Source: Halomonas sp. A40-4 (GTDB lineage Bacteria; Pseudomonadota; Gammaproteobacteria; Pseudomonadales; Halomonadaceae). Taken from it: a stretch of 64,000 nt of DNA. Under the pieces are notes generated by a model. That model worked only from the letters and a program-made list of their open reading frames with translations. It did no database searches and was not told where the DNA came from. The stretch lies in NCBI RefSeq assembly GCF_015767635.1, contig NZ_CP065230.1:2108001-2172000 (forward strand). Reading direction: 5' to 3'. This document shows, piece by piece, positions 1 through 64,000 of this stretch. Position numbers and translations under genes: made by a program. Numbering within the stretch: position 1 is the stretch's first letter; each line of letters begins with the position of its first letter.

Positions 1-1
1 G

Positions 2-598
2 TCCAGCATTCTGGAAGAGTGGCTGGTACCGCTGGCGCTGACGGTGGCGCTTTCATTTATCATCTCCGCGCCGCTCAACCGAGTCGCCCACGCCCTGTTT
101 GATCGTTACGAAGTCCGCCTGACCCGCTTTGAACGTCATTTACGCCATCCCGATGAGCAGCCCGTCACCCTCGGCGATGCCAAAATGATGGTGATTGGCA
201 TGGGCCGGACCGGCAGTGCCGCCTACGACTTTTTCGTCGAGAACCATTTGCGGGTGATCGGCATTGATTCTGACCCGAATAAAGTGGCGGCCTCCGAGCG
301 CGACATACGTTATGCCGATGTGGAAGATGTTGCTTTCTGGTCGCACCTGGATATTCATGCCCTTGAAGCCGTAATGCTGGCAACGCCCAACACTGAGAGT
401 AAGCTGTTTGCCACTCGCCAGCTTCGTAAAGCGGGTTTTAAAGGTACGATCATTGCGGGTATCAACTATCCCGATGAAGAAGCCCCCTTGATGGCGGCTG
501 GCGCTGACCAAACCTATTTGCTGATGGCCGGTGCCGGTATCGGTATCGCCGAAAAAACCTGGGAAAACCTACAGTCTACTGCGCCAATCAGGTTTTGA
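2..598 (+). CDS. Cation:proton antiporter (CPA2/Kef type) with C-terminal RCK_N domain, 3' part
   Basis: The reading frame is open to the left window edge, so only the last 198 or so residues are visible. The first 30 are the tail of a hydrophobic membrane segment. A basic linker follows, then a Rossmann nucleotide-binding (RCK_N/TrkA-N) domain with the fingerprint MVIGMGRTGSAAYDFF and an acidic residue ending the second beta strand (GIDSD). This arrangement is known from Kef/YbaL-type K+ or Na+/H+ antiporters, where NAD(H) binding gates the transporter. The substrate cation cannot be told from this fragment. No RCK_C domain follows, as in shorter family members. Confidence 0.8.
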   Translation, partial: SSILEEWLVPLALTVALSFIISAPLNRVAHALFDRYEVRLTRFERHLRHPDEQPVTLGDAKMMVIGMGRTGSAAYDFFVENHLRVIGIDSDPNKVAASERDIRYADVEDVAFWSHLDIHALEAVMLATPNTESKLFATRQLRKAGFKGTIIAGINYPDEEAPLMAAGADQTYLLMAGAGIGIAEKTWENLQSTAPIRF

Positions 599-702
599 GG
601 GCGTTAGCTCAACAAAAAAGCACCATGCAAATAGTTTAACCTTGGCTAACAATTATTCCAAAAAATACGTTACCATCCTAATCAACGTTTTTACTCACTC
701 TG

Positions 703-719
703 ATATAGCCAACCTATAT
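703..719. promoter_or_regulatory. Inverted repeat overlapping the mntR leader, candidate MntR operator
   Basis: ATATAG (703-708) and CTATAT (714-719) form a perfect 6-bp inverted repeat with a 5-bp spacer. It ends seven bases before the mntR start codon. It occupies the place of a Shine-Dalgarno sequence, which is not apparent. Autoregulation by MntR is an inference from position and from TATAG-type half sites in known enterobacterial MntR boxes. Confidence 0.4.
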
Positions 720-726
720 AGCCATT

Positions 727-1203
727 ATGAGCGATCACGAACAGCCGCCATTGCCGCCTAATTCACGCCTAAGTGGCGATGCGCTGCCGCCTGTCGAGCA
801 GCATGCACAACAGTACGAAACCGTGCGCAACGCCCACGAAACTGAACTGATCGAAGATTATGTGGAACTGATCGGGGATCTTTTGCGCCATCGTGGCGAA
901 GCACGCGCGGCTGATATCGCCAGCCGCATGGCGGTTAGCCAGGCAACTGTATCGAAAATGATCCGACGTCTGAATGAGCTGGGGCTGGTAACGAGCCGTC
1001 CCTATCGGTCGCTCTTCTTGACTGAGGAAGGCCATAAAATGGCCGAAACCTCACGCGCACGTCATGATATTGTGCTGCATTTCCTGCGCGCCCTGGGCGT
1101 TCGCGACAACACCGCCCGCATTGATGCAGAGGGCATGGAGCATCACGTCAGCGATGAAACACTGGCCATCATGCGGCGTTTTACTGAAAAGCATCAGACA
1201 TAA
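727..1203 (+). CDS. mntR: Manganese-responsive transcriptional regulator MntR (DtxR family)
   Basis: 158 residues, the usual MntR length. After a polar N-terminal tail of about 30 residues comes a winged helix-turn-helix (about residues 55-100; DIASRMAVSQATVSKMIRRL) and then the metal-binding/dimerisation domain with the acid/histidine cluster typical of the family (HETELIED near residue 37, RHDIVLHF near 113, EGMEHH near 136). Members sense Mn2+ and control manganese uptake and export genes, repressing importers when Mn is sufficient. No SH3-like third domain is present, which separates MntR from DtxR/IdeR. No Mn transporter gene lies next to it here, so its targets are elsewhere or upstream of the window. 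Confidence 0.88.
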   Translation: MSDHEQPPLPPNSRLSGDALPPVEQHAQQYETVRNAHETELIEDYVELIGDLLRHRGEARAADIASRMAVSQATVSKMIRRLNELGLVTSRPYRSLFLTEEGHKMAETSRARHDIVLHFLRALGVRDNTARIDAEGMEHHVSDETLAIMRRFTEKHQT

Positions 1204-1233
1204 AACAGCCACTTCATTGTTTTTACGATTTTT

Positions 1234-1929
1234 TTACGACCTTGATACGGCTGAAAGCCGATTAACCTGGGCGATGTCACCATTCCAGATCATTTCCAGG
1301 TGAGTGGTCTGAATCATCTGCTTGACACGACGCGGCGTCATCAGCGCCCAACAGACACCTCCCTCGTGCCGCACCGAGTGATATCGCAGCCCCGTTCCAG
1401 TTGAACGACGTAATGCTTCGCCCAAGACCTGCGATGCCCGGTAATCATCAGCGCAATAGATGGGGTGGCTCGGTGCTAACACCAACCCATCTCGGCATCC
1501 CCCTTCATCGAACACACATTTCAGCCCTCTAAACACGAAGCGTTCATAGTGCAGCGACGGCACTTTTCGCCAGTACGCTTGCTGGTGATATTTTACTTCC
1601 GTAATCGCAGCAGTCAGTGAATCCGCGACATAGAGTACGCCAAAGCTGCCATCGCTAAAGCGCGAGCCATTAGGATTGACATGGGTAAACGGTGCGGTGG
1701 CATAAGAGCAGCCGCGAATGCCGAAGGGAATATCTTGAATTGGCAAAAGCCCCAAATCGCCAACCTCGTTTCGCAAGCGTGGATTGGTTAATGCCTGAAG
1801 CGCGTAGAGGGCTTCAAACTCCTCGGCATTGGCAACGTCGTCAAACAGCTCAATCGGTGGAAACTTGCTGTTGACCAGGCGGTAACTTTCCACCCGTTTT
1901 GCGGCACATGACGGCAGCTCGTCAGGCAT
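1234..1929 (-). CDS. RES-domain toxin (NAD+-consuming family)
   Basis: 231 residues when started at the ATG that overlaps the antitoxin stop codon (TAATG, one shared base); a GTG two codons upstream is possible. The RES fold is recognisable from an Arg near the N-terminus (ESYRLVNSKFPP), the Tyr/Glu stretch LYVADSLTAAITEVKYH and a Ser-rich C-terminal strand (YHSVRHEGGVCWALM), which supply the family's R/Y/E/S active-site residues. Studied RES toxins degrade NAD+ and arrest growth. The antitoxin lies immediately upstream in the same transcript, so the two genes form a translationally coupled toxin-antitoxin unit. Confidence 0.85.
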   Translation of the reverse strand: MPDELPSCAAKRVESYRLVNSKFPPIELFDDVANAEEFEALYALQALTNPRLRNEVGDLGLLPIQDIPFGIRGCSYATAPFTHVNPNGSRFSDGSFGVLYVADSLTAAITEVKYHQQAYWRKVPSLHYERFVFRGLKCVFDEGGCRDGLVLAPSHPIYCADDYRASQVLGEALRRSTGTGLRYHSVRHEGGVCWALMTPRRVKQMIQTTHLEMIWNGDIAQVNRLSAVSRS

Positions 1930-2345
1930 TACCACTGGGCACTCCGCAGGCTATCGATACGCTTGAAGGTCTCGTAAAGCGCGGCAAAATCACCGCTACT
2001 GATAACGTCAAGCGGCGTGCGGCCGTTAAAATAGGGGTTGTAGTTGGCCATCGAGACAAACCCATACAGGTTATCAGGGTTCTCAAACAGCATGCGCAAT
2101 GCCGCATGAATATTGAGCAGATAGCTAATTCGCGTAAGTTGATCGTTGTCGAGCTTGATTTCAGCCACGTCACCACGGCGTGCCCGGGCATAGGTACTGT
2201 GGGAAACACGCAAAATGGCTTCTCCCTGCTCACCGGTCGCGCGCCACTTATCCAGAATACGGACCGCTGCTTTCAGCCCTACCGCTGCCGCTGCCTTGTT
2301 ATGAGCAAGTTCGTTTGCCGTTTGCATCGTCATCTCATGGCCCAT
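1929..2345 (-). CDS. Xre/MbcA/ParS-type antitoxin (DUF2384)
   Basis: 138 residues from ATG 2345; in-frame ATG codons 4 and 6 codons later are alternatives. The N-terminal half is a Xre-like helical DNA-binding region (AILRVSHSTYARARRGD). The C-terminal half is the toxin-binding domain (LNIHAALRMLFENPDNLYGF ... FNGRTPLDVI), with the 'NPDN...F.G.TPLDV' pattern diagnostic for RES/Xre antitoxins. It should neutralise the RES protein and repress its own promoter, which is in the AT-rich stretch upstream (about 2346-2400). Confidence 0.85.
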   Translation of the reverse strand: MGHEMTMQTANELAHNKAAAAVGLKAAVRILDKWRATGEQGEAILRVSHSTYARARRGDVAEIKLDNDQLTRISYLLNIHAALRMLFENPDNLYGFVSMANYNPYFNGRTPLDVISSGDFAALYETFKRIDSLRSAQW

Positions 2346-2370
2346 TCTGCAAATACAATAAATCTATAAA

Positions 2371-2393
2371 GGTATCTACAGACAGTGTACACC
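2371..2393. promoter_or_regulatory. Imperfect palindrome upstream of the RES/Xre operon
   Basis: A 23-bp imperfect dyad (GGTatct... ...agtgtACC, 7 of 11 positions symmetric) lies 26 bp upstream of the antitoxin start. It is a candidate autorepression site for the Xre-like antitoxin. The evidence is position and partial symmetry only. Confidence 0.3.
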
Positions 2394-2451
2394 ATTAAGC
2401 TCTTATCTGCCTTCTTGCTGGCTGCGAGGCAGCCAACAAGCGCGCCAACAT

Positions 2452-3225
2452 TTAATGATTCCCCATGGCCCGGGCGGGCATCCCCAACCGGCCGACACCC
2501 GGCAGCTTGATCGCCGGCCGCATGAAATCAATCCCCACGCCAAGCCCCAGGATATTCACCTCAACCCCCTCTTCACGGGCGACAAGCAATCCCACCACAC
2601 CCCCCAGAGAAAGCTGATAACCGGTACCACTCGGCGCAGGGGCGAAAACACTGTCAAACAGGTAGTCTTTACCAATCGCCGTGATCGGCAGAGACACGTT
2701 GAACCCAGGCACCTCCCGAGCCACCCAGGCAATAAAGCTATTGCTGTTGGGTCCCGGCCACACGCGGTACAGGTCAGCATAGGGAAAACGTGCCGCCGCA
2801 TCGGCAATCCGGGGAATCATGGTTTGCGCTGGCTCGCCGCGGTAATCCGCCAGCAGTTCGGGGGAGTTGCCAAACCAAAAGCGATCAGGCATATCGATCG
2901 ACGACACCACCGTAGGTCGACGCCAACTCAACACCTGATGCAAGCGATAGTAGTCAGCGTTTTGCGCTTTGGTGGCAATCCATACATGAACCCCGAAGGC
3001 ACCTCGCCAGTTATACGCACGTGCGGCGTAAACCTGCACGACCGCCTCAGAGACATCCTCCGGCGACGGGGCGATATCCGCCGACGAGCGATCAAGCGCG
3101 GACCAGTGCCCATCTGTCACGATCTGGTCACTGGCCAGCATCCACACCGGCCCAGCCAGCAGAGCCCCTAGCAGCAAGAGCAACACCGCTGCCCAGCGCC
3201 CCAGCAACGCTAGTGTTTTTTTCAT
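2452..3225 (-). CDS. DUF3750 family membrane-associated protein
   Basis: 257 residues. A signal anchor or transmembrane helix is at residues 8-31 (leucine/alanine-rich). The soluble part contains the DUF3750 hallmark around residues 70-100 (RAYNWRGAFGVHVWIATK) and later PNSNSFIAW and a glycine-rich C-terminal half. Domain members resemble a papain-like or transglutaminase-like fold, but no function is established, and I infer only an envelope protein facing the periplasm. The C-terminus is followed directly by a low-complexity AT-rich gap toward the RES/Xre operon. Confidence 0.7.
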   Translation of the reverse strand: MKKTLALLGRWAAVLLLLLGALLAGPVWMLASDQIVTDGHWSALDRSSADIAPSPEDVSEAVVQVYAARAYNWRGAFGVHVWIATKAQNADYYRLHQVLSWRRPTVVSSIDMPDRFWFGNSPELLADYRGEPAQTMIPRIADAAARFPYADLYRVWPGPNSNSFIAWVAREVPGFNVSLPITAIGKDYLFDSVFAPAPSGTGYQLSLGGVVGLLVAREEGVEVNILGLGVGIDFMRPAIKLPGVGRLGMPARAMGNH

Positions 3226-3525
3226 AGAAGCCTCTTGTCGCTAACAGCCGTTATGGCAAGACGGTAAAAGTACCGTGAGGTGAGATACAAATCGAGCGAT
3301 GACTCTAAACGTGGCTCACACGCAACAACGTTATCAGCCAGCTTTATTGTGACGTGACCTTCTGCCAATCTCGGTTCGCGAGGCTAGAGAGGCAATCATT
3401 CAACCAATGCCAAATGGAAGAAAACATGAACAGATCATGGAACTGCCATAGCGGTTTGCCGTCGAGCATACAAAGAGGTTGAAAATCAACAGGAGGGAGA
3501 ATCAAAAAACGGGGGATCAGAAATG
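3226..3525. other. 300-bp gap with no recognisable gene
   Basis: It lies between the DUF3750 start and the 3' end of 4.5S RNA. Short reading frames here have no ribosome binding site and one would run through the 4.5S RNA gene. It probably carries the DUF3750 promoter and the 4.5S 3' flank (a T6 run, read on the minus strand, at about 3506-3511). Nothing else is recognised. Confidence 0.5.
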
Positions 3526-3637
3526 GAGGCGGCCCCAAAAGCCACATCCCGGCACACGCATCCACCACTACCGTTGCTCCCTTCCGGGCCTGGCGGGGTT
3601 TGCAGTTTAGCGTTGCGGGAGGACCTAAGGGGCCACC
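3526..3637 (-). ncRNA. ffs: 4.5S RNA (bacterial small SRP RNA)
   Basis: RNA component of the signal recognition particle, which binds Ffh and targets nascent membrane proteins. The apical domain is nearly textbook: CAGGCCCGGAAGGGAGCA with the GGAA tetraloop and the asymmetric internal loop bound by Ffh. The segments CTCCCGCAACGCTAAAC and GCGTGTGCCGGGATGT match conserved positions of E. coli 4.5S RNA. The termini pair as a long helix (GGTGGCCCC at 3629-3637 with GGGGCCGCC at 3528-3536), which sets a length of about 110 nt. It lies 38 nt downstream of tRNA-Met on the same strand. Confidence 0.93.
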
Positions 3638-3675
3638 ATAACAGCTGACTCATTTGCGAGTCTGCCTACGCTGAG

Positions 3676-3752
3676 TGGTGGCTACGCCCTGATTTGAACA
3701 GGGGACCCCATCATTATGAGTGATGTGCTCTAACCAACTGAGCTACGTAGCC
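3676..3752 (-). tRNA. tRNA-Met (CAT), elongator
   Basis: 77 nt including an encoded CCA (3676-3678). The acceptor stem is GGCTACG/CGTAGCC, the D arm AGCTCAGTTGGTTAGAGC, and the anticodon loop CTCATAA has anticodon CAT at 3716-3718. The T arm is CCCCTGTTCAAATCAGGG. The acceptor begins with a G-C pair, unlike initiator tRNA, and the sequence is close to E. coli metT/metU. It is read toward ffs. Confidence 0.96.
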
Positions 3753-3792
3753 TTTCCGACATCAGCGGAGACGCATTGTGCCTATCTTAACG

Positions 3793-3826
3793 GCAAAAGG
3801 CAAGCCGTTATCGACCTGCCTTTTGC
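3793..3826 (-). terminator. Hairpin downstream of the choline-binding protein gene
   Basis: GCAAAAGGCA (3793-3802) pairs perfectly with TGCCTTTTGC (3817-3826). It sits 12 bp past the stop codon, in the gap before tRNA-Met. No long T-run follows, so it could be a mRNA 3' stabiliser rather than a strict terminator. An overlapping alternative stem (TAACGGC/GCCGTTA) also exists. Confidence 0.45.
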
Positions 3827-3838
3827 TCCAAGCACCTT

Positions 3839-4774
3839 TTATTGCAATGCGTTACGCACAGCTTCTTCAGCAGGCTCGCCATCGATCGTTTCCACGCCGG
3901 CTAACCACTCGCCTAGCAGCTCATCATTTTCCTGCAGGTAAGCACGCGCGGCATCACGGGGGTCTTCACCATCGTCCATGATTTCGCCCATCAACTGATT
4001 TTCCATTTCGAGTGTGAACGTCATGTTGTTGAGCAGTTCACCAACATTAGGGCACTCTTCCGCGTAACCACCACGGGTGTTGGTATACACCGTCGCACCA
4101 CCCAGGTCAGGGCCAAAGTAATCGTCAGCCCCTTCAAGATACGCCATGTCAAAGTTGGTATTCATGGGGTGTGGCTCCCAACCCAGAAATACCATCCAAT
4201 CTTCATTGGGTACCCGCGCTGTCAGTTCGGCCAGCATGCCGGCTTCACTGGAATCGACCAACTGCCAATCGCCAAGGCCGAAAGCATCGTCATCGATCAT
4301 TTGCTGGATCAATTCGTTGCCATCGTTGCCTGCTTCAATACCATGCAGTTGCTGGTCAAACTGGTCGGCATGCTCTGCCAGGTCTTCGACCGACGTGACG
4401 CCTGCATCGTAAACATACTGCGGCACGGCCAGGGTGTATTTGGCACCTTCTAAATTGGCCGTTAACCGATCAACTGTGCCTTTTTCAACGTAAGGGTCAC
4501 TGATTGAGGCCATTGACGGCATCCAGTTGCCCAAAAAGACATCAAAGTCACCGTTTTCCATGCCCGAGTACGCGATGGGTACCGATACGGTATCCACTCG
4601 TGCCTCGTAGCCCATACCTTCAAGCACTTCGCTGGCAAGCGCTGTGGTCGCAGTGATGTCGGTCCAGCCTACCTCGGCGAAGCGAACAGTGCTGCATTCG
4701 TTAGCCATCGCCAGTGAAGGAAGTCCCGCCGTGACGACCATCGCCCCCATCATACCAATATGTGTTTTCTTCAT
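3839..4774 (-). CDS. Choline/betaine ABC-transporter substrate-binding protein (orphan, ChoX/BetX type)
   Basis: 311 residues with a Sec signal peptide ending about ALAMANE (residue 25). It is an OpuAC-family periplasmic protein. Aromatic residues of the cation-pi box are visible in VGWTD, LGNWMPSM and FLGWEPHPMN, matching the choline-specific ChoX pattern. It should capture choline (perhaps also betaine) for an ABC importer, but no permease or ATPase gene is adjacent. In Pseudomonas, orphan choline-binding proteins work with a core CbcWV transporter encoded elsewhere; the same is inferred here. It diverges from betI across a BetI palindrome, so it is probably derepressed by choline together with betIBA. 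Confidence 0.85.
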   Translation of the reverse strand: MKKTHIGMMGAMVVTAGLPSLAMANECSTVRFAEVGWTDITATTALASEVLEGMGYEARVDTVSVPIAYSGMENGDFDVFLGNWMPSMASISDPYVEKGTVDRLTANLEGAKYTLAVPQYVYDAGVTSVEDLAEHADQFDQQLHGIEAGNDGNELIQQMIDDDAFGLGDWQLVDSSEAGMLAELTARVPNEDWMVFLGWEPHPMNTNFDMAYLEGADDYFGPDLGGATVYTNTRGGYAEECPNVGELLNNMTFTLEMENQLMGEIMDDGEDPRDAARAYLQENDELLGEWLAGVETIDGEPAEEAVRNALQ

Positions 4775-4852
4775 TCAGCGTCCCCTTTTCATCAGATTAT
4801 CGATCACCCGCTCCGCATTCATATCGCAGCGGCAGCTAACATCTTTTTGTTG

Positions 4853-4866
4853 ATTGAACGTTCAAT
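4853..4866. promoter_or_regulatory. BetI operator (perfect palindrome)
   Basis: ATTGAACGTTCAAT is a perfect 14-bp palindrome, located between the divergent choline-binding-protein gene and betI. It matches the TGAACGTTCA core of BetI boxes from enterobacteria and pseudomonads. Its central place suggests control of both directions by choline-responsive BetI. Confidence 0.75.
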
Positions 4867-4894
4867 AAAAAGATGCCATCATTGTTAGGTAATC

Positions 4895-4927
4895 ATGCCT
4901 AAAGTCGTTTTTCAAGGTAATGGGTGA
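4895..4927 (+). other. Possible 10-residue leader ORF copying the start of betI
   Basis: ATG at 4895 opens a mini-ORF MPKVVFQGNG ending in TGA, with an AGGT-type ribosome binding site at about 4886-4889. Its first 13 bases (ATGCCTAAAGTCG) repeat the first 13 bases of betI (ATGCCTAAAGTGG, 4957) with one mismatch. It may be a true leader peptide, a decoy initiation site or a decayed duplication. It is out of frame with betI. Confidence 0.35.
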
Positions 4928-4956
4928 ATAGGCATTCAACGCGACAGGAGACAGCC

Positions 4957-5580
4957 ATGCCTAAAGTGGGAATGGAACCAATACGCCGCGAGCAATTAAT
5001 TAACGCCACCATGGCGGCTATTGACGAAGTTGGATTGGCGGAAGCCACTGTCATGCGGATTGCCCGCCACGCGGGGGTGTCAGCAGGTATTATCAGCCAT
5101 TACTTTGGCGGCAAGGATGGACTGCTGGAAGCTACCATGCGGCAAATTTTGACCGACCTCAACCACGCTATTTCAGTGCGTCGCCAAGCGTTGGAAGACC
5201 AGACGCCACGCGCCCACATTGGTGCCATTATTGAAGGCAACTTTGACCGCACTCAGGTGACCGGCCCGGCCGCCAAGACCTGGCTTGCCTTCTGGGCCAG
5301 CAGCATGCACAAGCCGACACTGCAACGCCTGCAGAATGTCAATGACCGCCGCCTGTACACCAATTTATGCCACCAATTTCGCCAGATAATGCCGAGGTCT
5401 GATGCTCGCAACGCGGCTCGGGGTCTGGCCGCCATGATCGACGGCCTGTGGTTGCGCGGCGCACTTACCCCAGAAGGCCTGGACGCCAACGAAGCCCGCC
5501 ACCTGGCCCACACCTACCTTGACCAACTACTTGCTCACCATGGGTGCCAACAGCCTGCATCCATGATCGAATCTTATTAA
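4957..5580 (+). CDS. betI: Transcriptional repressor BetI (TetR family)
   Basis: 207 residues. The start is the ATG preceded by ACAGGAGAC, giving the canonical BetI N-terminus [15 protein letters not shown]; a longer frame upstream lacks a ribosome site. The TetR helix-turn-helix spans about residues 27-55 ([23 protein letters not shown]). The ligand domain includes [13 protein letters not shown], typical of BetI. It represses the choline-to-betaine genes and releases DNA when choline is present. It is first gene of betI-betB-betA, with betB starting 10 bp after its stop. Confidence 0.93.
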
Positions 5581-5590
5581 GGAGACCACC

Positions 5591-7060
5591 ATGGCTACTC
5601 ATGATGTACTGCCTCTTTTCATTAATGGTCGCCCGGTTGATGCCACCTCAGGCGATACGTTTACCATCACCAATCCTTTCGATGGCAGCCTGCTGGCAAC
5701 GGTCGGTCAGGCAAGCCAGGCCGACGTTGATAGCGCCGTTGAAGCGGCCCGCGAAGGCCAGCGCAAGTGGGCCGCCATGACCGGCATGGAACGCGCACGC
5801 ATCATGCTGCGTGCCGTTGCGCTGTTAAGAGAGCGTAATGACGAGCTGGCTGAACTGGAAACTCGCAATACCGGCAAGCCAATCAGCGAAACCGCAAGCG
5901 TCGATATCGTCACCGGTGCCGATGCGCTGGAGTACTATGCAGGCCTCGCCCCAGCTATCGAGGGCAGCCAGATTCCACTGCGCGATAGCTCGTTCGTATA
6001 CACCCGCCGCGAACCGCTGGGTGTGATCGGTGCCATCGGCGCCTGGAACTACCCGATTCAGATCGCCTGTTGGAAAGCCGCCCCGGCACTGGCCGCGGGT
6101 AACGCGATTGTCTTCAAGCCCAGTGAAGTCACGCCGCTCACGACGATGAAGCTTGCCGAAATCTTCACCGAGGCGGGTCTCCCCGACGGCGTGTTCAACG
6201 TCGTCCAGGGTGACGGCCGCGTGGGCGCCATGCTGACCGGGCATAAAGGTATCGACAAGGTATCGTTTACCGGTGAAGCCGGTACCGGCAAGAAGGTCAT
6301 GTCAGCAGCGGCCGAATCGACGCTCAAAGACGTCACCATGGAACTGGGCGGCAAATCGCCGCTGCTGGTCTTCGCCGATGCCGATCTGGATCGCGCTGCC
6401 GATGCTGCCATGATGGCCAACTTCTATTCCTCCGGCCAAATCTGTACCAACGGCACCCGCGTGTTTGTGGAACGCAGCGTCAAAGACGCCTTTGAGGCCA
6501 AACTGGTCGAGCGCGTCAAGCGTATCAAGGCGGGCGACCCCATGGATTCGGCTATCAATTTCGGCCCGCTGGTCAGCTTCGAGCACCAGGAGAAAGTGCT
6601 CTCCTACATTGCTCTCGGCAAAACCGAAGGCGCACGCGTCCTGGTGGGCGGCGAGGACTGGAACAGCGGCAGCTGGGCCAACGGTGCCTGGGCGGCGCCG
6701 ACGGTCTTCACCGACTGCACCGATGACATGCGCATCGTCAAGGAAGAGATCTTTGGCCCGGTGATGTCGGTACTCGCCTTTGATGACGAGGAAGAGGTGG
6801 TTCGCCGCGCCAATGACACCACCTACGGCCTCGCCGCCGGTGTCTTCAGCGAAAGCCTGAACCGCGCCCACCGGGTGATCCATCAGTTGGAAGCCGGTAT
6901 CTGCTGGGTCAATACCTGGGGCGAATCGCCCTCCGAAATGCCAGTTGGCGGCTATAAAGAATCGGGCATTGGCCGCGAAAATGGGGTCGAGACGCTCAAC
7001 CACTATACCCAGACCAAGTCTGTACAGATCGAGATGGGGCCGTTTGAGTCTGTGTTTTAA
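5591..7060 (+). CDS. betB: Betaine aldehyde dehydrogenase
   Basis: 489 residues, standard length. It oxidises betaine aldehyde to glycine betaine with NAD(P)+, the second step of osmoprotectant synthesis in the cytoplasm. Catalytic residues are in place: Asn153 (WNYP), Glu251 (MELGGKSP) and the nucleophilic Cys285 ([10 protein letters not shown]), plus the cofactor-binding [10 protein letters not shown] loop. A strong GGAGACC ribosome site lies just before the ATG. It follows betI at 10 bp and is separated from betA by 97 bp containing a stable hairpin. Confidence 0.96.
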
Positions 7061-7095
7061 CTGTTTTCAACACACGAACTCATGAACCAAGGGCG

Positions 7096-7120
7096 CTGGG
7101 GGTGGCCAAGCCACCCCCAG
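7096..7120. terminator. Intercistronic hairpin between betB and betA
   Basis: CTGGGGGTGG (7096-7105) pairs perfectly with CCACCCCCAG (7111-7120) around a 5-nt loop. No T-run follows, so it is more likely an mRNA-stability or attenuating element that sets betB above betA than a full terminator. Termination or processing here is inferred. Confidence 0.5.
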
Positions 7121-7157
7121 AGTCGCACCCTCCCCCTATAAGTCCCGGTGAATCAGT

Positions 7158-8831
7158 ATGTCTCAACCACGTGAATTTGATTACATCATTATCGGTGCAG
7201 GTTCCGCAGGCAATGTGCTTGCAACTCGCCTAACTGAAGACAGTGACGTCAGCGTGCTGCTGCTGGAAGCAGGCGGCCCAGACTATCGCTTTGACTTCCG
7301 AACCCAAATGCCCGCTGCCCTGGCCTACCCGCTGCAGGGCAAGCGCTACAACTGGGCATTTGAAACCGACCCCGAACCGAATATGGACGGCCGCCGCATG
7401 GAATGTGGCCGCGGCAAGGGCCTGGGCGGCTCCTCGCTGATCAACGGCATGTGCTATATCCGCGGCAATGCGCTGGATTACGACAACTGGGCCAAGCAAC
7501 CGGGTCTTGAAGACTGGGACTATTTAAGCTGTTTGCCCTACTTCAAAAAAAGCGAAAGCCGCGATATCGGACCAAATGACTATCACGGCGGCGAAGGGCC
7601 GGTCAGCGTCACGACGCCCAAGGCGGGCAATAACCCGCTTTACCACACCTTTATCGAGGCCGGAAAGCAGGCAGGCTACCCTGAGACCGACGACGTCAAC
7701 GGCTATCAGCAAGAAGGTTTTGGTCCCATGGACCGCTTTGTGACGCCTAACGGCCGCCGAGCGTCGACGGCACGTGGCTACCTGGATACCGCCAAGCAGC
7801 GCGAAAATCTGACCATCGAAACTCATGCGGTAACCGATGTAATCGAGTTCGAGGGTAAGCGTGCAGTGGGCGTGCGCTATGAGCGAAAAGGCGAGAAACA
7901 GCAGGCCTACGTTCGTCGTGAAGTGCTGCTGTGTGGCGGTGCTATCGCCTCACCGCAGATTCTTCAGCGCTCGGGGATTGGCAACCCGGAATTGCTTAAA
8001 GAGCTCGATATCGAGACAATTCACGACCTGCCCGGTGTCGGTGAAAACCTCCAGGACCATCTGGAGATGTACATCCAGTACGAATGCAAAGAGCCTATTT
8101 CGCTCTATCCGGCGCTCAAATGGTACAACCAGCCGAAGATTGGTGCCGAGTGGCTGTTCAAGGGCACCGGCGTGGGCGCCAGCAATCAGTTTGAATCCTG
8201 CGGCTTTATCCGCAGCCGCGATGAGGAAGAGTGGCCCAACCTGCAGTACCACTTCCTGCCCATCGCGATCAGCTACAACGGTAAAAGCGCGGTGCAGGCC
8301 CACGGCTTCCAGGCTCATGTCGGCTCCATGCGCTCGGAAAGCCGCGGCCGCATTCGCCTGACCTCGAAAGATCCCCATGCGGCGCCAAGCATCCTGTTCA
8401 ACTACATGGCCAAGGACAAAGACTGGCAAGAGTTCCGCGATGCCATTCGCCTGACCCGCGACATCATCGCTCAGCCAGCCTTTGACCCATACCGTGGCCG
8501 CGAGATCGCACCCGGCCCGGATGTTCAGTCGGATGCCGAACTCGATGCCTTTGTCAAACAGCACGCCGAAACCGCCTATCACCCCTGTGGTAGCTGCCGG
8601 ATGGGCAACGACGAAATGGCAGTCACGGATGGCCAGGGCCGCGTCCATGGCATTGACGGCTTGCGCGTGGTCGATGCGTCCTTGTTCCCGGTGATTCCCA
8701 CCGGCAACCTGAATGCCCCCACCATCATGCTGGCCGAAAAGATCGCCGACCGGATTCGTGAACGTGAGCCCCTGCCCCGGGCCAACGTCGACTATTACGT
8801 CGCCAACGGCGCACCAGCCAAACGCCACTGA
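7158..8831 (+). CDS. betA: Choline dehydrogenase (GMC oxidoreductase)
   Basis: 557 residues, the usual BetA length. This membrane-associated FAD enzyme oxidises choline to betaine aldehyde and passes electrons to the respiratory chain. The dinucleotide motif [17 protein letters not shown] is at residues 10-26, the GMC signature 1 region is [15 protein letters not shown], and the C-terminal catalytic segment holds the His pair ([11 protein letters not shown], then the [17 protein letters not shown] helix). It is last gene of the bet operon and is followed by a good terminator. Confidence 0.96.
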
Positions 8832-8856
8832 ACCAAGTCTGGTTAGCAAAACTCTA

Positions 8857-8889
8857 AAACGTCGTAGCCCAGCGCTGCGACGTTTTTTT
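8857..8889 (+). terminator. Rho-independent terminator of the bet operon
   Basis: The stem AAACGTCGTAGC/GCTGCGACGTTT (one G-U pair) has a 5-nt loop and runs into a T7 tract. It lies 26 bp after the betA stop. Confidence 0.85.
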
Positions 8890-8943
8890 ATGTCCCTTTA
8901 ACGCATCGAAATACTTGCACTGGGTGGCGCAGGTCTGCCAATA

Positions 8944-8961
8944 TTCAAACATCTGTTTAAA
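8944..8961. promoter_or_regulatory. PsrA/FadR-like fatty-acid operator upstream of fadE
   Basis: TTCAAACATCTGTTTAAAT contains the AAAC-N4-GTTT dyad typical of PsrA boxes (consensus G/CAAAC-N2-4-GTTTG/C). It is 63 bp upstream of the fadE start. PsrA commonly represses beta-oxidation genes in pseudomonads and relatives. Control here is inferred. Confidence 0.5.
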
Positions 8962-9023
8962 TCTGTGCATTATTAACCATATCGTATCCTTCAACACTAT
9001 CCCTCAACATATGGAGAGGCACT

Positions 9024-11513
9024 ATGCTCACCCTACTACTGATCGTGCTGGCGGCTGTTGGCCTGCTCGCGGTGATGCGCCGCGAAGCCGGTGCAACCGC
9101 CGCCCTGGTCGTGCTTGCCGTGCTGGGTCTTGTTGGCCTGGTGTTCGATGCCGCCGTCATTGGCGTGCTCTTACTGCTGGGCGCCGCCGCTGTGGCCATT
9201 GCCGGGCTTCCTGCGCTACGCCGCCAGTGGCTTACCCCGCGGCTGTTTGCAATGTTCAAGAAAGTCGCGCCCAAAGTCTCTGACACAGAGCGCACTGCGT
9301 TGGAAGCGGGCACTGTCTCCTGGGATGGCGAGCTGTTTTCCGGCAAGCCCCAATGGAACAAGCTGCTCAACTTTAAAGACGACGGCCTGCGTGAAGACGA
9401 GCAAGCCTTTCTCGACAACCAGTGCGCAAAAGCCGCCGGCATGTGTAATGCCTGGGATATCGCCATTGAGCGCGCGGACCTTCCCCAGCAACTGTGGGAT
9501 TACCTGAAAAAAGAAGGCTTCTTCGGCATGATCATTCCGAAGGAGTACGGCGGCCTGGGCTTCTCGGCCAAGGCCCAGTCCATGGTGCTGCAAAAGCTCT
9601 CCGCCAATGAAACGCTGATGGTTACCGTCGGTGTGCCCAACTCGTTGGGCCCAGGCGAGCTACTGCTCAAATATGGTACTCAGGAGCAGAAAGATCACTA
9701 CCTGCCGCGCCTGTCCGATGGCCGTGAGATTCCCTGCTTTGGCCTGACGGGCCCGCGTGCCGGTTCAGACGCTACCTCGCTGCCGGACACCGGCGTCGTG
9801 TGCAAGCAAATGGTCAACGGTGAAGAAGTCCTCGGCCTGCGGCTCAACTTTGAAAAGCGCTGGATCACCCTGGCGCCCATTGCCACCGTTGTCGGTCTTG
9901 CCTTCAGGCTGTTTGATCCCGAGAACCTGCTCGGCGATGAAGAAGACCGCGGCATTACCCTGGCGTTGATTCCCCGCGATACCGACGGTATGGAGATTGG
10001 TCGTCGCCACCATCCGATCGGCAGCCCGTTTATGAATGGTCCGATCAAGGGTAAGGACGTTTTTGTCCCGCTGGATACGATCATCGGCGGCCCCGACATG
10101 ATCGGCCAGGGTTGGCGCATGCTGGTCGAGTGTCTCTCCATCGGCCGTTGTATTACGCTTCCCTCAGGCGCCACCGGCACGGCGCGCTATGCGTTGGGCT
10201 GGAGCGGCGGCTTCACCCGCGTGCGCCGTCAGTTCAACGTGCCCGTGGCGGAAATGGAAGGCGTGCAGGAACCTCTGGCGCGCATGGCAGCCCTCGGGTA
10301 CATCGCCCAGGCAACGGTCTATCAAACCGCCAACCTGATCGACCATGGCGAAAAGCCCGCCGTCCCCTCGGCGATTCTGAAAAGCCAACTGACCGAATTC
10401 CAGCGCGATATTCTTGCCGATGCCATGGATGTACATGGCGGTAAGGCGGTCACTCTGGGCCCACGCAACTACCTGGGTATTGGCTACAGCGCCAATCCGG
10501 TGGCGATCACCGTGGAAGGCGCCAACATCATGACCCGCAACCTGATGATCTTCGGTCAGGGAGCTATCCGCTGCCATCCCTATGTGCTTGAGGAGCTAGC
10601 CGCGAAAGACGCCAACGATATCAAGGCATTCGACAAGGCGTTCTTCAGCCATGCGGGACTCATCTTTGGCAACGCGGCCCGCGCCTTCACCCTGGGCTTC
10701 GGCATCGGCAAACCCAATGTGCCGTTCGACGGCCCGGCGGCCGCCTACGCCCAGGACATCGCCCGCCTCTCGGCAGGCTTCGGACTGTGCGCCGATGCGG
10801 CCATGGCAAGCCTCGGATCGGCCTTGAAGAAACGTGAAATGCTCTCCGCCCGTCTTGGCGATGTGCTTTCCAACCTCTACCTGGCCTCGATGGTACTCAA
10901 GCAATGGCAAGCGGGTGACAAGGTGGAAGGCGAAGAAGCCCTGCTGCATTACAGCTGTCGTTTCCTGCTCCAGCGGGCTGAACAGGCCTTTGTCGAGATT
11001 TTCGATAACCTGCCCAACCGGGCGCTGGGCAAGACGCTGAAAGTGATCGTCATGCCGACCGGTCGCCGCTGGGACAAGCCCCACGATGACGATGCGCGGG
11101 ATATCGCCAAGCGCGTCTCCACCCACAGCGCATTGCGTACCAAGCTGTTGCACAATACCTGGGACGCCGACGACGGCGAACAGCGCAACCCGCTCGCCCG
11201 CTATAACGCGCTGCTGGTGGACTACGAGCGTGCTGAGGCAATCTATCGCACGGTCAACAAAGCCTATGCCAAGGGTGAACTGCCGCAGACGGCACTGCAT
11301 CCTGAAGCACGGGTGGAAGCGGCATTGGAAGGCCGTCTAATTAGCGAAGAAGACGCCCAGTTCATGCGTGAATTCGAAGCTGAGGTATTGGAAATGCTCA
11401 CTGTAGACGATTTCCCTTACGAAACCTTTGCTACCGACAAGTCGACGCTGATTGATCACAATGCCAAGCCGCAGTCGACACAAGCATCTGAGACGGCAGA
11501 CAGCATTAAATAG
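9024..11513 (+). CDS. fadE: Acyl-CoA dehydrogenase FadE
   Basis: 829 residues, close to the 814 of E. coli FadE and far longer than the ~390 of soluble acyl-CoA dehydrogenases. Two N-terminal hydrophobic segments (about 1-17 and 22-66) suggest membrane attachment. The FAD-dependent dehydrogenase core spans about 120-520 (CFGLTGPRAGSDA, ITVEGANIMTRN), followed by the C-terminal DUF1974 extension of the FadE branch. It catalyses the first step of fatty-acid beta-oxidation. An ATG with GGAGAGGC upstream sets the start. It is a single-gene unit with its own terminator and a PsrA-like box. Confidence 0.94.
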   Translation: MLTLLLIVLAAVGLLAVMRREAGATAALVVLAVLGLVGLVFDAAVIGVLLLLGAAAVAIAGLPALRRQWLTPRLFAMFKKVAPKVSDTERTALEAGTVSWDGELFSGKPQWNKLLNFKDDGLREDEQAFLDNQCAKAAGMCNAWDIAIERADLPQQLWDYLKKEGFFGMIIPKEYGGLGFSAKAQSMVLQKLSANETLMVTVGVPNSLGPGELLLKYGTQEQKDHYLPRLSDGREIPCFGLTGPRAGSDATSLPDTGVVCKQMVNGEEVLGLRLNFEKRWITLAPIATVVGLAFRLFDPENLLGDEEDRGITLALIPRDTDGMEIGRRHHPIGSPFMNGPIKGKDVFVPLDTIIGGPDMIGQGWRMLVECLSIGRCITLPSGATGTARYALGWSGGFTRVRRQFNVPVAEMEGVQEPLARMAALGYIAQATVYQTANLIDHGEKPAVPSAILKSQLTEFQRDILADAMDVHGGKAVTLGPRNYLGIGYSANPVAITVEGANIMTRNLMIFGQGAIRCHPYVLEELAAKDANDIKAFDKAFFSHAGLIFGNAARAFTLGFGIGKPNVPFDGPAAAYAQDIARLSAGFGLCADAAMASLGSALKKREMLSARLGDVLSNLYLASMVLKQWQAGDKVEGEEALLHYSCRFLLQRAEQAFVEIFDNLPNRALGKTLKVIVMPTGRRWDKPHDDDARDIAKRVSTHSALRTKLLHNTWDADDGEQRNPLARYNALLVDYERAEAIYRTVNKAYAKGELPQTALHPEARVEAALEGRLISEEDAQFMREFEAEVLEMLTVDDFPYETFATDKSTLIDHNAKPQSTQASETADSIK

Positions 11514-11535
11514 CCACTCGCTCGCACCAACCTTC

Positions 11536-11564
11536 AACCGGCCTCCCTGAGGCCGGTTTTTTTT
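11536..11564 (+). terminator. Rho-independent terminator of fadE
   Basis: AACCGGCCT (11536-11544) pairs with AGGCCGGTT (11550-11558) around loop CCCTG, leading into T8. Confidence 0.9.
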
Positions 11565-11574
11565 GACCCTAGAC

Positions 11575-11673
11575 TTTCGTTTAATTTTCGATTTTTCATC
11601 CAAAAACTGCAAACGAAAGCAGATAAAGGCATTGCAGGTTCGAAAACGATCAACTAGGATTTCGTAAACGAAA
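11575..11673. promoter_or_regulatory. Cluster of GlpR-like operators in front of the glycerol ABC operon
   Basis: Four elements built from TTTCG/CGAAA half sites occur in 99 bp: TTTCGTTTAATTTTCG (11575-11590), AAACGAAA (11611-11618), TTCGAAAACGA (11639-11649) and the near-perfect palindrome TTTCGTAAACGAAA (11660-11673). E. coli GlpR, a DeoR-family repressor, recognises TTCG-containing sites, and a glpR gene lies in this locus. Operator function is inferred. Confidence 0.6.
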
Positions 11674-11714
11674 GCTAGATATTCTCCAATAACAACGACG
11701 CTAGCGAGATTCGC

Positions 11715-12807
11715 ATGTCACTACATTTGCAAAATATCGCCCATACCGTAGGCGGTGTTCCCTATATTAGCGACGTTGACCTAGCACTCGAGCCGGGCTC
11801 CTTCAATGTGCTATTGGGCAGAACACTCGCAGGCAAGACCACACTGATGCGCTTGATGGCCGGCCTTGAGCCACCTACCCAAGGTCGGATTCTGATGGAC
11901 GGCAAGGACGTCACCGGAGTACCGGTACGCCACCGTAACGTATCGATGGTATATCAGCAGTTCATCAATTATCCCAGTTTGACCGTCTACGACAATATTG
12001 CCTCGCCGCTTAAACTCGCCAAACAGCCAAAAAGCGAAATTAACAAGCGCGTCGGCGAAATTGCTGAGATGCTGCATATCGAGCATCTGCTTGACCGCTA
12101 TCCTCTGGAGTTGTCCGGTGGCCAGCAACAGCGCACCGCCATGGGCCGCGCTCTGGTAAAAGACGCCGATGTCATTCTCTTCGACGAGCCGCTGGTCAAC
12201 CTGGACTATAAACTCCGTGAGGAACTGCGCGACGAGCTGCGCGACTTGTTCAAAGTGCGTAACTGTATTGCCGTGTACGCCACCACTGAGCCTAATGAGG
12301 CTCTTGCACTCGGCGGCAACACAGCCATCCTTCACGAAGGTAAGCTGCTGCAGTACGGCCCCACCGATCAAATCTACCGGCAACCCAACGGCATTCTCAG
12401 CGCCGAGATGTTTTCTGAGCCGCCGATCAATATCGTGCCGGGTCGGCTCACCGACAACGACATCACCTTCGATAACGACACTCACTTTACCTGCGACGAT
12501 GCCTTGCGAAAGCTGCCTCCTGGTGACTACCAGTTCGGGGTTCGCGCCTCGCATTTGAGCCTTACACCACAAGCCGCGGATGATCTGGAACTGCCGGTCA
12601 CCGTGGATGTTGCCGAAATCAGTGGGTCCGAAACTTTTCTTCATGCGCGTCATGCGCACTTCCCACTGGTATTGCATCTCCTGGGAATACACGAATTGAA
12701 GGTCAATCAGCCCATCAAGGTTTATTTCCCCATTCATAAACTGTTTGTTTTCGACCAGCAGGGCCACATTGTGCATACCCCGTTGGCTCAGACGGAGGGC
12801 GCCGCGC

Positions 12808-12815
<8 letters not shown>
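11715..12815 (+). CDS. glpS: Glycerol ABC transporter ATPase subunit GlpS
   Basis: 366 residues. ABC nucleotide-binding domain (about 1-240) plus a C-terminal OB-type regulatory domain. Walker A is GRTLAGKT (35-42), the signature LSGGQ is at 133-137, and Walker B ends in DE at 157-158. The switch-loop histidine is replaced by Thr191 (VYATTEP), so this subunit alone lacks one catalytic element. It is the first gene of a tightly packed operon that matches the rhizobial glpSTPQUV glycerol importer; glpT overlaps its end by 8 bp. Confidence 0.88.
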
Positions 12816-13906
<1,091 letters not shown>

Positions 13907-13914
<8 letters not shown>

Positions 13915-14791
13915 AGTCTATAACAACCGCGCCTGGCTATTGGTACTGCCAATGCTTGTCCTGGTCGCGTTTTCCGCGATCGTGCCGCTGATGACCGTCG
14001 TCAACTACTCGGTGCAAGACGTGCTTGGCGCTAACGCCCGCTTCTTTACCGGCACCGAGTGGTTCGAAACCATGCTCAACGACCCGGCCCTGCAAGCGGC
14101 TTTTCTACGCCAGATAATATTCTCGCTCACCATTCTTGCCATCCAGATCCCTCTGGGAATCGGCATTGCGTTGATCATGCCCAAACGTGGTTGGCAAGCA
14201 TCGGCAGTGCTGATCCTGATTACTCTGCCCCTGCTGATCCCCTGGAACGTAGTGGGCAGTATCTGGCAGATTTTCACACGCGGTGATATCGGCCTGATGG
14301 GTTGGGGACTTCGCCAGTTGGGCATCGAGTACAACATTACCCGTAACGCCGCCGATGCCTGGGTGACGATCATCCTGATGGACGTTTGGCACTGGACCCC
14401 GCTGGTCGCCATGCTTTGCTACAGCGGCCTGCGCTCCATCCCCGAAGCCTACTATCAGGCGGCGCGCATTGACCGTGCCTCAAAATGGGCGGTATTTCGC
14501 TACATTCAGTTGCCCAAGCTGACCAATGTGCTGGTCATTGCCGTGCTGCTGCGCTTCATGCACTCGTTCATGATTTACGCCGAGCCCTTTGTACTGACCG
14601 GTGGCGGGCCTGGCAGCTCAACGACCTTCCTGAGTCAATCATTGACCACCATGGCGGTGGGTCAGCAGGACTTGGGACCCTCCGCTGCTTTCTCGATTAT
14701 CTACTTCCTGGTCATCCTGCTGGTGAGCTGGGTGTTCTACACCGCCATTATGAACATGCAGAAAGACAAGCATTCCCAGGGAGGAGCCTGA
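13907..14791 (+). CDS. glpP: Glycerol ABC transporter permease GlpP
   Basis: 294 residues with about six hydrophobic helices. The EAA loop that docks onto the ATPases is visible as IPEAYYQAARIDRASKW, about residues 184-200. It overlaps glpT by 8 bp (ATG inside the last codons), implying translational coupling. It forms the membrane channel with GlpQ. It belongs to the MalF-like MetI superfamily (CUT1 type). Confidence 0.87.
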
Positions 14792-14792
14792 T

Positions 14793-15689
<897 letters not shown>

Positions 15690-15700
15690 GGAGGTGATGT

Positions 15701-15973
15701 ATGTCTTGGATGGTATGGACGGTGCCCACCGCTATTTTCTTTTCCGCCATTGCCGCCATGTTGGCGGGGATGACGGTCTGGGAAATTGTCTCGCCCACCA
15801 TAGAGCGTAAGGGCTTTCTACCCATCACGACCACACGCGGAGACCGGCTGTTTGTTGGCCTTCTGTCTGCTGCGTTTATTCATCTTGGCGTGATTGGCTT
15901 TACCTCATTATCGATTTGGTTAGCACTGGCAGCTTCGCTGGTCTGGCTGTTGGTGCTGATGCGCTGGGGGTAA
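15701..15973 (+). CDS. Small DUF2160 membrane protein of the glycerol operon
   Basis: 90 residues with three predicted membrane helices (about 5-27, 46-68 and 71-88). DUF2160 proteins recur between the permease and binding-protein genes of glycerol ABC operons (the glpU position in Rhizobium). The role is unknown; a transporter accessory subunit is inferred from constant linkage. The gene has an almost complete anti-Shine-Dalgarno match (AAGGAGGTGAT) before its ATG, suggesting high translation. Confidence 0.8.
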   Translation: MSWMVWTVPTAIFFSAIAAMLAGMTVWEIVSPTIERKGFLPITTTRGDRLFVGLLSAAFIHLGVIGFTSLSIWLALAASLVWLLVLMRWG

Positions 15974-16046
15974 CCGGTGCGAGAACCAAAAGCGGTCTCA
16001 TGGACGGATTCGCCATTAGGGAAGATCACAACACAACGAGGTCTAT

Positions 16047-17786
<1,740 letters not shown>

Positions 17787-17794
17787 TACCGGCT

Positions 17795-17819
17795 GGGCGG
17801 GCCCCACGGCCCGCCCTTT
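17795..17819 (+). terminator. GC-rich hairpin after glpV, partial terminator
   Basis: GGGCGGGCC (17795-17803) pairs with GGCCCGCCC (17808-17816) around CCAC, followed by only three T. It probably attenuates rather than ends transcription before glpD. Confidence 0.55.
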
Positions 17820-17917
17820 CCGGCTTCATCGGCGGCACCCTCTATCGACACTTACCAACAGCGCGGTCGCCCATACAGCACCGTGAACGGGGCTTTCTTT
17901 GTTAATTTGGATCCGCT

Positions 17918-19567
17918 ATGAAACTGCGTAACCGTAATATCGAGAAACTACATTCCGATGAATTCGATGTACTGATCATTGGTGGTGGCATCAATGGTGC
18001 CGCCACCGCTGCGGCGCTGTCAGGTAAAGGCGCCCGGGTTGCCTTGATCGATCGTGGCGACTTCGCTGGCAGCACCAGCATGCACTCCTCAAATCTCGTT
18101 TGGGGAGGCATCAAATATATGGAAAGCAAAGACTTTGCATTGGTTCGAAAGCTTTGCAAGAGTCGTAATCATTTAATTAAAAGTTACCCATCCACTGTTC
18201 AGGAAATTCGTTTTCTGACCAACATCACCCGGGGGTTTCGCCATTCACCGCGTTACTTGTGGATTGGCACCTGGCTCTACTGGCTGATGGGCAATGGATT
18301 TACCCGGCGACCCCGCTTGCTGTCCCCCAAGAATATCAAGCAGGAAGAACCGATTATCGATGTCGATGACTCCGTCGGCGGCTTTGAATATTCGGATGCC
18401 TACCTGCACGACAACGATGCCCGTTTTGTCTTCAATTTCGTTCGTCATGCACTCAATCATGGGGCAACTGCCGCCAATTATGTTGAGTCACTGGGTGCCG
18501 AGCGTGAAGGGAATGTCTGGGTCACCAAGGCGCGTAACGTGATGGACGGCCAAACCTTCGATATCCGCGCCAAGGTGCTGATTAATGCAGCAGGCCCCTG
18601 GGTTGACCAGCACAACACCCTGACCGGGCAAAAGACCACCCACCAACACCTGTACTCCAAGGGTATTCACCTGATCGTGCCCCAGTTGACGGATTCCCAG
18701 CGCGTGCTGGCCTTCTTCGCCGACGACGGGCGGCTGTTCTTTGTCATTCCCATGGGCAACCGCACCTGTATCGGGACCACCGATACGCACATGGAACACC
18801 CCGAGGTGGATGTTACCGGTGACGACATTGACTTCGTGCTGGAAAACATCAACAAGCGCCTGACCCTCGACAAGCCACTGGGTCAGGCCGATATCATCTC
18901 GACCCGCTGTGGCGTGCGTCCCTTGGCCATCAAGGCGGATCAAGGCAACGACCGCGACTTTCTCCAGCTATCCCGCAAGCATGTGATCGATACCAATCAG
19001 GATAGCGCACACATCAGTATTTTTGGCGGCAAGTTGACCGACTGCCTGAACGTGGGCGATGAAATCGCTGAAGCCGTCGCAAAGCTTGGGGTCGAACTAC
19101 CCGACCAGGGCTTCCGCTGGTATGGCGAGCCCCCCAATGCCGTGAAACAACAGTTCATGGATCATGCCAAGCGCATGAACCTGGACGCCATGACAGCGGC
19201 GACATCCTCAGAGCCTCTCTCATCACGCCTTTGGCGACGTTATGCCGAACAGGCGATGCCCATGCTCGAAAAAATCCGCCAGGACCCGGCAGAAGCCGAC
19301 ATTCTGATCGAGGGCACGGAATACATTCGCTGCGAGCTTGAACATGCCCGCGACCATGAGATGATCACCCAGCTTGAGGATTTCCTGCGCCGCCGAGCCA
19401 AAGTATCGCTTGTAGTGCACCACGAGCAACTGCGCCACTCCAAGGGGTTGAAAGAAGCCTGCCGTGTTCTATTTGGCGAGCAAGCCGAAGAGCGTTTTGA
19501 GGCGTATTTCGCCCAGAACCGGGATACCGCCCAACCCTATACACCCAAACAGGAAGTTCCCTCCTAG
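17918..19567 (+). CDS. glpD: Aerobic glycerol-3-phosphate dehydrogenase GlpD
   Basis: 549 residues. This membrane-associated FAD enzyme oxidises glycerol-3-phosphate to dihydroxyacetone phosphate, feeding electrons to quinone. The FAD fingerprint VLIIGGGINGAATAAAL is at residues 19-35, the GlpD motif STSMHSSNLVWGGIKYME follows near 50-67, and the C-terminal DAO_C helical domain ends the protein. It lies 131 bp after glpV in the same direction, so either read-through or its own promoter is possible. Together with GlpK it completes glycerol entry into glycolysis. Confidence 0.93.
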   Translation: MKLRNRNIEKLHSDEFDVLIIGGGINGAATAAALSGKGARVALIDRGDFAGSTSMHSSNLVWGGIKYMESKDFALVRKLCKSRNHLIKSYPSTVQEIRFLTNITRGFRHSPRYLWIGTWLYWLMGNGFTRRPRLLSPKNIKQEEPIIDVDDSVGGFEYSDAYLHDNDARFVFNFVRHALNHGATAANYVESLGAEREGNVWVTKARNVMDGQTFDIRAKVLINAAGPWVDQHNTLTGQKTTHQHLYSKGIHLIVPQLTDSQRVLAFFADDGRLFFVIPMGNRTCIGTTDTHMEHPEVDVTGDDIDFVLENINKRLTLDKPLGQADIISTRCGVRPLAIKADQGNDRDFLQLSRKHVIDTNQDSAHISIFGGKLTDCLNVGDEIAEAVAKLGVELPDQGFRWYGEPPNAVKQQFMDHAKRMNLDAMTAATSSEPLSSRLWRRYAEQAMPMLEKIRQDPAEADILIEGTEYIRCELEHARDHEMITQLEDFLRRRAKVSLVVHHEQLRHSKGLKEACRVLFGEQAEERFEAYFAQNRDTAQPYTPKQEVPS

Positions 19568-19595
19568 AAAGTGGCGGCAATGGGAGCGCAGTGGC

Positions 19596-19631
19596 AAATA
19601 AAATCCCCCTCACGGTGGCCGCCAGGGGGAT
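19596..19631 (-). terminator. Terminator facing the minus-strand small gene
   Basis: On the minus strand ATCCCCCT pairs with AGGGGGAT, then TTTTATTT follows. It lies 40 bp after the stop of the 74-residue gene. The plus-strand side has no T-run, so it does not serve glpD efficiently. Confidence 0.7.
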
Positions 19632-19670
19632 AGAGGAAAGTGAAGAGCGTCAGAACCTAATCTTTAGTCG

Positions 19671-19895
19671 CTATTCTTCGTTTTCAACCAGCAGCTGGGA
19701 ATCCCCTGCCAGCACCTCGTCCCACGCCTCTTCAATGGTGTACCCCATACGGCTATCAATGGTGTCGATGACTTCAACCGCGTGCTGAAGCGACTCCCGC
19801 TGGCCTTTTAGCGCTACTACCAGCTTGGCCAGGTCTTGCTTGCTGAACGTATTCGCGATTCGGTCGGCTTGTTGGCTTAATTCGATGCAGTTCAT
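19671..19895 (-). CDS. Small acidic protein of unknown function
   Basis: 74 residues, strongly acidic, predicted mostly helical (LSQQADRIANTFSKQDLAKL, then two further amphipathic stretches), with no signal peptide and no membrane segment. A GAGGGTTGAACC ribosome site before the ATG and a downstream minus-strand terminator support a real, independent gene. I do not recognise the family. It sits alone between glpD and glpK on the strand opposite to glpD. Confidence 0.65.
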   Translation of the reverse strand: MNCIELSQQADRIANTFSKQDLAKLVVALKGQRESLQHAVEVIDTIDSRMGYTIEEAWDEVLAGDSQLLVENEE

Positions 19896-20381
19896 GGTTC
19901 AACCCTCATGGTATGGTCATCCGCTGCTTACTATTGTCGTTAATCGTTAAGCAGCCATCTTGTTAATGACGAATGGTGACGTTGCTACTCATGCTGGACC
20001 GGATAAGTGTCCAGTTCGGTGACTGCGATAAGGTCACAAGCGTTACAAGACCTTCGCTTCAAGCGCCCGGGTAATTCAAAAGCGCATCAAATGTAGCAGT
20101 GGTCAGAAGGGGTCAATCGGGATAACGAAACACCGCCCTGATCCATGACTTCACTATGGTGCACTGCCGTAAAGCTCACAATGCGTCATTGGCCGCAGGC
20201 AGCGTTGTAGCTCGACTACATAAGCGTCGAATAACCCCGAAAGGTGTCATAGAATTTCACGATGGAGGGACAGTACGCAGGGAACGCATTGATAACGTCG
20301 GGAAACTTACCCGAGGTGGCCTGGATAAGCGGTGGCAGTATACGCCATCAACCCAACGACGCCAGTCGACCATGGGTTAAT
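19896..20381. other. About 485-bp gap with no recognised gene
   Basis: The stretch between the small acidic gene and the glpK terminator contains the promoter of the small gene at its left end. A 74-codon plus-strand frame (20156-20380) has no ribosome site and no family resemblance, and is not annotated. The base composition is ordinary. A small RNA cannot be excluded. Confidence 0.5.
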
Positions 20382-20424
20382 AAAATGAGGCCGCTATCAC
20401 CACCGCCATGGCGATAGCGGCCTC
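20382..20424 (-). terminator. Terminator of glpK
   Basis: On the minus strand GAGGCCGCTATC pairs with GATAGCGGCCTC (12 bp, 14-nt loop), followed by ATTTTATTAA. It starts 14 bp after the glpK stop. Confidence 0.8.
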
Positions 20425-20437
20425 TGGCGGGAATAGG

Positions 20438-21925
20438 TTAATCCGTTGAACGCACGCGGGAAACCGCGTCCAACCATCCTTGGTACAGTTGTTCGCGGTT
20501 CGCCTCCTCCATACTCGGTATAAAGCTTCGCTCGCAGCGCCAGAGTTGCTCTATCTCGTCCAGGGTCTGATACCAGCCTAACCGCAGGCCGGCCAGGTAG
20601 GCGGCGCCCAGAGCGGTGGTTTCCAGAATCGTGGGGCGGTCCACTTGCACGTTCAGCATATCGGCCAGAAACTGCATGACCCAGTTATTCTTGACCATGC
20701 CGCCATCAACACGCAGGTTGCCGGGTGGGGCTTCCATATCGTCATTCATGCAATGCTGAAGATCACGCGTCTGATAACAGACTGCCTGAAGACCAGCGGC
20801 GACAATTTCCGCAATCCCGGTATCGCGGGTCAGACCAAAAATCGCCCCGCGGGCTTTCGGATCCCAGTGCGGTGCCCCCAGGCCAGTAAAGGCAGGGACT
20901 AGATAAACGCTATGCCCGCGGCGGGTTTTACGGGCAAGGGCTTCGGTCTCCGCCGCATCCGCAAATAAATTCAGCCCATCGCGCAGCCACTGGACCGTGG
21001 CGCCGGCGACAAAAATACTGCCTTCCATGGCGTAGGTCGGCTTGCCGTTCAGGCGATACCCAATGGTCGTCAGCAACCGGTTGCGCGACAGAGACGGTGT
21101 GTCTCCGGTGTTGACGATCATGAAACATCCGGTCCCGTAGGTACTCTTCCCCATGCCCGGCTGAAAGCACGCCTGACCGACCAGCGCTGCCTGTTGATCC
21201 CCCGCCACACCCGCAATCGGCAGCTCAACACCCAGCCAGCGGGCATCCATGGTGCCAAAATCATCGCTCGAGTCTTTCACCTCAGGCAGCAAGCTTGCCG
21301 GGATATCGAACAGGTCGAGCAGTTCGTCGTCCCAGCACTGCTCGTGGATATTGAACAAGGCGGTGCGCGAGGCATTGGTGGCATCAGTTACGTGATGGTG
21401 ACCACCGGTCAATCGCCAGATCAGGAAGCTATCGACGGTACCAAAGAGCAATTCGCCTTTCTCAGCCCGGGCTCGGGTCCCTTCGACGTTGTCCAGCACC
21501 CATGCAAGCTTGGTGGCGGAAAAGTACGGGTCGATCAGCAGGCCGGTCTTGGCCTGCACACGCTCGGTATGGCCACCATCGCGCAGCTGTTCGCAGAGCG
21601 ACGACGTACGCCGGTCCTGCCACACAATGGCGTTATAAACCGGCTTTCCGGTGCGCTTGTCCCACACAATGGTGGTTTCGCGCTGATTGGTGATCCCCAC
21701 GCCAGCAATTTGCTCTGGCTTGATAGCTGCCTTTTTGACAACTTCCTGGCAGGTGGCAACGACAGTGTCCCAGATATCTTCAGGATCGTGCTCGATCCAA
21801 CCGTCGTAGGGATAGTGCTGGGTAAATTCCTGCTGCGCGACAGCAGTTACTTGACCTTCACGGTCAAACAGGATGGCACGGGAACTGGTCGTACCTTGAT
21901 CGATGGCAAGTATATAGGAGGACAT
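20438..21925 (-). CDS. glpK: Glycerol kinase
   Basis: 495 residues. It phosphorylates glycerol to glycerol-3-phosphate with ATP. The start [21 protein letters not shown] was chosen by family alignment; a 29-codon upstream extension is open but lacks similarity. FGGY features are present: phosphate 1 loop DQGTTSSR, the substrate Asp region [10 protein letters not shown], and the ATP-binding [18 protein letters not shown] and [16 protein letters not shown] segments. No glpF facilitator lies beside it, consistent with ABC-type glycerol import. TTTCGA/TCGAAA elements upstream suggest GlpR control. Confidence 0.95.
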
Positions 21926-21949
21926 GGCACGTTCACTTTGTTGTTGGTA

Positions 21950-21980
21950 GTTTCGATTCTGTACATTTATTTTCGAATTA
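21950..21980. promoter_or_regulatory. GlpR-like sites upstream of glpK
   Basis: TTTCGATT (21951-21958) and TTTCGAA (21971-21977) repeat the half-site type seen upstream of glpS, 20 bp apart, directly in the glpK promoter region. Confidence 0.5.
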
Positions 21981-22047
21981 TTATCACCAAAGGCTACGCC
22001 AGCCGCCAGCAATGCTCAAGTATGAAAACATAACCGCCTTCACCTGA

Positions 22048-22806
22048 TCAGGCCAGGTGCAACGCGACATCGTGCTGGGTCAGCAGGCGCTGAATGGCCT
22101 CAGGCGGTTTACGGTCGGTAAACAGTGCGTCCAACTGGGCAATATTGCCTTGGCGTACCACCGGGTTGCGGTGAAACTTTGAATAGTCGGCCGCCAGATA
22201 AACGCGCCGTGAATTGGCAATAATGGCCTGGGCAACGCGCACTTCCTGATAGTCGAATTCCAGCAAAGAGCCATCTTCGTCGATGCCGCTGATACCGATA
22301 ATGCCGTAATCGACCTTGAACTGATTGATAAAGTCGATCGTGGCCTCGCCAATAATCCCGCCATCCCGGGAACGCACCTGCCCCCCTGCGATGATCACCG
22401 TGAAATCTTCCTTGTGCTGCAGAATCGCCGCGACGTTGAGGTTATTGGTAATAATCTCCAACCCCTGATGATCGAGCAGCGCCTGAGCAATCACCTCGTT
22501 GCTGGTACCAATGTTGATGAATAGTGACGCGTCATTGGGAATATGGTCAGCCAGGCAGCGTGCGATCCGCTCTTTCTCTTCAAGATGCAGGGTTTTACGA
22601 GTGCTGTAGGCGGTATTCACGGTGCTGGATTCAATCCCCACGCCCCCATGAACTCGCCTCACGCGGCCATCGTTCGCCAGTGTATTCAGATCTCGGCGAA
22701 TGGTCTGCGGCGTTACGGCAAAATGATCAGTGAGCTGCTCGATGCTCATGTATCCATGCTGGCGGACCAGCTCGATGATCGCGTCTTGACGAAACTGTTG
22801 ATTCAT
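22048..22806 (-). CDS. glpR: Glycerol regulon repressor GlpR (DeoR family)
   Basis: 252 residues, standard DeoR-family size. The N-terminal helix-turn-helix is [21 protein letters not shown], about residues 16-36, with the family [11 protein letters not shown] wing. The C-terminal sugar-phosphate sensor domain has [13 protein letters not shown] and the [12 protein letters not shown] strand. It binds TTCG-type operators and is released by glycerol-3-phosphate. It is upstream of glpK on the same strand with about 120 bp between them, and has a TTTTTTCGTTTTAGAACG element in its own promoter. Confidence 0.92.
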
Positions 22807-22824
22807 AAGCTAGCCCGTGGCGTT

Positions 22825-22843
22825 ATTTTTTCGTTTTAGAACG
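22825..22843. promoter_or_regulatory. Candidate GlpR autoregulatory site
   Basis: TTTTTTCGTTTTAGAACG lies 19-37 bp upstream of the glpR start and shares the TTTCGTTT half site with the glpS operators. Confidence 0.4.
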
Positions 22844-22917
22844 TATTTACTTTAAAACTATTTATTTAAAAACCATTCACTTTTAAACCATTCACTTTTA
22901 AACCATTCTCTTTTAAA
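22843..22917. repeat. Five tandem 15-bp AT-rich repeats upstream of glpR
   Basis: Three near-identical units CCATTCACTTTTAAA (22873-22887, 22888-22902, and 22903-22917 with one change) follow two decayed units, CTATTTATTTAAAAA (22858-22872) and GTATTTACTTTAAAA (22843-22857). They fill the space between glpR and the SLC13 gene. They are too short and too close for CRISPR. A protein-binding array or promoter UP element is possible. Confidence 0.8.
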
Positions 22918-22975
22918 CATAGCAGCGTAGCAAAATTTCTATCAAATAACGCTTATTGATGCTCGAAGACGAACG

Positions 22976-24826
22976 TTATGTCGACAGCGGCCATACCCAC
23001 AGGATCATCGGTATCGACACCAGCAGCACGATGACTGACAGGGGTAAACCCAACTTCCAGTAATCGCCAAACCGATACCCCCCCGGCCCCAGCACCAGCG
23101 TATTGGACTGATGGCCTATCGGGGTCAGAAAGGCACAGGACGCACTGACAGCGACCACCATCAGGAAGGGATCGAGCGATACCTCGAACCCTCTGGCCAG
23201 GCTGACGGCAATGGGCGCCATCAGCAGCGCCGCTGCCGCATTGTTGATGACATTGGAAAGCAGCATGGAAAGGATAAACAGCCCCACCAGGGTAACCACC
23301 ACCGGCCAGTCGGCTCCCCATTGCAGCAACGCCTGGGCGATCAGACCCGCCCCGCCGCTGGTCTCCAGGGCCTCGCCGACCGGAATCATGGCCCCCAAGA
23401 GAACAATCACAGGCCCGTCGATCGCCTGATAGCCCTCCCGAAGTGGCAGCACACCAATCAATAGCGAAACCAGTGCCGCACTACTCAACGCCACCGCAGC
23501 CGGCAATACGTCCAGCAGCATGGCAACAATCGCAGCCGCAAAGATAGCCATCGAAAGCAGCAATTTGCGCGGCTGACCAAGGCTTAAATTGCGGTTAGCC
23601 AGCGGTAAACAACCCAACGCTGGCAGGCTTTCGGCAATTTCATTCTCCTCGCCCTGTAACAACAGGATATCCCCGGTCTGAAAGCGAATATCCCGCAGAC
23701 GCTGCTTTAACCGGGCGCCATCCCTAGCCACCGCCACCAAATGCAAACCAAACTGGTGATTGAGACGCAACTGACGAACACTCCGATTGATCATCATGGA
23801 GTCATTACGTACCACCACTTCCACCAGCTGTAGCCCTTCGGTATCCACCGGCGGATGCGAATCCGACGCTTCTTCTGCAGCCAGGTCGCGGGCTTCCTCA
23901 TCCTCGTCATCCCCTTCAAGCTCGGCGACGGCGCTCAGCCCTGCCTTGTCTTCCAGCAGTTTCAGTTCTTCAGGTCCGGCTTCCAAAAGCAGGATATCGC
24001 CTGCCTGTAACATACCGTGGAACGAATAGCCTGCCTGGCGGTTGTCATCACGCACCACTGCCAGTACCGGAATAGACTCTTCAAGCTCGTCGCGAAGCTG
24101 CTGCAACGTCAACCCTTTGGCCTTGGATTCATCATTGACCTTGAGCTCTACCAGATAGTTGGCAGTGTCAAACATATCCGCGGCTGATGCCTGGCCGCTA
24201 CGCTTGGGCGTTAGTCGCCAGCCGACCAATACGATAAATGCCAACCCGGCCAACGCCACGACGCCTCCCACAGGGGCAAAGCTGAACATGCTGAAGGTAT
24301 CGCCGGATACGTTCCCCCGGTAACTGGAAATAATGATATTCGGCGGGGTACCGATAAGCGTCATCAGCCCACCCAGCAGTGAGCCAAATGCCAGTGGCAT
24401 CAGCAATAGCGATGGAGAGGTGTCATGCTCCCTTGCCATACGCATGGCGACGGGCAACAACAGCGCCAGCGCCCCGACATTGTTCATGATGCCCGAGAGT
24501 ACCAAGACGGTTCCCACCAACGCCAGCAACTGGAGTATCAAGCGATCACCCACCTTGAGTATCTGGTCGGCGATAATATCGACCAGACCTGAGCGTTCGA
24601 ACCCTTTGCTCAGCACCAGCACGGCGGCAACCGTGATCACGGCAGGGTGGCCAAACCCCATAAAGGCATCTTCGGCAGGCACCAAGCCAAGCATGACCGA
24701 ACCCAATAGCGCTGAAAGGGCGACCAGATCATAGCGAAACCGCCCCCATACAAAGGCCGCCAATGTTAACCCCAGCACTAAAAACACCAGCGTGCTCGGC
24801 GCCAGCCCCACGTCCTCGATTGCCAT
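22976..24826 (-). CDS. SLC13-family (DASS) permease with two TrkA-C domains
   Basis: 616 residues from the ATG preceded by GGAGGTGATTCAATAT; 11 codons upstream the frame has a weaker ATG. Hydrophobic helices occupy about residues 5-200 and 425-616. Two RCK_C/TrkA-C regulatory domains sit in the central cytoplasmic loop, separated by a very acidic linker (EGDDEDEEARDLAAEE). Both SNT-like pore motifs are seen: LIGTPPNIIISSY and LTPIGHQSNTLV. Such transporters move sulfate, dicarboxylates or related anions with Na+; the substrate cannot be assigned. Confidence 0.85.
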   Translation of the reverse strand: MAIEDVGLAPSTLVFLVLGLTLAAFVWGRFRYDLVALSALLGSVMLGLVPAEDAFMGFGHPAVITVAAVLVLSKGFERSGLVDIIADQILKVGDRLILQLLALVGTVLVLSGIMNNVGALALLLPVAMRMAREHDTSPSLLLMPLAFGSLLGGLMTLIGTPPNIIISSYRGNVSGDTFSMFSFAPVGGVVALAGLAFIVLVGWRLTPKRSGQASAADMFDTANYLVELKVNDESKAKGLTLQQLRDELEESIPVLAVVRDDNRQAGYSFHGMLQAGDILLLEAGPEELKLLEDKAGLSAVAELEGDDEDEEARDLAAEEASDSHPPVDTEGLQLVEVVVRNDSMMINRSVRQLRLNHQFGLHLVAVARDGARLKQRLRDIRFQTGDILLLQGEENEIAESLPALGCLPLANRNLSLGQPRKLLLSMAIFAAAIVAMLLDVLPAAVALSSAALVSLLIGVLPLREGYQAIDGPVIVLLGAMIPVGEALETSGGAGLIAQALLQWGADWPVVVTLVGLFILSMLLSNVINNAAAALLMAPIAVSLARGFEVSLDPFLMVVAVSASCAFLTPIGHQSNTLVLGPGGYRFGDYWKLGLPLSVIVLLVSIPMILWVWPLST

Positions 24827-24934
24827 ATATTGAATCACCTCCCTGTAGAGCACCGTCACTATCGTCGGCTTGCTTTACTGTAAATCAGATAGTGGCAAGC
24901 AGGTAAATCATATTAGACATTGACTATACGCCAA

Positions 24935-24958
24935 TAAAAAGCCCGGCGATGCCGGGCT
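24935..24958 (-). terminator. Rho-independent terminator of the crotonase/CoA-ligase operon
   Basis: On the minus strand AGCCCGGC-ATC-GCCGGGCT is followed by T5. It is 37 bp after the crotonase stop codon. Confidence 0.85.
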
Positions 24959-24995
24959 GAGAAAGATCATTGATTGAGTCCGCAGACCTGGGGCG

Positions 24996-25799
24996 CTATT
25001 TTTTCATGCGATCCAACATTTGCTGAACGGCTTCCAGATGCTCGGGTTCGTTATGAGACATGCCCTGAAAAACGGCGCAGACGTCCAGAAATCCTTTTAG
25101 CTCCATGTCGGGCGCCATTTTCATTAGCCGCTTGGTCAACCGAGTCGCCTTTGGTGGTTGGGCAGCGATCCGCCCGGCATGCTCATACGCCGCCTTCATC
25201 AACACATCGGGCTCGGCAACCTCCAGTACAATTCCGTACGCCAAGGCTTCCTGGGCATCGATCACCCGGCCGGACAAGGTCAGCTCAAAGGCACGCTGGT
25301 AGCCGATCTGGCGTTGCATGAACCATGCGCCGCCGTCGCCGGGAATAATGCCCAGGTTGAGAAAGGTCTCACCAAACTTGGCCTGGCGCGAGGCAATGCG
25401 CAAATCCGCCATATTGGCCAGGTCAAACCCGGCGCCGATCGCAGGCCCGTTGATCGCCGCAATGATGGGCACTTCCACCGCTTCAAGCGCCAGCGGCATA
25501 CGCTGTATGCCCCGGCGGTATCGCTCAGCGACTTCCGCCACGTCGCCCGCGAAGTCGCCGTCGCGGTGGGCCATATCCTTGACGTTACCACCGGCGGAGA
25601 ACGCCGATCCGGCCCCGGTAATCACCAATACCGACACGTCGGCAGCGTGGTTAACCCAGTTAGCCGTAGCGACAATGTCATCGACCAACGCAGTGCCGGT
25701 AAGCGCATTGCGCACGTCGTGACGATTCATGGTGAGCGTAGCCACCCGTTCTTCAAGCGTTAAAGTCGCATCCGTCAGTGTCGGCAACGATTGACTCAT
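24996..25799 (-). CDS. Enoyl-CoA hydratase/isomerase (crotonase) family protein, atypical active site
   Basis: 267 residues, a crotonase fold with both oxyanion-hole segments (FSAGGNVKDM; GPAIGAGFDLA). The two catalytic glutamates of classical hydratases are absent: the Glu144 position is Asp (GAGFDLA) and the Glu164 position is Phe (FGETFLNLG). It is therefore probably not a plain hydratase; an isomerase, hydrolase or lyase of the superfamily is inferred. Its ATG overlaps the stop of the acyl-CoA synthetase gene by 4 bp (ATGA), implying coupled translation. Confidence 0.85.
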   Translation of the reverse strand: MSQSLPTLTDATLTLEERVATLTMNRHDVRNALTGTALVDDIVATANWVNHAADVSVLVITGAGSAFSAGGNVKDMAHRDGDFAGDVAEVAERYRRGIQRMPLALEAVEVPIIAAINGPAIGAGFDLANMADLRIASRQAKFGETFLNLGIIPGDGGAWFMQRQIGYQRAFELTLSGRVIDAQEALAYGIVLEVAEPDVLMKAAYEHAGRIAAQPPKATRLTKRLMKMAPDMELKGFLDVCAVFQGMSHNEPEHLEAVQQMLDRMKK

Positions 25800-27973
25800 T
25801 CTTCACGCTCCAAAATGATGCGGGCATCCACAATGGCATACCCGTGGGGGTGGCTTTCTGGATACACCATTACCGGGTTTAAATCCAACTCACGAATGCT
25901 CGGATAGGCGTCCACCAACTTTGAAATGCGCATCAACAGCAATACCAGTGCCTGCTTATTGACCGCCTGAGCACCGCGGACCCCTTCAAGCACTTTTTGC
26001 GCCTTGATTTGGCTCACCATGGATTCGGCATCGGCTTGCGTGATAGGTAGTGAACGAAACGCCACGTCCTCCCACACCTCAACGAAAACGCCGCCCAGGC
26101 CAAACATGAGCACCGGGCCAAAGACCGGATCCCGCAGCATACCGATGATCACCTCCACCCCTTTCTCTACCATCGGCGTGACCAGCACCCCCTCGAGTCG
26201 TGCGCCAGGGTCGTAGTACTGGGCATTAGCGACGATGGTTTTGTAGGCATCGCGTAATGCGGCTTCGCCTACCAGGCCAAGCTTGACCCCACCGGCGTCG
26301 GATTTGTGCAGAATATCTTTGGAAACCACTTTCATGGCCAATGGCTGTTCGCCAAAGTGACGGGCAACTTCCTCCATCTCATCGCTACCTTGCACCCACC
26401 GTTCGTCGGGCACATGAATGCCATGCTCGGCCAGCAGTCCCTTGGCTTCGAACTCGAGCAAGTTCCGCTTTTGTTCTTTTGCGTTGGATAATATTGCCTG
26501 GCCGTTACGGGATGCCTGCATCGGCAGATTTGCGGGTTGAACGGCGCATTTCGCCAGGTATTCACCGCGCTCGCCCAGCGCCGCCAGCACTCTTACCGCG
26601 TGTTCGATGGAGGCGTAAACGGGCAACCCCGCCTCGTGCAAACGGCTCAGCGCTGGGGGGTTAATGGGCGCGTAGAGGCTGTAGATGACCAGCGGTTTAC
26701 CGCTCGAATGGGCAAGCTCAATCATGGATTCGGCCCCGCGCATTTCATCCCCCAGCAAGGACTCGGCAAAGCGGAGACTGTAGCCGCCAAACATGCCTAC
26801 CAGAAACACGCTATCGACATTCGCATCAGCGGCCACCACGGCCATGCATTCTGCCAGGAGGGAAGGATTCGCATCCGAAGACCCCGCCACATCGACAGGG
26901 TTCAGCGTCGAGGCCTGGGGCAGCAAAAGCGCCTCGAGTTTCACCTGGGTATCTCGGCTAAGCGTCGCCAGTGTCAAGCCCGCCTCCGCCAGCCGATCGG
27001 CGGCGATCGTTGCCTGACCACCACCGTCGGCAATCACCGCCACGCGTTTACCTTCTGACTTTTGCAAGCGGCCCAGCCCTTCCGCCACCGGGAGTATTTC
27101 ATCGGAGTATTGCACCACGCTCACCCCAGCCTGGCGCAACAGGTCCACGGTCATCCGGTAGCTGCCTGCAAGAGCCCCGGTGTGAGAACTGGCGGCCTTT
27201 TGGCCCTGCTCGGTAGAGCCCGACTTATATACCACGACGGGCTTCATGGTAGTGACTTCACGCGCCGCATCGAGAAACTGGCGACCGTCCCGAAAGCCCT
27301 CCACATAAAGCGTCGCCACCCGAGTATGCTCATCTTCCCCCAGATAGCGGAGGTAGTCGTTGAAGCCGATATCGGCCTGATTGCCCGGCCCGATGTAGGT
27401 ACTGAACCCGACCTGCCCGTTGTGCTGGGCCTCCAGCGCCAGGGAAAGCAGCATGTTGCCCGACTGGGAGACAATTCCGATGTCGCCGGTCTTGAGGTTA
27501 TCAAGCGCCAGCAGATTAACCCGATGGTGCAGGTTGAACATCCCCGACGTGTTGGGCCCGATGATGCGCACGCCATGGGCCCGGGCGTTGGCCATCATGC
27601 GGGCTTCCAGCGCAGCGCCTGCCTCGCCAGTCTCGCCAAAGCCGCTGGCCAACACCACGGCCCCCTTGATGCCGAGGCGGCCACACTCAGTAATCAGGTC
27701 GGGCACCGTGGCGGCGGGAGTACAAATCAGCGCCAGCGCCGGGGTGCCCGGGATAGCACTGATCGAGGCAAAGGCTTTGACCCCTAAAATCGAAGTCGCC
27801 TTGGGATTGACCGGGTAAATCTCACCGCCATAGCCGCCCTTGATCAGCCCGACCATGGCCTTATAGCCGCGCTTGGTGGGATCAGACGAGGCGCCAACGA
27901 CGGCAATGCCCGACGGCGCCAGGATGGCATGCAGCGGGCTTTGAGAAGGAAGATGACCTTCGATGGATTGCAT
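25796..27973 (-). CDS. Acyl-CoA synthetase, ADP-forming type (acetate--CoA ligase family)
   Basis: 725 residues, fused alpha-beta architecture. Residues about 20-140 form a CoA-binding Rossmann domain (GIAVVGASSDPTKRGYKAM), 150-460 succinyl-CoA-ligase-like flavodoxin domains containing the phospho-histidine loop SSHTGALAGSYR, and 490-720 an ATP-grasp domain (LAMKVVSKDILHKSDAGGVKLG). These enzymes join an organic acid to CoA using ATP or GTP with ADP release. The start is set by AAGGTAACTCC-ATG. It lies between two crotonase genes and probably activates the acid imported by the nearby TRAP system. Confidence 0.87.
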   Translation of the reverse strand: MQSIEGHLPSQSPLHAILAPSGIAVVGASSDPTKRGYKAMVGLIKGGYGGEIYPVNPKATSILGVKAFASISAIPGTPALALICTPAATVPDLITECGRLGIKGAVVLASGFGETGEAGAALEARMMANARAHGVRIIGPNTSGMFNLHHRVNLLALDNLKTGDIGIVSQSGNMLLSLALEAQHNGQVGFSTYIGPGNQADIGFNDYLRYLGEDEHTRVATLYVEGFRDGRQFLDAAREVTTMKPVVVYKSGSTEQGQKAASSHTGALAGSYRMTVDLLRQAGVSVVQYSDEILPVAEGLGRLQKSEGKRVAVIADGGGQATIAADRLAEAGLTLATLSRDTQVKLEALLLPQASTLNPVDVAGSSDANPSLLAECMAVVAADANVDSVFLVGMFGGYSLRFAESLLGDEMRGAESMIELAHSSGKPLVIYSLYAPINPPALSRLHEAGLPVYASIEHAVRVLAALGERGEYLAKCAVQPANLPMQASRNGQAILSNAKEQKRNLLEFEAKGLLAEHGIHVPDERWVQGSDEMEEVARHFGEQPLAMKVVSKDILHKSDAGGVKLGLVGEAALRDAYKTIVANAQYYDPGARLEGVLVTPMVEKGVEVIIGMLRDPVFGPVLMFGLGGVFVEVWEDVAFRSLPITQADAESMVSQIKAQKVLEGVRGAQAVNKQALVLLLMRISKLVDAYPSIRELDLNPVMVYPESHPHGYAIVDARIILEREE

Positions 27974-28026
27974 GGAGTTACCTTTAGAAAGTAAGACAAG
28001 TCGACAATGCGTGTTGGAGCGGACGC

Positions 28027-28833
28027 CTAACGGCCCTTGAACTGGGGCGCGCGTTTTTCGGCGAAGGCGTTGACCCCCTCCTGCCAATCCTCGGTGGTCG
28101 AACAGGTAAAGACGGCATCAAGTTCTTGCTGAAGCTGGCTTGGCATGTCGGTTTGCGCGGCTCGATTGACCAGCGGCTTCAACATGGCCAATGACACCGG
28201 CGCCTTTTCCGCCAGCTGCAACGCCAGTGACTCGACCTCTGGCATCAACTGATCCGCTGGATAACTGGCCAGCGCCAGACCCAGCCGTGCTGCCTCGGTT
28301 CCATTGATTCTTTCGCCGATATACAGAAGCCGACGAGCCTGGGCCAGCCCGACAAGTTGGGGTAACCACTTGGAAACGCCACCGCCTACGCAGGTGCCAA
28401 TACTGGTTTCGGGAAAACCGATCTGAGCATCATCGGCCATCAGTATAAAATCACAGGCCACCGCCATTTCGGCGCCCGCCCCCAGGGCATAGCCGTTCAC
28501 GGCGGCAATCACCGGCTTGCTCAGTTGAGCGATTGCCTCGCCCACGTCGTTCCCCAACTGGAGATATTGGCGCCGCTGGAAAAGCGTCCGACCCGCGCCT
28601 TCATGGGCTTTCATGTCAGCGCCGACGCAGAAGGCACGCCCTTCCCCGGTGATTACCACGGCGCGAATATCCGGCTCGCGCTGGGCAACGGCCAGCACGC
28701 CAAGTAGCTCGTGATATAGCGATTCCACAACGGCATTGAGCCTGTCGGGCCGATTGAGTCGCACCGTCATTACATGGTCTTGCTGGGTGACTACAAGATG
28801 GGAACAGGAAGGTAAATCTAGCGGCATGGTCAT
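28027..28833 (-). CDS. Enoyl-CoA hydratase (crotonase family), both catalytic Glu present
   Basis: 268 residues from ATG 28833; ATG 28827 is an alternative. The oxyanion-hole residues (FCVGADMKAH; YALGAGAEMA) and both hydratase glutamates (GAGAEMAVACD and IGFPETSIG) are intact, so hydration of an enoyl-CoA is plausible. It is the first gene of the minus-strand operon crotonase / CoA-ligase / crotonase, 53 bp ahead of the ligase, and divergent from the rpiR-type regulator. Confidence 0.87.
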   Translation of the reverse strand: MTMPLDLPSCSHLVVTQQDHVMTVRLNRPDRLNAVVESLYHELLGVLAVAQREPDIRAVVITGEGRAFCVGADMKAHEGAGRTLFQRRQYLQLGNDVGEAIAQLSKPVIAAVNGYALGAGAEMAVACDFILMADDAQIGFPETSIGTCVGGGVSKWLPQLVGLAQARRLLYIGERINGTEAARLGLALASYPADQLMPEVESLALQLAEKAPVSLAMLKPLVNRAAQTDMPSQLQQELDAVFTCSTTEDWQEGVNAFAEKRAPQFKGR

Positions 28834-28869
28834 AACGGTCGGGATACCTGGCGGAAAGGTGAATACGTA

Positions 28870-28992
28870 GACACATACGTTTCTATATTTTTAATAAAAA
28901 GAAACATATGTATCAAATTCAATCCTAGGACCACCCTGCGCCCCAGTCAACACGATTGTTTCATTAAAAAATAAAAAAGATACAAATGTATC
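28870..28992. promoter_or_regulatory. Three related 14-bp palindromes in the RpiR-regulator intergenic region
   Basis: GACACATACGTTTC (28870-28883), GAAACATATGTATC (28901-28914) and GATACAAATGTATC (28979-28992, perfect 6-bp arms) share the form GAWACA-WW-TGTWTC. They fill the divergent region between the crotonase operon and the regulator gene. RpiR-family proteins usually bind such dyads. Regulator identity is inferred from adjacency. Confidence 0.6.
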
Positions 28993-29042
28993 GATCAAGT
29001 GTGATGGTCTAAACTACCCGCCTGAATGCGCTGGAGCCTTAC

Positions 29043-29951
29043 ATGACATCCAAGAACAGTGAAACGATCACTTCATCTGCCTCGCCGCTGGATACCATCA
29101 ATCAACGTCTTGCGGCGGTTTACCCGACGCTCAGCCCACAGTTGAAACAGGCGGCAGGCTATGTGATGGAACACCCCCCGAACATCGCATTTCAATCCAT
29201 CCGCAAAACCGCAGAAGCGGCACAGGTCACGCCCTCAACCCTGGTGCGTCTGGCCAAGCGACTGGATTTCAAAAGCTATGAAACGTTTCGCGAGGTGTTT
29301 CAGTCGGCGGTTAAGACACCGTCTGTGGAACTATCAGGGCGCGCCAACCGGCTTCGTTACCAGGCAAGTCAGCCTGATGACCCCCTCTTTGTTGATGTCG
29401 GCGATGCCGCCTTCGACAACATTGGGCGCCTGTTCACCGCGGATAACCAGGCACGGGTACGCGATGCCGCTCAGCAGCTTTTAGCGGCGCGCAATATCGC
29501 CGTGGTGGGTTTTCGCGACACCTTTGCCTGCGCCTACCACTTTGCTTATGTGGGTCGCATTGCCATGCCCAACATCAGCCTTATTCGAGGCTTGGAAGGC
29601 GGGTTATTAACCGAGCTGGACGGCTTCGATGAAAACGATATTGTCGTCGTTTTTGGCTTTGAGCCCTACTGCGCAGAAACGGTAAAAGCACTGGAAGTTA
29701 CCCGCGCAAACGGCGTCAAGGCCATTGTCGTAACGGATACCATGCGCTCACCACTGGCACCCGGCGCACAGATCACATTTAACCTTGCCAACGCGACCCC
29801 ACACTTTTTTCCTTCGATTCTGTCGGCCATCACGCTCATCGAAGCCATTCTGGCGGAATGTGTCGCCTTCGGCCCTGATTCTCTGGTCGACAACGTGTCC
29901 AGATTCGAACAGCGTATGCTCCATATGGGGGCGTATGTTGAGACCGACTAA
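29043..29951 (+). CDS. MurR/RpiR family transcriptional regulator
   Basis: 302 residues. The N-terminal RpiR helix-turn-helix is at about 35-85 (SIRKTAEAAQVTPSTLVRLAKRL). The C-terminal SIS domain (about 130-280; NIAVVGFRDTFACAYHF, DIVVVFGFEPYCAETVKAL) normally binds phosphosugars. Relatives next to CoA-ligase genes instead control organic-acid catabolism, so the effector here is open. It diverges from the crotonase operon and precedes the TRAP genes in the same direction, and so could control both. Confidence 0.88.
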   Translation: MTSKNSETITSSASPLDTINQRLAAVYPTLSPQLKQAAGYVMEHPPNIAFQSIRKTAEAAQVTPSTLVRLAKRLDFKSYETFREVFQSAVKTPSVELSGRANRLRYQASQPDDPLFVDVGDAAFDNIGRLFTADNQARVRDAAQQLLAARNIAVVGFRDTFACAYHFAYVGRIAMPNISLIRGLEGGLLTELDGFDENDIVVVFGFEPYCAETVKALEVTRANGVKAIVVTDTMRSPLAPGAQITFNLANATPHFFPSILSAITLIEAILAECVAFGPDSLVDNVSRFEQRMLHMGAYVETD

Positions 29952-30194
29952 AGATAAGACTATTGATGGAGACCAAGCAGGTATTTCGACATTCGACATT
30001 CGCTGTACTATGGCAAACGTTGAAAATATTAATTGGCGCTTAGCTCAGGACTCGCTAAATTCTGTTTACGTAAAGTGATGCCTTCGCGCTTGGCATCACC
30101 TTGCCTGTGCCACAGGGAACTCAAAAGTGACACGACGTTTAGTATGGGAATACAAAAACAAACAGTGGCAATGATCACTGCTGGAGCTTCCAAC

Positions 30195-31370
30195 ATGCAT
30201 AACAAAGAGCAAAACACGAAGTCAGAATCTTTAATCTCCACGTCAACAGAGCTACCTTCCTCTATCACCAAGGGATCCTCAACGCGACGTAATTTCCTTA
30301 AAACCGCAGCAGTCGGTTCCGCCGCTGCCGTCGCCGCCCCCTGGATCGGCAATGTTCAGGCCCAGGAAGGCATTCGCATCCGCATGCAGTCTTCCTGGCA
30401 GCCTGGCACGACGGGCTACAGAATCTTTGAGGAGTGGGCTGCCGGCGTCGCCGAAGCAACGGGAGGCGAGGTGCGCATTGAGCCCTTCCCTGCCGGCGCC
30501 GTGGCGGGAGCCTTTGAGGTTGCCGATGCGGTACGTAACGGCGTGCTTGACGGCCAGAACTGGTTCACCGTTTATTGGCCAGGCAAAATGCCAGCCGGTG
30601 TATTCCTGACTGCCTATCCGATGGGGCTTTCCGTCCCTCACCAGTGGGATATGATGTTCGGAGCCTATGGCGGTTTCGGCATTGCCAAGGACCTTTATCG
30701 CAAGCAGGGCCAGGAACTGCTGGGCTATGTTCATCATGACCTTAACCTGATCCACTCCAAGATTCCGCTACGCAGCTTCGATGACTTCAAAGGCGTTAAG
30801 ATCCGCATGCCAGGCGGCATCGTGGCTGAAACCTTCGCCTCTATTGGTGCACAGACGACTCTGCTCCCGGGCTCCGAGGTATATCCGGCACTTGAGAAAG
30901 GAACTATTGATGCGGCCGATTACACCGGCGCCGCGGTCAACTACGAGTTAGGCTTCTGGCAGGTAGCTGACTACATCATCATGGGGCCGCCCTCCACGCC
31001 CTGCCTGCATCAAGCTGTTGACTTAATGGATATTTCTGTCAACCGTCGAGTCTTTGAGCGCATGTCGCCACAAACTCAGGATCTGATGCATGATCTGGTG
31101 GCTGCCTATTCCCGCGAGCATTATGCGGCAATCCAGAAGGCCAATGCTGAAGCATGGCCCAAATATCGCGAAAAAGGCGTGGAAATCATCCACCTCACCG
31201 AAAACGATGCCAGCCGTTTCCGCGATGCCGCCATCCCGCTGTGGTTCAAGTGGGCCAACAAGGATCCAGATGCGGCTCGGCTGTTTAGAGCGCACCTCAA
31301 CACCATGATGGATCCTGCAGTGGGACTGGTCACTGACGAAGACATTCAGGGCTACGAACTTAACGCCTGA
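30195..31370 (+). CDS. TRAP transporter substrate-binding protein (DctP/TakP type), Tat-exported
   Basis: 391 residues starting at the ATG with GGAGCTTCCAAC ahead; upstream in-frame codons lack a ribosome site. A twin-arginine signal STRRNFLK starts about residue 30, after an unusually long polar leader, with cleavage near NVQAQE. The mature part has the DctP fold with the TakP-like segments YWPGKMPA and VKIRMPGGI. It captures an organic acid in the periplasm for the fused permease downstream. The Tat signal implies folding before export, as for other TakP-like proteins. Confidence 0.87.
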   Translation: MHNKEQNTKSESLISTSTELPSSITKGSSTRRNFLKTAAVGSAAAVAAPWIGNVQAQEGIRIRMQSSWQPGTTGYRIFEEWAAGVAEATGGEVRIEPFPAGAVAGAFEVADAVRNGVLDGQNWFTVYWPGKMPAGVFLTAYPMGLSVPHQWDMMFGAYGGFGIAKDLYRKQGQELLGYVHHDLNLIHSKIPLRSFDDFKGVKIRMPGGIVAETFASIGAQTTLLPGSEVYPALEKGTIDAADYTGAAVNYELGFWQVADYIIMGPPSTPCLHQAVDLMDISVNRRVFERMSPQTQDLMHDLVAAYSREHYAAIQKANAEAWPKYREKGVEIIHLTENDASRFRDAAIPLWFKWANKDPDAARLFRAHLNTMMDPAVGLVTDEDIQGYELNA

Positions 31371-31401
31371 TGCTCAACGCCTGACTTATTTGCTCGACAA
31401 C

Positions 31402-31434
31402 ATCGGATGTTGCGATGAAATCGCAACATCCGAT
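31402..31434. terminator. Perfect 15-bp hairpin between TRAP binding-protein and permease genes
   Basis: ATCGGATGTTGCGAT (31402-31416) pairs with ATCGCAACATCCGAT (31420-31434) around GAA, followed by only TTT-G. It probably attenuates transcription or protects the upstream mRNA so that binding protein exceeds permease. Confidence 0.65.
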
Positions 31435-31522
31435 TTGACTGGAGCAACCCTTTTTCCGCATCCCGTCGGCTTGATGATCCGGTTCCATCGCCAGGAGGTG
31501 ATGGTGTCACGGAGGAGTGTCC

Positions 31523-33721
31523 ATGAATCTTGATATCGAATTCGTTCTTCCGCACTGGCTATACTGGTCAGTGCTGTTGCTTTTGCCACTGGTGGTCATG
31601 TTTTTCGTCGACCGTAGCTTCCGTCGAGGTGCCACGGTCAGCGGCGGCGACACCGCCGAGATACCTGCAGGTGAGGCCACCAACGTCGCCTATCAACCGC
31701 CAGGCAACGTATTTACGACCATTGTCGACCGTCTTTCCGGCTTTTCCGGCCGTTATGTGGCCTATTGGGCGCTGATTGCTCCTTTCATCTTCGCCTACGA
31801 AGTCCTCGTACGCTATGCCTTCAACTCCCCGACTAACTGGGCCCATGAGTCGATGACGTTGATGTTCGGCATGCAGTACCTGATTGCCGGTGCTTATGCG
31901 CTTCGCGAAGGTGGACATGTTCGCGTCGATATCCTGTACAGTCGGGCAAGGCCCCTCAACCGAGCGGCACTGGATATTGTCACCTCGATATTCTTCTTCA
32001 TCTTCACCCTCGCTTTACTAACGACCGGCTGGACGTTCTTCTCCCAGTCGGTGAGCGACGCGTACTTCTTTGGGTCCAGCTATTCCAATGAGACCTCTTT
32101 CACCGAATGGGCCATCCAGTTCTATCCGGTGAAATTCATGCTCTTCTTTGGCGCACTGCTGCTGTTGCTACAGGGGTTCGGCCAACTGATTCGGGACATT
32201 CAGGCGTATCGGTACCACTGGCGCTTACATGAGGGTAGCCGAACCTTCGCACGCGTGATGGTGGTTATCGCCGCCATTCTGGCAGCTTGGCTGTTGTTCG
32301 AGATGGTCAATATCGCCGTCACCGACTACGAGAGTCTGGCAGGTAGCATTTCAGGTAGCCTAAGCTCATTCGGCATCGGGGCCCTGACATTGGTCATGTT
32401 CGGTTCGCTGATGGTGGTGCTGGTCGCAGGCCTGCCATTGGCCTTCGTCACCGGTGGCCTAGGGGTGGTATTCCTGTATACGGTTGGCGATCAGGCGATG
32501 CTCAACCTGATGCCATCGCGCATTTTCCCGATGATGACCAACTATCAGCTTTCAGCCATTCCGCTGTTCATCTTCATGGCGTCAGTCCTTGAGAAAGCCG
32601 GGATCATCGAAGAGCTGTTCGACGTCGTCTACAAGTGGATGGGCGGCCTCAAGGCAGGTTTGGCCATTGCCACGATTATTGCCTCAACGCTTCTGGCAGC
32701 GATGGTCGGCGTGATTGGGGCGGCAGTGGTCACCATGGGTCTGATTGCCCTCCCAGCGATGCTCAAGCGCAATTACGATCCGGAAATTGCCATCGGGTCG
32801 ATCATGGCCGGCGGCACCCTGGGCATCCTTATCCCGCCCTCGATCCTGGCGATCATCTACGGCGTTATCGCCCAGCAGTCAGTGGGTGAGCTCTACCTCG
32901 GCTCGCTGATTCCAGGCTTGCTGCTCGCCTTCATGTATGGCTTCTACTGCTGGATGCGAGGAACGCTGAACGTCAAGATGGCCCCGCCAATGCCGGTTGA
33001 AGACCGTGTTGATACAAAAGAGAAGCTCCGCCTGTTGCGCAACATGCTGGCGCCCATCGTGCTGGTGATACTGGTACTCGGCATCATCTTTACTGGCATC
33101 GCAACGCCCGTGGAGGCAGCGGGTATCGGTACCTTCGGTGCCCTGGTGGTCGCGGCCATGCACAAGCGCCTGACCTGGCCCAACCTGCACGCCGCCTGCA
33201 TGACCACGCTGGTCGCCTCTGCCATGGTGATGTGGATCATCTTCGGCGCCAGCATCTTCGTCGGCTTCTACATCCTGCAGGGCGGACAGACGTTCGTGCA
33301 GGAGCTGATCTCCGGCGCGGGACTGGGTCCCTATGCGGTGCTGATGGTGATGATGGTACTGCTGGTAGCCCTGGGCATGTTCCTCGACTGGGTCGGCATC
33401 CTGCTGCTGGCGGTGCCGATCTTCGTGCCGTTGATCAAGGGAATGACCTTCGATGGCGTGTTTGGCCTACCCGGTGTCGACGCCGCGGATGTTTCGCTTT
33501 GGTTCGGCGTCATCTATCTGGTCAACATGCAGATGTCGTTCCTCAGTCCGCCGTTCGGCTATGCGCTCTTCTATATCAAGGGGGTCTGCCCACCTCATAT
33601 CACCATGGCGCAGATATTCCGCTCGTCCTTCCCATTCCTGGGCATTCAGGCGCTGGGACTACTGCTGGTCATTCTCTTCCCGGCACTGGTCACCTGGCTC
33701 CCCAACCTGGCCTACGGCTAA
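31523..33721 (+). CDS. TRAP transporter fused permease (DctQ-DctM)
   Basis: 732 residues. The ATG at 31523 follows GGAGGAGTG; a GTG two codons earlier is less likely. The first helix and linker (1-75) lead to a small DctQ domain (about 80-245, with NWAHESMTLMFGMQYLIAGAYALR), then the large DctM domain (about 285-730; GLPLAFVTGGLG, GGTLGILIPPSILAIIYG). Fusion of Q and M in one chain is known for several TRAP systems. It imports the ligand of the upstream binding protein using the Na+ gradient. A clear terminator follows. Confidence 0.9.
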   Translation: MNLDIEFVLPHWLYWSVLLLLPLVVMFFVDRSFRRGATVSGGDTAEIPAGEATNVAYQPPGNVFTTIVDRLSGFSGRYVAYWALIAPFIFAYEVLVRYAFNSPTNWAHESMTLMFGMQYLIAGAYALREGGHVRVDILYSRARPLNRAALDIVTSIFFFIFTLALLTTGWTFFSQSVSDAYFFGSSYSNETSFTEWAIQFYPVKFMLFFGALLLLLQGFGQLIRDIQAYRYHWRLHEGSRTFARVMVVIAAILAAWLLFEMVNIAVTDYESLAGSISGSLSSFGIGALTLVMFGSLMVVLVAGLPLAFVTGGLGVVFLYTVGDQAMLNLMPSRIFPMMTNYQLSAIPLFIFMASVLEKAGIIEELFDVVYKWMGGLKAGLAIATIIASTLLAAMVGVIGAAVVTMGLIALPAMLKRNYDPEIAIGSIMAGGTLGILIPPSILAIIYGVIAQQSVGELYLGSLIPGLLLAFMYGFYCWMRGTLNVKMAPPMPVEDRVDTKEKLRLLRNMLAPIVLVILVLGIIFTGIATPVEAAGIGTFGALVVAAMHKRLTWPNLHAACMTTLVASAMVMWIIFGASIFVGFYILQGGQTFVQELISGAGLGPYAVLMVMMVLLVALGMFLDWVGILLLAVPIFVPLIKGMTFDGVFGLPGVDAADVSLWFGVIYLVNMQMSFLSPPFGYALFYIKGVCPPHITMAQIFRSSFPFLGIQALGLLLVILFPALVTWLPNLAYG

Positions 33722-33746
33722 CCGCGCTTGACCGTTCGCCCTTCTG

Positions 33747-33773
33747 CCGCCCTCGCTCAGCGAGGGCGGTTTT
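33747..33773 (+). terminator. Terminator after the TRAP operon
   Basis: CCGCCCTCG (33747-33755) pairs with CGAGGGCGG (33761-33769), followed by TTTT. The convergent quinone oxidoreductase ends 19 bp beyond. Confidence 0.8.
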
Positions 33774-33791
33774 CGTTCCGGGGAGGCAACC

Positions 33792-34784
33792 TCAGGGCAG
33801 CAGCACCGTGGAGCCGGTGGTCTTGCGGCTTTGCAGCGCGTCCTGGGCGAGGCCCACATCTTTAAGCGGGTAGCGGTTGGCCACATCAATTTTGATCTTG
33901 CCGCTTTCCAACATGGCAAAGAAATCCTCGCACATCATCTCGAAGCGCTCACGGGTATCCGCGTAGCCGTTCAAGCTCGGGCGTGTTACGAATAGCGAAC
34001 CTTTCTGGTTGAGAATACCGATGTTCACACCGTCGATGGGGCCTGATGCGTTGCCAAAGCTGACCATCAAGGCGCGCGGCTTGAGGCAGTTCAGCGACAT
34101 TTCCCAGGTATCCTTGCCGACCGAGTCGTAGACCACGTCGCACATCTCGCCGTTGGTGAGTTCGCGCACACGGTCGACCACGTCTTCCTGGGTGTAGTTG
34201 ATGGTCGCCCAGGCACCGTTGGCCATGGCAAGGTCGGCTTTCTCCTGTGAGCTGACGGTCCCGATCAGCTTGACGCCCAGCGCCTTGGCCCACTGGCAGG
34301 CGATCGAACCAACGCCACCGGCGGCGGCATGAAATAAAATCGTTTCGCCGCCCTTGAGTTCATAGGTCTGGCGCAGCAGGTACTGCACCGTCAGCCCTTT
34401 GAGCATGCTGGCCGCGGCGGTTTCAAAATTAATGAAGTCCGGCAGCTTGACGACTTTGGAAGCCGGTAGCGTATGCAACTCGGCGTAGGCGCCGAGTGGC
34501 CCCTGGGCATACGCGACCCGATCGCCCTCTTTCAGATGGGTAACACCTTCACCCACCGCATCCACAATACCGGCACCTTCGGTACCCAGGCCCGAAGGCA
34601 AAGAAGGCGCCGGGTAAAGCCCGGTACGGAAGTAAATATCAATAAAGTTGAGGCCAACCGCCTCGTTGGCAACACGGACTTCGCCAGCGGCAGGTGCCGC
34701 CGGTGTCACATCCACCAGTTCGAGCACCTCTGAACCGCCGGTGCGAGCAAATTGAATTCGTTGAGACACATGTTCTTGGGACAC
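33792..34784 (-). CDS. NADPH:quinone oxidoreductase (zeta-crystallin/QorA family)
   Basis: 330 residues; the GTG start has AAGGAG six bases upstream. It is an MDR-superfamily protein without structural zinc. The N-terminal GroES-like domain contains GLNFIDIYFRTGLYP. The Rossmann domain has AAAGGVGSIACQWAKALG (about 150-167). It reduces quinones or reactive carbonyls with NADPH in the cytoplasm. It is monocistronic, convergent with the TRAP operon and divergent from the GDPD gene. Confidence 0.88.
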   Translation of the reverse strand: MSQEHVSQRIQFARTGGSEVLELVDVTPAAPAAGEVRVANEAVGLNFIDIYFRTGLYPAPSLPSGLGTEGAGIVDAVGEGVTHLKEGDRVAYAQGPLGAYAELHTLPASKVVKLPDFINFETAAASMLKGLTVQYLLRQTYELKGGETILFHAAAGGVGSIACQWAKALGVKLIGTVSSQEKADLAMANGAWATINYTQEDVVDRVRELTNGEMCDVVYDSVGKDTWEMSLNCLKPRALMVSFGNASGPIDGVNIGILNQKGSLFVTRPSLNGYADTRERFEMMCEDFFAMLESGKIKIDVANRYPLKDVGLAQDALQSRKTTGSTVLLP

Positions 34785-34910
34785 AGGGAACTCCTTTTTA
34801 TTGGGTAGTGGTCAAGCTAACGCTATCGGCCCGGCAGCGCAACGCGGTTGTCATACCCCCCATGCTAGACTGGGATTTGTTGATCGCCGACGGCTAACGG
34901 AACATTGCTA

Positions 34911-35684
34911 ATGCACCCTGCTATTTCACTGCCCACGTTAATTGCCCACCGCGGCTACTCTGCCGCCGCCCCGGAAAACACCCTCGCGGCCGTCCGCGCC
35001 GCCCATCAGGCCGGGGTTGACTGGGTTGAGCTCGACGTTCAGTTGCTGAGGGACGGCACGCCCGTGATCTGGCACGATGCCGACGTCGCGCGCTGTTCAG
35101 ACGGCCGCGGCAGGCTGCGCCGCATGACCTGGCCCCAGGCACAGACCCTCGATGTCGGCCGCTGGTTTGGCAAGGCTTTCGAAAGGGAAAGGATGGCAAG
35201 CCTTGAGGCCATGCTGGCACTGCTCAACAAGCTGGGGATGGGCGTCAATCTGGAACTCAAGGTCAATCGCGGCCACGACCCCATCGCGCTGGTCGACCGC
35301 GTTCTGCCAGCCGTGCTCGAGGCCTTGCCCGCCGAGCGGCTTGTACTGTCGTCTTTTGATCAAACGGCGCTACGCCACAGCCGCTCCTTTGCAACGGCCG
35401 ACAAGCTGGCGCTCGGCTTGCTGGTCAACCGCCTGCCCAAGGATTGGCGGACACTGTGCGCCGAGATCGAGGCGTTCAGCCTTCATGTCCACTGGGGCCG
35501 CCTGAAGCCCGCACAGGCGGACGCCATTGTGCAGGCGGGCTATGTGCTGCTCTGCTATACCCCCAACGATCCCCACGCCTTCCACCCGCTCTGGGCCTGG
35601 GGGCCTGCCAGCGCGATCACCGATGAACCCGAGGCCTTCCAGCGTTATTTATCGGCCTCGGCCAGCGCCGCACACGGCAGATAA
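34911..35684 (+). CDS. Glycerophosphodiester phosphodiesterase (UgpQ-like)
   Basis: 257 residues from ATG 34911 (GGA upstream); a TTG two codons earlier is possible. The GDPD catalytic residues are present: IAHRGYS, WVELDV and IWHDADV, followed by NLELKV. No signal peptide, so it is cytoplasmic and UgpQ-like rather than periplasmic. It hydrolyses glycerophosphodiesters to glycerol-3-phosphate and an alcohol such as choline, which would feed both the glp and bet pathways in this window. Its last 40 bp overlap the convergent Xre-cupin gene. Confidence 0.88.
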   Translation: MHPAISLPTLIAHRGYSAAAPENTLAAVRAAHQAGVDWVELDVQLLRDGTPVIWHDADVARCSDGRGRLRRMTWPQAQTLDVGRWFGKAFERERMASLEAMLALLNKLGMGVNLELKVNRGHDPIALVDRVLPAVLEALPAERLVLSSFDQTALRHSRSFATADKLALGLLVNRLPKDWRTLCAEIEAFSLHVHWGRLKPAQADAIVQAGYVLLCYTPNDPHAFHPLWAWGPASAITDEPEAFQRYLSASASAAHGR

Positions 35685-36229
35685 TGGATGACGTCGTGAA
35701 AGCGTAGCGGTGTATCGCCGTCATTACGCATGACATGCGGCCGGTCAGCGGCGAAACGAACGCCCTGGCCCGCCGTCACCGTTTGCCAGGCGTCGTCGAT
35801 GCGCAGCGCCATGGTGCCCTCGATCACCACGATATGCTCCACCACGCCGGGCGCGTGGGGTGCCGATTCGCTGGCGCAATTCGGCGCCAGCTCGATCGCC
35901 AGCATTTCAAACCCGAGTAGCGGGTCGTAGGCAAACAGCACCTGCGCCTGCATCCCGGCGCTATCCTGCCAGGTGGGCGGATGCGGCGGCCTGGCCTCCA
36001 CCTCTGCCCCCGCATCAAACAGGCTGGAAAACGATACGCGAAAGCCGCTGGCCATCCGCCACAGCGTGGCAATGGTCGGACTCGACTCGCCCCGCTCGAT
36101 CTGGCCCAGCATGGCTTTACTGACGCCGGTGGCCTCCGCCGTACGGGTCAGGCTCCAGCCACGCTCACGGCGCAGTTGCTTCACGGTCGCGGCGATATGC
36201 GCCGCCAGAGTGTGAGGCTCAGCAGTCAT
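35645..36229 (-). CDS. Xre-family transcriptional regulator with C-terminal cupin
   Basis: 194 residues from the ATG after AAGGAGCGTTTT. The helix-turn-helix is at about 12-65 (LTRTAEATGVSKAMLGQIERG). The cupin sensor is at about 110-180 (VVEHIVVIEGTMALRID). The pairing resembles E. coli SutR/YdcN, which sits beside the BenE-like ydcO gene; here a BenE gene is two genes away on the other strand. Its targets are inferred to be the divergent amidase and benE. It overlaps the GDPD gene tail to tail by 40 bp. Confidence 0.85.
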   Translation of the reverse strand: MTAEPHTLAAHIAATVKQLRRERGWSLTRTAEATGVSKAMLGQIERGESSPTIATLWRMASGFRVSFSSLFDAGAEVEARPPHPPTWQDSAGMQAQVLFAYDPLLGFEMLAIELAPNCASESAPHAPGVVEHIVVIEGTMALRIDDAWQTVTAGQGVRFAADRPHVMRNDGDTPLRFHDVIHYLPCAALAEADK

Positions 36230-36397
36230 AAAACGCTCCTTAGGTACGTGGCGTTTTTTGCCCACCACTTATCACAGGACATGTACCAGCCACTGACGTT
36301 GATGTTAAGTAATACGCGGAGGCCGGTTAGACGCTGACCGCCCCGTCCACTAGGCTCTATTTAGCCCTTTTGAGCCATGACCAACAAGGACAGTGAC

Positions 36398-37813
36398 ATG
36401 AGTGATACAGACCTCGGCGCCATGGATGCGCAAACCCTCAGGCAGCTCTTCGAAACACGCCAGGCGTCTCCACTGGAGGCGACGCGTGCAGCGTTGGCAC
36501 GCATTGACCAATTCAACTGTGCCGTCAACGCCTACATCCATGTGGATGCTGAGGGCGCCGAGCAAGCCGCGAAAGCGTCGGCCCGGCGCTGGGGCCAGGG
36601 CAAACCACTTAGCCCGATTGATGGCATTCCGGTATCGATGAAGGATTTGACCGAGGTGGCCGGTATGCCCTGTCGCGCGGGTTCGTTGACCAGCGGCGAC
36701 GGGCTCTGCGATACCGATGCACCCCCGGCGCGCATGCTGCGTGAGGCCGGGGCAATTTTTCTCGGCAAAACCAATACGCCCGAATTTGGCTGGAAAGCCG
36801 TTACCGATAACCGCGTGTTTGGCGCCACTAATAACCCCTGGGACACGCGCCTCACCCCCGGTGGGTCGTCGGGCGGTGCCGCCGCGGCCGCCGCTCTCAA
36901 CATGGGCGTGCTGCACCAGGGCGGTGACTCGGGCGGGTCTATACGTATTCCCGCTGCCTTCACCGGCGTTTTCGGCTTCAAGCCCACCTTCGGCTGGACG
37001 CCCCAGTGGCCGCCTGCCAAGGAACCGACCCTTTCGCATCTCGGGCCGTTGACGCGTTCGGTGCGCGATGCGGTGAGCATGCTCGATGTGATGGGCCGCT
37101 ACGACTACCGCGACCCCTACGCCACCCGAGGGCAGCCTGACTGCTGGGGTGCCGACCTCGACAAGGGCCTTACGGGATTACGCATTGGCTATTCGGCCGA
37201 TCTGGGCTACGCCGACGTTGACCCGCAAGTTGCCAGCCGGGTAAAAGAGGCCGCTCAGAAAATGGAAGCGCTGGGGGCGGAGATCGTCGAGGTGGACCCC
37301 GGGTTCTCCTCGCCGCTGGATACCTTTCGCAAGATCTGGTTTACCGCCTCCCTGGATCAATGGCGGCAGATGACTCCATCCCAGCGCGAGCAGTTGGACC
37401 CCGGCATGGTGGCCAACGCCCGCGAGGCCGAGGCGTGGAACGCCCTCGACCTCTTCCGTGCGCTGTCGGATCGTGCCCTGCTGACCCGAGAGCTCGAGCA
37501 CTTCAACCAGCACTATCACCTCATCATGACCCCGGCCGTGGCCGTCCTGCCGTTCGAAGTCAATCAGGAGGTGCCGCCGGGCAGCGGGATGGGCGACTGG
37601 GAAGAGTGGGCGCCTTTTTCCTACCCGTTCAACCTCAGCCAGCAGCCCGCTGCCTCGGTGCCCTGCGGGTTTACCGACAACGGGCTGCCGGTGGGTTTCC
37701 AACTGGCGGGCGGCAAGTTCGACGACGTGCGGGTACTGCGCGCCTGCCATGCCTTCATGGAAGCGCACCCGCCGCGCTTTCCCACCGTGCCCAATCCCTC
37801 ACAGTTCGCATGA
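36398..37813 (+). CDS. Amidase (amidase signature family)
   Basis: 471 residues from the ATG behind AAGGACAGTGAC; an in-frame ATG 7 codons upstream has no ribosome site. The Ser-cisSer-Lys triad is present: Lys82 (VSMKDL), the cis-Ser within GGSSGG (about 157-158) and nucleophile Ser181 (GDSGGSIRIPA). It hydrolyses a carboxamide to acid plus ammonia; the substrate is unknown. It is not GatA, since no gatB/gatC partners are near. It diverges from the Xre-cupin regulator and precedes benE. Confidence 0.87.
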   Translation: MSDTDLGAMDAQTLRQLFETRQASPLEATRAALARIDQFNCAVNAYIHVDAEGAEQAAKASARRWGQGKPLSPIDGIPVSMKDLTEVAGMPCRAGSLTSGDGLCDTDAPPARMLREAGAIFLGKTNTPEFGWKAVTDNRVFGATNNPWDTRLTPGGSSGGAAAAAALNMGVLHQGGDSGGSIRIPAAFTGVFGFKPTFGWTPQWPPAKEPTLSHLGPLTRSVRDAVSMLDVMGRYDYRDPYATRGQPDCWGADLDKGLTGLRIGYSADLGYADVDPQVASRVKEAAQKMEALGAEIVEVDPGFSSPLDTFRKIWFTASLDQWRQMTPSQREQLDPGMVANAREAEAWNALDLFRALSDRALLTRELEHFNQHYHLIMTPAVAVLPFEVNQEVPPGSGMGDWEEWAPFSYPFNLSQQPAASVPCGFTDNGLPVGFQLAGGKFDDVRVLRACHAFMEAHPPRFPTVPNPSQFA

Positions 37814-37837
37814 AAAGGCGCAGTACTCACCACCGTT

Positions 37838-37882
37838 GTGCGTTATAGCGCACGATGATAGGCTGATTTGTCCGTTATAACG
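37838..37882. promoter_or_regulatory. Paired CGTTATA(A/G)CG dyads upstream of benE
   Basis: GTGCGTTATAGCGCAC (37838-37853) and CGTTATAACG (37873-37882, perfect palindrome) carry the same core 32 bp apart, about three helical turns. They lie between the amidase and benE and may be regulator binding sites. Confidence 0.45.
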
Positions 37883-37913
37883 CTCGGCCTCATTGACGAG
37901 GCTGAGCGTTTTT
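37881..37913 (+). terminator. Hairpin with T5 in front of benE
   Basis: CGCTCgGCCTC (37881-37891) pairs with GAGGCtGAGCG (37898-37908) across one internal mismatch, then TTTTT. It ends the amidase transcript or attenuates benE, whose start is 31 bp further on. Confidence 0.7.
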
Positions 37914-37943
37914 CCAGACGCCAGCCGCGAACGAGTCACTGCC

Positions 37944-39131
37944 ATGCCGACGCCTTCTTCCGATACCCCATGTCTCAAGCGCGATATCTCGCTCTCCAAC
38001 GTGACGGCGGGTATTGTCGCGGTACTTATTGGCTACACAAGTTCAGCGGCGATCATCTTTCAGGCGGCCTCAGCCGCCGGCGCCTCTAGCGCCCAGACCA
38101 GTTCCTGGCTGTGGGCGCTGGGCATTGGCGTCGGGCTGACGTCGCTGGGGCTATCGTGGCGTTACCGCATGCCGCTGGTGACCGCCTGGTCGACGCCCGG
38201 GGCAGCGTTTCTGGCGACCAACCTGCCAGGCGTGCCGCTGGGGGAGGCGATTGGCGCCTTCATCGTATCGGCGGGGTTGATCACCCTGTGTGGCCTCACC
38301 GGTGTGTTCGAACGGCTGATGCGGCATATCCCGAGCAGCCTGGCCTCGGCCATGCTGGCGGGCATCCTGCTCAATTTCGGCCTGGAGATTTTTACCCGGC
38401 TCGAGCAGCACTGGCTCATGCCCCTGGCGCTGCTGGCCGCGTGGGGCATCGGGCGGCGCTTCTGGCCGACGCTTGCCGTACCCGGCGTGGTGTTGACCGG
38501 CATTATCTGGGCCATTCTGCAGGGTCAGCTGGCGATTGAGGGCCTGCCGCTGTCGCCTACCCTGCCAGTACTCATGACGCCTGAGTTTTCTCTGGCGACG
38601 CTGATCAGCGTGGCAATTCCGCTGTTTATCATCACCATGGCCACCCAGAACGTTCCAGGCATGGCCGTGCTGAACGCCGCCGGCTATACGCCAAACAGCT
38701 CGCCGCTGTTGGTAGCGACCGGCGGCGCTACCCTGGCCCTGGCGCCCTTCGGCGGTTACGCACTCAACATGGCCGCCATCAGCGCCGCCGTGTGTACCGG
38801 CCCGGATGCCCACCCGGATCCCAGGCGCCGCTACCCGGCCGGCATCGTCGCCGGGCTGTTGTATCTGCTGCTGGGGGTCTTTGCGGCCACCGTCACGGCG
38901 CTGTTTGCCGCGCTACCCGGGGCCATGGTGGCGGTCGTGGCGGGCATTGCCCTGCTGGGAACGTTGAGCAGCGGGCTGGCCGATGCGTTCTCGAAGCCCG
39001 ACGAACGCGACGCCGCGCTGGTGACGTTTCTGTTCGCCGGGTCGGGCATTACCCTGCTGGGCATCGGCGGCGCCTTCTGGGGACTGATCGCCGGGATGGT
39101 CACCCGCCATCTCATCGCCAGACGACGCTGA
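37944..39131 (+). CDS. Benzoate/H+ symporter family permease (BenE/YdcO)
   Basis: 395 residues from ATG 37944; a longer frame from 37893 would begin inside the terminator hairpin. About 12 hydrophobic helices with the BenE-family segments GIVAVLIGYTSSAAIIFQAA, TAWSTPGAAFLAT and QNVPGMAVL. Characterised members import benzoate, but YdcO-type relatives beside Xre-cupin regulators are not proven benzoate carriers, so the substrate is left open. No benzoate catabolic genes are in the window. Confidence 0.85.
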   Translation: MPTPSSDTPCLKRDISLSNVTAGIVAVLIGYTSSAAIIFQAASAAGASSAQTSSWLWALGIGVGLTSLGLSWRYRMPLVTAWSTPGAAFLATNLPGVPLGEAIGAFIVSAGLITLCGLTGVFERLMRHIPSSLASAMLAGILLNFGLEIFTRLEQHWLMPLALLAAWGIGRRFWPTLAVPGVVLTGIIWAILQGQLAIEGLPLSPTLPVLMTPEFSLATLISVAIPLFIITMATQNVPGMAVLNAAGYTPNSSPLLVATGGATLALAPFGGYALNMAAISAAVCTGPDAHPDPRRRYPAGIVAGLLYLLLGVFAATVTALFAALPGAMVAVVAGIALLGTLSSGLADAFSKPDERDAALVTFLFAGSGITLLGIGGAFWGLIAGMVTRHLIARRR

Positions 39132-39166
39132 TGCGTCTGGCGCCTGGTCTTTGCGGGCAGGCGTGA

Positions 39167-39601
39167 CTACATGGCCGAGAGGCGATCGTCATCCATCACG
39201 CCCGACATGCGCACCATGGCCAGCGCCTCTTCAAGGCTATCCACTTGTTCAACCTTGACCAATTCATTCTTCAGCGCCACAGGCTTCCCTGCCTGCTCAG
39301 ACAACACTTTTTCCAGCGACGCTATGTCCATGTCGTCACCCAGCGACTGCATCTCGATATCGCTGTTGGTCCGGCTGGGTAGATAGATCGTGCCATTAGA
39401 GAAATCCACCGCGTAGGCAATCACGCCGGGGACAATAAAGAAAAGCAGTCCAACGCCATTGGCCACCGCTACGGCAGGATCAATATCGCCGCCCAACTGA
39501 CCTTTCCTTTCCGGGTGAAAAAGCGTCCCGCAACCGCTGATGGCGACAACCGCCGCGCCAATGACGGCCCCCTTCAACCACTGGTTAACTGTGCGTTGCA
39601 T
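39167..39601 (-). CDS. YceK/YidQ-like lipoprotein
   Basis: 144 residues from an internal ATG that gives a proper type II signal peptide; the longer frame adds 20 unlikely residues. The lipobox is AISGC (Cys at about 24), followed by GTLFHPERKGQLGGDIDPAVAV. A central hydrophobic segment LLFFIVPGVIAYAVDFSNG precedes NGTIYLP, which is the pattern of YceK-like lipoproteins. The function is unknown. It lies between benE and proS, divergent from proS. Confidence 0.7.
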   Translation of the reverse strand: MQRTVNQWLKGAVIGAAVVAISGCGTLFHPERKGQLGGDIDPAVAVANGVGLLFFIVPGVIAYAVDFSNGTIYLPSRTNSDIEMQSLGDDMDIASLEKVLSEQAGKPVALKNELVKVEQVDSLEEALAMVRMSGVMDDDRLSAM

Positions 39602-39782
39602 GCAGGGTCTCCCCGTTGATAATCGATTGTATATAGGGTTAAAACGGGATGATTTTAGCACACCGAACGGATAAGTCAGCGCGGGTAATCTCAGCGCAAT
39701 TTTGCCGCCTTAACCGCTTGGCCGTACAATGTCCCAACGAATGATAACGGGTCCACCCCATCAACAAGGAATGCTCTCGCCC

Positions 39783-41519
39783 ATGCGCGCCAGCCAACTA
39801 CTCATTGCCACCTTGAAAGAAACCCCGGCGGACGCCGAGGTGATCAGCCACCAGCTCATGCTACGCGCGGGCATGATCCGCCGTCTCACCTCGGGCCTTT
39901 ATACTTGGCTGCCGCTGGGTTTGCGCACGCTGCGTAAAGTGGAAACCATCGTGCGCGAGGAAATGAACAACGCTGGCGCCCAGGAAGTGTTGATGCCTGC
40001 GGTTCAGCCAGCCGAGCTCTGGCAGGAATCCGGGCGCTGGGAGGAGTACGGTCCTGAACTTTTACGCTTGAAAGACCGCCACGCCCGCGATTACTGCGTT
40101 GGCCCCACCCACGAGGAAGTCATCACAGATCTGGTGCGTAAAGAAATCGCCAGCTACAAACAGCTGCCGATCAATTTCTACCAGATTCAGACCAAGTTCC
40201 GCGACGAGATTCGCCCACGCTTCGGGGTCATGCGTTCGCGGGAATTCATCATGAAAGATGCCTACTCCTTCCATCTGGACGAGACATCGCTCAAGGAAAC
40301 TTACCAGGGTATGTACGATGCCTATACGCGCATCTTCAACCGTTTGGGCCTCGACTTCCGCCCGGTGATCGCCGACAACGGTTCGATCGGTGGTACGGGT
40401 TCGCATGAGTTTCACGTCCTGGCCGACTCGGGCGAGGACGATATCGTGTTTTCCGATGGCTCGGATTATGCCGCCAATATGGAAAAAGCCGAGGCAATAC
40501 CTGCACCGCTGGGTAGTGACGCCTTGCGCGAAGCCCCCAGAGAAGATATGCGTCTGGTCGACACGCCAGACGCTAAAACCATTGCGGCACTGGTCGAGCA
40601 GTTTGGCCTGCCCATCGAGAAAACCATCAAAACGCTGATCGTGAAGGGTGCCGATGGCCAACTCATCGCCCTGCTGGTGCGCGGTGACCACGAACTGAAC
40701 GAAGTCAAGGCGGAAAACCTTCCCCAAGTGGCAACACCATTGACCATGGCCAGCGAGGAAGAAATTCGCGCCGTGGTTGGTGCAGGCCCTGGCTCCCTTG
40801 GCCCGGTAGGCTTAGATCTGCCCATCATCATCGACCGCAGCGTGGCATTGATGAGCGATTTTGGAGCCGGTGCCAATACCGATGACAAACACTATTTCGG
40901 TATCAACTGGGAACGCGACACGCCCTTGCCCGAGATTGCCGACCTGCGCAATGTGGTTGATGGTGACCCCTCACCCGACGGACAAGGCACGCTCTCGATC
41001 AAGCGCGGTATCGAAGTGGGCCACGTCTTCCAATTGGGCCAAAAATACTCGCAAGCCATGAATGCCAACGTGCTCGGCGATAATGGTAAAACCAGCCACC
41101 CCTGGATGGGTTGCTATGGCATTGGCATTACCCGTGTGGTGGCCGCCGCTATCGAGCAGAATCATGATGATGCCGGTATCATTTGGCCCAACGCCATAGC
41201 GCCTTTCCAGGTTGCGCTCGTCCCCATGAACGCTCACAAGTCGCAGCGGGTGCGCGAAGAGTCTGAGCGCCTTTACCAAGCGCTCAGTGCCGCTGGCCTG
41301 GATGTGTTACTGGATGACCGCGACACGCGTCCCGGGGTTAAATTTGCCGACCTGGAACTCATGGGCATCCCCCATCGCCTGGTCATTGGCGACCGCAGCC
41401 TGGACAACGGCGAACTCGAATACAAAGGCCGCCGTGACAGCGATGCCACCATGGTGCCTGCCGAGCAGATTATTGACTTCCTTCGAGAAAAGGCCGGCCT
41501 TGCCCCGACTGCTCAATAG
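39783..41519 (+). CDS. proS: Prolyl-tRNA synthetase
   Basis: 578 residues, the bacterial type with an editing insertion. The start [20 protein letters not shown] was chosen by family alignment; 18 upstream codons are discarded. Class II motifs are seen ([19 protein letters not shown]), and the INS/YbaK editing domain spans about 225-400 ([18 protein letters not shown]). The C-terminal anticodon domain ends near [15 protein letters not shown]. Its 3' end overlaps the lytic transglycosylase start by about 20 bp. Confidence 0.96.
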
Positions 41520-42108
41520 ACGCTCAACCTGCATCGCCCGGCCATTGTCACGGCCAACACTGGCGGCCTGCCTGGCCGCCAGTCTCTTCTTAGGCCCACC
41601 GGTCAAGGCCGAGGAGCCACTACCCGGGTCTCTTCGCCCGACCTTGGCGGATACCCATCAGCGCCATCAGACACCTCAACAGCAATGGCTGATGCGACAG
41701 TGGCGACAGCGTATGGACACCGATCTGGCTGACTTTATCAGCGAGCCAGCCGAGCGCCGCAAGCTGCTTACCCAAGTCTACCAGGAGGCACGTCTTGCCA
41801 GGCTGCCGCCCGAGCTTGTTCTGGCATTGATTCACGTGGAAAGCGGCTTTGATAAACAAGCCGTATCGTCCGCGGGCGCTGTGGGCCTCATGCAGGTCAT
41901 GCCGTTTTGGATCAAAGAACTGGGGTTGCCGATGGATGACTTGACGAACCCAAACCGCAATCTGCGCTATGGCTGCACCATCCTCGCCCACTACCTCGCC
42001 GTCGAACAGGGCGACTTTACCCGGGCTTTGGCACGTTACAACGGCAGCTTAGGCAAAACCTGGTATCCAGAACGGGTACTGCGTACCTGGCGTGACCACT
42101 GGCGATAA
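41500..42108 (+). CDS. Lytic transglycosylase, SLT domain, exported
   Basis: About 202 residues if started at TTG 41500 (AAGG seven bases upstream), which gives a basic N-terminus and a signal sequence ([20 protein letters not shown]). ATG starts further upstream lie deep in proS in another frame. The SLT domain spans about 85-200, with the catalytic Glu in HVESGFD and the motifs [13 protein letters not shown] and LARYNGS. It cleaves peptidoglycan glycan strands in the periplasm. The exact start is uncertain. Confidence 0.8.
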
Positions 42109-42226
42109 GTCTGATACTTGCGTGTGGTATATCTGTGAGCCTATCGTTAAGTACGTGGCATGACTTTCCTGACATAAACTCGCATGATAGTAGTTCGATA
42201 TCCGGCTCTGCTAACCAAGGATGCTT

Positions 42227-42898
42227 ATGGTATATCTCAAACGTGCGTATCGGGCGCTTTTATGCGGCGGCGCCTCGCTTGTTCTTCTCAGTGTCAGCCC
42301 TGATACGCTTGCCAGTGATACCCGTATCAGCGTATCCGACAGCAATGGTGAACCGCTGAGCAATGCCGTGGTGGAAGTCTATTTTCCATACTCGGCATCG
42401 CGCGATACCAGCGTAAAGCAAATTTATCAGCGCGGTGCGGCTTTTCACCCCGAGGTGCTGACAATCCCGGTGAATAGCCAGGTAACATTTCCCAACGAAG
42501 ACACGACACGTCACCATGTATTTTCTTTTTCCGACGCCAAAACCTTTGATCTCAATCTTTATCTGAACGAAACGCCACCGCCCGTTCATTTTGATACGCC
42601 TGGCGTGGTGGTGCTGGGATGTAACATTCACGATCACATGCAGGCCTTTATAGTGGTCAGCGATGCCCCTTTTTATGCCATGACCGATAACAACGGACAG
42701 GTCGTCCTGCCATCGATGCCACCCGGCCAGCATCGCGTAAGGGTTTGGCATCAACGCCTCCACGATAGCCAGCAGCGCTGGTGGGAAGGCGAAATTGCCC
42801 CAACCGAGCAGTTGTCGGTCCCTCTGGAACTGCGCGCCACCCCGAAGCCACCCGAGAAGCTGTCGCCGTTGCAGCAACGTTTTAGAGAGGCCACCTAG
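42227..42898 (+). CDS. Periplasmic cupredoxin-like protein (annotated in relatives as methylamine utilization protein)
   Basis: 223 residues from the ATG with AAGGATGCTT upstream, with a signal peptide to about DTLAS (residue 30). The middle is a plastocyanin/amicyanin-like domain. A His candidate ligand is at 96/97 (TRHHVFSF), and Cys132, His135 and Met138 are spaced C-x2-H-x2-M (GCNIHDHM), the amicyanin spacing for type 1 copper. The C-terminal part looks like a small carboxypeptidase-regulatory-like beta domain (LPSMPPGQHRVRVWH). Copper binding and electron transfer are inferred. It starts a five-gene plus-strand series with c-di-GMP and haemoglobin genes. Confidence 0.78.
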   Translation: MVYLKRAYRALLCGGASLVLLSVSPDTLASDTRISVSDSNGEPLSNAVVEVYFPYSASRDTSVKQIYQRGAAFHPEVLTIPVNSQVTFPNEDTTRHHVFSFSDAKTFDLNLYLNETPPPVHFDTPGVVVLGCNIHDHMQAFIVVSDAPFYAMTDNNGQVVLPSMPPGQHRVRVWHQRLHDSQQRWWEGEIAPTEQLSVPLELRATPKPPEKLSPLQQRFREAT

Positions 42899-42934
42899 TG
42901 CCTAGCGACAACTTGAGGGCCAGATAACAACGAT

Positions 42935-45262
42935 ATGCGCTTTCGTACCCGTTTGATGCTCGTGCTGTTAACCGTGGTGGTGGTCTCACAGCTGGCCACC
43001 GGCCTGGCGTTTCTGCGCGCCACTCAGCAAGATGCCCTGGCCAAGGGTACTCAGCGCCTTGAGGTGGGAGCCCGTGTTCTCGACCAATTACTCGAAAGAC
43101 GCGGCGATCAGCTACACGATAACGTGGCGATTCTGGCCGATGATTTTGGCTTTAAAAGCGCGGTCGCCTCCCAGGATCGTGAAACGCTACAGTCGGTATT
43201 AGTTAATCACGGTACTCGGGCTGATGCCGACATCGTGCTGTTAAGCGACCTGGACGGCCAACTGCTTGCCAGCAGCCATCATCCCTCACAAACGCCCATG
43301 CCCTTTCCCGAGCTGTTTGAAACCGCTCGCCAGCAGGGTTCTGCGTTCAGCGTCGTGATTGCTGATGGACAGCCCTACGAGCTTGTCATGTTGCCGGTAC
43401 AAGCGCCCAACGTGATTGGTTGGGTGGGCATGGGCTTTTTAATTGACGACGCCGTCGTCGAGGAAATCAATGCCCTCACCGGCCTGGAAATCAGCGTGGT
43501 CAATTACACCTCTGACCAGACATCAACGTATCTAGCCAGTTCGCATTCCCAAAAAGCAGCCGAGCCATTAAGTCAGTTCAATAATGCATCTGAGGCAGGG
43601 GCGTACTCAGGAACCAGTCAGATGACGCCTGACGATGGTTATCTGACCTATGCGAGCGAGCTATATAAGGACTCAAGGAATCAAACGTTCGCGCTCATTC
43701 AGCTGTCACGTAACGAATTACTAGCCGCCTACGACGACCTACAGTGGCAGCTAGTCATTATCGTGGCACTTATATTGCTGTTCACAATCGCTATTGCGGC
43801 CTGGAGTGCCCGTAGTATCAGCCGCCCGCTCGTCGCGCTGGCCGACGTTGCCAGACGGATTGGTCAAGGTGAGCGTGTCACTGACGTCCCAGCAGAATCA
43901 TCCCAAAGTGAAACCGGGCTGCTCGCGGGGACGCTGCGCTCGATGCAAGACGATATTGCCGAACGTGAAGCGATCCTGCGGCATCAGTCACGCCATGACC
44001 TGCTCACCGATTTGCCCAATCGCATCAGCGCCCTGGAAGACATCAATGCCCGCATAGACGACGGTCACCCCTTTACCCTGCTGCGCCTGGCCATTAAGGA
44101 CTTTCGCAACATCAACGATACCTTCGGCTACGAACTGGGCGATCATGTGCTGGTAACCCTTGCCCACCGTATGAAAGCGCTGACATCCCCTATTCAATCC
44201 GCCTATCGCTTGGCCAGCGACGAATTCTTACTGCTGATCAATCAACCTGACACCACGCCAAACTGGCGCATCAGTGAACTCGCAGCACTCTCAACGCCCA
44301 TCGACCTGGATAATTCGTCAATCGGCATTTCACTGGCTGCGGGTGAAGTGAGCTATCCAGCACACGGTGCGAAGGCGCAGTTGCTGCTACGCCGCGCCGA
44401 TATTGCTCTCGACATGGCGCGTCATCACCCGGATGCCCACCAGCGTTACGCCGAAGGCCAGGACGAACGCCACTTACGCCAGCTGACGCTGATTCATGAT
44501 CTCCGCGATGCAGTGAGCAACAATCAGCTTTGGATGGCCTATCAACCCAAAGTGGCAACGCATGATGGGGAGGTATGCCAGTTTGAAGCACTGATGCGTT
44601 GGCGGCACCCTTCGCTTGGTTTTGTGCCCCCGGATGAGTTCATTGGCCTGGCCGAGCGCTCGGGCAATATTCGCAAGCTTAGCCAGTGGATGCTTGAACA
44701 CATAACCTCACAGCTCCAACAGTGGCAGCAACAAGGCTCTCGAATCAGCGTGGCTGTCAATTTATCCGCCAGCGATGTCACCGACCCCGATCTTCCGGGG
44801 CAGTTAGCCGAGTTGCTGGCGCGCCATGATTTAGCAGCGGATCAATTGAGCCTGGAGGTTACTGAAAGTGCCGTCATGCAGGACATCAATGCCGCTGCCA
44901 GAACGCTGGATGAGCTGAGCCGCCTCGGCGTGTCCATCGCGATAGACGACTATGGCACCGGGTATTCGTCCCTGGCACAGATCAAGCGATTGCCGGTTAA
45001 CGAACTCAAGATCGACAAGTCCTTTGTGCTCAAGCTCGACTCCCAGGAAGACGACCTGACGATTGTACGTTCGACGATCGAGATGGGTCACAGCCTAGGG
45101 CTGAGCATTGTTGCCGAAGGGGTTGAAAATGCGGCTAGCGCCGCCTTGCTGAATGACTTGGGCTGCGATTATCTACAAGGCTACTGGATCGCCAAACCCA
45201 TGCCGAGTGACCAGGTGATTCCCTGGCTGAAAAGCACCGAAATCTTCACCTTCACGCATTAA
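42935..45262 (+). CDS. Membrane c-di-GMP phosphodiesterase: Cache sensor, HAMP, degenerate GGDEF, EAL
   Basis: 775 residues. A transmembrane helix at 7-27 and a second at about 271-290 bracket a periplasmic Cache-like sensor. HAMP follows (about 292-345), then a GGDEF domain whose signature is ASDEF (427-431), and an EAL domain with intact EAL (551-553), NLSASD, EVTES, DDYGTGYSSL and EGVE motifs. Cyclase activity is unlikely; hydrolysis of c-di-GMP is likely. The sensor would face the same compartment as the neighbouring cupredoxin and haemoglobin. It starts 36 bp after the cupredoxin gene. Confidence 0.9.
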   Translation: MRFRTRLMLVLLTVVVVSQLATGLAFLRATQQDALAKGTQRLEVGARVLDQLLERRGDQLHDNVAILADDFGFKSAVASQDRETLQSVLVNHGTRADADIVLLSDLDGQLLASSHHPSQTPMPFPELFETARQQGSAFSVVIADGQPYELVMLPVQAPNVIGWVGMGFLIDDAVVEEINALTGLEISVVNYTSDQTSTYLASSHSQKAAEPLSQFNNASEAGAYSGTSQMTPDDGYLTYASELYKDSRNQTFALIQLSRNELLAAYDDLQWQLVIIVALILLFTIAIAAWSARSISRPLVALADVARRIGQGERVTDVPAESSQSETGLLAGTLRSMQDDIAEREAILRHQSRHDLLTDLPNRISALEDINARIDDGHPFTLLRLAIKDFRNINDTFGYELGDHVLVTLAHRMKALTSPIQSAYRLASDEFLLLINQPDTTPNWRISELAALSTPIDLDNSSIGISLAAGEVSYPAHGAKAQLLLRRADIALDMARHHPDAHQRYAEGQDERHLRQLTLIHDLRDAVSNNQLWMAYQPKVATHDGEVCQFEALMRWRHPSLGFVPPDEFIGLAERSGNIRKLSQWMLEHITSQLQQWQQQGSRISVAVNLSASDVTDPDLPGQLAELLARHDLAADQLSLEVTESAVMQDINAAARTLDELSRLGVSIAIDDYGTGYSSLAQIKRLPVNELKIDKSFVLKLDSQEDDLTIVRSTIEMGHSLGLSIVAEGVENAASAALLNDLGCDYLQGYWIAKPMPSDQVIPWLKSTEIFTFTH

Positions 45263-45289
45263 CAGCGTGCTTACCGAGAGAGCCTGTCC

Positions 45290-46150
45290 ATGTCCAACGT
45301 CATCCCTAAGGCAATAGCAAAAGGCAAGCCACTCCTTATTATCCTCTTTGGGCTTTCAATAAGCAGTGCGTCCCTTGCTGGCAGTCGTCTGATAGGTACC
45401 GGTGGTGTGGGCGCTATTGAGGGAGCCGCTGGCGGTGGACTCTCGCCCTGGGCCTTGCTTACAAGTACCGCCAGTGAGCAGGAATTCGGGGCAACGGCAA
45501 CCGTCTCGCGCGCCTGGCTGGATGATTATCGCTTAACGGTCGAGGCTGCCAGCGCCAACATCTACGATCGCGTCGAGGTCTCTGTGGCACGCCAAACCCT
45601 GGACCTCGAAACCTTAGGCGGCGAGCTGGAGCAAACCATTATCGGTGCCAAGGTACGGTTATTCGGCGATGTGTTGTACCACCCCTGGGGGATCTGGAGC
45701 GCGGGCGTTCAACATAAAAACCTGGCCGATGACAGTATCCCCAACGCGTTAGGGGCGCAGCACGGCCAGGGGAACGATATTTATCTAAGTGCCAGCAAAC
45801 TGGTGTTCAACACCGTGGCTGGGCGCAACCTGTTGCTGAATGCCACCCTGCGTAATACCGACGCTAATCAAGGCGGATTGCTGGGGTTTGGCGGCAATAA
45901 CGGCGGCCGCGAATGGGTTGCCGAAGGCAGCCTGGGACTCTTTGTGACACCCAAGTGGGTGATGGGAATGGAATATCGACAAAAGCCTGATCGGCTTAGC
46001 GCAGCCCGGGAAGACGACTGGCAAAGCCTTTATAGCGCTTACTTCTTCAACAAGCACGTATCGCTGACCGCGGCCTGGTTAGCGTTGGGCGATATCGCCG
46101 GGTTACCGTCTCAGGATGGCGCCTATGCGTCGCTTCAGGCAGCCTTTTGA
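45290..46150 (+). CDS. DUF3034 family outer-membrane-type protein
   Basis: 286 residues with a cleavable signal (SISSASLAGS, about residue 31). A glycine-rich N-terminal stretch (GTGGVGAIEGAAGGGLSPWA) is followed by alternating beta-strand patterns ending in a terminal Phe, typical of outer-membrane barrels. DUF3034 proteins recur beside truncated-haemoglobin and c-di-GMP genes, but no activity is known. It is 27 bp behind the phosphodiesterase gene and ahead of the haemoglobin gene. Confidence 0.78.
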   Translation: MSNVIPKAIAKGKPLLIILFGLSISSASLAGSRLIGTGGVGAIEGAAGGGLSPWALLTSTASEQEFGATATVSRAWLDDYRLTVEAASANIYDRVEVSVARQTLDLETLGGELEQTIIGAKVRLFGDVLYHPWGIWSAGVQHKNLADDSIPNALGAQHGQGNDIYLSASKLVFNTVAGRNLLLNATLRNTDANQGGLLGFGGNNGGREWVAEGSLGLFVTPKWVMGMEYRQKPDRLSAAREDDWQSLYSAYFFNKHVSLTAAWLALGDIAGLPSQDGAYASLQAAF

Positions 46151-46170
46151 CCCGTCAAGGAGACTCCATC

Positions 46171-46605
46171 ATGCGTTTTCACCACTACGCCACCACGCTG
46201 CTGATGGCACTCTGGCTGACTGGCTGTTCGGCCCAGCATACGACCCAACCATCGCTTTACACACGACTTGGCGGCATGCAGGCCATTGATCGCGTGGTCG
46301 AGAACATGCTATATCGGGTGGCAGACGACCCGGAGGTCGTGGTCTTTTTTGCCAACACCAACATCGACCATTTTGCAGAGGCTTTCGCCACCCAGCTATG
46401 CGATATCAGCGACGGTCCCTGCCAATACGAAGGGCCGCCCATGGATCGTGCCCACCAGCACATGGGCATCAACGATGCGCATTTCAATCGTGTGGTTGAG
46501 TATCTGGCCGACGCAATGGCGGAGGAAGGCGTTCCTCTGGCAGCTCAAAACGAGTTATTAGGGCGATTAGCGCCACTGTATGCCGATGTCATGCGACGGC
46601 AATGA
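46171..46605 (+). CDS. Lipid-anchored group 1 truncated haemoglobin
   Basis: 144 residues from the ATG after AAGGAGACTCCATC. The N-terminus is a lipoprotein signal with lipobox LTGC (Cys about 20), unusual because truncated haemoglobins are normally cytosolic. The globin part keeps family landmarks: SLYTRLGGMQAIDRVV, a VVVFFANTN helix junction, and the proximal His in DRAHQHMGI followed by HFNRVVEYL. It would carry haem at the membrane surface in the periplasm and bind O2, NO or related ligands. The last 17 bp overlap the convergent diguanylate cyclase gene. Confidence 0.82.
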   Translation: MRFHHYATTLLMALWLTGCSAQHTTQPSLYTRLGGMQAIDRVVENMLYRVADDPEVVVFFANTNIDHFAEAFATQLCDISDGPCQYEGPPMDRAHQHMGINDAHFNRVVEYLADAMAEEGVPLAAQNELLGRLAPLYADVMRRQ

Positions 46606-47737
46606 TTTGCCAATCATCCCGTCCCGCTGTCTTCACCTGATAAAGGGCGTTATCCGCGGCTTCATAGGCCCGGGGGAACCCCACTCTCGACGGCATAAAA
46701 CAGGTTGCCCCGATACTGAGCGTCACCTGTTTTTTATCCGGATGGGCGGCGTGCGAGAACGCTGACCGTTGCACTTCTTGGTGAAGCTGTTGGCAGTAGC
46801 GACCCAGCGCATCAATATCCTCGCAAGGCAATAACGCCGCAAATTCATCGCCGCCCAGCCGATAGAGAGTCGCCTCTTCTGGCAAGGCATCGGCAATTAA
46901 CAGTACAAGGTTGCGTAACAGAGCGTCACCCGCCGGATGCCCCATGGTATCGTTATACTGTTTGAAAAAATCGATATCCACTAACACCAGGCCTAGCAAC
47001 TGCTGGGCTTGCTGCATGACGTCCTGGTGGAGTGCACTGCGATTGCCAATGCCCGTTAAAGGGTCACGCATGGCACGCCCCATCCACCGCAGTGTTTCCT
47101 GAGTCGCCTTTTCTGTACGCCTTAATTGCCGTTCATGCAGCCACCAGAACAGCAGGCCAAATACAAAGATCAGAAGGCTGGTATAGATAAGCACCTGGTT
47201 GTGCCAGCGGGTTCTCTCCGAAAAGGTGTTAATGGCTTCCGCGCGGCGATCCAACTGCCCCATTTCGATACGCGTCAGGCAGGCAATCGGGTCGAGCAGT
47301 TCTCGAGCGAGCACCACCGGTAACACGCTATCGCTTTCCAGCGACGTCACCGTCTCGTCCAGCACGCCTAAGCTGGGTGACGTGCAGTCATATTGCTGAT
47401 GGTAAACATCCACGTCGAACAGGCCGTAGGCCAACTCGATGTCGGTTATCGCCGCTGCCCGTTCTTCGGGCCCAGGCATGTCCAACAGACGGGCCTGAGC
47501 ATCCTGTAAATAGTGCCGGGAACGCGTAGCCAACTGTTGCCCCGTCAGGTTACCCGATTGGCTGAAGTAAGTCTGAATCTCGGGAAACACCCAGCGGGCT
47601 TCATAGATGATCAACACCATCAGCGCCATGAAACTCATCAGGCTGAGCGATAGCCATTTGATGTAGCGGCCCGGCCGCTTGCGATTGGCCCAGTCGCTTT
47701 TATCAACGTCACGGGATGAGTCAAGAATTGGCTTCAT
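46589..47737 (-). CDS. Membrane diguanylate cyclase with intact GGDEF
   Basis: 382 residues. Transmembrane helices at about 27-47 and 183-202 enclose a periplasmic sensor of about 130 residues with no family I recognise (it contains a Cys pair, Cys118 and Cys153). The GGDEF domain (220-380) has the intact signature GGDEF (295-299) and the DIDFFKQYND metal/substrate motif, but no RxxD inhibitory site at the usual place. It makes c-di-GMP from two GTP. It starts 3 bp after the SUOX-like gene and converges on the haemoglobin gene. Confidence 0.9.
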   Translation of the reverse strand: MKPILDSSRDVDKSDWANRKRPGRYIKWLSLSLMSFMALMVLIIYEARWVFPEIQTYFSQSGNLTGQQLATRSRHYLQDAQARLLDMPGPEERAAAITDIELAYGLFDVDVYHQQYDCTSPSLGVLDETVTSLESDSVLPVVLARELLDPIACLTRIEMGQLDRRAEAINTFSERTRWHNQVLIYTSLLIFVFGLLFWWLHERQLRRTEKATQETLRWMGRAMRDPLTGIGNRSALHQDVMQQAQQLLGLVLVDIDFFKQYNDTMGHPAGDALLRNLVLLIADALPEEATLYRLGGDEFAALLPCEDIDALGRYCQQLHQEVQRSAFSHAAHPDKKQVTLSIGATCFMPSRVGFPRAYEAADNALYQVKTAGRDDWQIIAVA

Positions 47738-47740
47738 GGG

Positions 47741-48241
47741 TTACCCACGCGCTTCGATACTGCGAATCATCCAGATCCAGTCATTGAACTCGCGTAAGCT
47801 GTTAACGTCCCGGTCACCGTATTCCCGCTCCACCAGACGTACAGGGCCCCTTGAACGCAGACTCAATGGCTTGCCGTCTTCTATCGTCACCAGATACCAG
47901 TTGGGGTCATCCCAACCGCCTAGCGTGACCTCGTAACCGTCCCAGGCAGTAAAGCGCAACTTGGCAGGCACACGGCCAAAGTGGCGGGCAAGAAAGTCAG
48001 CAAACGGCATGCCTTGCATTGCCACAGTTTCTCCCTGATAAGGGTCAAACACTTGAAAGTGGCTGTCTGAAGACTGGCGAAGCTGCTCGACATCAACCTG
48101 CTTGACCATATCACCATCAATCAGTCTTAGCGTTTGCGCCATGCTCGTTACCGGCACCAGAAAAGCGGCGATGCCCACCCCTAGCGCCCAGCGAGCTGCG
48201 GGGAAACGGCGCAAACAACGCTTGAAAACGGCAGCATCCAT
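47741..48241 (-). CDS. Exported SUOX/molybdopterin-fold-like protein without cysteine
   Basis: 166 residues with a signal peptide (cleavage about SMAQT, residue 36). The mature part resembles the oxidoreductase molybdopterin-binding fold in miniature (VAMQGMPFADFLARHFG, LRFTAWDGYEVTLGGWD). The cysteine that ligates Mo in true enzymes is missing; the only Cys is in the signal peptide. A binding or sensory partner for the adjacent cyclase is inferred rather than catalysis. It shares a minus-strand operon with that cyclase. Confidence 0.65.
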   Translation of the reverse strand: MDAAVFKRCLRRFPAARWALGVGIAAFLVPVTSMAQTLRLIDGDMVKQVDVEQLRQSSDSHFQVFDPYQGETVAMQGMPFADFLARHFGRVPAKLRFTAWDGYEVTLGGWDDPNWYLVTIEDGKPLSLRSRGPVRLVEREYGDRDVNSLREFNDWIWMIRSIEARG

Positions 48242-48364
48242 AGCGTGAACTTCTCAATAGTTGACGATAGGACCGACTGTACCATTTCCAAATTTACTTT
48301 GCCTTTCAACCGCGATGAACTCAGGTTGAATTCAATCGACTGAAAGGCAGAAGTGGGCGGCAGG

Positions 48365-48769
48365 TCAATCAGGGTCTGTGTCGCGGGGGTGCCGCTTGGC
48401 GTTCTCCTGCGTTTCAAGGCCGCTTTTCAGCTCATGGGTCAACGGATCGTAATTGGGTCTTAGCTCGTCCTTGACCGTGCCGCTCCACAGGCGCGCCCCC
48501 ACAAAATAACCTGCCCGGCCAATCACATGGGCCGCCACTGGCGCGGTCATCATGATGAAGAGAATCACCCCGAAGGCCCGCGCGACTACCGCCACCTCGC
48601 CAAAGTGCAGAGCCACCGCCAGCATGATCAGGGTAGCCCCCAGGGTCGCTGCCTTGGTAGTGGCATGCATGCGCGTCAGCAGGTCGGGCATCCGCACCAG
48701 CCCCAGGGCGGCCAGGAACATGAAGATGGCGCCGACCAGAATCAGCCCGCTCTTGAGCAGTTCAATCAT
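48365..48769 (-). CDS. mnhG: Na+/H+ antiporter subunit G
   Basis: 134 residues from the ATG behind GAGGAGG; the longer frame starts inside mnhF. Three membrane helices with the PhaG/MnhG pattern GAIFMFLAALGLVRMPDLLTRMHATTKAATLG, followed by a polar C-terminal tail of about 40 residues. It is the last subunit of the seven-gene Mrp complex, which expels Na+ in exchange for H+ at high salt and high pH. It overlaps mnhF by 8 bp. Confidence 0.9.
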   Translation of the reverse strand: MIELLKSGLILVGAIFMFLAALGLVRMPDLLTRMHATTKAATLGATLIMLAVALHFGEVAVVARAFGVILFIMMTAPVAAHVIGRAGYFVGARLWSGTVKDELRPNYDPLTHELKSGLETQENAKRHPRDTDPD

Positions 48770-49031
48770 TGCGTGGCCCTCCTCGCTCAAGGAATCGCGC
48801 GAAGCCGATGGCCGCCATAAAGGCCATCAGCGCCATGACGATAGCCACGTCCAGCAAGCTGGCCACATCGGTGGCGATGGCGACGAGACCAATGGTGCCG
48901 ACAAGAATCGACGAAAAGAGCTCCAGTGCCACCACCCGGTCGGGCAGGCTGGGGCCCTTGAAAAGGCGCACGAAGGCGAGGCACAAGGCCAGGCACATGA
49001 GCGCGAGGCTCAGCAGAATGACAGTCGACAC
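48762..49031 (-). CDS. mnhF: Na+/H+ antiporter subunit F
   Basis: 89 residues from GTG 49031, directly behind AGGAGGGGAGCC; the longer frame is rejected. Three helices with the MnhF segment FVRLFKGPSLPDRVVALE. It is a small membrane subunit of the Mrp complex, placed 13 bp after mnhE. Confidence 0.9.
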   Translation of the reverse strand: MSTVILLSLALMCLALCLAFVRLFKGPSLPDRVVALELFSSILVGTIGLVAIATDVASLLDVAIVMALMAFMAAIGFARFLERGGPRND

Positions 49032-49044
49032 GGCTCCCCTCCTC

Positions 49045-49518
49045 TCAATGGAACAGCTCCAGAGCGCGGCGCTCAAGCTCGGCTAGGCTCCGGCGCAGCT
49101 CGTCCTCGTTGTCGAGGAACATGGCGTGGATGTAAAGCACCCGGCGGTCGTCGGAGACGTCCAGACTCAAGGTGCCAGGCGTCAACGAGATGAGATTGGC
49201 GACGAAGGCAATCTCGAACTCGTTGCTCGCCTTGAGCGGCATCGCAATCACCCCCGGTTTCATGTACCAGGGCGGCGTAATGATGTCGAAGGCCACCTTG
49301 AGGTTGGCCAGCAACAGTTCCTTGAGGAAAAAGCCGATGAACATGATCAGCCGCGGCAGGCGCTGGGCGTGGCCCGCCAGCGCCGGCACCTGGGACTGGA
49401 TCAACGCCAGCACCAGATAGCCGAACAGCAGACCGGCGAGCAGGTTGCGTCCGCTGAAGTCGCCGGTGAGCACTACCCAGGCAAACCCCAGCAACAGGTT
49501 CCAGGCCGCACCGATCAT
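49045..49518 (-). CDS. mnhE: Na+/H+ antiporter subunit E
   Basis: 157 residues, two or three N-terminal helices and a soluble C-terminal domain with the MnhE signature [21 protein letters not shown]. Its ATG overlaps the mnhD stop (ATGA). Confidence 0.92.
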
Positions 49519-51029
49519 GGCATTACCTCCTCAGCCTCGCCCAGCACTGCTTCGATGTAACGAGACGGATCGAGCAGTTCGGTTGCGGAGGCTTCGGCCA
49601 GAGAATAGATCGGCTCGGCGTTGAGGCCGATGAACAAGGTGCACAGTGCCAGCCCCACCACTGGCGCGGTCATCAGCCACATCTCGCGCTGACCCAACGC
49701 TGGATAAGGGTCGGCATCGCCATCCTCCGGAGTAGCCTTCCAGAATACCTCGTTCCAGATCTTGACCATCGAATAGAGCGTCAGCAGGCCGACCAGCAAA
49801 GCGATGAAAGTCACACCCCAGGCCTCGGCCTCAACGCCCGCACGGATCACGATAAACTTGGCGAAGAAGCCGGACAATGGCGGCATGCCCGCCAGTGAAA
49901 GAGCCGGAATCAGAAACAACACGGCCAGCCAGGGATGGCTGCGATACAGCCCGCCCAGTTGCTTGAGCTGATAAGTCCCGCGCAAGCGGTGCACGATGCC
50001 GCTGACCAGGAAGAGATTCGTCTTCACGATGATATGGTGCATGATGTAGAAGACCCCGCCGATGATCGCCAGTGGCGTGAACAGCGCAAGCCCCAGGATC
50101 ATGTAGCCGATCTGGCTGACGATGTGGAACGACAGGATGCGCCGGAACTCATATTGGGCCGCCGCGCCCAATACCCCGGAGAGCATGGTCAGCCCTGCCC
50201 CCCAGAGCAGAATCTCATGGGTATAGCCGGGGCTCTGGTTGAAGATCAGCGTGAAGACCCGATACAACGCGTAGACACCCACCTTGGTAAGCAGCCCGGC
50301 GAACAGCGCCGAGACCGCCACTGGGGGCGTATGGTAGGAAGCTGGCAGCCAGAAGAACAGCGGAAAGGCCGCTGCCTTGATGCCGAAGGCGACCATGAAC
50401 ATCATCGCCAGCACATCGACCATGCCAGTGTCTTCCAGCGTGGCGAGACGCCGGGCGATGTCGGCCATGTTGAGGGTACCGACCATGCCGTAGAGCAAGC
50501 CGACGGCTACCAGGAAGATCACCGAGGACACAAGGTTCAGGGTCACGTACTTGATTGCGCCCTCCATCTGGGCCTTCTCGCTGCCGAGTATCAACAGCGC
50601 AAAGGACGCCACCAGCATTACTTCGAACCAGACGTAGAGATTGAAGATATCGCCGGTGAGGAAGGCCCCGGCTACCCCGGCCAGCAGCAGGTGCATCAGC
50701 GGGAAGTAGCCAAACTTCTCGTGGCCTCGACCAACAGTGGCCAGGGAGTAAAGCGCCACGGCGAAGCCGATAATACCGGTGAGCACCACCATGATGGCGC
50801 CCAACAGGTCGGCCACCAGGCTGATACCGAAGGGCGCCTGCCAGTCACCCATGTGCATCACCAGGATGCCCTCGCGATTCACTGTGGCCAGCAACCAGAT
50901 GGCGGTGGCCAGCAGGCCACCGGTGCCAGCCACGGCGACGAAACGTTGCATGCCGCGGGAGCGCCAGAATACCAGCGAGACGGCCCCGGCAAGTAGCGGG
51001 ATCAGGATGGGCAGCGCAACTTGGGGCAT
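49515..51029 (-). CDS. mnhD: Na+/H+ antiporter subunit D
   Basis: 504 residues from the ATG that shares one base with the mnhC stop (TGATG); GTG one codon earlier is possible. It is homologous to complex I NuoL/M/N proton-pumping subunits, with about 14 helices, the conserved Glu-bearing helix [16 protein letters not shown] and the broken-helix Lys/His region [20 protein letters not shown]. Together with MnhA it forms an ion-translocating pathway of the Mrp complex. Confidence 0.93.
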
Positions 51030-51376
51030 CACGTGTCGGTATCCTTCATCTTGTCGAGGTCATCGGCGCGAACGATCTCCCAGGCACGCCGCACCAGTAC
51101 CACCGCAAAGGACAACACGCCGAAAGCGATGACAATGGCGGTAAGCACCAGGGCTTGTGGCAGCGGGTCGGCGACCGCCCCCTCTGGCGCCGTCATGCCT
51201 GGGGGGACCAGCGGCGGCGCCCCGCGAGTCATTCCTGCGGTAACGAAGATCAACAGGTTGGCCGCATTGGAAAGCAACATCAGTCCGATCACCAGCTTGA
51301 CGATGGAGCGGCGCAGCATCATGTAGATAGCGGTAGCGAACAGGATGCCGATGGACACAGCCATCAATGGTTCCAT
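51029..51376 (-). CDS. mnhC: Na+/H+ antiporter subunit C
   Basis: 115 residues, NuoK-like with three helices ([39 protein letters not shown]). It overlaps mnhB by 13 bp and mnhD by one base. Confidence 0.93.
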
Positions 51377-51822
51377 GTGGCCTCCTCAGGGTCGGGTTGA
51401 TCCTCGTGGTCGGTCTTGATCAGGGCGCTAATGGCAGTGAGCACCGAGCCTAGCACCACCAGATAGACGCCAATATCGAATATAAGCGGCGTCGAAGCCT
51501 TGAAGTCGATGATCGGGATGGTCCACCACTGGGCGGTAAAGAAAGGATCGCCGACCCACCAGGCAGGCAACGTCGAGAGCACTCCCAGCAGCAATCCCAT
51601 ACCAACCAGATCCCGCGGCGAGACCTTGAGGATGGCGTGCATGGCCCGTCGCCCGAAGGCGAAGAGGTAAAGGGCGAAGGCCCCCGCCGCTACCAGCCCG
51701 GCGATGAATCCCCCGCCCGGCTCATCATGGCCGCGCAACAAAAGAAACACGGAGAACAGCAACTGCAACGGCATCAGCAGCCGCGCGGCAACCGTAAGGA
51801 TCAGCGTGCCCGGTTTAATCAT
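51364..51822 (-). CDS. mnhB: Na+/H+ antiporter subunit B
   Basis: 152 residues from an internal ATG that gives the family start [19 protein letters not shown]; upstream codons overlap mnhA. The MnhB signature [23 protein letters not shown] is intact. Four helices. It overlaps mnhA by 8 bp. Confidence 0.92.
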
Positions 51823-54142
51823 CGTATCTCTCCGGCGGAGCCGAGGGCTTGGCGTCATACTCCTCGGCGTGGAAGCGCATCATGGCATAGACACCGATGG
51901 CCGCCAGGGCCAACACGAACATCTCCCCCAGGGTATCCAGCGCCCGGAAGTCGACCAGGATGACGTTGACGATATTGTGGCCATGGCCCAGCGGCTGACT
52001 GTTCTGGACCATGTAGTCGGAGATCCTGGGCAGCCGCTCGCCACCCAGTACTGAGAGCATCAGCAGCGTGACCATGGTGCCCATCAGGCAGGCGACCACC
52101 AGGTCGCGCAGGCGCTCTGTCGTGGTGGAAAGGGTGGCGAAGCGCGGCAGACGAAATAACACCAGGACCAGCAGGATGACCGTCAGGGTCTCCACCAGCA
52201 ATTGAGTGATGGCCAGGTCCGGCGCACTGAACAGCACAAAAGTCAGGGCGATGGAGAAGCCCATGATACCCACCGCGGCCACCGCGGCCAGGCGGGAGCG
52301 CATCACGCAGGCTGCCACCGCCCCGGCCACCATCAGACCCGCCGTCACCACCTCGTGGAAATAGGCGTCCACCGAAAAGGGAAAGCTCGGCGAGTGCCGG
52401 AAGAATAGCGCATGGCCTACCAGACCCAACAGTACCAGTAGGGTCATCACCAGATAGTTACGGATGTAGCCGTTCTGCAGCATCCGCGTCTGCCATCCGG
52501 CGACCGCCACCAGGCCGCGCATCATGGCCTCATAGCCGGCCTCCGGGCCACGGGTCATGAGCGGTTCCAGCCGCGTCAGCGCGGCGCGCACACGATCCCA
52601 GTGGCGGAATACCAGAATACCTAGCGCAAGGCTGGCCAGCGACAGCATCAGCGGCAGGTTGACCCCGTACCAAAGCGTCAGGTGTGCTGCCACCTCAGCG
52701 GTACCGATCCCGGACGCGGTGGCCGACACCAGGCTATCCAGCAGACCCGGCACCAGACCAAAGACCAGTGACAACCCAGCCAGCAGCGCCGGCCCGAACA
52801 GCATGTCCATGGGCGGGTCGTGGGGCGAACTGGGCGTCGTACGACGCTCCCCGAAGAAGGGGCGCAGCACCACGACGGCCGCCACCGCCAGCGTCAGGAA
52901 GGCCGCCGTGAAGGCCAGCAGCAGAACCAACCAGCGCCAGGCCTCCGCCTCAAGCACCGCCTTGAACATCAGCTCCTTGCCCAAAAAACCCAGCAACGGC
53001 GGCAGGCCGGCCAGGGACACCCCGGCCACCGCAGCGACGACGGCAGTAAGCGGCATCAGCGAGCGCAAGCCGCCCATGGCGGTGACGTCCTTGGTGCCGG
53101 TCTCATGATCGAGGATACCGGCGACCATGAACAACGCGCCCTTATAGAGAGAGTGAGCGAGCAGAAAAACCACGAAAGCAGTCAGGGCACCCTCGGTGCC
53201 AATACCCAGCAGCATGGTCAGGGTGCCCAGCGCCATCACCGTGGAATAGGCCAACTGCTTCTTGATATTGGTGTGCTGAATGGCCAAGAAAGCCCCAGTG
53301 GCCATGGTCAGGGCGCCCACCAGTGACAGGGTAATCACCCAGAGTTCGGTCCCGCCCAGCGAGGGATGCAGGCGAGCCAGCAGATAGACGCCCGCCTTGA
53401 CCATGGTCGCCGAATGCAGATAAGCGGAGACAGGGGTGGGCGCTGCCATGGCGTTGGGCAACCAGAAATGGAAAGGGAATTGGGCCGATTTGGTGAAGGC
53501 GCCCAGCAGCACGCAGACCAAGAGTGGCGCATAGAGGGCATGCTCGCGCAGCGCCTCGCCCTGGCTATTGAGTTCGACGAGTGACCAGCTATCGCCGGCC
53601 ACCCCCAGCATGGCGAAGCCCGCGAGCAATGCCAAACCACCACCCGCAGTAACGAAGAGCCCCTGCAACGCCGACTTTCTAGCCTCCGGGTCGGTGTGGT
53701 TGAAACCGATCAACAGGTAAGACGTGATGCTGGTGAGCTCCCAGAAGACAAACAGCGTCACCAGGTTGTCGGCCAGCACCAGGCCCAGCATCGACATCAT
53801 GAAGGCGGTGATTATCACCAGGAAACGAGCAAGATCGCGATGGCCGCGCAGGTACTCGCCCGCGTAGACCAGCACCAGGGTGCCGATCACCGTGATCAGC
53901 ATCGCGAACAGCCAAGACAACCCGTCGATGAAAAAGGTCAAGCTAATGTCGAGCCCCGGCACCCAGGCCCACTCCAGCAACAGCGACTCGCCGGCCAGTA
54001 TCTCCGGGGCCAGCCCCAGCAACCAGACAGCCATCAGCGCAGGATATGCCGCCATGACTCGCGCCGTGTGCCCACCGAACCAGCGATGCAGCAGCGGGGC
54101 TACCGCCGCCAGCAAAAATCCCATCAATAAGGCAAGTTGCAT
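51815..54142 (-). CDS. mnhA: Na+/H+ antiporter subunit A
   Basis: 775 residues. The N-terminal 500 residues are NuoL-like ([51 protein letters not shown]). The C-terminal 250 carry the MrpA-specific extension with an MbhD/MbhE-like part ([24 protein letters not shown] and [16 protein letters not shown]). It is the first and largest gene of the operon mnhABCDEFG. Its promoter must lie in the 94 bp between it and the FKBP gene stop, unless read-through from the FKBP gene occurs. Confidence 0.94.
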
Positions 54143-54236
54143 CTGGCGGTATCTCCTGTGTTCTCGCCCCCACGTTCAAGGAGCAAACTTTAGACTAGTC
54201 AGCGCTGGCTTGCCAATCAACGGTTTAAAGTACCTT

Positions 54237-54755
54237 TTAAAGTACCTTGCGGTCTTCTACCTTGCTGTAATCGGTATCCGGCGGTAACGGATGTCCTTTG
54301 GCCAGTTCCGCCCTTGTTGCCTCGCGGATAGTGAGCACGTTGACCTGGTAACGCAACGTATGGCCTGCCAGAGGGTGGTTGGTATCGATGCTCACGTTAT
54401 CCCCATCAAGGCCGAGCACCGTAACGATCTGTGGCCCGGCCTCTCCCTCAGTTTGAAAACGGCTGCCCACCTCAAGCGGGGTATTCCCGAAGGAGGCACG
54501 GCTGACCGTTTGCACCAACGCCTCGTTATAAACCCCGTAGGCGTCTGCCGGGGCCAGCATTACGCTAAGCTCGGCACCTGCTGGCTGGCTTTCCAGGGCA
54601 CGCTCAAGCCCCGGCAGGATATTGTCATGCCCATGCAAATACTCGAGCGGCTTATCCCGCGACTGGGAATCATCCAGCAGTTGTTCTCCGCCATCGTTCA
54701 ACACGTCATACAAACGATAGTGCAAGGTAACCACCTGATGTGCTGAAATCGACAT
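54237..54755 (-). CDS. FKBP-type peptidyl-prolyl cis-trans isomerase (SlyD-like)
   Basis: 172 residues from the ATG after GGAGAGGAGTTTTGC. The FKBP core is interrupted by an IF/flap insertion, as in SlyD/FkpB (HGHDNILPGLERAL, then APADAYGVYNEALVQTV). There is no His-rich metal-binding tail, so it is closer to FkpB-like chaperones than to E. coli SlyD. It accelerates proline isomerisation and acts as a cytoplasmic chaperone. It precedes mnhA on the same strand. Confidence 0.88.
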   Translation of the reverse strand: MSISAHQVVTLHYRLYDVLNDGGEQLLDDSQSRDKPLEYLHGHDNILPGLERALESQPAGAELSVMLAPADAYGVYNEALVQTVSRASFGNTPLEVGSRFQTEGEAGPQIVTVLGLDGDNVSIDTNHPLAGHTLRYQVNVLTIREATRAELAKGHPLPPDTDYSKVEDRKVL

Positions 54756-54853
54756 GCAAAACTCCTCTCCGGTAAGCTGTTGGCTGTGTGTCCAAGCGTG
54801 GGCATAGCGTATCATCAGGCCGCTGTCACCGTCTTACTCTGGAGTCGCATTTC

Positions 54854-56221
54854 ATGCCCACCCCTACGCCCCAGCGCAGTTGGCGCGCCGCCCTGGCGAT
54901 TTACCTGCGTGCCCCGGTCATTACCATGCTGTTTTTGGGGTTTTCCGCCGGACTGCCCTTCTTGCTGGTGTTCTCGACGCTTTCCGCCTGGCTGCGCAGC
55001 GACGGCGTAGAAGTCGCGGCGATTGGCTTTTTCGCCTGGATCGGCATGCTCTATTCAATCAAGTTTTTCTGGGCCCCGGTGGTCGACCGCCTGGCACTGC
55101 CGGTCTTGACCCGCCACTTCGGCCAGCGACGGGGTTGGATGTTGCTCGCCCAGGCAATGATCGCCGCCGGGCTCGTCGGTCTCGCGGGGCTTGAGCCGGT
55201 GGGCAATCTGGGATGGGTCGCGGCCTTTGCGCTGCTGGTGGCTTTCGGTTCCGCCACCCAGGATATTGCCATCGATGCCTTTCGTATCGAATCCGCCGAG
55301 GACGATGTACAGGCGGCCATGGCGTCAACCTATATCATCGGTTATCGAGGCGGGTTGATAGCCGCCGGGGCGTTGGCGCTGTATGTCGCCTCGGCGGTGT
55401 CATGGCAGGTGGCGTACCTGACCATGGCGGCGCTGGTGGGTGTCGGCGTGGTGACCGTACTGGTGCGCCCGGAACCCAAGCGGGCCTCGTTGACGGTGCA
55501 GTTGATTCACGAACCCAGGGTGCGGGCGTTCATTCGAGCCAGTCGGGGCAAACCTAAGCTATTGCGACGCATCGGCGCCTGGGTGATAGGCGCCATCGTT
55601 TGCCCTTTCACCGACTTCTTCACCCGCTATGGGATCAAGGCGCTGTGGCTGTTGGTGTTTATTGGGGTGTTTCGCATCAGCGATCTGGCCATGGCCTCGA
55701 TGGCCAACCCGCTCTACATCGATTTGGGGTTTTCATTGGAGACCATCGCCAACGTAACCAACGTGTTTGGCATCGTGATGAGCATTGCGGGCGGCATTCT
55801 TGGCGGCCTGCTGGTGGCCCGCTACGGCATCGGGCCGCTGCTGATCTTCGGCGCAGGGATTGTGATGGTCACCAACCTGTTATTTGCAGCGCTGGCGCTA
55901 ATTGGCAACCAACTACCCATGCTGGTGCTCACGATTACTGGCGACAACCTGGCCAACGGACTTGCCAGCGCGGTATTCATCGCCTTTCTTTCCAGCCTGA
56001 CCTCCCGCGCCTATACCGCCACCCAGTACGCGCTGTTTTCTTCGTTAATGACGCTACCCGGCAAGTTTCTCAGCGGTTTTGGCGGGCTGGTGGTGACTGG
56101 CCAGGGCTACGCCAGCTTTTTTGTGCTGGCCACCCTGCTGGGCCTGCCCGCCATTTTGCTGGCCATCTGGATCAATCGCGACAAGGAGCTCGTTCCCGCC
56201 CCCGTCGCGGCCACCCGCTAA
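54854..56221 (+). CDS. AmpG-family MFS permease
   Basis: 455 residues from the ATG with GGAGTCGCATTTC upstream. Twelve hydrophobic helices, with the AmpG segments GFSAGLPFLLVFSTLSAWL, KFFWAPVVDRL and SATQDIAIDAFRIES. AmpG imports GlcNAc-anhydro-muropeptides from the periplasm for cell-wall recycling, which would suit the lytic transglycosylase products, though that gene is not linked. It is divergent from the FKBP gene and convergent with the SEC-C gene. Confidence 0.88.
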   Translation: MPTPTPQRSWRAALAIYLRAPVITMLFLGFSAGLPFLLVFSTLSAWLRSDGVEVAAIGFFAWIGMLYSIKFFWAPVVDRLALPVLTRHFGQRRGWMLLAQAMIAAGLVGLAGLEPVGNLGWVAAFALLVAFGSATQDIAIDAFRIESAEDDVQAAMASTYIIGYRGGLIAAGALALYVASAVSWQVAYLTMAALVGVGVVTVLVRPEPKRASLTVQLIHEPRVRAFIRASRGKPKLLRRIGAWVIGAIVCPFTDFFTRYGIKALWLLVFIGVFRISDLAMASMANPLYIDLGFSLETIANVTNVFGIVMSIAGGILGGLLVARYGIGPLLIFGAGIVMVTNLLFAALALIGNQLPMLVLTITGDNLANGLASAVFIAFLSSLTSRAYTATQYALFSSLMTLPGKFLSGFGGLVVTGQGYASFFVLATLLGLPAILLAIWINRDKELVPAPVAATR

Positions 56222-56224
56222 CGC

Positions 56225-58054
56225 TTAACGGCTCGCCGGGCGGTGGGCATCAAGCCAGTCCAACGCCCCCGGGGTCGTCCGCCACTGATCGCGCATCAGT
56301 GTGCGGTATTGCCAGGCCTCGGCTCTCGAGCCAGGATCAACCTGACCATCGGGATGGGGCATTACCGGGCGTGGGTTTTCAGCGCAAATCATGTCCAGCG
56401 TATAGCGGTTATGGGTAACTACCTCCTTGAGCGAACGTTCTGCGGCTTCGTGATGGCCAAGGCGGTATAGCGCCAGCGTGCGGCCCATTAGCAGTCCCAG
56501 CTCCAGCGATCCATCGCCACTGGCTTGTTCGGTGAGCGCCAGCGCCTCTTCATTGCGGTCGTCGCGCAGCAGTTGGTCCAGTACCAGTTCACGGAGCCCC
56601 AGGCTGTCTTCCTGATCGATCGCCAAGAGCTCTTCGGCCAGTTCACGTGAATGCTGACGCGCGCCGCGCTCCATGCCCACCACCAGGGCCAGACCAATGC
56701 GCAGCAGGATGGCATTATTGGCATCGTCCCAGCGCAGGCTACCTTCGCCCTCGGCACGAGCCTGGGTCAGCCAGCGCGAGAGACGTTTGGCCAGCGGTGC
56801 CAACAGACTGGGGGCCATCCACGGCAAGCTGCCAAAACGGCTAGTCAGGGCCAGCGTCAGGTCCTGCACCACTTGAGGCGCATCCAGCCATTCGGGGTGG
56901 GCGCACAACGCCGACATCCACTCCACTGCGTTGCCCCATGGCTCGCCGCGGAAACCCAGCGCTACGTCGTCATCAACCATGACCTGAAACTGCTCGTGCC
57001 AGGCAGCGAACAGCGTCGCTTCGCGTGCGCTGACGTGGTACTCCAGATGCCCGGTATCAGGATTAGGTGTGATGTCGATCTTCGGCGCAGTGGGGAGCGC
57101 GGCGAGCAGCGCCTGCAATGAGATTAGAGGCGTTGCCAAGTCTTCTTCAGCACTGAGCAACTGATCCGCCAGGGTAGCACCGGGGTTGTCCGCCAGCGCC
57201 GCCAGGAAATCGAGCTGATCGTCGTCAAGGTCGCCCTGCCGGACCAAGCGGCGATACCAGAAATTGGCGCGCTCCTTAGCTTCACGCTCGTGCCCTTCAT
57301 GCAGCAGCAGCATGGCTTCGATATACGCCAGCGTCGGCGAATCCGGCAATGCCTGCTGGGCTTTGACAAACGCTGCGCGGGCGCTGTCCAGGTCATCATT
57401 GTCCAGGTGCGTCAGGCATAGCCGTTCAAGTGCCACCCCGCGCAGGAACAGCGGCCCGCGCTCAAGGACTTCGTCGAGCAGGTCGGCACGCTTGCGGGAA
57501 AAACCACGTTCATGGTAAATATCCAGCAGAATTTCAAACGCGGGTTCAGCCTGTTCAGGCAGCCGCGACCAGTCGCTGCCATCGAACAGCGATTCAAGAA
57601 TCTGCATGGCGCGGCCGCTTTGGCCACTTTCAGCGGCAATCAACCCGGCTTCAAGCAGTGCCTGGGGCAGCGCACGCTGGCTATCCAGCGCGGCTTTCAG
57701 GGTCGCGCCCTTCCACTCGCGCAGCGAGAGCATCCACATCATCTGCTCGGGGATTTCAGTGGGGAATTCGACCCGCGCGCAGCACTGCTTGAACTTGTGA
57801 CCGGAATCGCACCAGCAGGGCTCATTTAGACCGGGCGTGGCAAGGGGTTCGCAGGCAAAATCCAGCCGTTCCAATGGCGTTTGCGACCATAGAATGGGGG
57901 CAAGCGCCTGAGCCGTCGCCAGATCATCATTGAAATATTCCGCCCCCTCGGCACGCACCCAGGTCATAAAATCGGGGTAGTGTTCATCCTGCCTGATAGC
58001 CGAGAGTGCCCCGGAGGCAAATCCCAGCAGCTGATCGACCCATACCGCCAGCAT
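56225..58054 (-). CDS. SEC-C motif protein with long helical-repeat region
   Basis: 609 residues from the ATG after GGAGACGGCA; a GTG four codons upstream is an alternative. A SEC-C zinc-binding motif CxC-x8-CC sits at residues 80-92 (CWCDSGHKFKQCC). The remaining 500 residues look like a TPR-type solenoid (ALLEAGLIAAESGQSGRAMQ; FVKAQQALPDSPTLAYIEAM). SEC-C motifs bind zinc and often dock to SecB or the ribosome. I do not recognise a named family; a scaffold or chaperone-adaptor role is inferred. It ends 3 bp from the convergent ampG-like gene. Confidence 0.72.
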   Translation of the reverse strand: MLAVWVDQLLGFASGALSAIRQDEHYPDFMTWVRAEGAEYFNDDLATAQALAPILWSQTPLERLDFACEPLATPGLNEPCWCDSGHKFKQCCARVEFPTEIPEQMMWMLSLREWKGATLKAALDSQRALPQALLEAGLIAAESGQSGRAMQILESLFDGSDWSRLPEQAEPAFEILLDIYHERGFSRKRADLLDEVLERGPLFLRGVALERLCLTHLDNDDLDSARAAFVKAQQALPDSPTLAYIEAMLLLHEGHEREAKERANFWYRRLVRQGDLDDDQLDFLAALADNPGATLADQLLSAEEDLATPLISLQALLAALPTAPKIDITPNPDTGHLEYHVSAREATLFAAWHEQFQVMVDDDVALGFRGEPWGNAVEWMSALCAHPEWLDAPQVVQDLTLALTSRFGSLPWMAPSLLAPLAKRLSRWLTQARAEGEGSLRWDDANNAILLRIGLALVVGMERGARQHSRELAEELLAIDQEDSLGLRELVLDQLLRDDRNEEALALTEQASGDGSLELGLLMGRTLALYRLGHHEAAERSLKEVVTHNRYTLDMICAENPRPVMPHPDGQVDPGSRAEAWQYRTLMRDQWRTTPGALDWLDAHRPASR

Positions 58055-58206
58055 TGCCGTCTCCACTTATAAAAGACCCTATTGAAAAGCGACATAGTCT
58101 AGCATGACCATTGGGGGCACGCAGAGAGGATTGGCAAGATCGCCAAGGACTGCCAGCGGGAAACGCTTCTACCCACCCGGCCAACGTTTATCTGGAGAGC
58201 AACCCA

Positions 58207-58800
58207 ATGGACACATTGACACTAACCACCTGCCAAGGGGCCGAAATAACGCCTCATGTCCAGGCACTGGCACGCCTGCGCATTGAGGTATTTCGTGACT
58301 ACCCCTACCTCTACGATGGTGACCTGAGCTACGAAGCGGATTACCTGGGTCGCTACGCGGATAATCCAGACAGCCTGTTCGTCCTGGTCTTCGACGGCGA
58401 ATCATTGGTGGGCGCCGCCACCGGACAGCCGCTGGCCGATGAAGTCGACGAGTTCCGTCGCCCGTTCGAGGCCAACGGCATTGATCCCTCGAGCGTGTTT
58501 TATTATGGGGAATCGGTGCTGCTTCATGATTACCGTGGACGCGGCATCGGCAAACGCTTCATGGCCGAACGAGAGGCGCATGCCAAGCTCAGAGGGTTTG
58601 ATAGAGTCGCTTTCTGCGCTGTTGAGCGCCCCGCCGGCCATCCACTAGCGCCATCCAATTATCGTCCGCTGCATGATTTCTGGAATGCCCAGGGTTACCA
58701 ACGCCACCCAGAACTCGCCACCACTTTCGCCTGGAAAGATATCGGCGAAAATGAAGAAAGCCACAAATCAATGGTGTTCTGGATGAAGCGTCTCGATTAA
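58207..58800 (+). CDS. GNAT-family N-acetyltransferase
   Basis: 197 residues from the ATG behind GGAGAGCAACCC. The acetyl-CoA loop is LLHDYRGRGIGKRFM (about 101-115), with an N-terminal part unlike RimI and a C-terminal FAWKDIGENEESHKSMVFW shared with uncharacterised GNATs. The substrate is unknown. Its stop overlaps the convergent ABC1 kinase gene by 4 bp. Confidence 0.85.
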   Translation: MDTLTLTTCQGAEITPHVQALARLRIEVFRDYPYLYDGDLSYEADYLGRYADNPDSLFVLVFDGESLVGAATGQPLADEVDEFRRPFEANGIDPSSVFYYGESVLLHDYRGRGIGKRFMAEREAHAKLRGFDRVAFCAVERPAGHPLAPSNYRPLHDFWNAQGYQRHPELATTFAWKDIGENEESHKSMVFWMKRLD

Positions 58801-60044
58801 GCCACTCGCGCCCATTCAAGCAGGGGTGCCGTCCGCGAGTGCATATCAAGCCTTGCCTGTAAGCGCACCAGGTTCCAGTAATGGCCATTGAGGGCGCGTG
58901 AAAGTAGCAGCGTATCGGCGGGGGGCTGCAGACGGTCCATGGCCCCCCATACCTTGGGCGTCAGTTCGCGCAGGCGGCGATGGACGCGCACATCGCTGAA
59001 GTCCTGTTCACCGGGGCTAAACAGCGGCGCCACGCACTCGGCGGACTCGCGATAAAGCGATAAGGGGGCGCCCTGCCCCTGGCGGCCCCCCATTTGCATC
59101 AGCGCTTCATCCATTGCCATCGGATCATGGGCAAGGGTCGCGTTGAGGAGTTGCATCATCGCTTTCAAGCGGGTCTCGGGCACTGGAATCACCGCGCCAA
59201 AGTCGTATATCACCAACCGGCCTTGATCATCGGCCGCAAAATTACCCGCATGCGGGTCGGCGTGCAGCTCGCCGTAGGTAAACAATTCCTCGGTGATCCA
59301 GTCCGCCAACGCCCCGGCGATTTTCTGGCGGGTGTCATCGTCAGCGCTTTCCAGATCGCGCAGCGGTGTACCACCCACAAAACGCATCGCCAGCACATGT
59401 TGGCCGGAAAGCTCAAAAAGCGGCTCGGGTATCACCAAGCGGCTATCGGCCTGGTAGCGTTCGCGGTAACGGGCCATGGCATCGGCCTCGGCGCGATAAT
59501 CAAGCTCGTCGCGTAGCCCCGCTGCCAGCTCTTCAAACAGCGCATCCAGGCGCGCCTGGGGCACCTTGAACCAGCGGCCCAATCCCATGATACGCTTTAC
59601 CTGCTTGAGATCGCTTTCCAGCACGTCGGCAAGCCCGGGGTACTGCACCTTTAGCACCACTGTTTCGCCGGCATGGGTGACCGCCTTGTGCACCTGCCCC
59701 ATGGAAGCGCTGGCGAAGGGCCGCTCTTCGATGTCCCGAAAGTGCGAATCCAGCTCGCCGTACTGCATCACCAGCGCCTCGCGTATGCGCGGCCAGGGCA
59801 TCGGCTCCGCCTGGCGTTGAAGGCGCGAAAGCTCCTCGGCCAGGTCCGGCGGCAAGAGGTCATCCCACTGGGACATGATCTGCGCCAGCTTCATGGCCGG
59901 GCCTTTCAGCTCGGATAGTCCCTCAAATAGCGCCTCGCCCAGAGCCCGCCAGTCTGCCTGGCCACCCAGGCGTGTCTTGAGTAGCGCCCCGCCAGTGCGT
60001 GCCCCCAACCCCATCAAACGTCGTGTTCTGCCGCGATCTCGCAT
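58797..60044 (-). CDS. ABC1/UbiB-family atypical kinase
   Basis: 415 residues. It is an ABC1 protein-kinase-like domain with the family nucleotide lid GPAMKLAQIMSQWDDLLPPD, where KLAQ replaces the more common KxGQ. The ATP-binding Lys is in VVLKVQYPG, and the catalytic/metal residues are in ELHADPHAGNF and VIYDFGAV. Family members influence ubiquinone synthesis or lipid handling through ATPase activity. No other ubi genes are adjacent, and the chain is shorter than UbiB, so ubiB is not assigned. Confidence 0.85.
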   Translation of the reverse strand: MRDRGRTRRLMGLGARTGGALLKTRLGGQADWRALGEALFEGLSELKGPAMKLAQIMSQWDDLLPPDLAEELSRLQRQAEPMPWPRIREALVMQYGELDSHFRDIEERPFASASMGQVHKAVTHAGETVVLKVQYPGLADVLESDLKQVKRIMGLGRWFKVPQARLDALFEELAAGLRDELDYRAEADAMARYRERYQADSRLVIPEPLFELSGQHVLAMRFVGGTPLRDLESADDDTRQKIAGALADWITEELFTYGELHADPHAGNFAADDQGRLVIYDFGAVIPVPETRLKAMMQLLNATLAHDPMAMDEALMQMGGRQGQGAPLSLYRESAECVAPLFSPGEQDFSDVRVHRRLRELTPKVWGAMDRLQPPADTLLLSRALNGHYWNLVRLQARLDMHSRTAPLLEWARVA

Positions 60045-60216
60045 TTAAGTCGCCTCGTTGAGCATCTGATAAGCAGCTTACGCAATCCTGTCAAATTATA
60101 CAAAAGCTATACGCATAATTGCTGAACATCATTTTTTCGACAACCCCTGCTATGCGCTTACGTGTGTGGTGTCTGTTACCATATTCCTACGTTACACAAT
60201 TTAAGGCATCTTCCGC

Positions 60217-62142
60217 ATGCGCTTGATTATCGCCGAAAAACCCAGCCTTGCCCGGGCAATTGCCGATGCACTTCCCGGGAGCGGAAAACGACAGGACGGC
60301 GCCATTCACTGCGGCGATACCACGGTTACCTGGTGCCTGGGACACCTCCTGGAACAGGCAGCCCCGGAGGCCTACGACCCTGCCGATAAACAATGGCGAT
60401 TGGATCGGCTACCCATTGTGCCGCAGCAGTGGAAATTGATGCCGCGCTCAAAAGCGCGCGGGCAACTGGCGGTGATACGCAAGCTGATTAAACAGGCAAG
60501 CGAGGTCGTTCACGCCGGTGACCCGGATCGCGAAGGTCAATTGCTGGTACAGGAAGTGATCGACTACATGAAGTACCGCGGCCCGGTACAACGGCTGCTG
60601 ATCAGCGACCTCAACAGGCCCGCCGTCAGCCGCGCCCTTGCCAGTCTGCGACCCAACGCCGAGTACCAGCCACTGTTCCAGGCGGCCCAGGCACGCGCCC
60701 GTGCTGACTGGCTCTACGGCATCAATCTGACCCGCGCCTGGACGCTCACCGGCCGCCAGGCAGGCCACGACGGCGTGCTTTCCGTAGGTCGCGTACAAAC
60801 CCCGGTGCTGGGCTTGATCGTGCGCCGCGACAACGCTATTCGAGACTTTGTGCCCCACCCTTTTTACCCCCTTTGGGTCGACCTCAAGGTTGCTCAGGGC
60901 CAGCTGCGCGCCTGGTGGGCACCCAAGGAACACCAGCCATTAGATGACCAGGGGCGCTTGATCGACCGCCGACCCGCCGACGCATTGGCAGCGCAGCTAC
61001 CCGGCGCCTCGGGTCAATTGACCCAACTCGACCAGCAGGAAAAACGCCAGGCACCGCCGCTGCCGTACTCGCTCTCAGCCCTTCAGGTCGACGCTGCCCG
61101 CCGTCACGGGCTTTCTGCACAGGTAGTACTGGATATTTGCCAGCGGCTATACGAGCAGCACAAGCTGATTACCTACCCGCGCTCCGACTGCCGCTACCTG
61201 CCCGAAGAGCACCTCCCGCTTGCCCAGCGCAGCCTGAACGGTGCCTGCCAGAACGATGAAGCCCTTCAACAGTGGCTGAAAGGCGCGGACTTTTCGCTAC
61301 GTTCCAAAGCCTGGAACGACAAGCAGGTAGGCGCCCACCACGCCATCGCCCCCAGCGGCAAGCCAGCAGATTTCAGCCAGCTCTCCGCCACCGAAGGGCA
61401 TGTCTTTCGATTGATCGTACGCAACGTTATGGCCCAGTTTTACCGTCCGCTGCGCACCTTTGAGGTAAAAGCCGAGTTTACGCTGCTTAATGAAGCCTTC
61501 CGCGCTCGCGGCCAAAGCATTCTTGACCCCGGCTGGAAACCGCTGTTTACCACCCGCGATGAAAGCCCGCCGCTGCCGCCGCTCACCCAAGGAGAAGCCT
61601 GCCAGGCGCTGGGTGCAGGCGTTGAGGAGAAGGAAACCCGCCCACCGGAACCCTTCACCGATGCCAGCCTGATCAAGGCAATGATGAACATCGGCCGCTA
61701 CGTAGACGATCCTGCCGTGCGTCGCACCCTGCGCGACACCGATGGCCTGGGCACCGAAGCCACCCGCGCCGGTATTATCGAAACGTTGGTCCAGCGCGGC
61801 TACCTGGTCCGCCAGCAAAAGGCCCTGCGCGCCACCAAGCTCGGCAGCGCCCTGATCGCCGCCCTGCCTGAAGCGGTCAGCACCCCCGAACGCACCGCAC
61901 TCTGGGAACAGCGACTGCGCGCCATCGCCGAACAGCAGGACGACGCCAACACCTTTCAGCAGGCATTACTGGACGACTTGCGCGGCCTGCTCAGCCACAG
62001 CGACGCCGCCAGGCTTCGCAACAGCCTGCAAACGGCACAGGGCGAAGCCGGTGGCCCGGTGAAGCACGCTAGTAAGCCGAGAAACCGTTATAGCAAGAAG
62101 AAAGCCAACAGCAGGGGCAGTCGTAAAACAACAGTGCAGTAA
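60217..62142 (+). CDS. topB: DNA topoisomerase III
   Basis: 641 residues, E. coli TopB length. The Toprim domain starts at MRLIIAEKPSLARAIADALPG with the acidic HAGDPDREGQLL motif, and the catalytic Tyr lies in LITYPRSDCRYLP. The C-terminal tail is basic and low complexity (KPRNRYSKKKANSRGSRK), suited to DNA binding. It is a type IA enzyme that decatenates DNA during replication. It is monocistronic, and the 172 bp upstream is AT-rich promoter sequence with no other gene seen. Confidence 0.95.
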   Translation: MRLIIAEKPSLARAIADALPGSGKRQDGAIHCGDTTVTWCLGHLLEQAAPEAYDPADKQWRLDRLPIVPQQWKLMPRSKARGQLAVIRKLIKQASEVVHAGDPDREGQLLVQEVIDYMKYRGPVQRLLISDLNRPAVSRALASLRPNAEYQPLFQAAQARARADWLYGINLTRAWTLTGRQAGHDGVLSVGRVQTPVLGLIVRRDNAIRDFVPHPFYPLWVDLKVAQGQLRAWWAPKEHQPLDDQGRLIDRRPADALAAQLPGASGQLTQLDQQEKRQAPPLPYSLSALQVDAARRHGLSAQVVLDICQRLYEQHKLITYPRSDCRYLPEEHLPLAQRSLNGACQNDEALQQWLKGADFSLRSKAWNDKQVGAHHAIAPSGKPADFSQLSATEGHVFRLIVRNVMAQFYRPLRTFEVKAEFTLLNEAFRARGQSILDPGWKPLFTTRDESPPLPPLTQGEACQALGAGVEEKETRPPEPFTDASLIKAMMNIGRYVDDPAVRRTLRDTDGLGTEATRAGIIETLVQRGYLVRQQKALRATKLGSALIAALPEAVSTPERTALWEQRLRAIAEQQDDANTFQQALLDDLRGLLSHSDAARLRNSLQTAQGEAGGPVKHASKPRNRYSKKKANSRGSRKTTVQ

Positions 62143-62195
62143 AGCTAACGCCTTATCGACTTGGCAACTGATGGGGCTATGGTCGTTTGGTGGCT

Positions 62196-62711
62196 TCAAA
62201 CATCGGAATGATCGTCATCATCCTCAGAGGTTGAAGCTTTTTTCTTGCTGATGGGGCGCGAAAAGAAAGGCACCACGTAAAGCACCATCCAGGCCAGCAG
62301 CGTACATAAAACGGCTGTCTGCTCGCGCCCCAGACCAACGGCTACCCCAATGGCGGCCGTCAGCCAAATACCAGCCGCCGTGGTGAGGCCTGACGTACCT
62401 TGTTCATCTTTGCGGGTAATGATGGTGCCGGCACACAGAAAACCGATGCCTGCAATGACCCCCTGAATGACACGGCTCATCTCTGAATCAGAAATCCCCG
62501 TCTGCTCAGGAATAAAAATGAATAAAGCAGCGCCCATGCAGACCAGCATGTGGGTCCGAATACCAGCCGCCTTGCCTCGCTGCTCTCGCTCGAGCCCCAA
62601 CAGGCCACCGAGAACAGCTGCCAATAGTAGCCGGATCACCACAATGATGAGCTCACCCAAATCGTTAAAATCTGAAAACTCGGAGATTATGACGTCGCTG
62701 ATCGCGTGCAC
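62196..62711 (-). CDS. MgtC/SapB family membrane protein, copy 1
   Basis: 171 residues from GTG 62711, whose ribosome site AGGAG belongs to the preceding lysE remnant. Four to five helices with the MgtC features LGGLLGLEREQRGKAAGIRTHMLV and IGFLCAGTIIT. MgtC proteins act in Mg2+ limitation and modulate ATP synthase or membrane potential; the SapB branch is less defined. A highly acidic tail (SEDDDDHSD) distinguishes it from copy 2. About four of five residues match copy 2 by eye. Confidence 0.85.
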   Translation of the reverse strand: MHAISDVIISEFSDFNDLGELIIVVIRLLLAAVLGGLLGLEREQRGKAAGIRTHMLVCMGAALFIFIPEQTGISDSEMSRVIQGVIAGIGFLCAGTIITRKDEQGTSGLTTAAGIWLTAAIGVAVGLGREQTAVLCTLLAWMVLYVVPFFSRPISKKKASTSEDDDDHSDV

Positions 62712-62970
62712 CTTTTAGCTCCTGTACCTCTTGAACATAGATGGGTAGCGAAGAAATGGCATCTGCTTTTCAGGAAATTGCCCAGCTTAGCTCCAGCCAG
62801 CACCAGATGGAATTCTATTAAAGCTGCCCCCAAGATAATCAAACTGCCATTCAATAAAAGCTGTGCCTGGTCAGGGCCATCACCCCCGACGATAAACTGC
62901 GGCAGAAACGTCAGGAAGAATACTGCCATTTTGGGGTTTAGCGCTGATATCGTTTTAAATAGGCAGCTTT
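62712..62970 (-). pseudogene. LysE/RhtB-family exporter remnant
   Basis: An open stretch encodes the second half of a LysE-type amino-acid exporter: ALNPKMAVFFLTFLPQFI, a following helix GSLIILGAALIEF and a KLGNFLKS junction, then RGTGA. The N-terminal half (five or so helices' worth of upstream sequence) is missing and the last helix is lost where mgtC copy 1 begins. Its upstream end runs into the tail of mgtC copy 2 in another frame. It is interpreted as a gene destroyed by the mgtC duplication. Confidence 0.7.
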
Positions 62971-63441
62971 TTTCTGGCTGATTGAGTGTGAAAAGAAAGG
63001 CACCACATAAAGCACCAGCCAAGCCAGAAGTGTGCACAGTACCGCCGTTTGCTCACGCCCAAGGCCAACCGCTATGCCGATGGCCGCTGTGAACCAAATA
63101 CCGGCTGCTGTGGTAAGCCCTGTAGCAGCCTGATCATTCTTGCCAGTGATGATACTTCCGGCGCAAAGAAAGCCGATCCCGGCAATAACACCTTGAATAA
63201 CTCGGCTCATCTCCGAATCAGAAATACCTGCTTGCTGGGGAATCAATATAAATAACGCAGCGCCCATGCAAACTAGCATATGGGTGCGTATTCCAGCCGC
63301 CTTGCCGCTCTGTTGACGCTCAAGGCCCAGCAGGCCACCTAGCAAGATAGCCATCAGTAGTCGAACTATCAAAGCAATAAGCTCACTTATGTCATTGAAA
63401 TCCGAGAACTCGGAAATAACGACACTGCGGATCAATTCCAT
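62938..63441 (-). CDS. MgtC/SapB family membrane protein, copy 2
   Basis: 167 residues from the ATG with AGGA eight bases upstream (MELIRSVVISEF, aligning with MHAISDVIISEF of copy 1); a GTG 7 codons earlier is less likely. Same helices and motifs as copy 1. The last ten residues (AYLKRYQR region) are read from lysE-derived sequence in another frame, so the native C-terminus has been replaced. It lies 67 bp after the truncated antiporter gene. Confidence 0.85.
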   Translation of the reverse strand: MELIRSVVISEFSDFNDISELIALIVRLLMAILLGGLLGLERQQSGKAAGIRTHMLVCMGAALFILIPQQAGISDSEMSRVIQGVIAGIGFLCAGSIITGKNDQAATGLTTAAGIWFTAAIGIAVGLGREQTAVLCTLLAWLVLYVVPFFSHSISQKKAAYLKRYQR

Positions 63442-63508
63442 CACTTCATTCCTGTTGGTCACTAAAAAGCTCAGGCCTGAAAAGGGTAAATGGAGGCGCC
63501 AGGCCTGC

Positions 63509-64000
63509 TCATGGCCACCACTTTGTCATCATCGGTTTGACGGTTAGTCCGTGGACGACGATCGAGAGCACGATGACCACTAGCGTGATGTGGATGAATT
63601 CCACGGCCAGCGCTTCCGGCAGACCAAAGACGATCGCGAACATCAAATAATAGATCGAGCCGATTCCACGTACGCCGAACCAGCCAACCAGCATCTGCAG
63701 CCGCATCGGTGTACCAGAACCAAGCAGACCCAAGAATACGCTGGCGGGGCGAACCACGAGAAAAAGGAATAGCGCCACCCCGACGGCCCTTAAACTCCAT
63801 GAGTCAAGAAACAACATTCCACCCAGTAGCATGACCAGCACCAGCTCGGAGAGCCGCTCCAGTGACTCCTTGAACAACATGGAACCTTCAGATACTTGAG
63901 TGCTATTCGGTGGCGTCGGCTCTTCGGAATTAACCGGAATTTGCCGGTTAAAGCCCGTTTCTTGGTTAGGCCCGTGAATACTCGCCAGCTTAAGCTCCGA
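63509..64000 (-). CDS. NhaP-type cation:proton antiporter, C-terminal part
   Basis: The frame is open to the right window edge; about 163 C-terminal residues are visible. A polar loop (40 residues, rich in Pro/Ser/Glu) is followed by four hydrophobic segments. The family motif GWFGVRGIGSIYYLMFAI identifies the CPA1/NhaP group, which exchanges Na+ or K+ for H+. The chain ends soon after the last helix, without an RCK domain. The ATG at 63880 is internal, not a start. Confidence 0.82.
   Translation of the reverse strand, partial: SELKLASIHGPNQETGFNRQIPVNSEEPTPPNSTQVSEGSMLFKESLERLSELVLVMLLGGMLFLDSWSLRAVGVALFLFLVVRPASVFLGLLGSGTPMRLQMLVGWFGVRGIGSIYYLMFAIVFGLPEALAVEFIHITLVVIVLSIVVHGLTVKPMMTKWWP

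Follow-up and report, generated by a model that had tools for sequence, protein, structure and literature searches.

Here we describe a conserved four-gene module, common to many proteobacteria, that comprises the genes for a putative exported cupredoxin, a membrane receptor, a DUF3034 protein and a putative exported haemoglobin. We favour the view that the cupredoxin acts in the periplasm as input partner to a family of receptors whose outputs can be exchanged, the output in this case being a c-di-GMP phosphodiesterase. The module lies in a 64,000-nt stretch of Halomonas sp. A40-4 DNA (the window), in which six ORFs were verified at 42221-48241, four on the plus strand and two on the minus strand:

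42221..42898, plus strand: gene 1, predicted exported type-1 cupredoxin with a carboxypeptidase-regulatory-like domain (225 aa)
42935..45262, plus strand: gene 2, dCache_3-HAMP-degenerate GGDEF (ASDEF)-EAL membrane receptor (775 aa)
45290..46150, plus strand: gene 3, DUF3034 protein, probable outer-membrane beta-barrel (286 aa)
46147..46605, plus strand: gene 4, predicted exported lipoprotein group-1 truncated haemoglobin (TTG start at 46147; likely ATG at 46171)
46589..47737, minus strand: gene 5, predicted membrane GGDEF diguanylate cyclase, intact GGDEF (382 aa; outside the conserved core)
47741..48241, minus strand: gene 6, PruR-like exported SUOX-fold protein (166 aa; outside the conserved core)

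Plus-arm gaps are 36 bp, 27 bp and then ~20 bp (or, if gene 4 begins at its TTG, a 4-bp overlap), while the minus-arm genes are 3 bp apart and the two arms meet tail to tail with an overlap of 17 bp. The first-pass annotation, which had placed six genes here, was right on this point, as all six ORFs are present. Throughout, genes were called as six-frame ORFs with custom profiles, not from curated annotation, and neighbourhood thresholds were set by ourselves.

The four plus-arm families recur together across many bacterial families, more than expected by chance, in keeping with the earlier claim that they form a unit. All four genes are found in 30/32 Halomonadaceae loci, the remaining two holding broken frames, and in 30 of the 44 DUF3034 loci from outside the Halomonadaceae (14 families); left out of these counts were L062, at a contig end, and L132, a broken second DUF3034 copy in G342. 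Gene order among the 30 four-gene loci outside the Halomonadaceae is co-directional in 23, split into divergent pairs in 6 and of another kind in 1. The module also occurs on named plasmids of Novosphingobium (divergent order) and Caballeronia (third order), and 12 of the 13 plasmid records carrying DUF3034 have a cupredoxin match. Strong cupredoxin matches were detected in 38/39 DUF3034 genomes as compared with 13/359 genomes without DUF3034, a difference inflated by shared ancestry, and the phylum-sample genomes with DUF3034 all have a haemoglobin gene next to it (39/39). In 4 of 15 class-sample genomes, the stretch retrieved holds DUF3034 but none of its three partner genes. A description of the module was not found in the open-licence papers searched, where absence is no proof; PMC3770913, in the part of its text available, describes globins and GGDEF/EAL genes separately.

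Gene 1 is predicted to encode a copper-binding type-1 cupredoxin. A Pfam search returned sub-threshold matches only (CarboxypepD_reg at 30.1 bits, where the cut-off is 32.3; Cupredoxin_1 at E 0.067), and an AlphaFold2 model (mean pLDDT 80.9) matches pseudoazurin/amicyanin structures (best E 3.8e-6). The type-1 ligand pattern is present as His98, Cys134, His137 and Met140, each of which is kept in 45/45 aligned homologues. In public annotation, gene 1 homologues carry the name 'methylamine utilization protein'.

Gene 2 joins a dCache_3 domain (E 7.5e-14) and a HAMP domain to a degenerate GGDEF domain (ASDEF) and an EAL domain (E 2.5e-75). Glu551, Asn609, Glu641, Asp671, Asp672, Lys692 and Glu728, which we take to be the EAL catalytic residues, each occur in 42/42 aligned homologues, the rows having been picked at >350 bits, a choice that favours EAL-type receptors. 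On this residue set, gene 2 is predicted to be an EAL phosphodiesterase. The degeneracy of its GGDEF domain is not conserved among homologues, and every NCBIfam match listed for gene 2, DosP among them, falls below the equivalog cut-off.

What is new here is that the cupredoxin also stands ahead of receptors with other outputs, namely class III cyclases, Ser/Thr kinases and hybrid histidine kinases. Among 58 phylum-sample cupredoxin loci scoring >120 bits, a receptor (defined by a sensor-profile match) is the next gene in 45, with a GGDEF-EAL output in 42 and other outputs in 3. A class III cyclase output follows the cupredoxin at L168 and L175, and a Ser/Thr kinase output at L187 and L053 (the latter from the class sample); at L188 and L189, a hybrid histidine kinase containing HAMP or PAS follows after one intervening gene. 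In the other 13 loci the next gene is not a receptor (in 4 of these, a barrel-like ORF of ~410 aa takes that place), and the cupredoxin can therefore work without a linked receptor.

In a tree of the sensor domains, a branch with SH-aLRT 98 sets 29/29 cupredoxin-linked rows, along with 2/24 unlinked ones, apart from the rest; the sensors of the Ser/Thr kinases and histidine kinases form distant branches. A strict clade of cupredoxin-linked sensors is rejected (p-AU 0.0006) because the two unlinked rows fall inside it; one of these has a cupredoxin on its other side, and the other comes from a genome with cupredoxins elsewhere. For this tree, L210 was dropped, as no frame was found to cover its match, L209 and L224 were not entered, and L050 was trimmed by 25 N-terminal residues, its frame start appearing wrong. 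Cupredoxin and sensor distances are correlated across 36 loci (Mantel r 0.68, 0/2000 permutations as high), a value inflated by shared ancestry. Furthermore, in a genome with two copies, the cupredoxin and the sensor of the second copy share the same four nearest loci, which belong to other genera. Together, these sequence comparisons support a tie between cupredoxin and receptor so strong that the cupredoxin keeps its sensor type though the output domain changes.

Gene 3 is a DUF3034 protein (Pfam E 1.8e-92) and a probable outer-membrane beta-barrel; it ends in a C-terminal Phe and is modelled with long antiparallel strands, but at low confidence (mean pLDDT 58.7), and the model, which has no match to solved structures at E <=0.001 (best FapF, E 0.039), is too poor for fold assignment. 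Gene 4 matches Bac_globin (Pfam E 1.3e-17), has HbN entries as its best solved relatives (E 2.9e-19) and carries an export signal with the lipobox LTGC. Its 2/2 globin sequence and proximal His103, the latter found along with Cys85 and Cys92 in 50/50 aligned homologues, point to a group-1 truncated haemoglobin. The open-licence papers searched describe neither a role for DUF3034 nor a known purpose for exported truncated haemoglobins; the mentions of DUF3034, in sources available in part, come from a retron figure legend otherwise naming DUF3037 and from a Streptomyces gene table.

We propose that genes 1-4 form an envelope signalling module, a proposal to which we give an even chance of being correct. 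The periplasmic type-1 cupredoxin would be the input partner of the dCache_3-HAMP receptor, whose periplasmic sensor domain would read the state of the cupredoxin (its copper content or its Cu(I)/Cu(II) redox state) and, via HAMP, set the EAL phosphodiesterase, such that c-di-GMP falls or rises with the envelope condition; in this way the receptor probably tunes an intracellular messenger that governs attachment. In the outer membrane and periplasm, the DUF3034 barrel would be linked with the exported haemoglobin as a pair that probably supplies or modifies the signal, either by reactions of the haem with O2, NO or peroxide or by exchanging electrons with the cupredoxin. Genes 5 and 6 would stand apart from this module. 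We infer physical contact, the direction of effect and the identity of the signal, the candidates being copper, redox state, O2 and NO. For NO produced by denitrification there is no support, as nitrite reductase genes are not enriched: in a small comparison with hand-picked genomes of the same class that lack DUF3034, NirK occurs in 3/39 genomes with DUF3034 and 7/35 without it, and cytochrome d1 matches >150 bits in 5/39 and 5/35, respectively. The window's own genome has no NirK over the cut-off and no cytochrome d1 match. In a broader and more tentative extension, the cupredoxin could be a general periplasmic signalling subunit with a copper-redox or occupancy input, coupled during evolution to receptors of at least four output types. 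Its chemical antenna would be a haem protein (the exported truncated haemoglobin or, in one lineage, a MauG-like di-haem peroxidase), for which an outer-membrane barrel would be the port.

It is also conceivable, if rather doubtful, that the genes constitute an envelope redox or detoxification unit, with the haemoglobin as dioxygenase or peroxidase, the cupredoxin as its electron partner, the barrel as a channel and the phosphodiesterase merely co-transcribed and answering to its own signal. Such a unit would agree with the loci outside the Halomonadaceae in which DUF3034 and haemoglobin have neither cupredoxin nor receptor linked to them (5/44) or in which cupredoxin, DUF3034 and haemoglobin occur without a receptor (3/44), and with the MauG/CCP di-haem peroxidase gene that lies between cupredoxin and histidine kinase at L188. 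However, simple co-transcription would not predict a cupredoxin that keeps its sensor type through four outputs. A distal Tyr B10 is a mark of HbN-type NO dioxygenases, and the column of the gene 4 family aligned with it is broadly aliphatic (Leu, Val, Ile, Met or Thr in 49/50 rows, a one-residue alignment shift being possible), so that a classical HbN-like NO dioxygenase is not favoured.

An improbable variant would make the cupredoxin a copper-occupancy sensor, the receptor reading its apo against its copper-loaded form and haemoglobin and DUF3034 handling haem or metal. The constancy of all four type-1 copper ligands (45/45 homologues) speaks for such a sensor, but an electron carrier would be expected to bind copper just as well, and among the recurring neighbour clusters, inspected as sequence starts and not by family, we noticed no gene for copper homeostasis.

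Genes 5 and 6 resemble an already described kind of pterin-signalling pair, PruR and its receptor, and appear to be a lineage-specific neighbour of the module. PruR proteins, according to the part of PMC13259868 available, have a secretion signal, a size of ~170 aa, no Mo-ligating Cys, and a Tyr and a Trp at the pterin site. Gene 6, for which no Pfam or NCBIfam family matched, is 166 aa long with a hydrophobic N-terminal signal and has no Cys after the signal region. Its solved relatives are 7kom (E 2.8e-6; 'Oxidored_molyb domain-containing protein') and, weakly, 7kp2 (E 0.21; 'Putative Pterin Binding Protein'), the latter being the pterin-bound PruR structure (PMC13259868, as available in part). 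A Tyr and a Trp align with those of 7kom, through which the pterin-site residues were placed, A. tumefaciens numbering not being directly aligned; both are kept across the Halomonadaceae alignment except in the broken copy L032. Two positions before the Tyr, gene 6 has an Asp, a residue that the same text (PMC13259868) describes there in some PruR groups. The layout is that of a PruR-DcpA operon, with the pruR-like gene first and the GGDEF protein next on the same strand; gene 5 has an intact GGDEF domain (Pfam E 9.5e-33) and a periplasmic region of ~150 aa. Because the DcpA WX7E motif is absent, with no W-7-E pattern in gene 5 or in a second PruR-like/GGDEF pair elsewhere in the same genome, we call gene 5 PruR-linked and not DcpA.

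That all six genes make up one opposing cyclase/phosphodiesterase switch, as the first-pass annotation had proposed, is very improbable: the tail-to-tail overlap speaks for it, as does the presence of both arms in 18 or 19 of the 32 Halomonadaceae loci (according to whether or not the cyclase frame is demanded), but the PruR gene lies beside the module in 19/32 Halomonadaceae loci, is missing from the other 13 and is found in 0/44 other DUF3034 loci, and the second PruR-like/GGDEF pair has no plus-arm genes in the 12 kb retrieved. The neighbourhood survey that had been put forward as a check thus divides the locus, the four plus-arm families co-occurring and the minus arm being a lineage-specific neighbour, and on it the six-gene unit is rejected. 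Nor are opposing c-di-GMP enzymes a conserved property, since the PruR/GGDEF arm is often absent, including from all 44 DUF3034 loci examined outside the Halomonadaceae, and resembles a known pterin-responsive pair. Genes 5 and 6 would be a separate pair of this type, lying tail to tail with the module by chance in part of the Halomonadaceae. Setting the two apart avoids experiments built on a false six-gene unit.

For many c-di-GMP enzymes of the Cache type we know of no identified input, and the cupredoxin-sensor pairing offers a concrete candidate for an input partner; if true, a copper protein can act as a signal input and not as an electron carrier only. Gene 1 has the cupredoxin fold and His-Cys-His-Met ligand set of amicyanin and pseudoazurin, but bears an extra C-terminal carboxypeptidase-regulatory-like domain and adjoins receptors, whereas those proteins are linked to a dehydrogenase or nitrite reductase. 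In NspS-MbaA and YfiR-YfiN, a membrane c-di-GMP enzyme is under the control of a periplasmic protein, much as proposed for genes 1 and 2; we know of no copper or haem protein in these systems, nor of a linked outer-membrane barrel like that of the module. DosP and the H-NOX-linked enzymes are haem-based c-di-GMP sensors in which the haem protein is cytoplasmic, and a union of haem and EAL in one pathway was likewise the idea of the first-pass annotation; gene 4, in contrast, is a globin with an export signal and a separate polypeptide. In PruR-DcpA and PruR-DTB, as the available part of PMC13259868 describes them, the gene for an exported cofactor-binding protein lies just upstream of that for a membrane receptor, and PruR-linked receptors keep the periplasmic part while the cytoplasmic output varies (c-di-GMP domains or histidine kinase). 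Genes 5 and 6 appear to be of this type, though gene 5 lacks WX7E, and genes 1 and 2 are laid out in a like manner, with an exported protein and a receptor of changing output. They differ in pairing a predicted type-1 copper protein with dCache_3 instead of a SUOX-fold pterin protein with the DcpA periplasmic domain; furthermore, the cupredoxin-linked outputs extend to Ser/Thr kinases and class III cyclases, and the four-gene module adds a probable outer-membrane barrel and a haemoglobin as partners.

All six genes lie where the first-pass annotation had placed them, and family searches and structure matches bear out its family names in substance, gene 1 being identified as a cupredoxin by its ligand motif and a fold match, not by Pfam. 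The closest named DUF3034 relatives found are from Halomonadaceae (top, Vreelandella subterranea, 91% identity), and the source genome is a single contig of 4.15 Mb. The next minus-strand genes (window 48365-51032) resemble Na+/H+ antiporter (Mrp/Mnh) subunits when their ORF translations are compared by eye.

The same annotation had proposed all six genes as one c-di-GMP switch, a grouping that holds for the plus arm. We centred neighbourhoods on DUF3034 in 32 Halomonadaceae loci and 44 loci from other families, scoring gene presence with our own profiles. Cupredoxin, receptor, DUF3034 and haemoglobin hold together in 30/32 Halomonadaceae loci, the remaining two (L032 and L033) having broken frames and haemoglobin as weak fragments only, and in 30/44 loci elsewhere (23 co-directional, six as two divergent pairs, one in another order). 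The other non-Halomonadaceae loci carry DUF3034 and haemoglobin alone (5/44), DUF3034 alone (4/44), or lack the receptor (3/44), cupredoxin (1/44) or haemoglobin (1/44). The PruR-like gene is found at 19/32 Halomonadaceae loci and 0/44 DUF3034 loci of other families; the unit is therefore genes 1-4. Among the loci surveyed, the minus arm is confined to part of the Halomonadaceae, where genes 5-6 are a neighbour of genes 1-4. A different association is seen at three loci (L058-L060; genomes G026, G259 and G267), where lone, distant DUF3034 genes have a PAS-domain-like protein (recurring neighbour cluster c1) nearby.

Independent public annotation agrees with a four-gene unit. A Novosphingobium plasmid carries, in divergent order, an EAL protein, a carboxypeptidase-regulatory-like protein, DUF3034 and a group 1 truncated hemoglobin; on a Caballeronia plasmid the consecutive genes encode DUF3034, truncated hemoglobin, a 'methylamine utilization protein' and an EAL protein; and a Comamonas plasmid has the cupredoxin-EAL pair only. 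Cupredoxin matches occur in 12 of the 13 plasmid records that carry DUF3034. Across the phylum sample of 398 genomes, DUF3034 is present in 39 and a strong cupredoxin match (E up to 1e-45) in 51, the latter in 38/39 genomes with DUF3034 versus 13/359 without (Fisher value 9e-41, too small owing to shared ancestry). Haemoglobin adjoins DUF3034 in all 39, falling to 9/15 in the more scattered class sample, where four DUF3034 genes have none of the three partners nearby, one has cupredoxin and a kinase without haemoglobin, and one is at a contig end. Haemoglobin and DUF3034 are a tight pair, most often joined to the cupredoxin-receptor module. Conserved throughout are cupredoxin His98, Cys134, His137 and Met140 (45/45), the EAL catalytic residues (42/42), and haemoglobin Cys85, Cys92 and proximal His103 (50/50), a Cys pair that would fit an oxidising compartment. 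By a crude test, 25/45 haemoglobins have a lipobox; the rest resemble plain signal peptides or are not judgeable.

Counted from the cupredoxin side (58 loci scoring over 120 bits), the next gene is a receptor of the linked sensor type in 45, with GGDEF-EAL output in 42 and another output in three. The 13 others comprise three with DUF3034 and haemoglobin, four with a ~410-aa ORF, L188, and five with neither arrangement, one of them (L174) at a contig end.

Other outputs and an associated gene at cupredoxin loci
L168, L175: class III nucleotide cyclase output
L187, and L053 of the class sample: Ser/Thr kinase output
L188, and L189 below the 120-bit line: hybrid histidine kinase output, one gene further on
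L188:4184-5194: MauG/CCP di-haem peroxidase gene, between cupredoxin and hybrid histidine kinase

Sensor tree rows were picked by position beside a cupredoxin (n=29) or as dCache_3 matches elsewhere (n=24), not by mutual likeness. One branch (SH-aLRT 98) places 29/29 linked and two unlinked rows on one side and 22 unlinked rows on the other. A strict cupredoxin-linked clade is rejected (p-AU 0.0006) because those two fall among the linked rows: L207, a paralogue with a cupredoxin on its other side, and L206, from a genome whose cupredoxins are located elsewhere. Since dCache_3 is generally common (153/398 genomes), the cupredoxin goes with a sensor subtype, not with dCache_3 as such; the linked-sensor profile matches unlinked receptors weakly or not at all, save L206, L207 and the DUF3034-linked L224. 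One genome has two cupredoxin-receptor pairs (L099, L181). In the second, the sensor and the cupredoxin both find their closest relatives at one set of four loci in other genera; this pair was therefore passed on as a unit. On a Phyllobacterium zundukense plasmid (L233), a distant cupredoxin relative clusters with a SCO-family protein and cbb3-type oxidase subunits; the wider cupredoxin family is therefore not tied to receptors only.

Several cupredoxin-receptor pairs are also followed by relatives of the ~410-aa ORFs; among those that were scanned, Pfam matches were absent or were sub-threshold ones to porins or barrels. In Halomonadaceae and relatives, another dCache_3 GGDEF-EAL receptor, without cupredoxin, has a ~410-aa ORF upstream.

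ORFs upstream of the cupredoxin-free receptor
L211:3392-4627 and L213:1149-2396: ~410-aa ORF
L212, L214-L216, L226: ORF of similar size

Two of these upstream ORFs were scanned, one having no Pfam match and one a sub-threshold porin O/P match. The pairing of a barrel with a receptor may extend beyond the cupredoxin module.

Turning to the minus arm, gene 6 has the published PruR features checked (signal, size, Tyr and Trp, and absence of a Mo-ligating Cys), whereas gene 5 lacks the WX7E motif, so we name them a PruR-linked cyclase pair, presumably pterin-responsive and known in kind. The alignment in a review (PMC13259868) includes a Halomonas elongata PruR. A second PruR-like/GGDEF pair lies in the same genome, ~90 kb beyond the window.

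Second pair
G000:C1:2017458-2017871, with the gene after it (locus L133:5330-7002): PruR-like/GGDEF pair; plus-arm genes absent from the 12 kb fetched

Two locus copies (L009:9395-9898 and L118:5533-6060) keep the PruR-like gene beside the module but have no recognisable cyclase frame, possibly reflecting cyclase loss.

On the simplest interpretation, the cupredoxin would serve as periplasmic input to a family of receptors that has swapped outputs several times. The output of the window's receptor is a c-di-GMP phosphodiesterase, and its GGDEF domain is degenerate. Haem chemistry may feed the copper site or the sensor; the MauG-like gene at one histidine-kinase locus, a single case, hints at a similar haem-cupredoxin pattern. 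Nitrite reductase genes are not enriched beside the module, leaving NO from denitrification as the signal without support; the signal may be O2, peroxide, copper or general redox state. The component families are already known; in the open-licence literature searched, we found no description of the module or of a cupredoxin-receptor partnership with exchangeable outputs. Its layout is of a known kind, a periplasmic accessory protein plus a membrane receptor, and the PruR-DcpA and PruR-DTB pairs, as described in the review (PMC13259868), likewise represent a receptor family with exchanged outputs.
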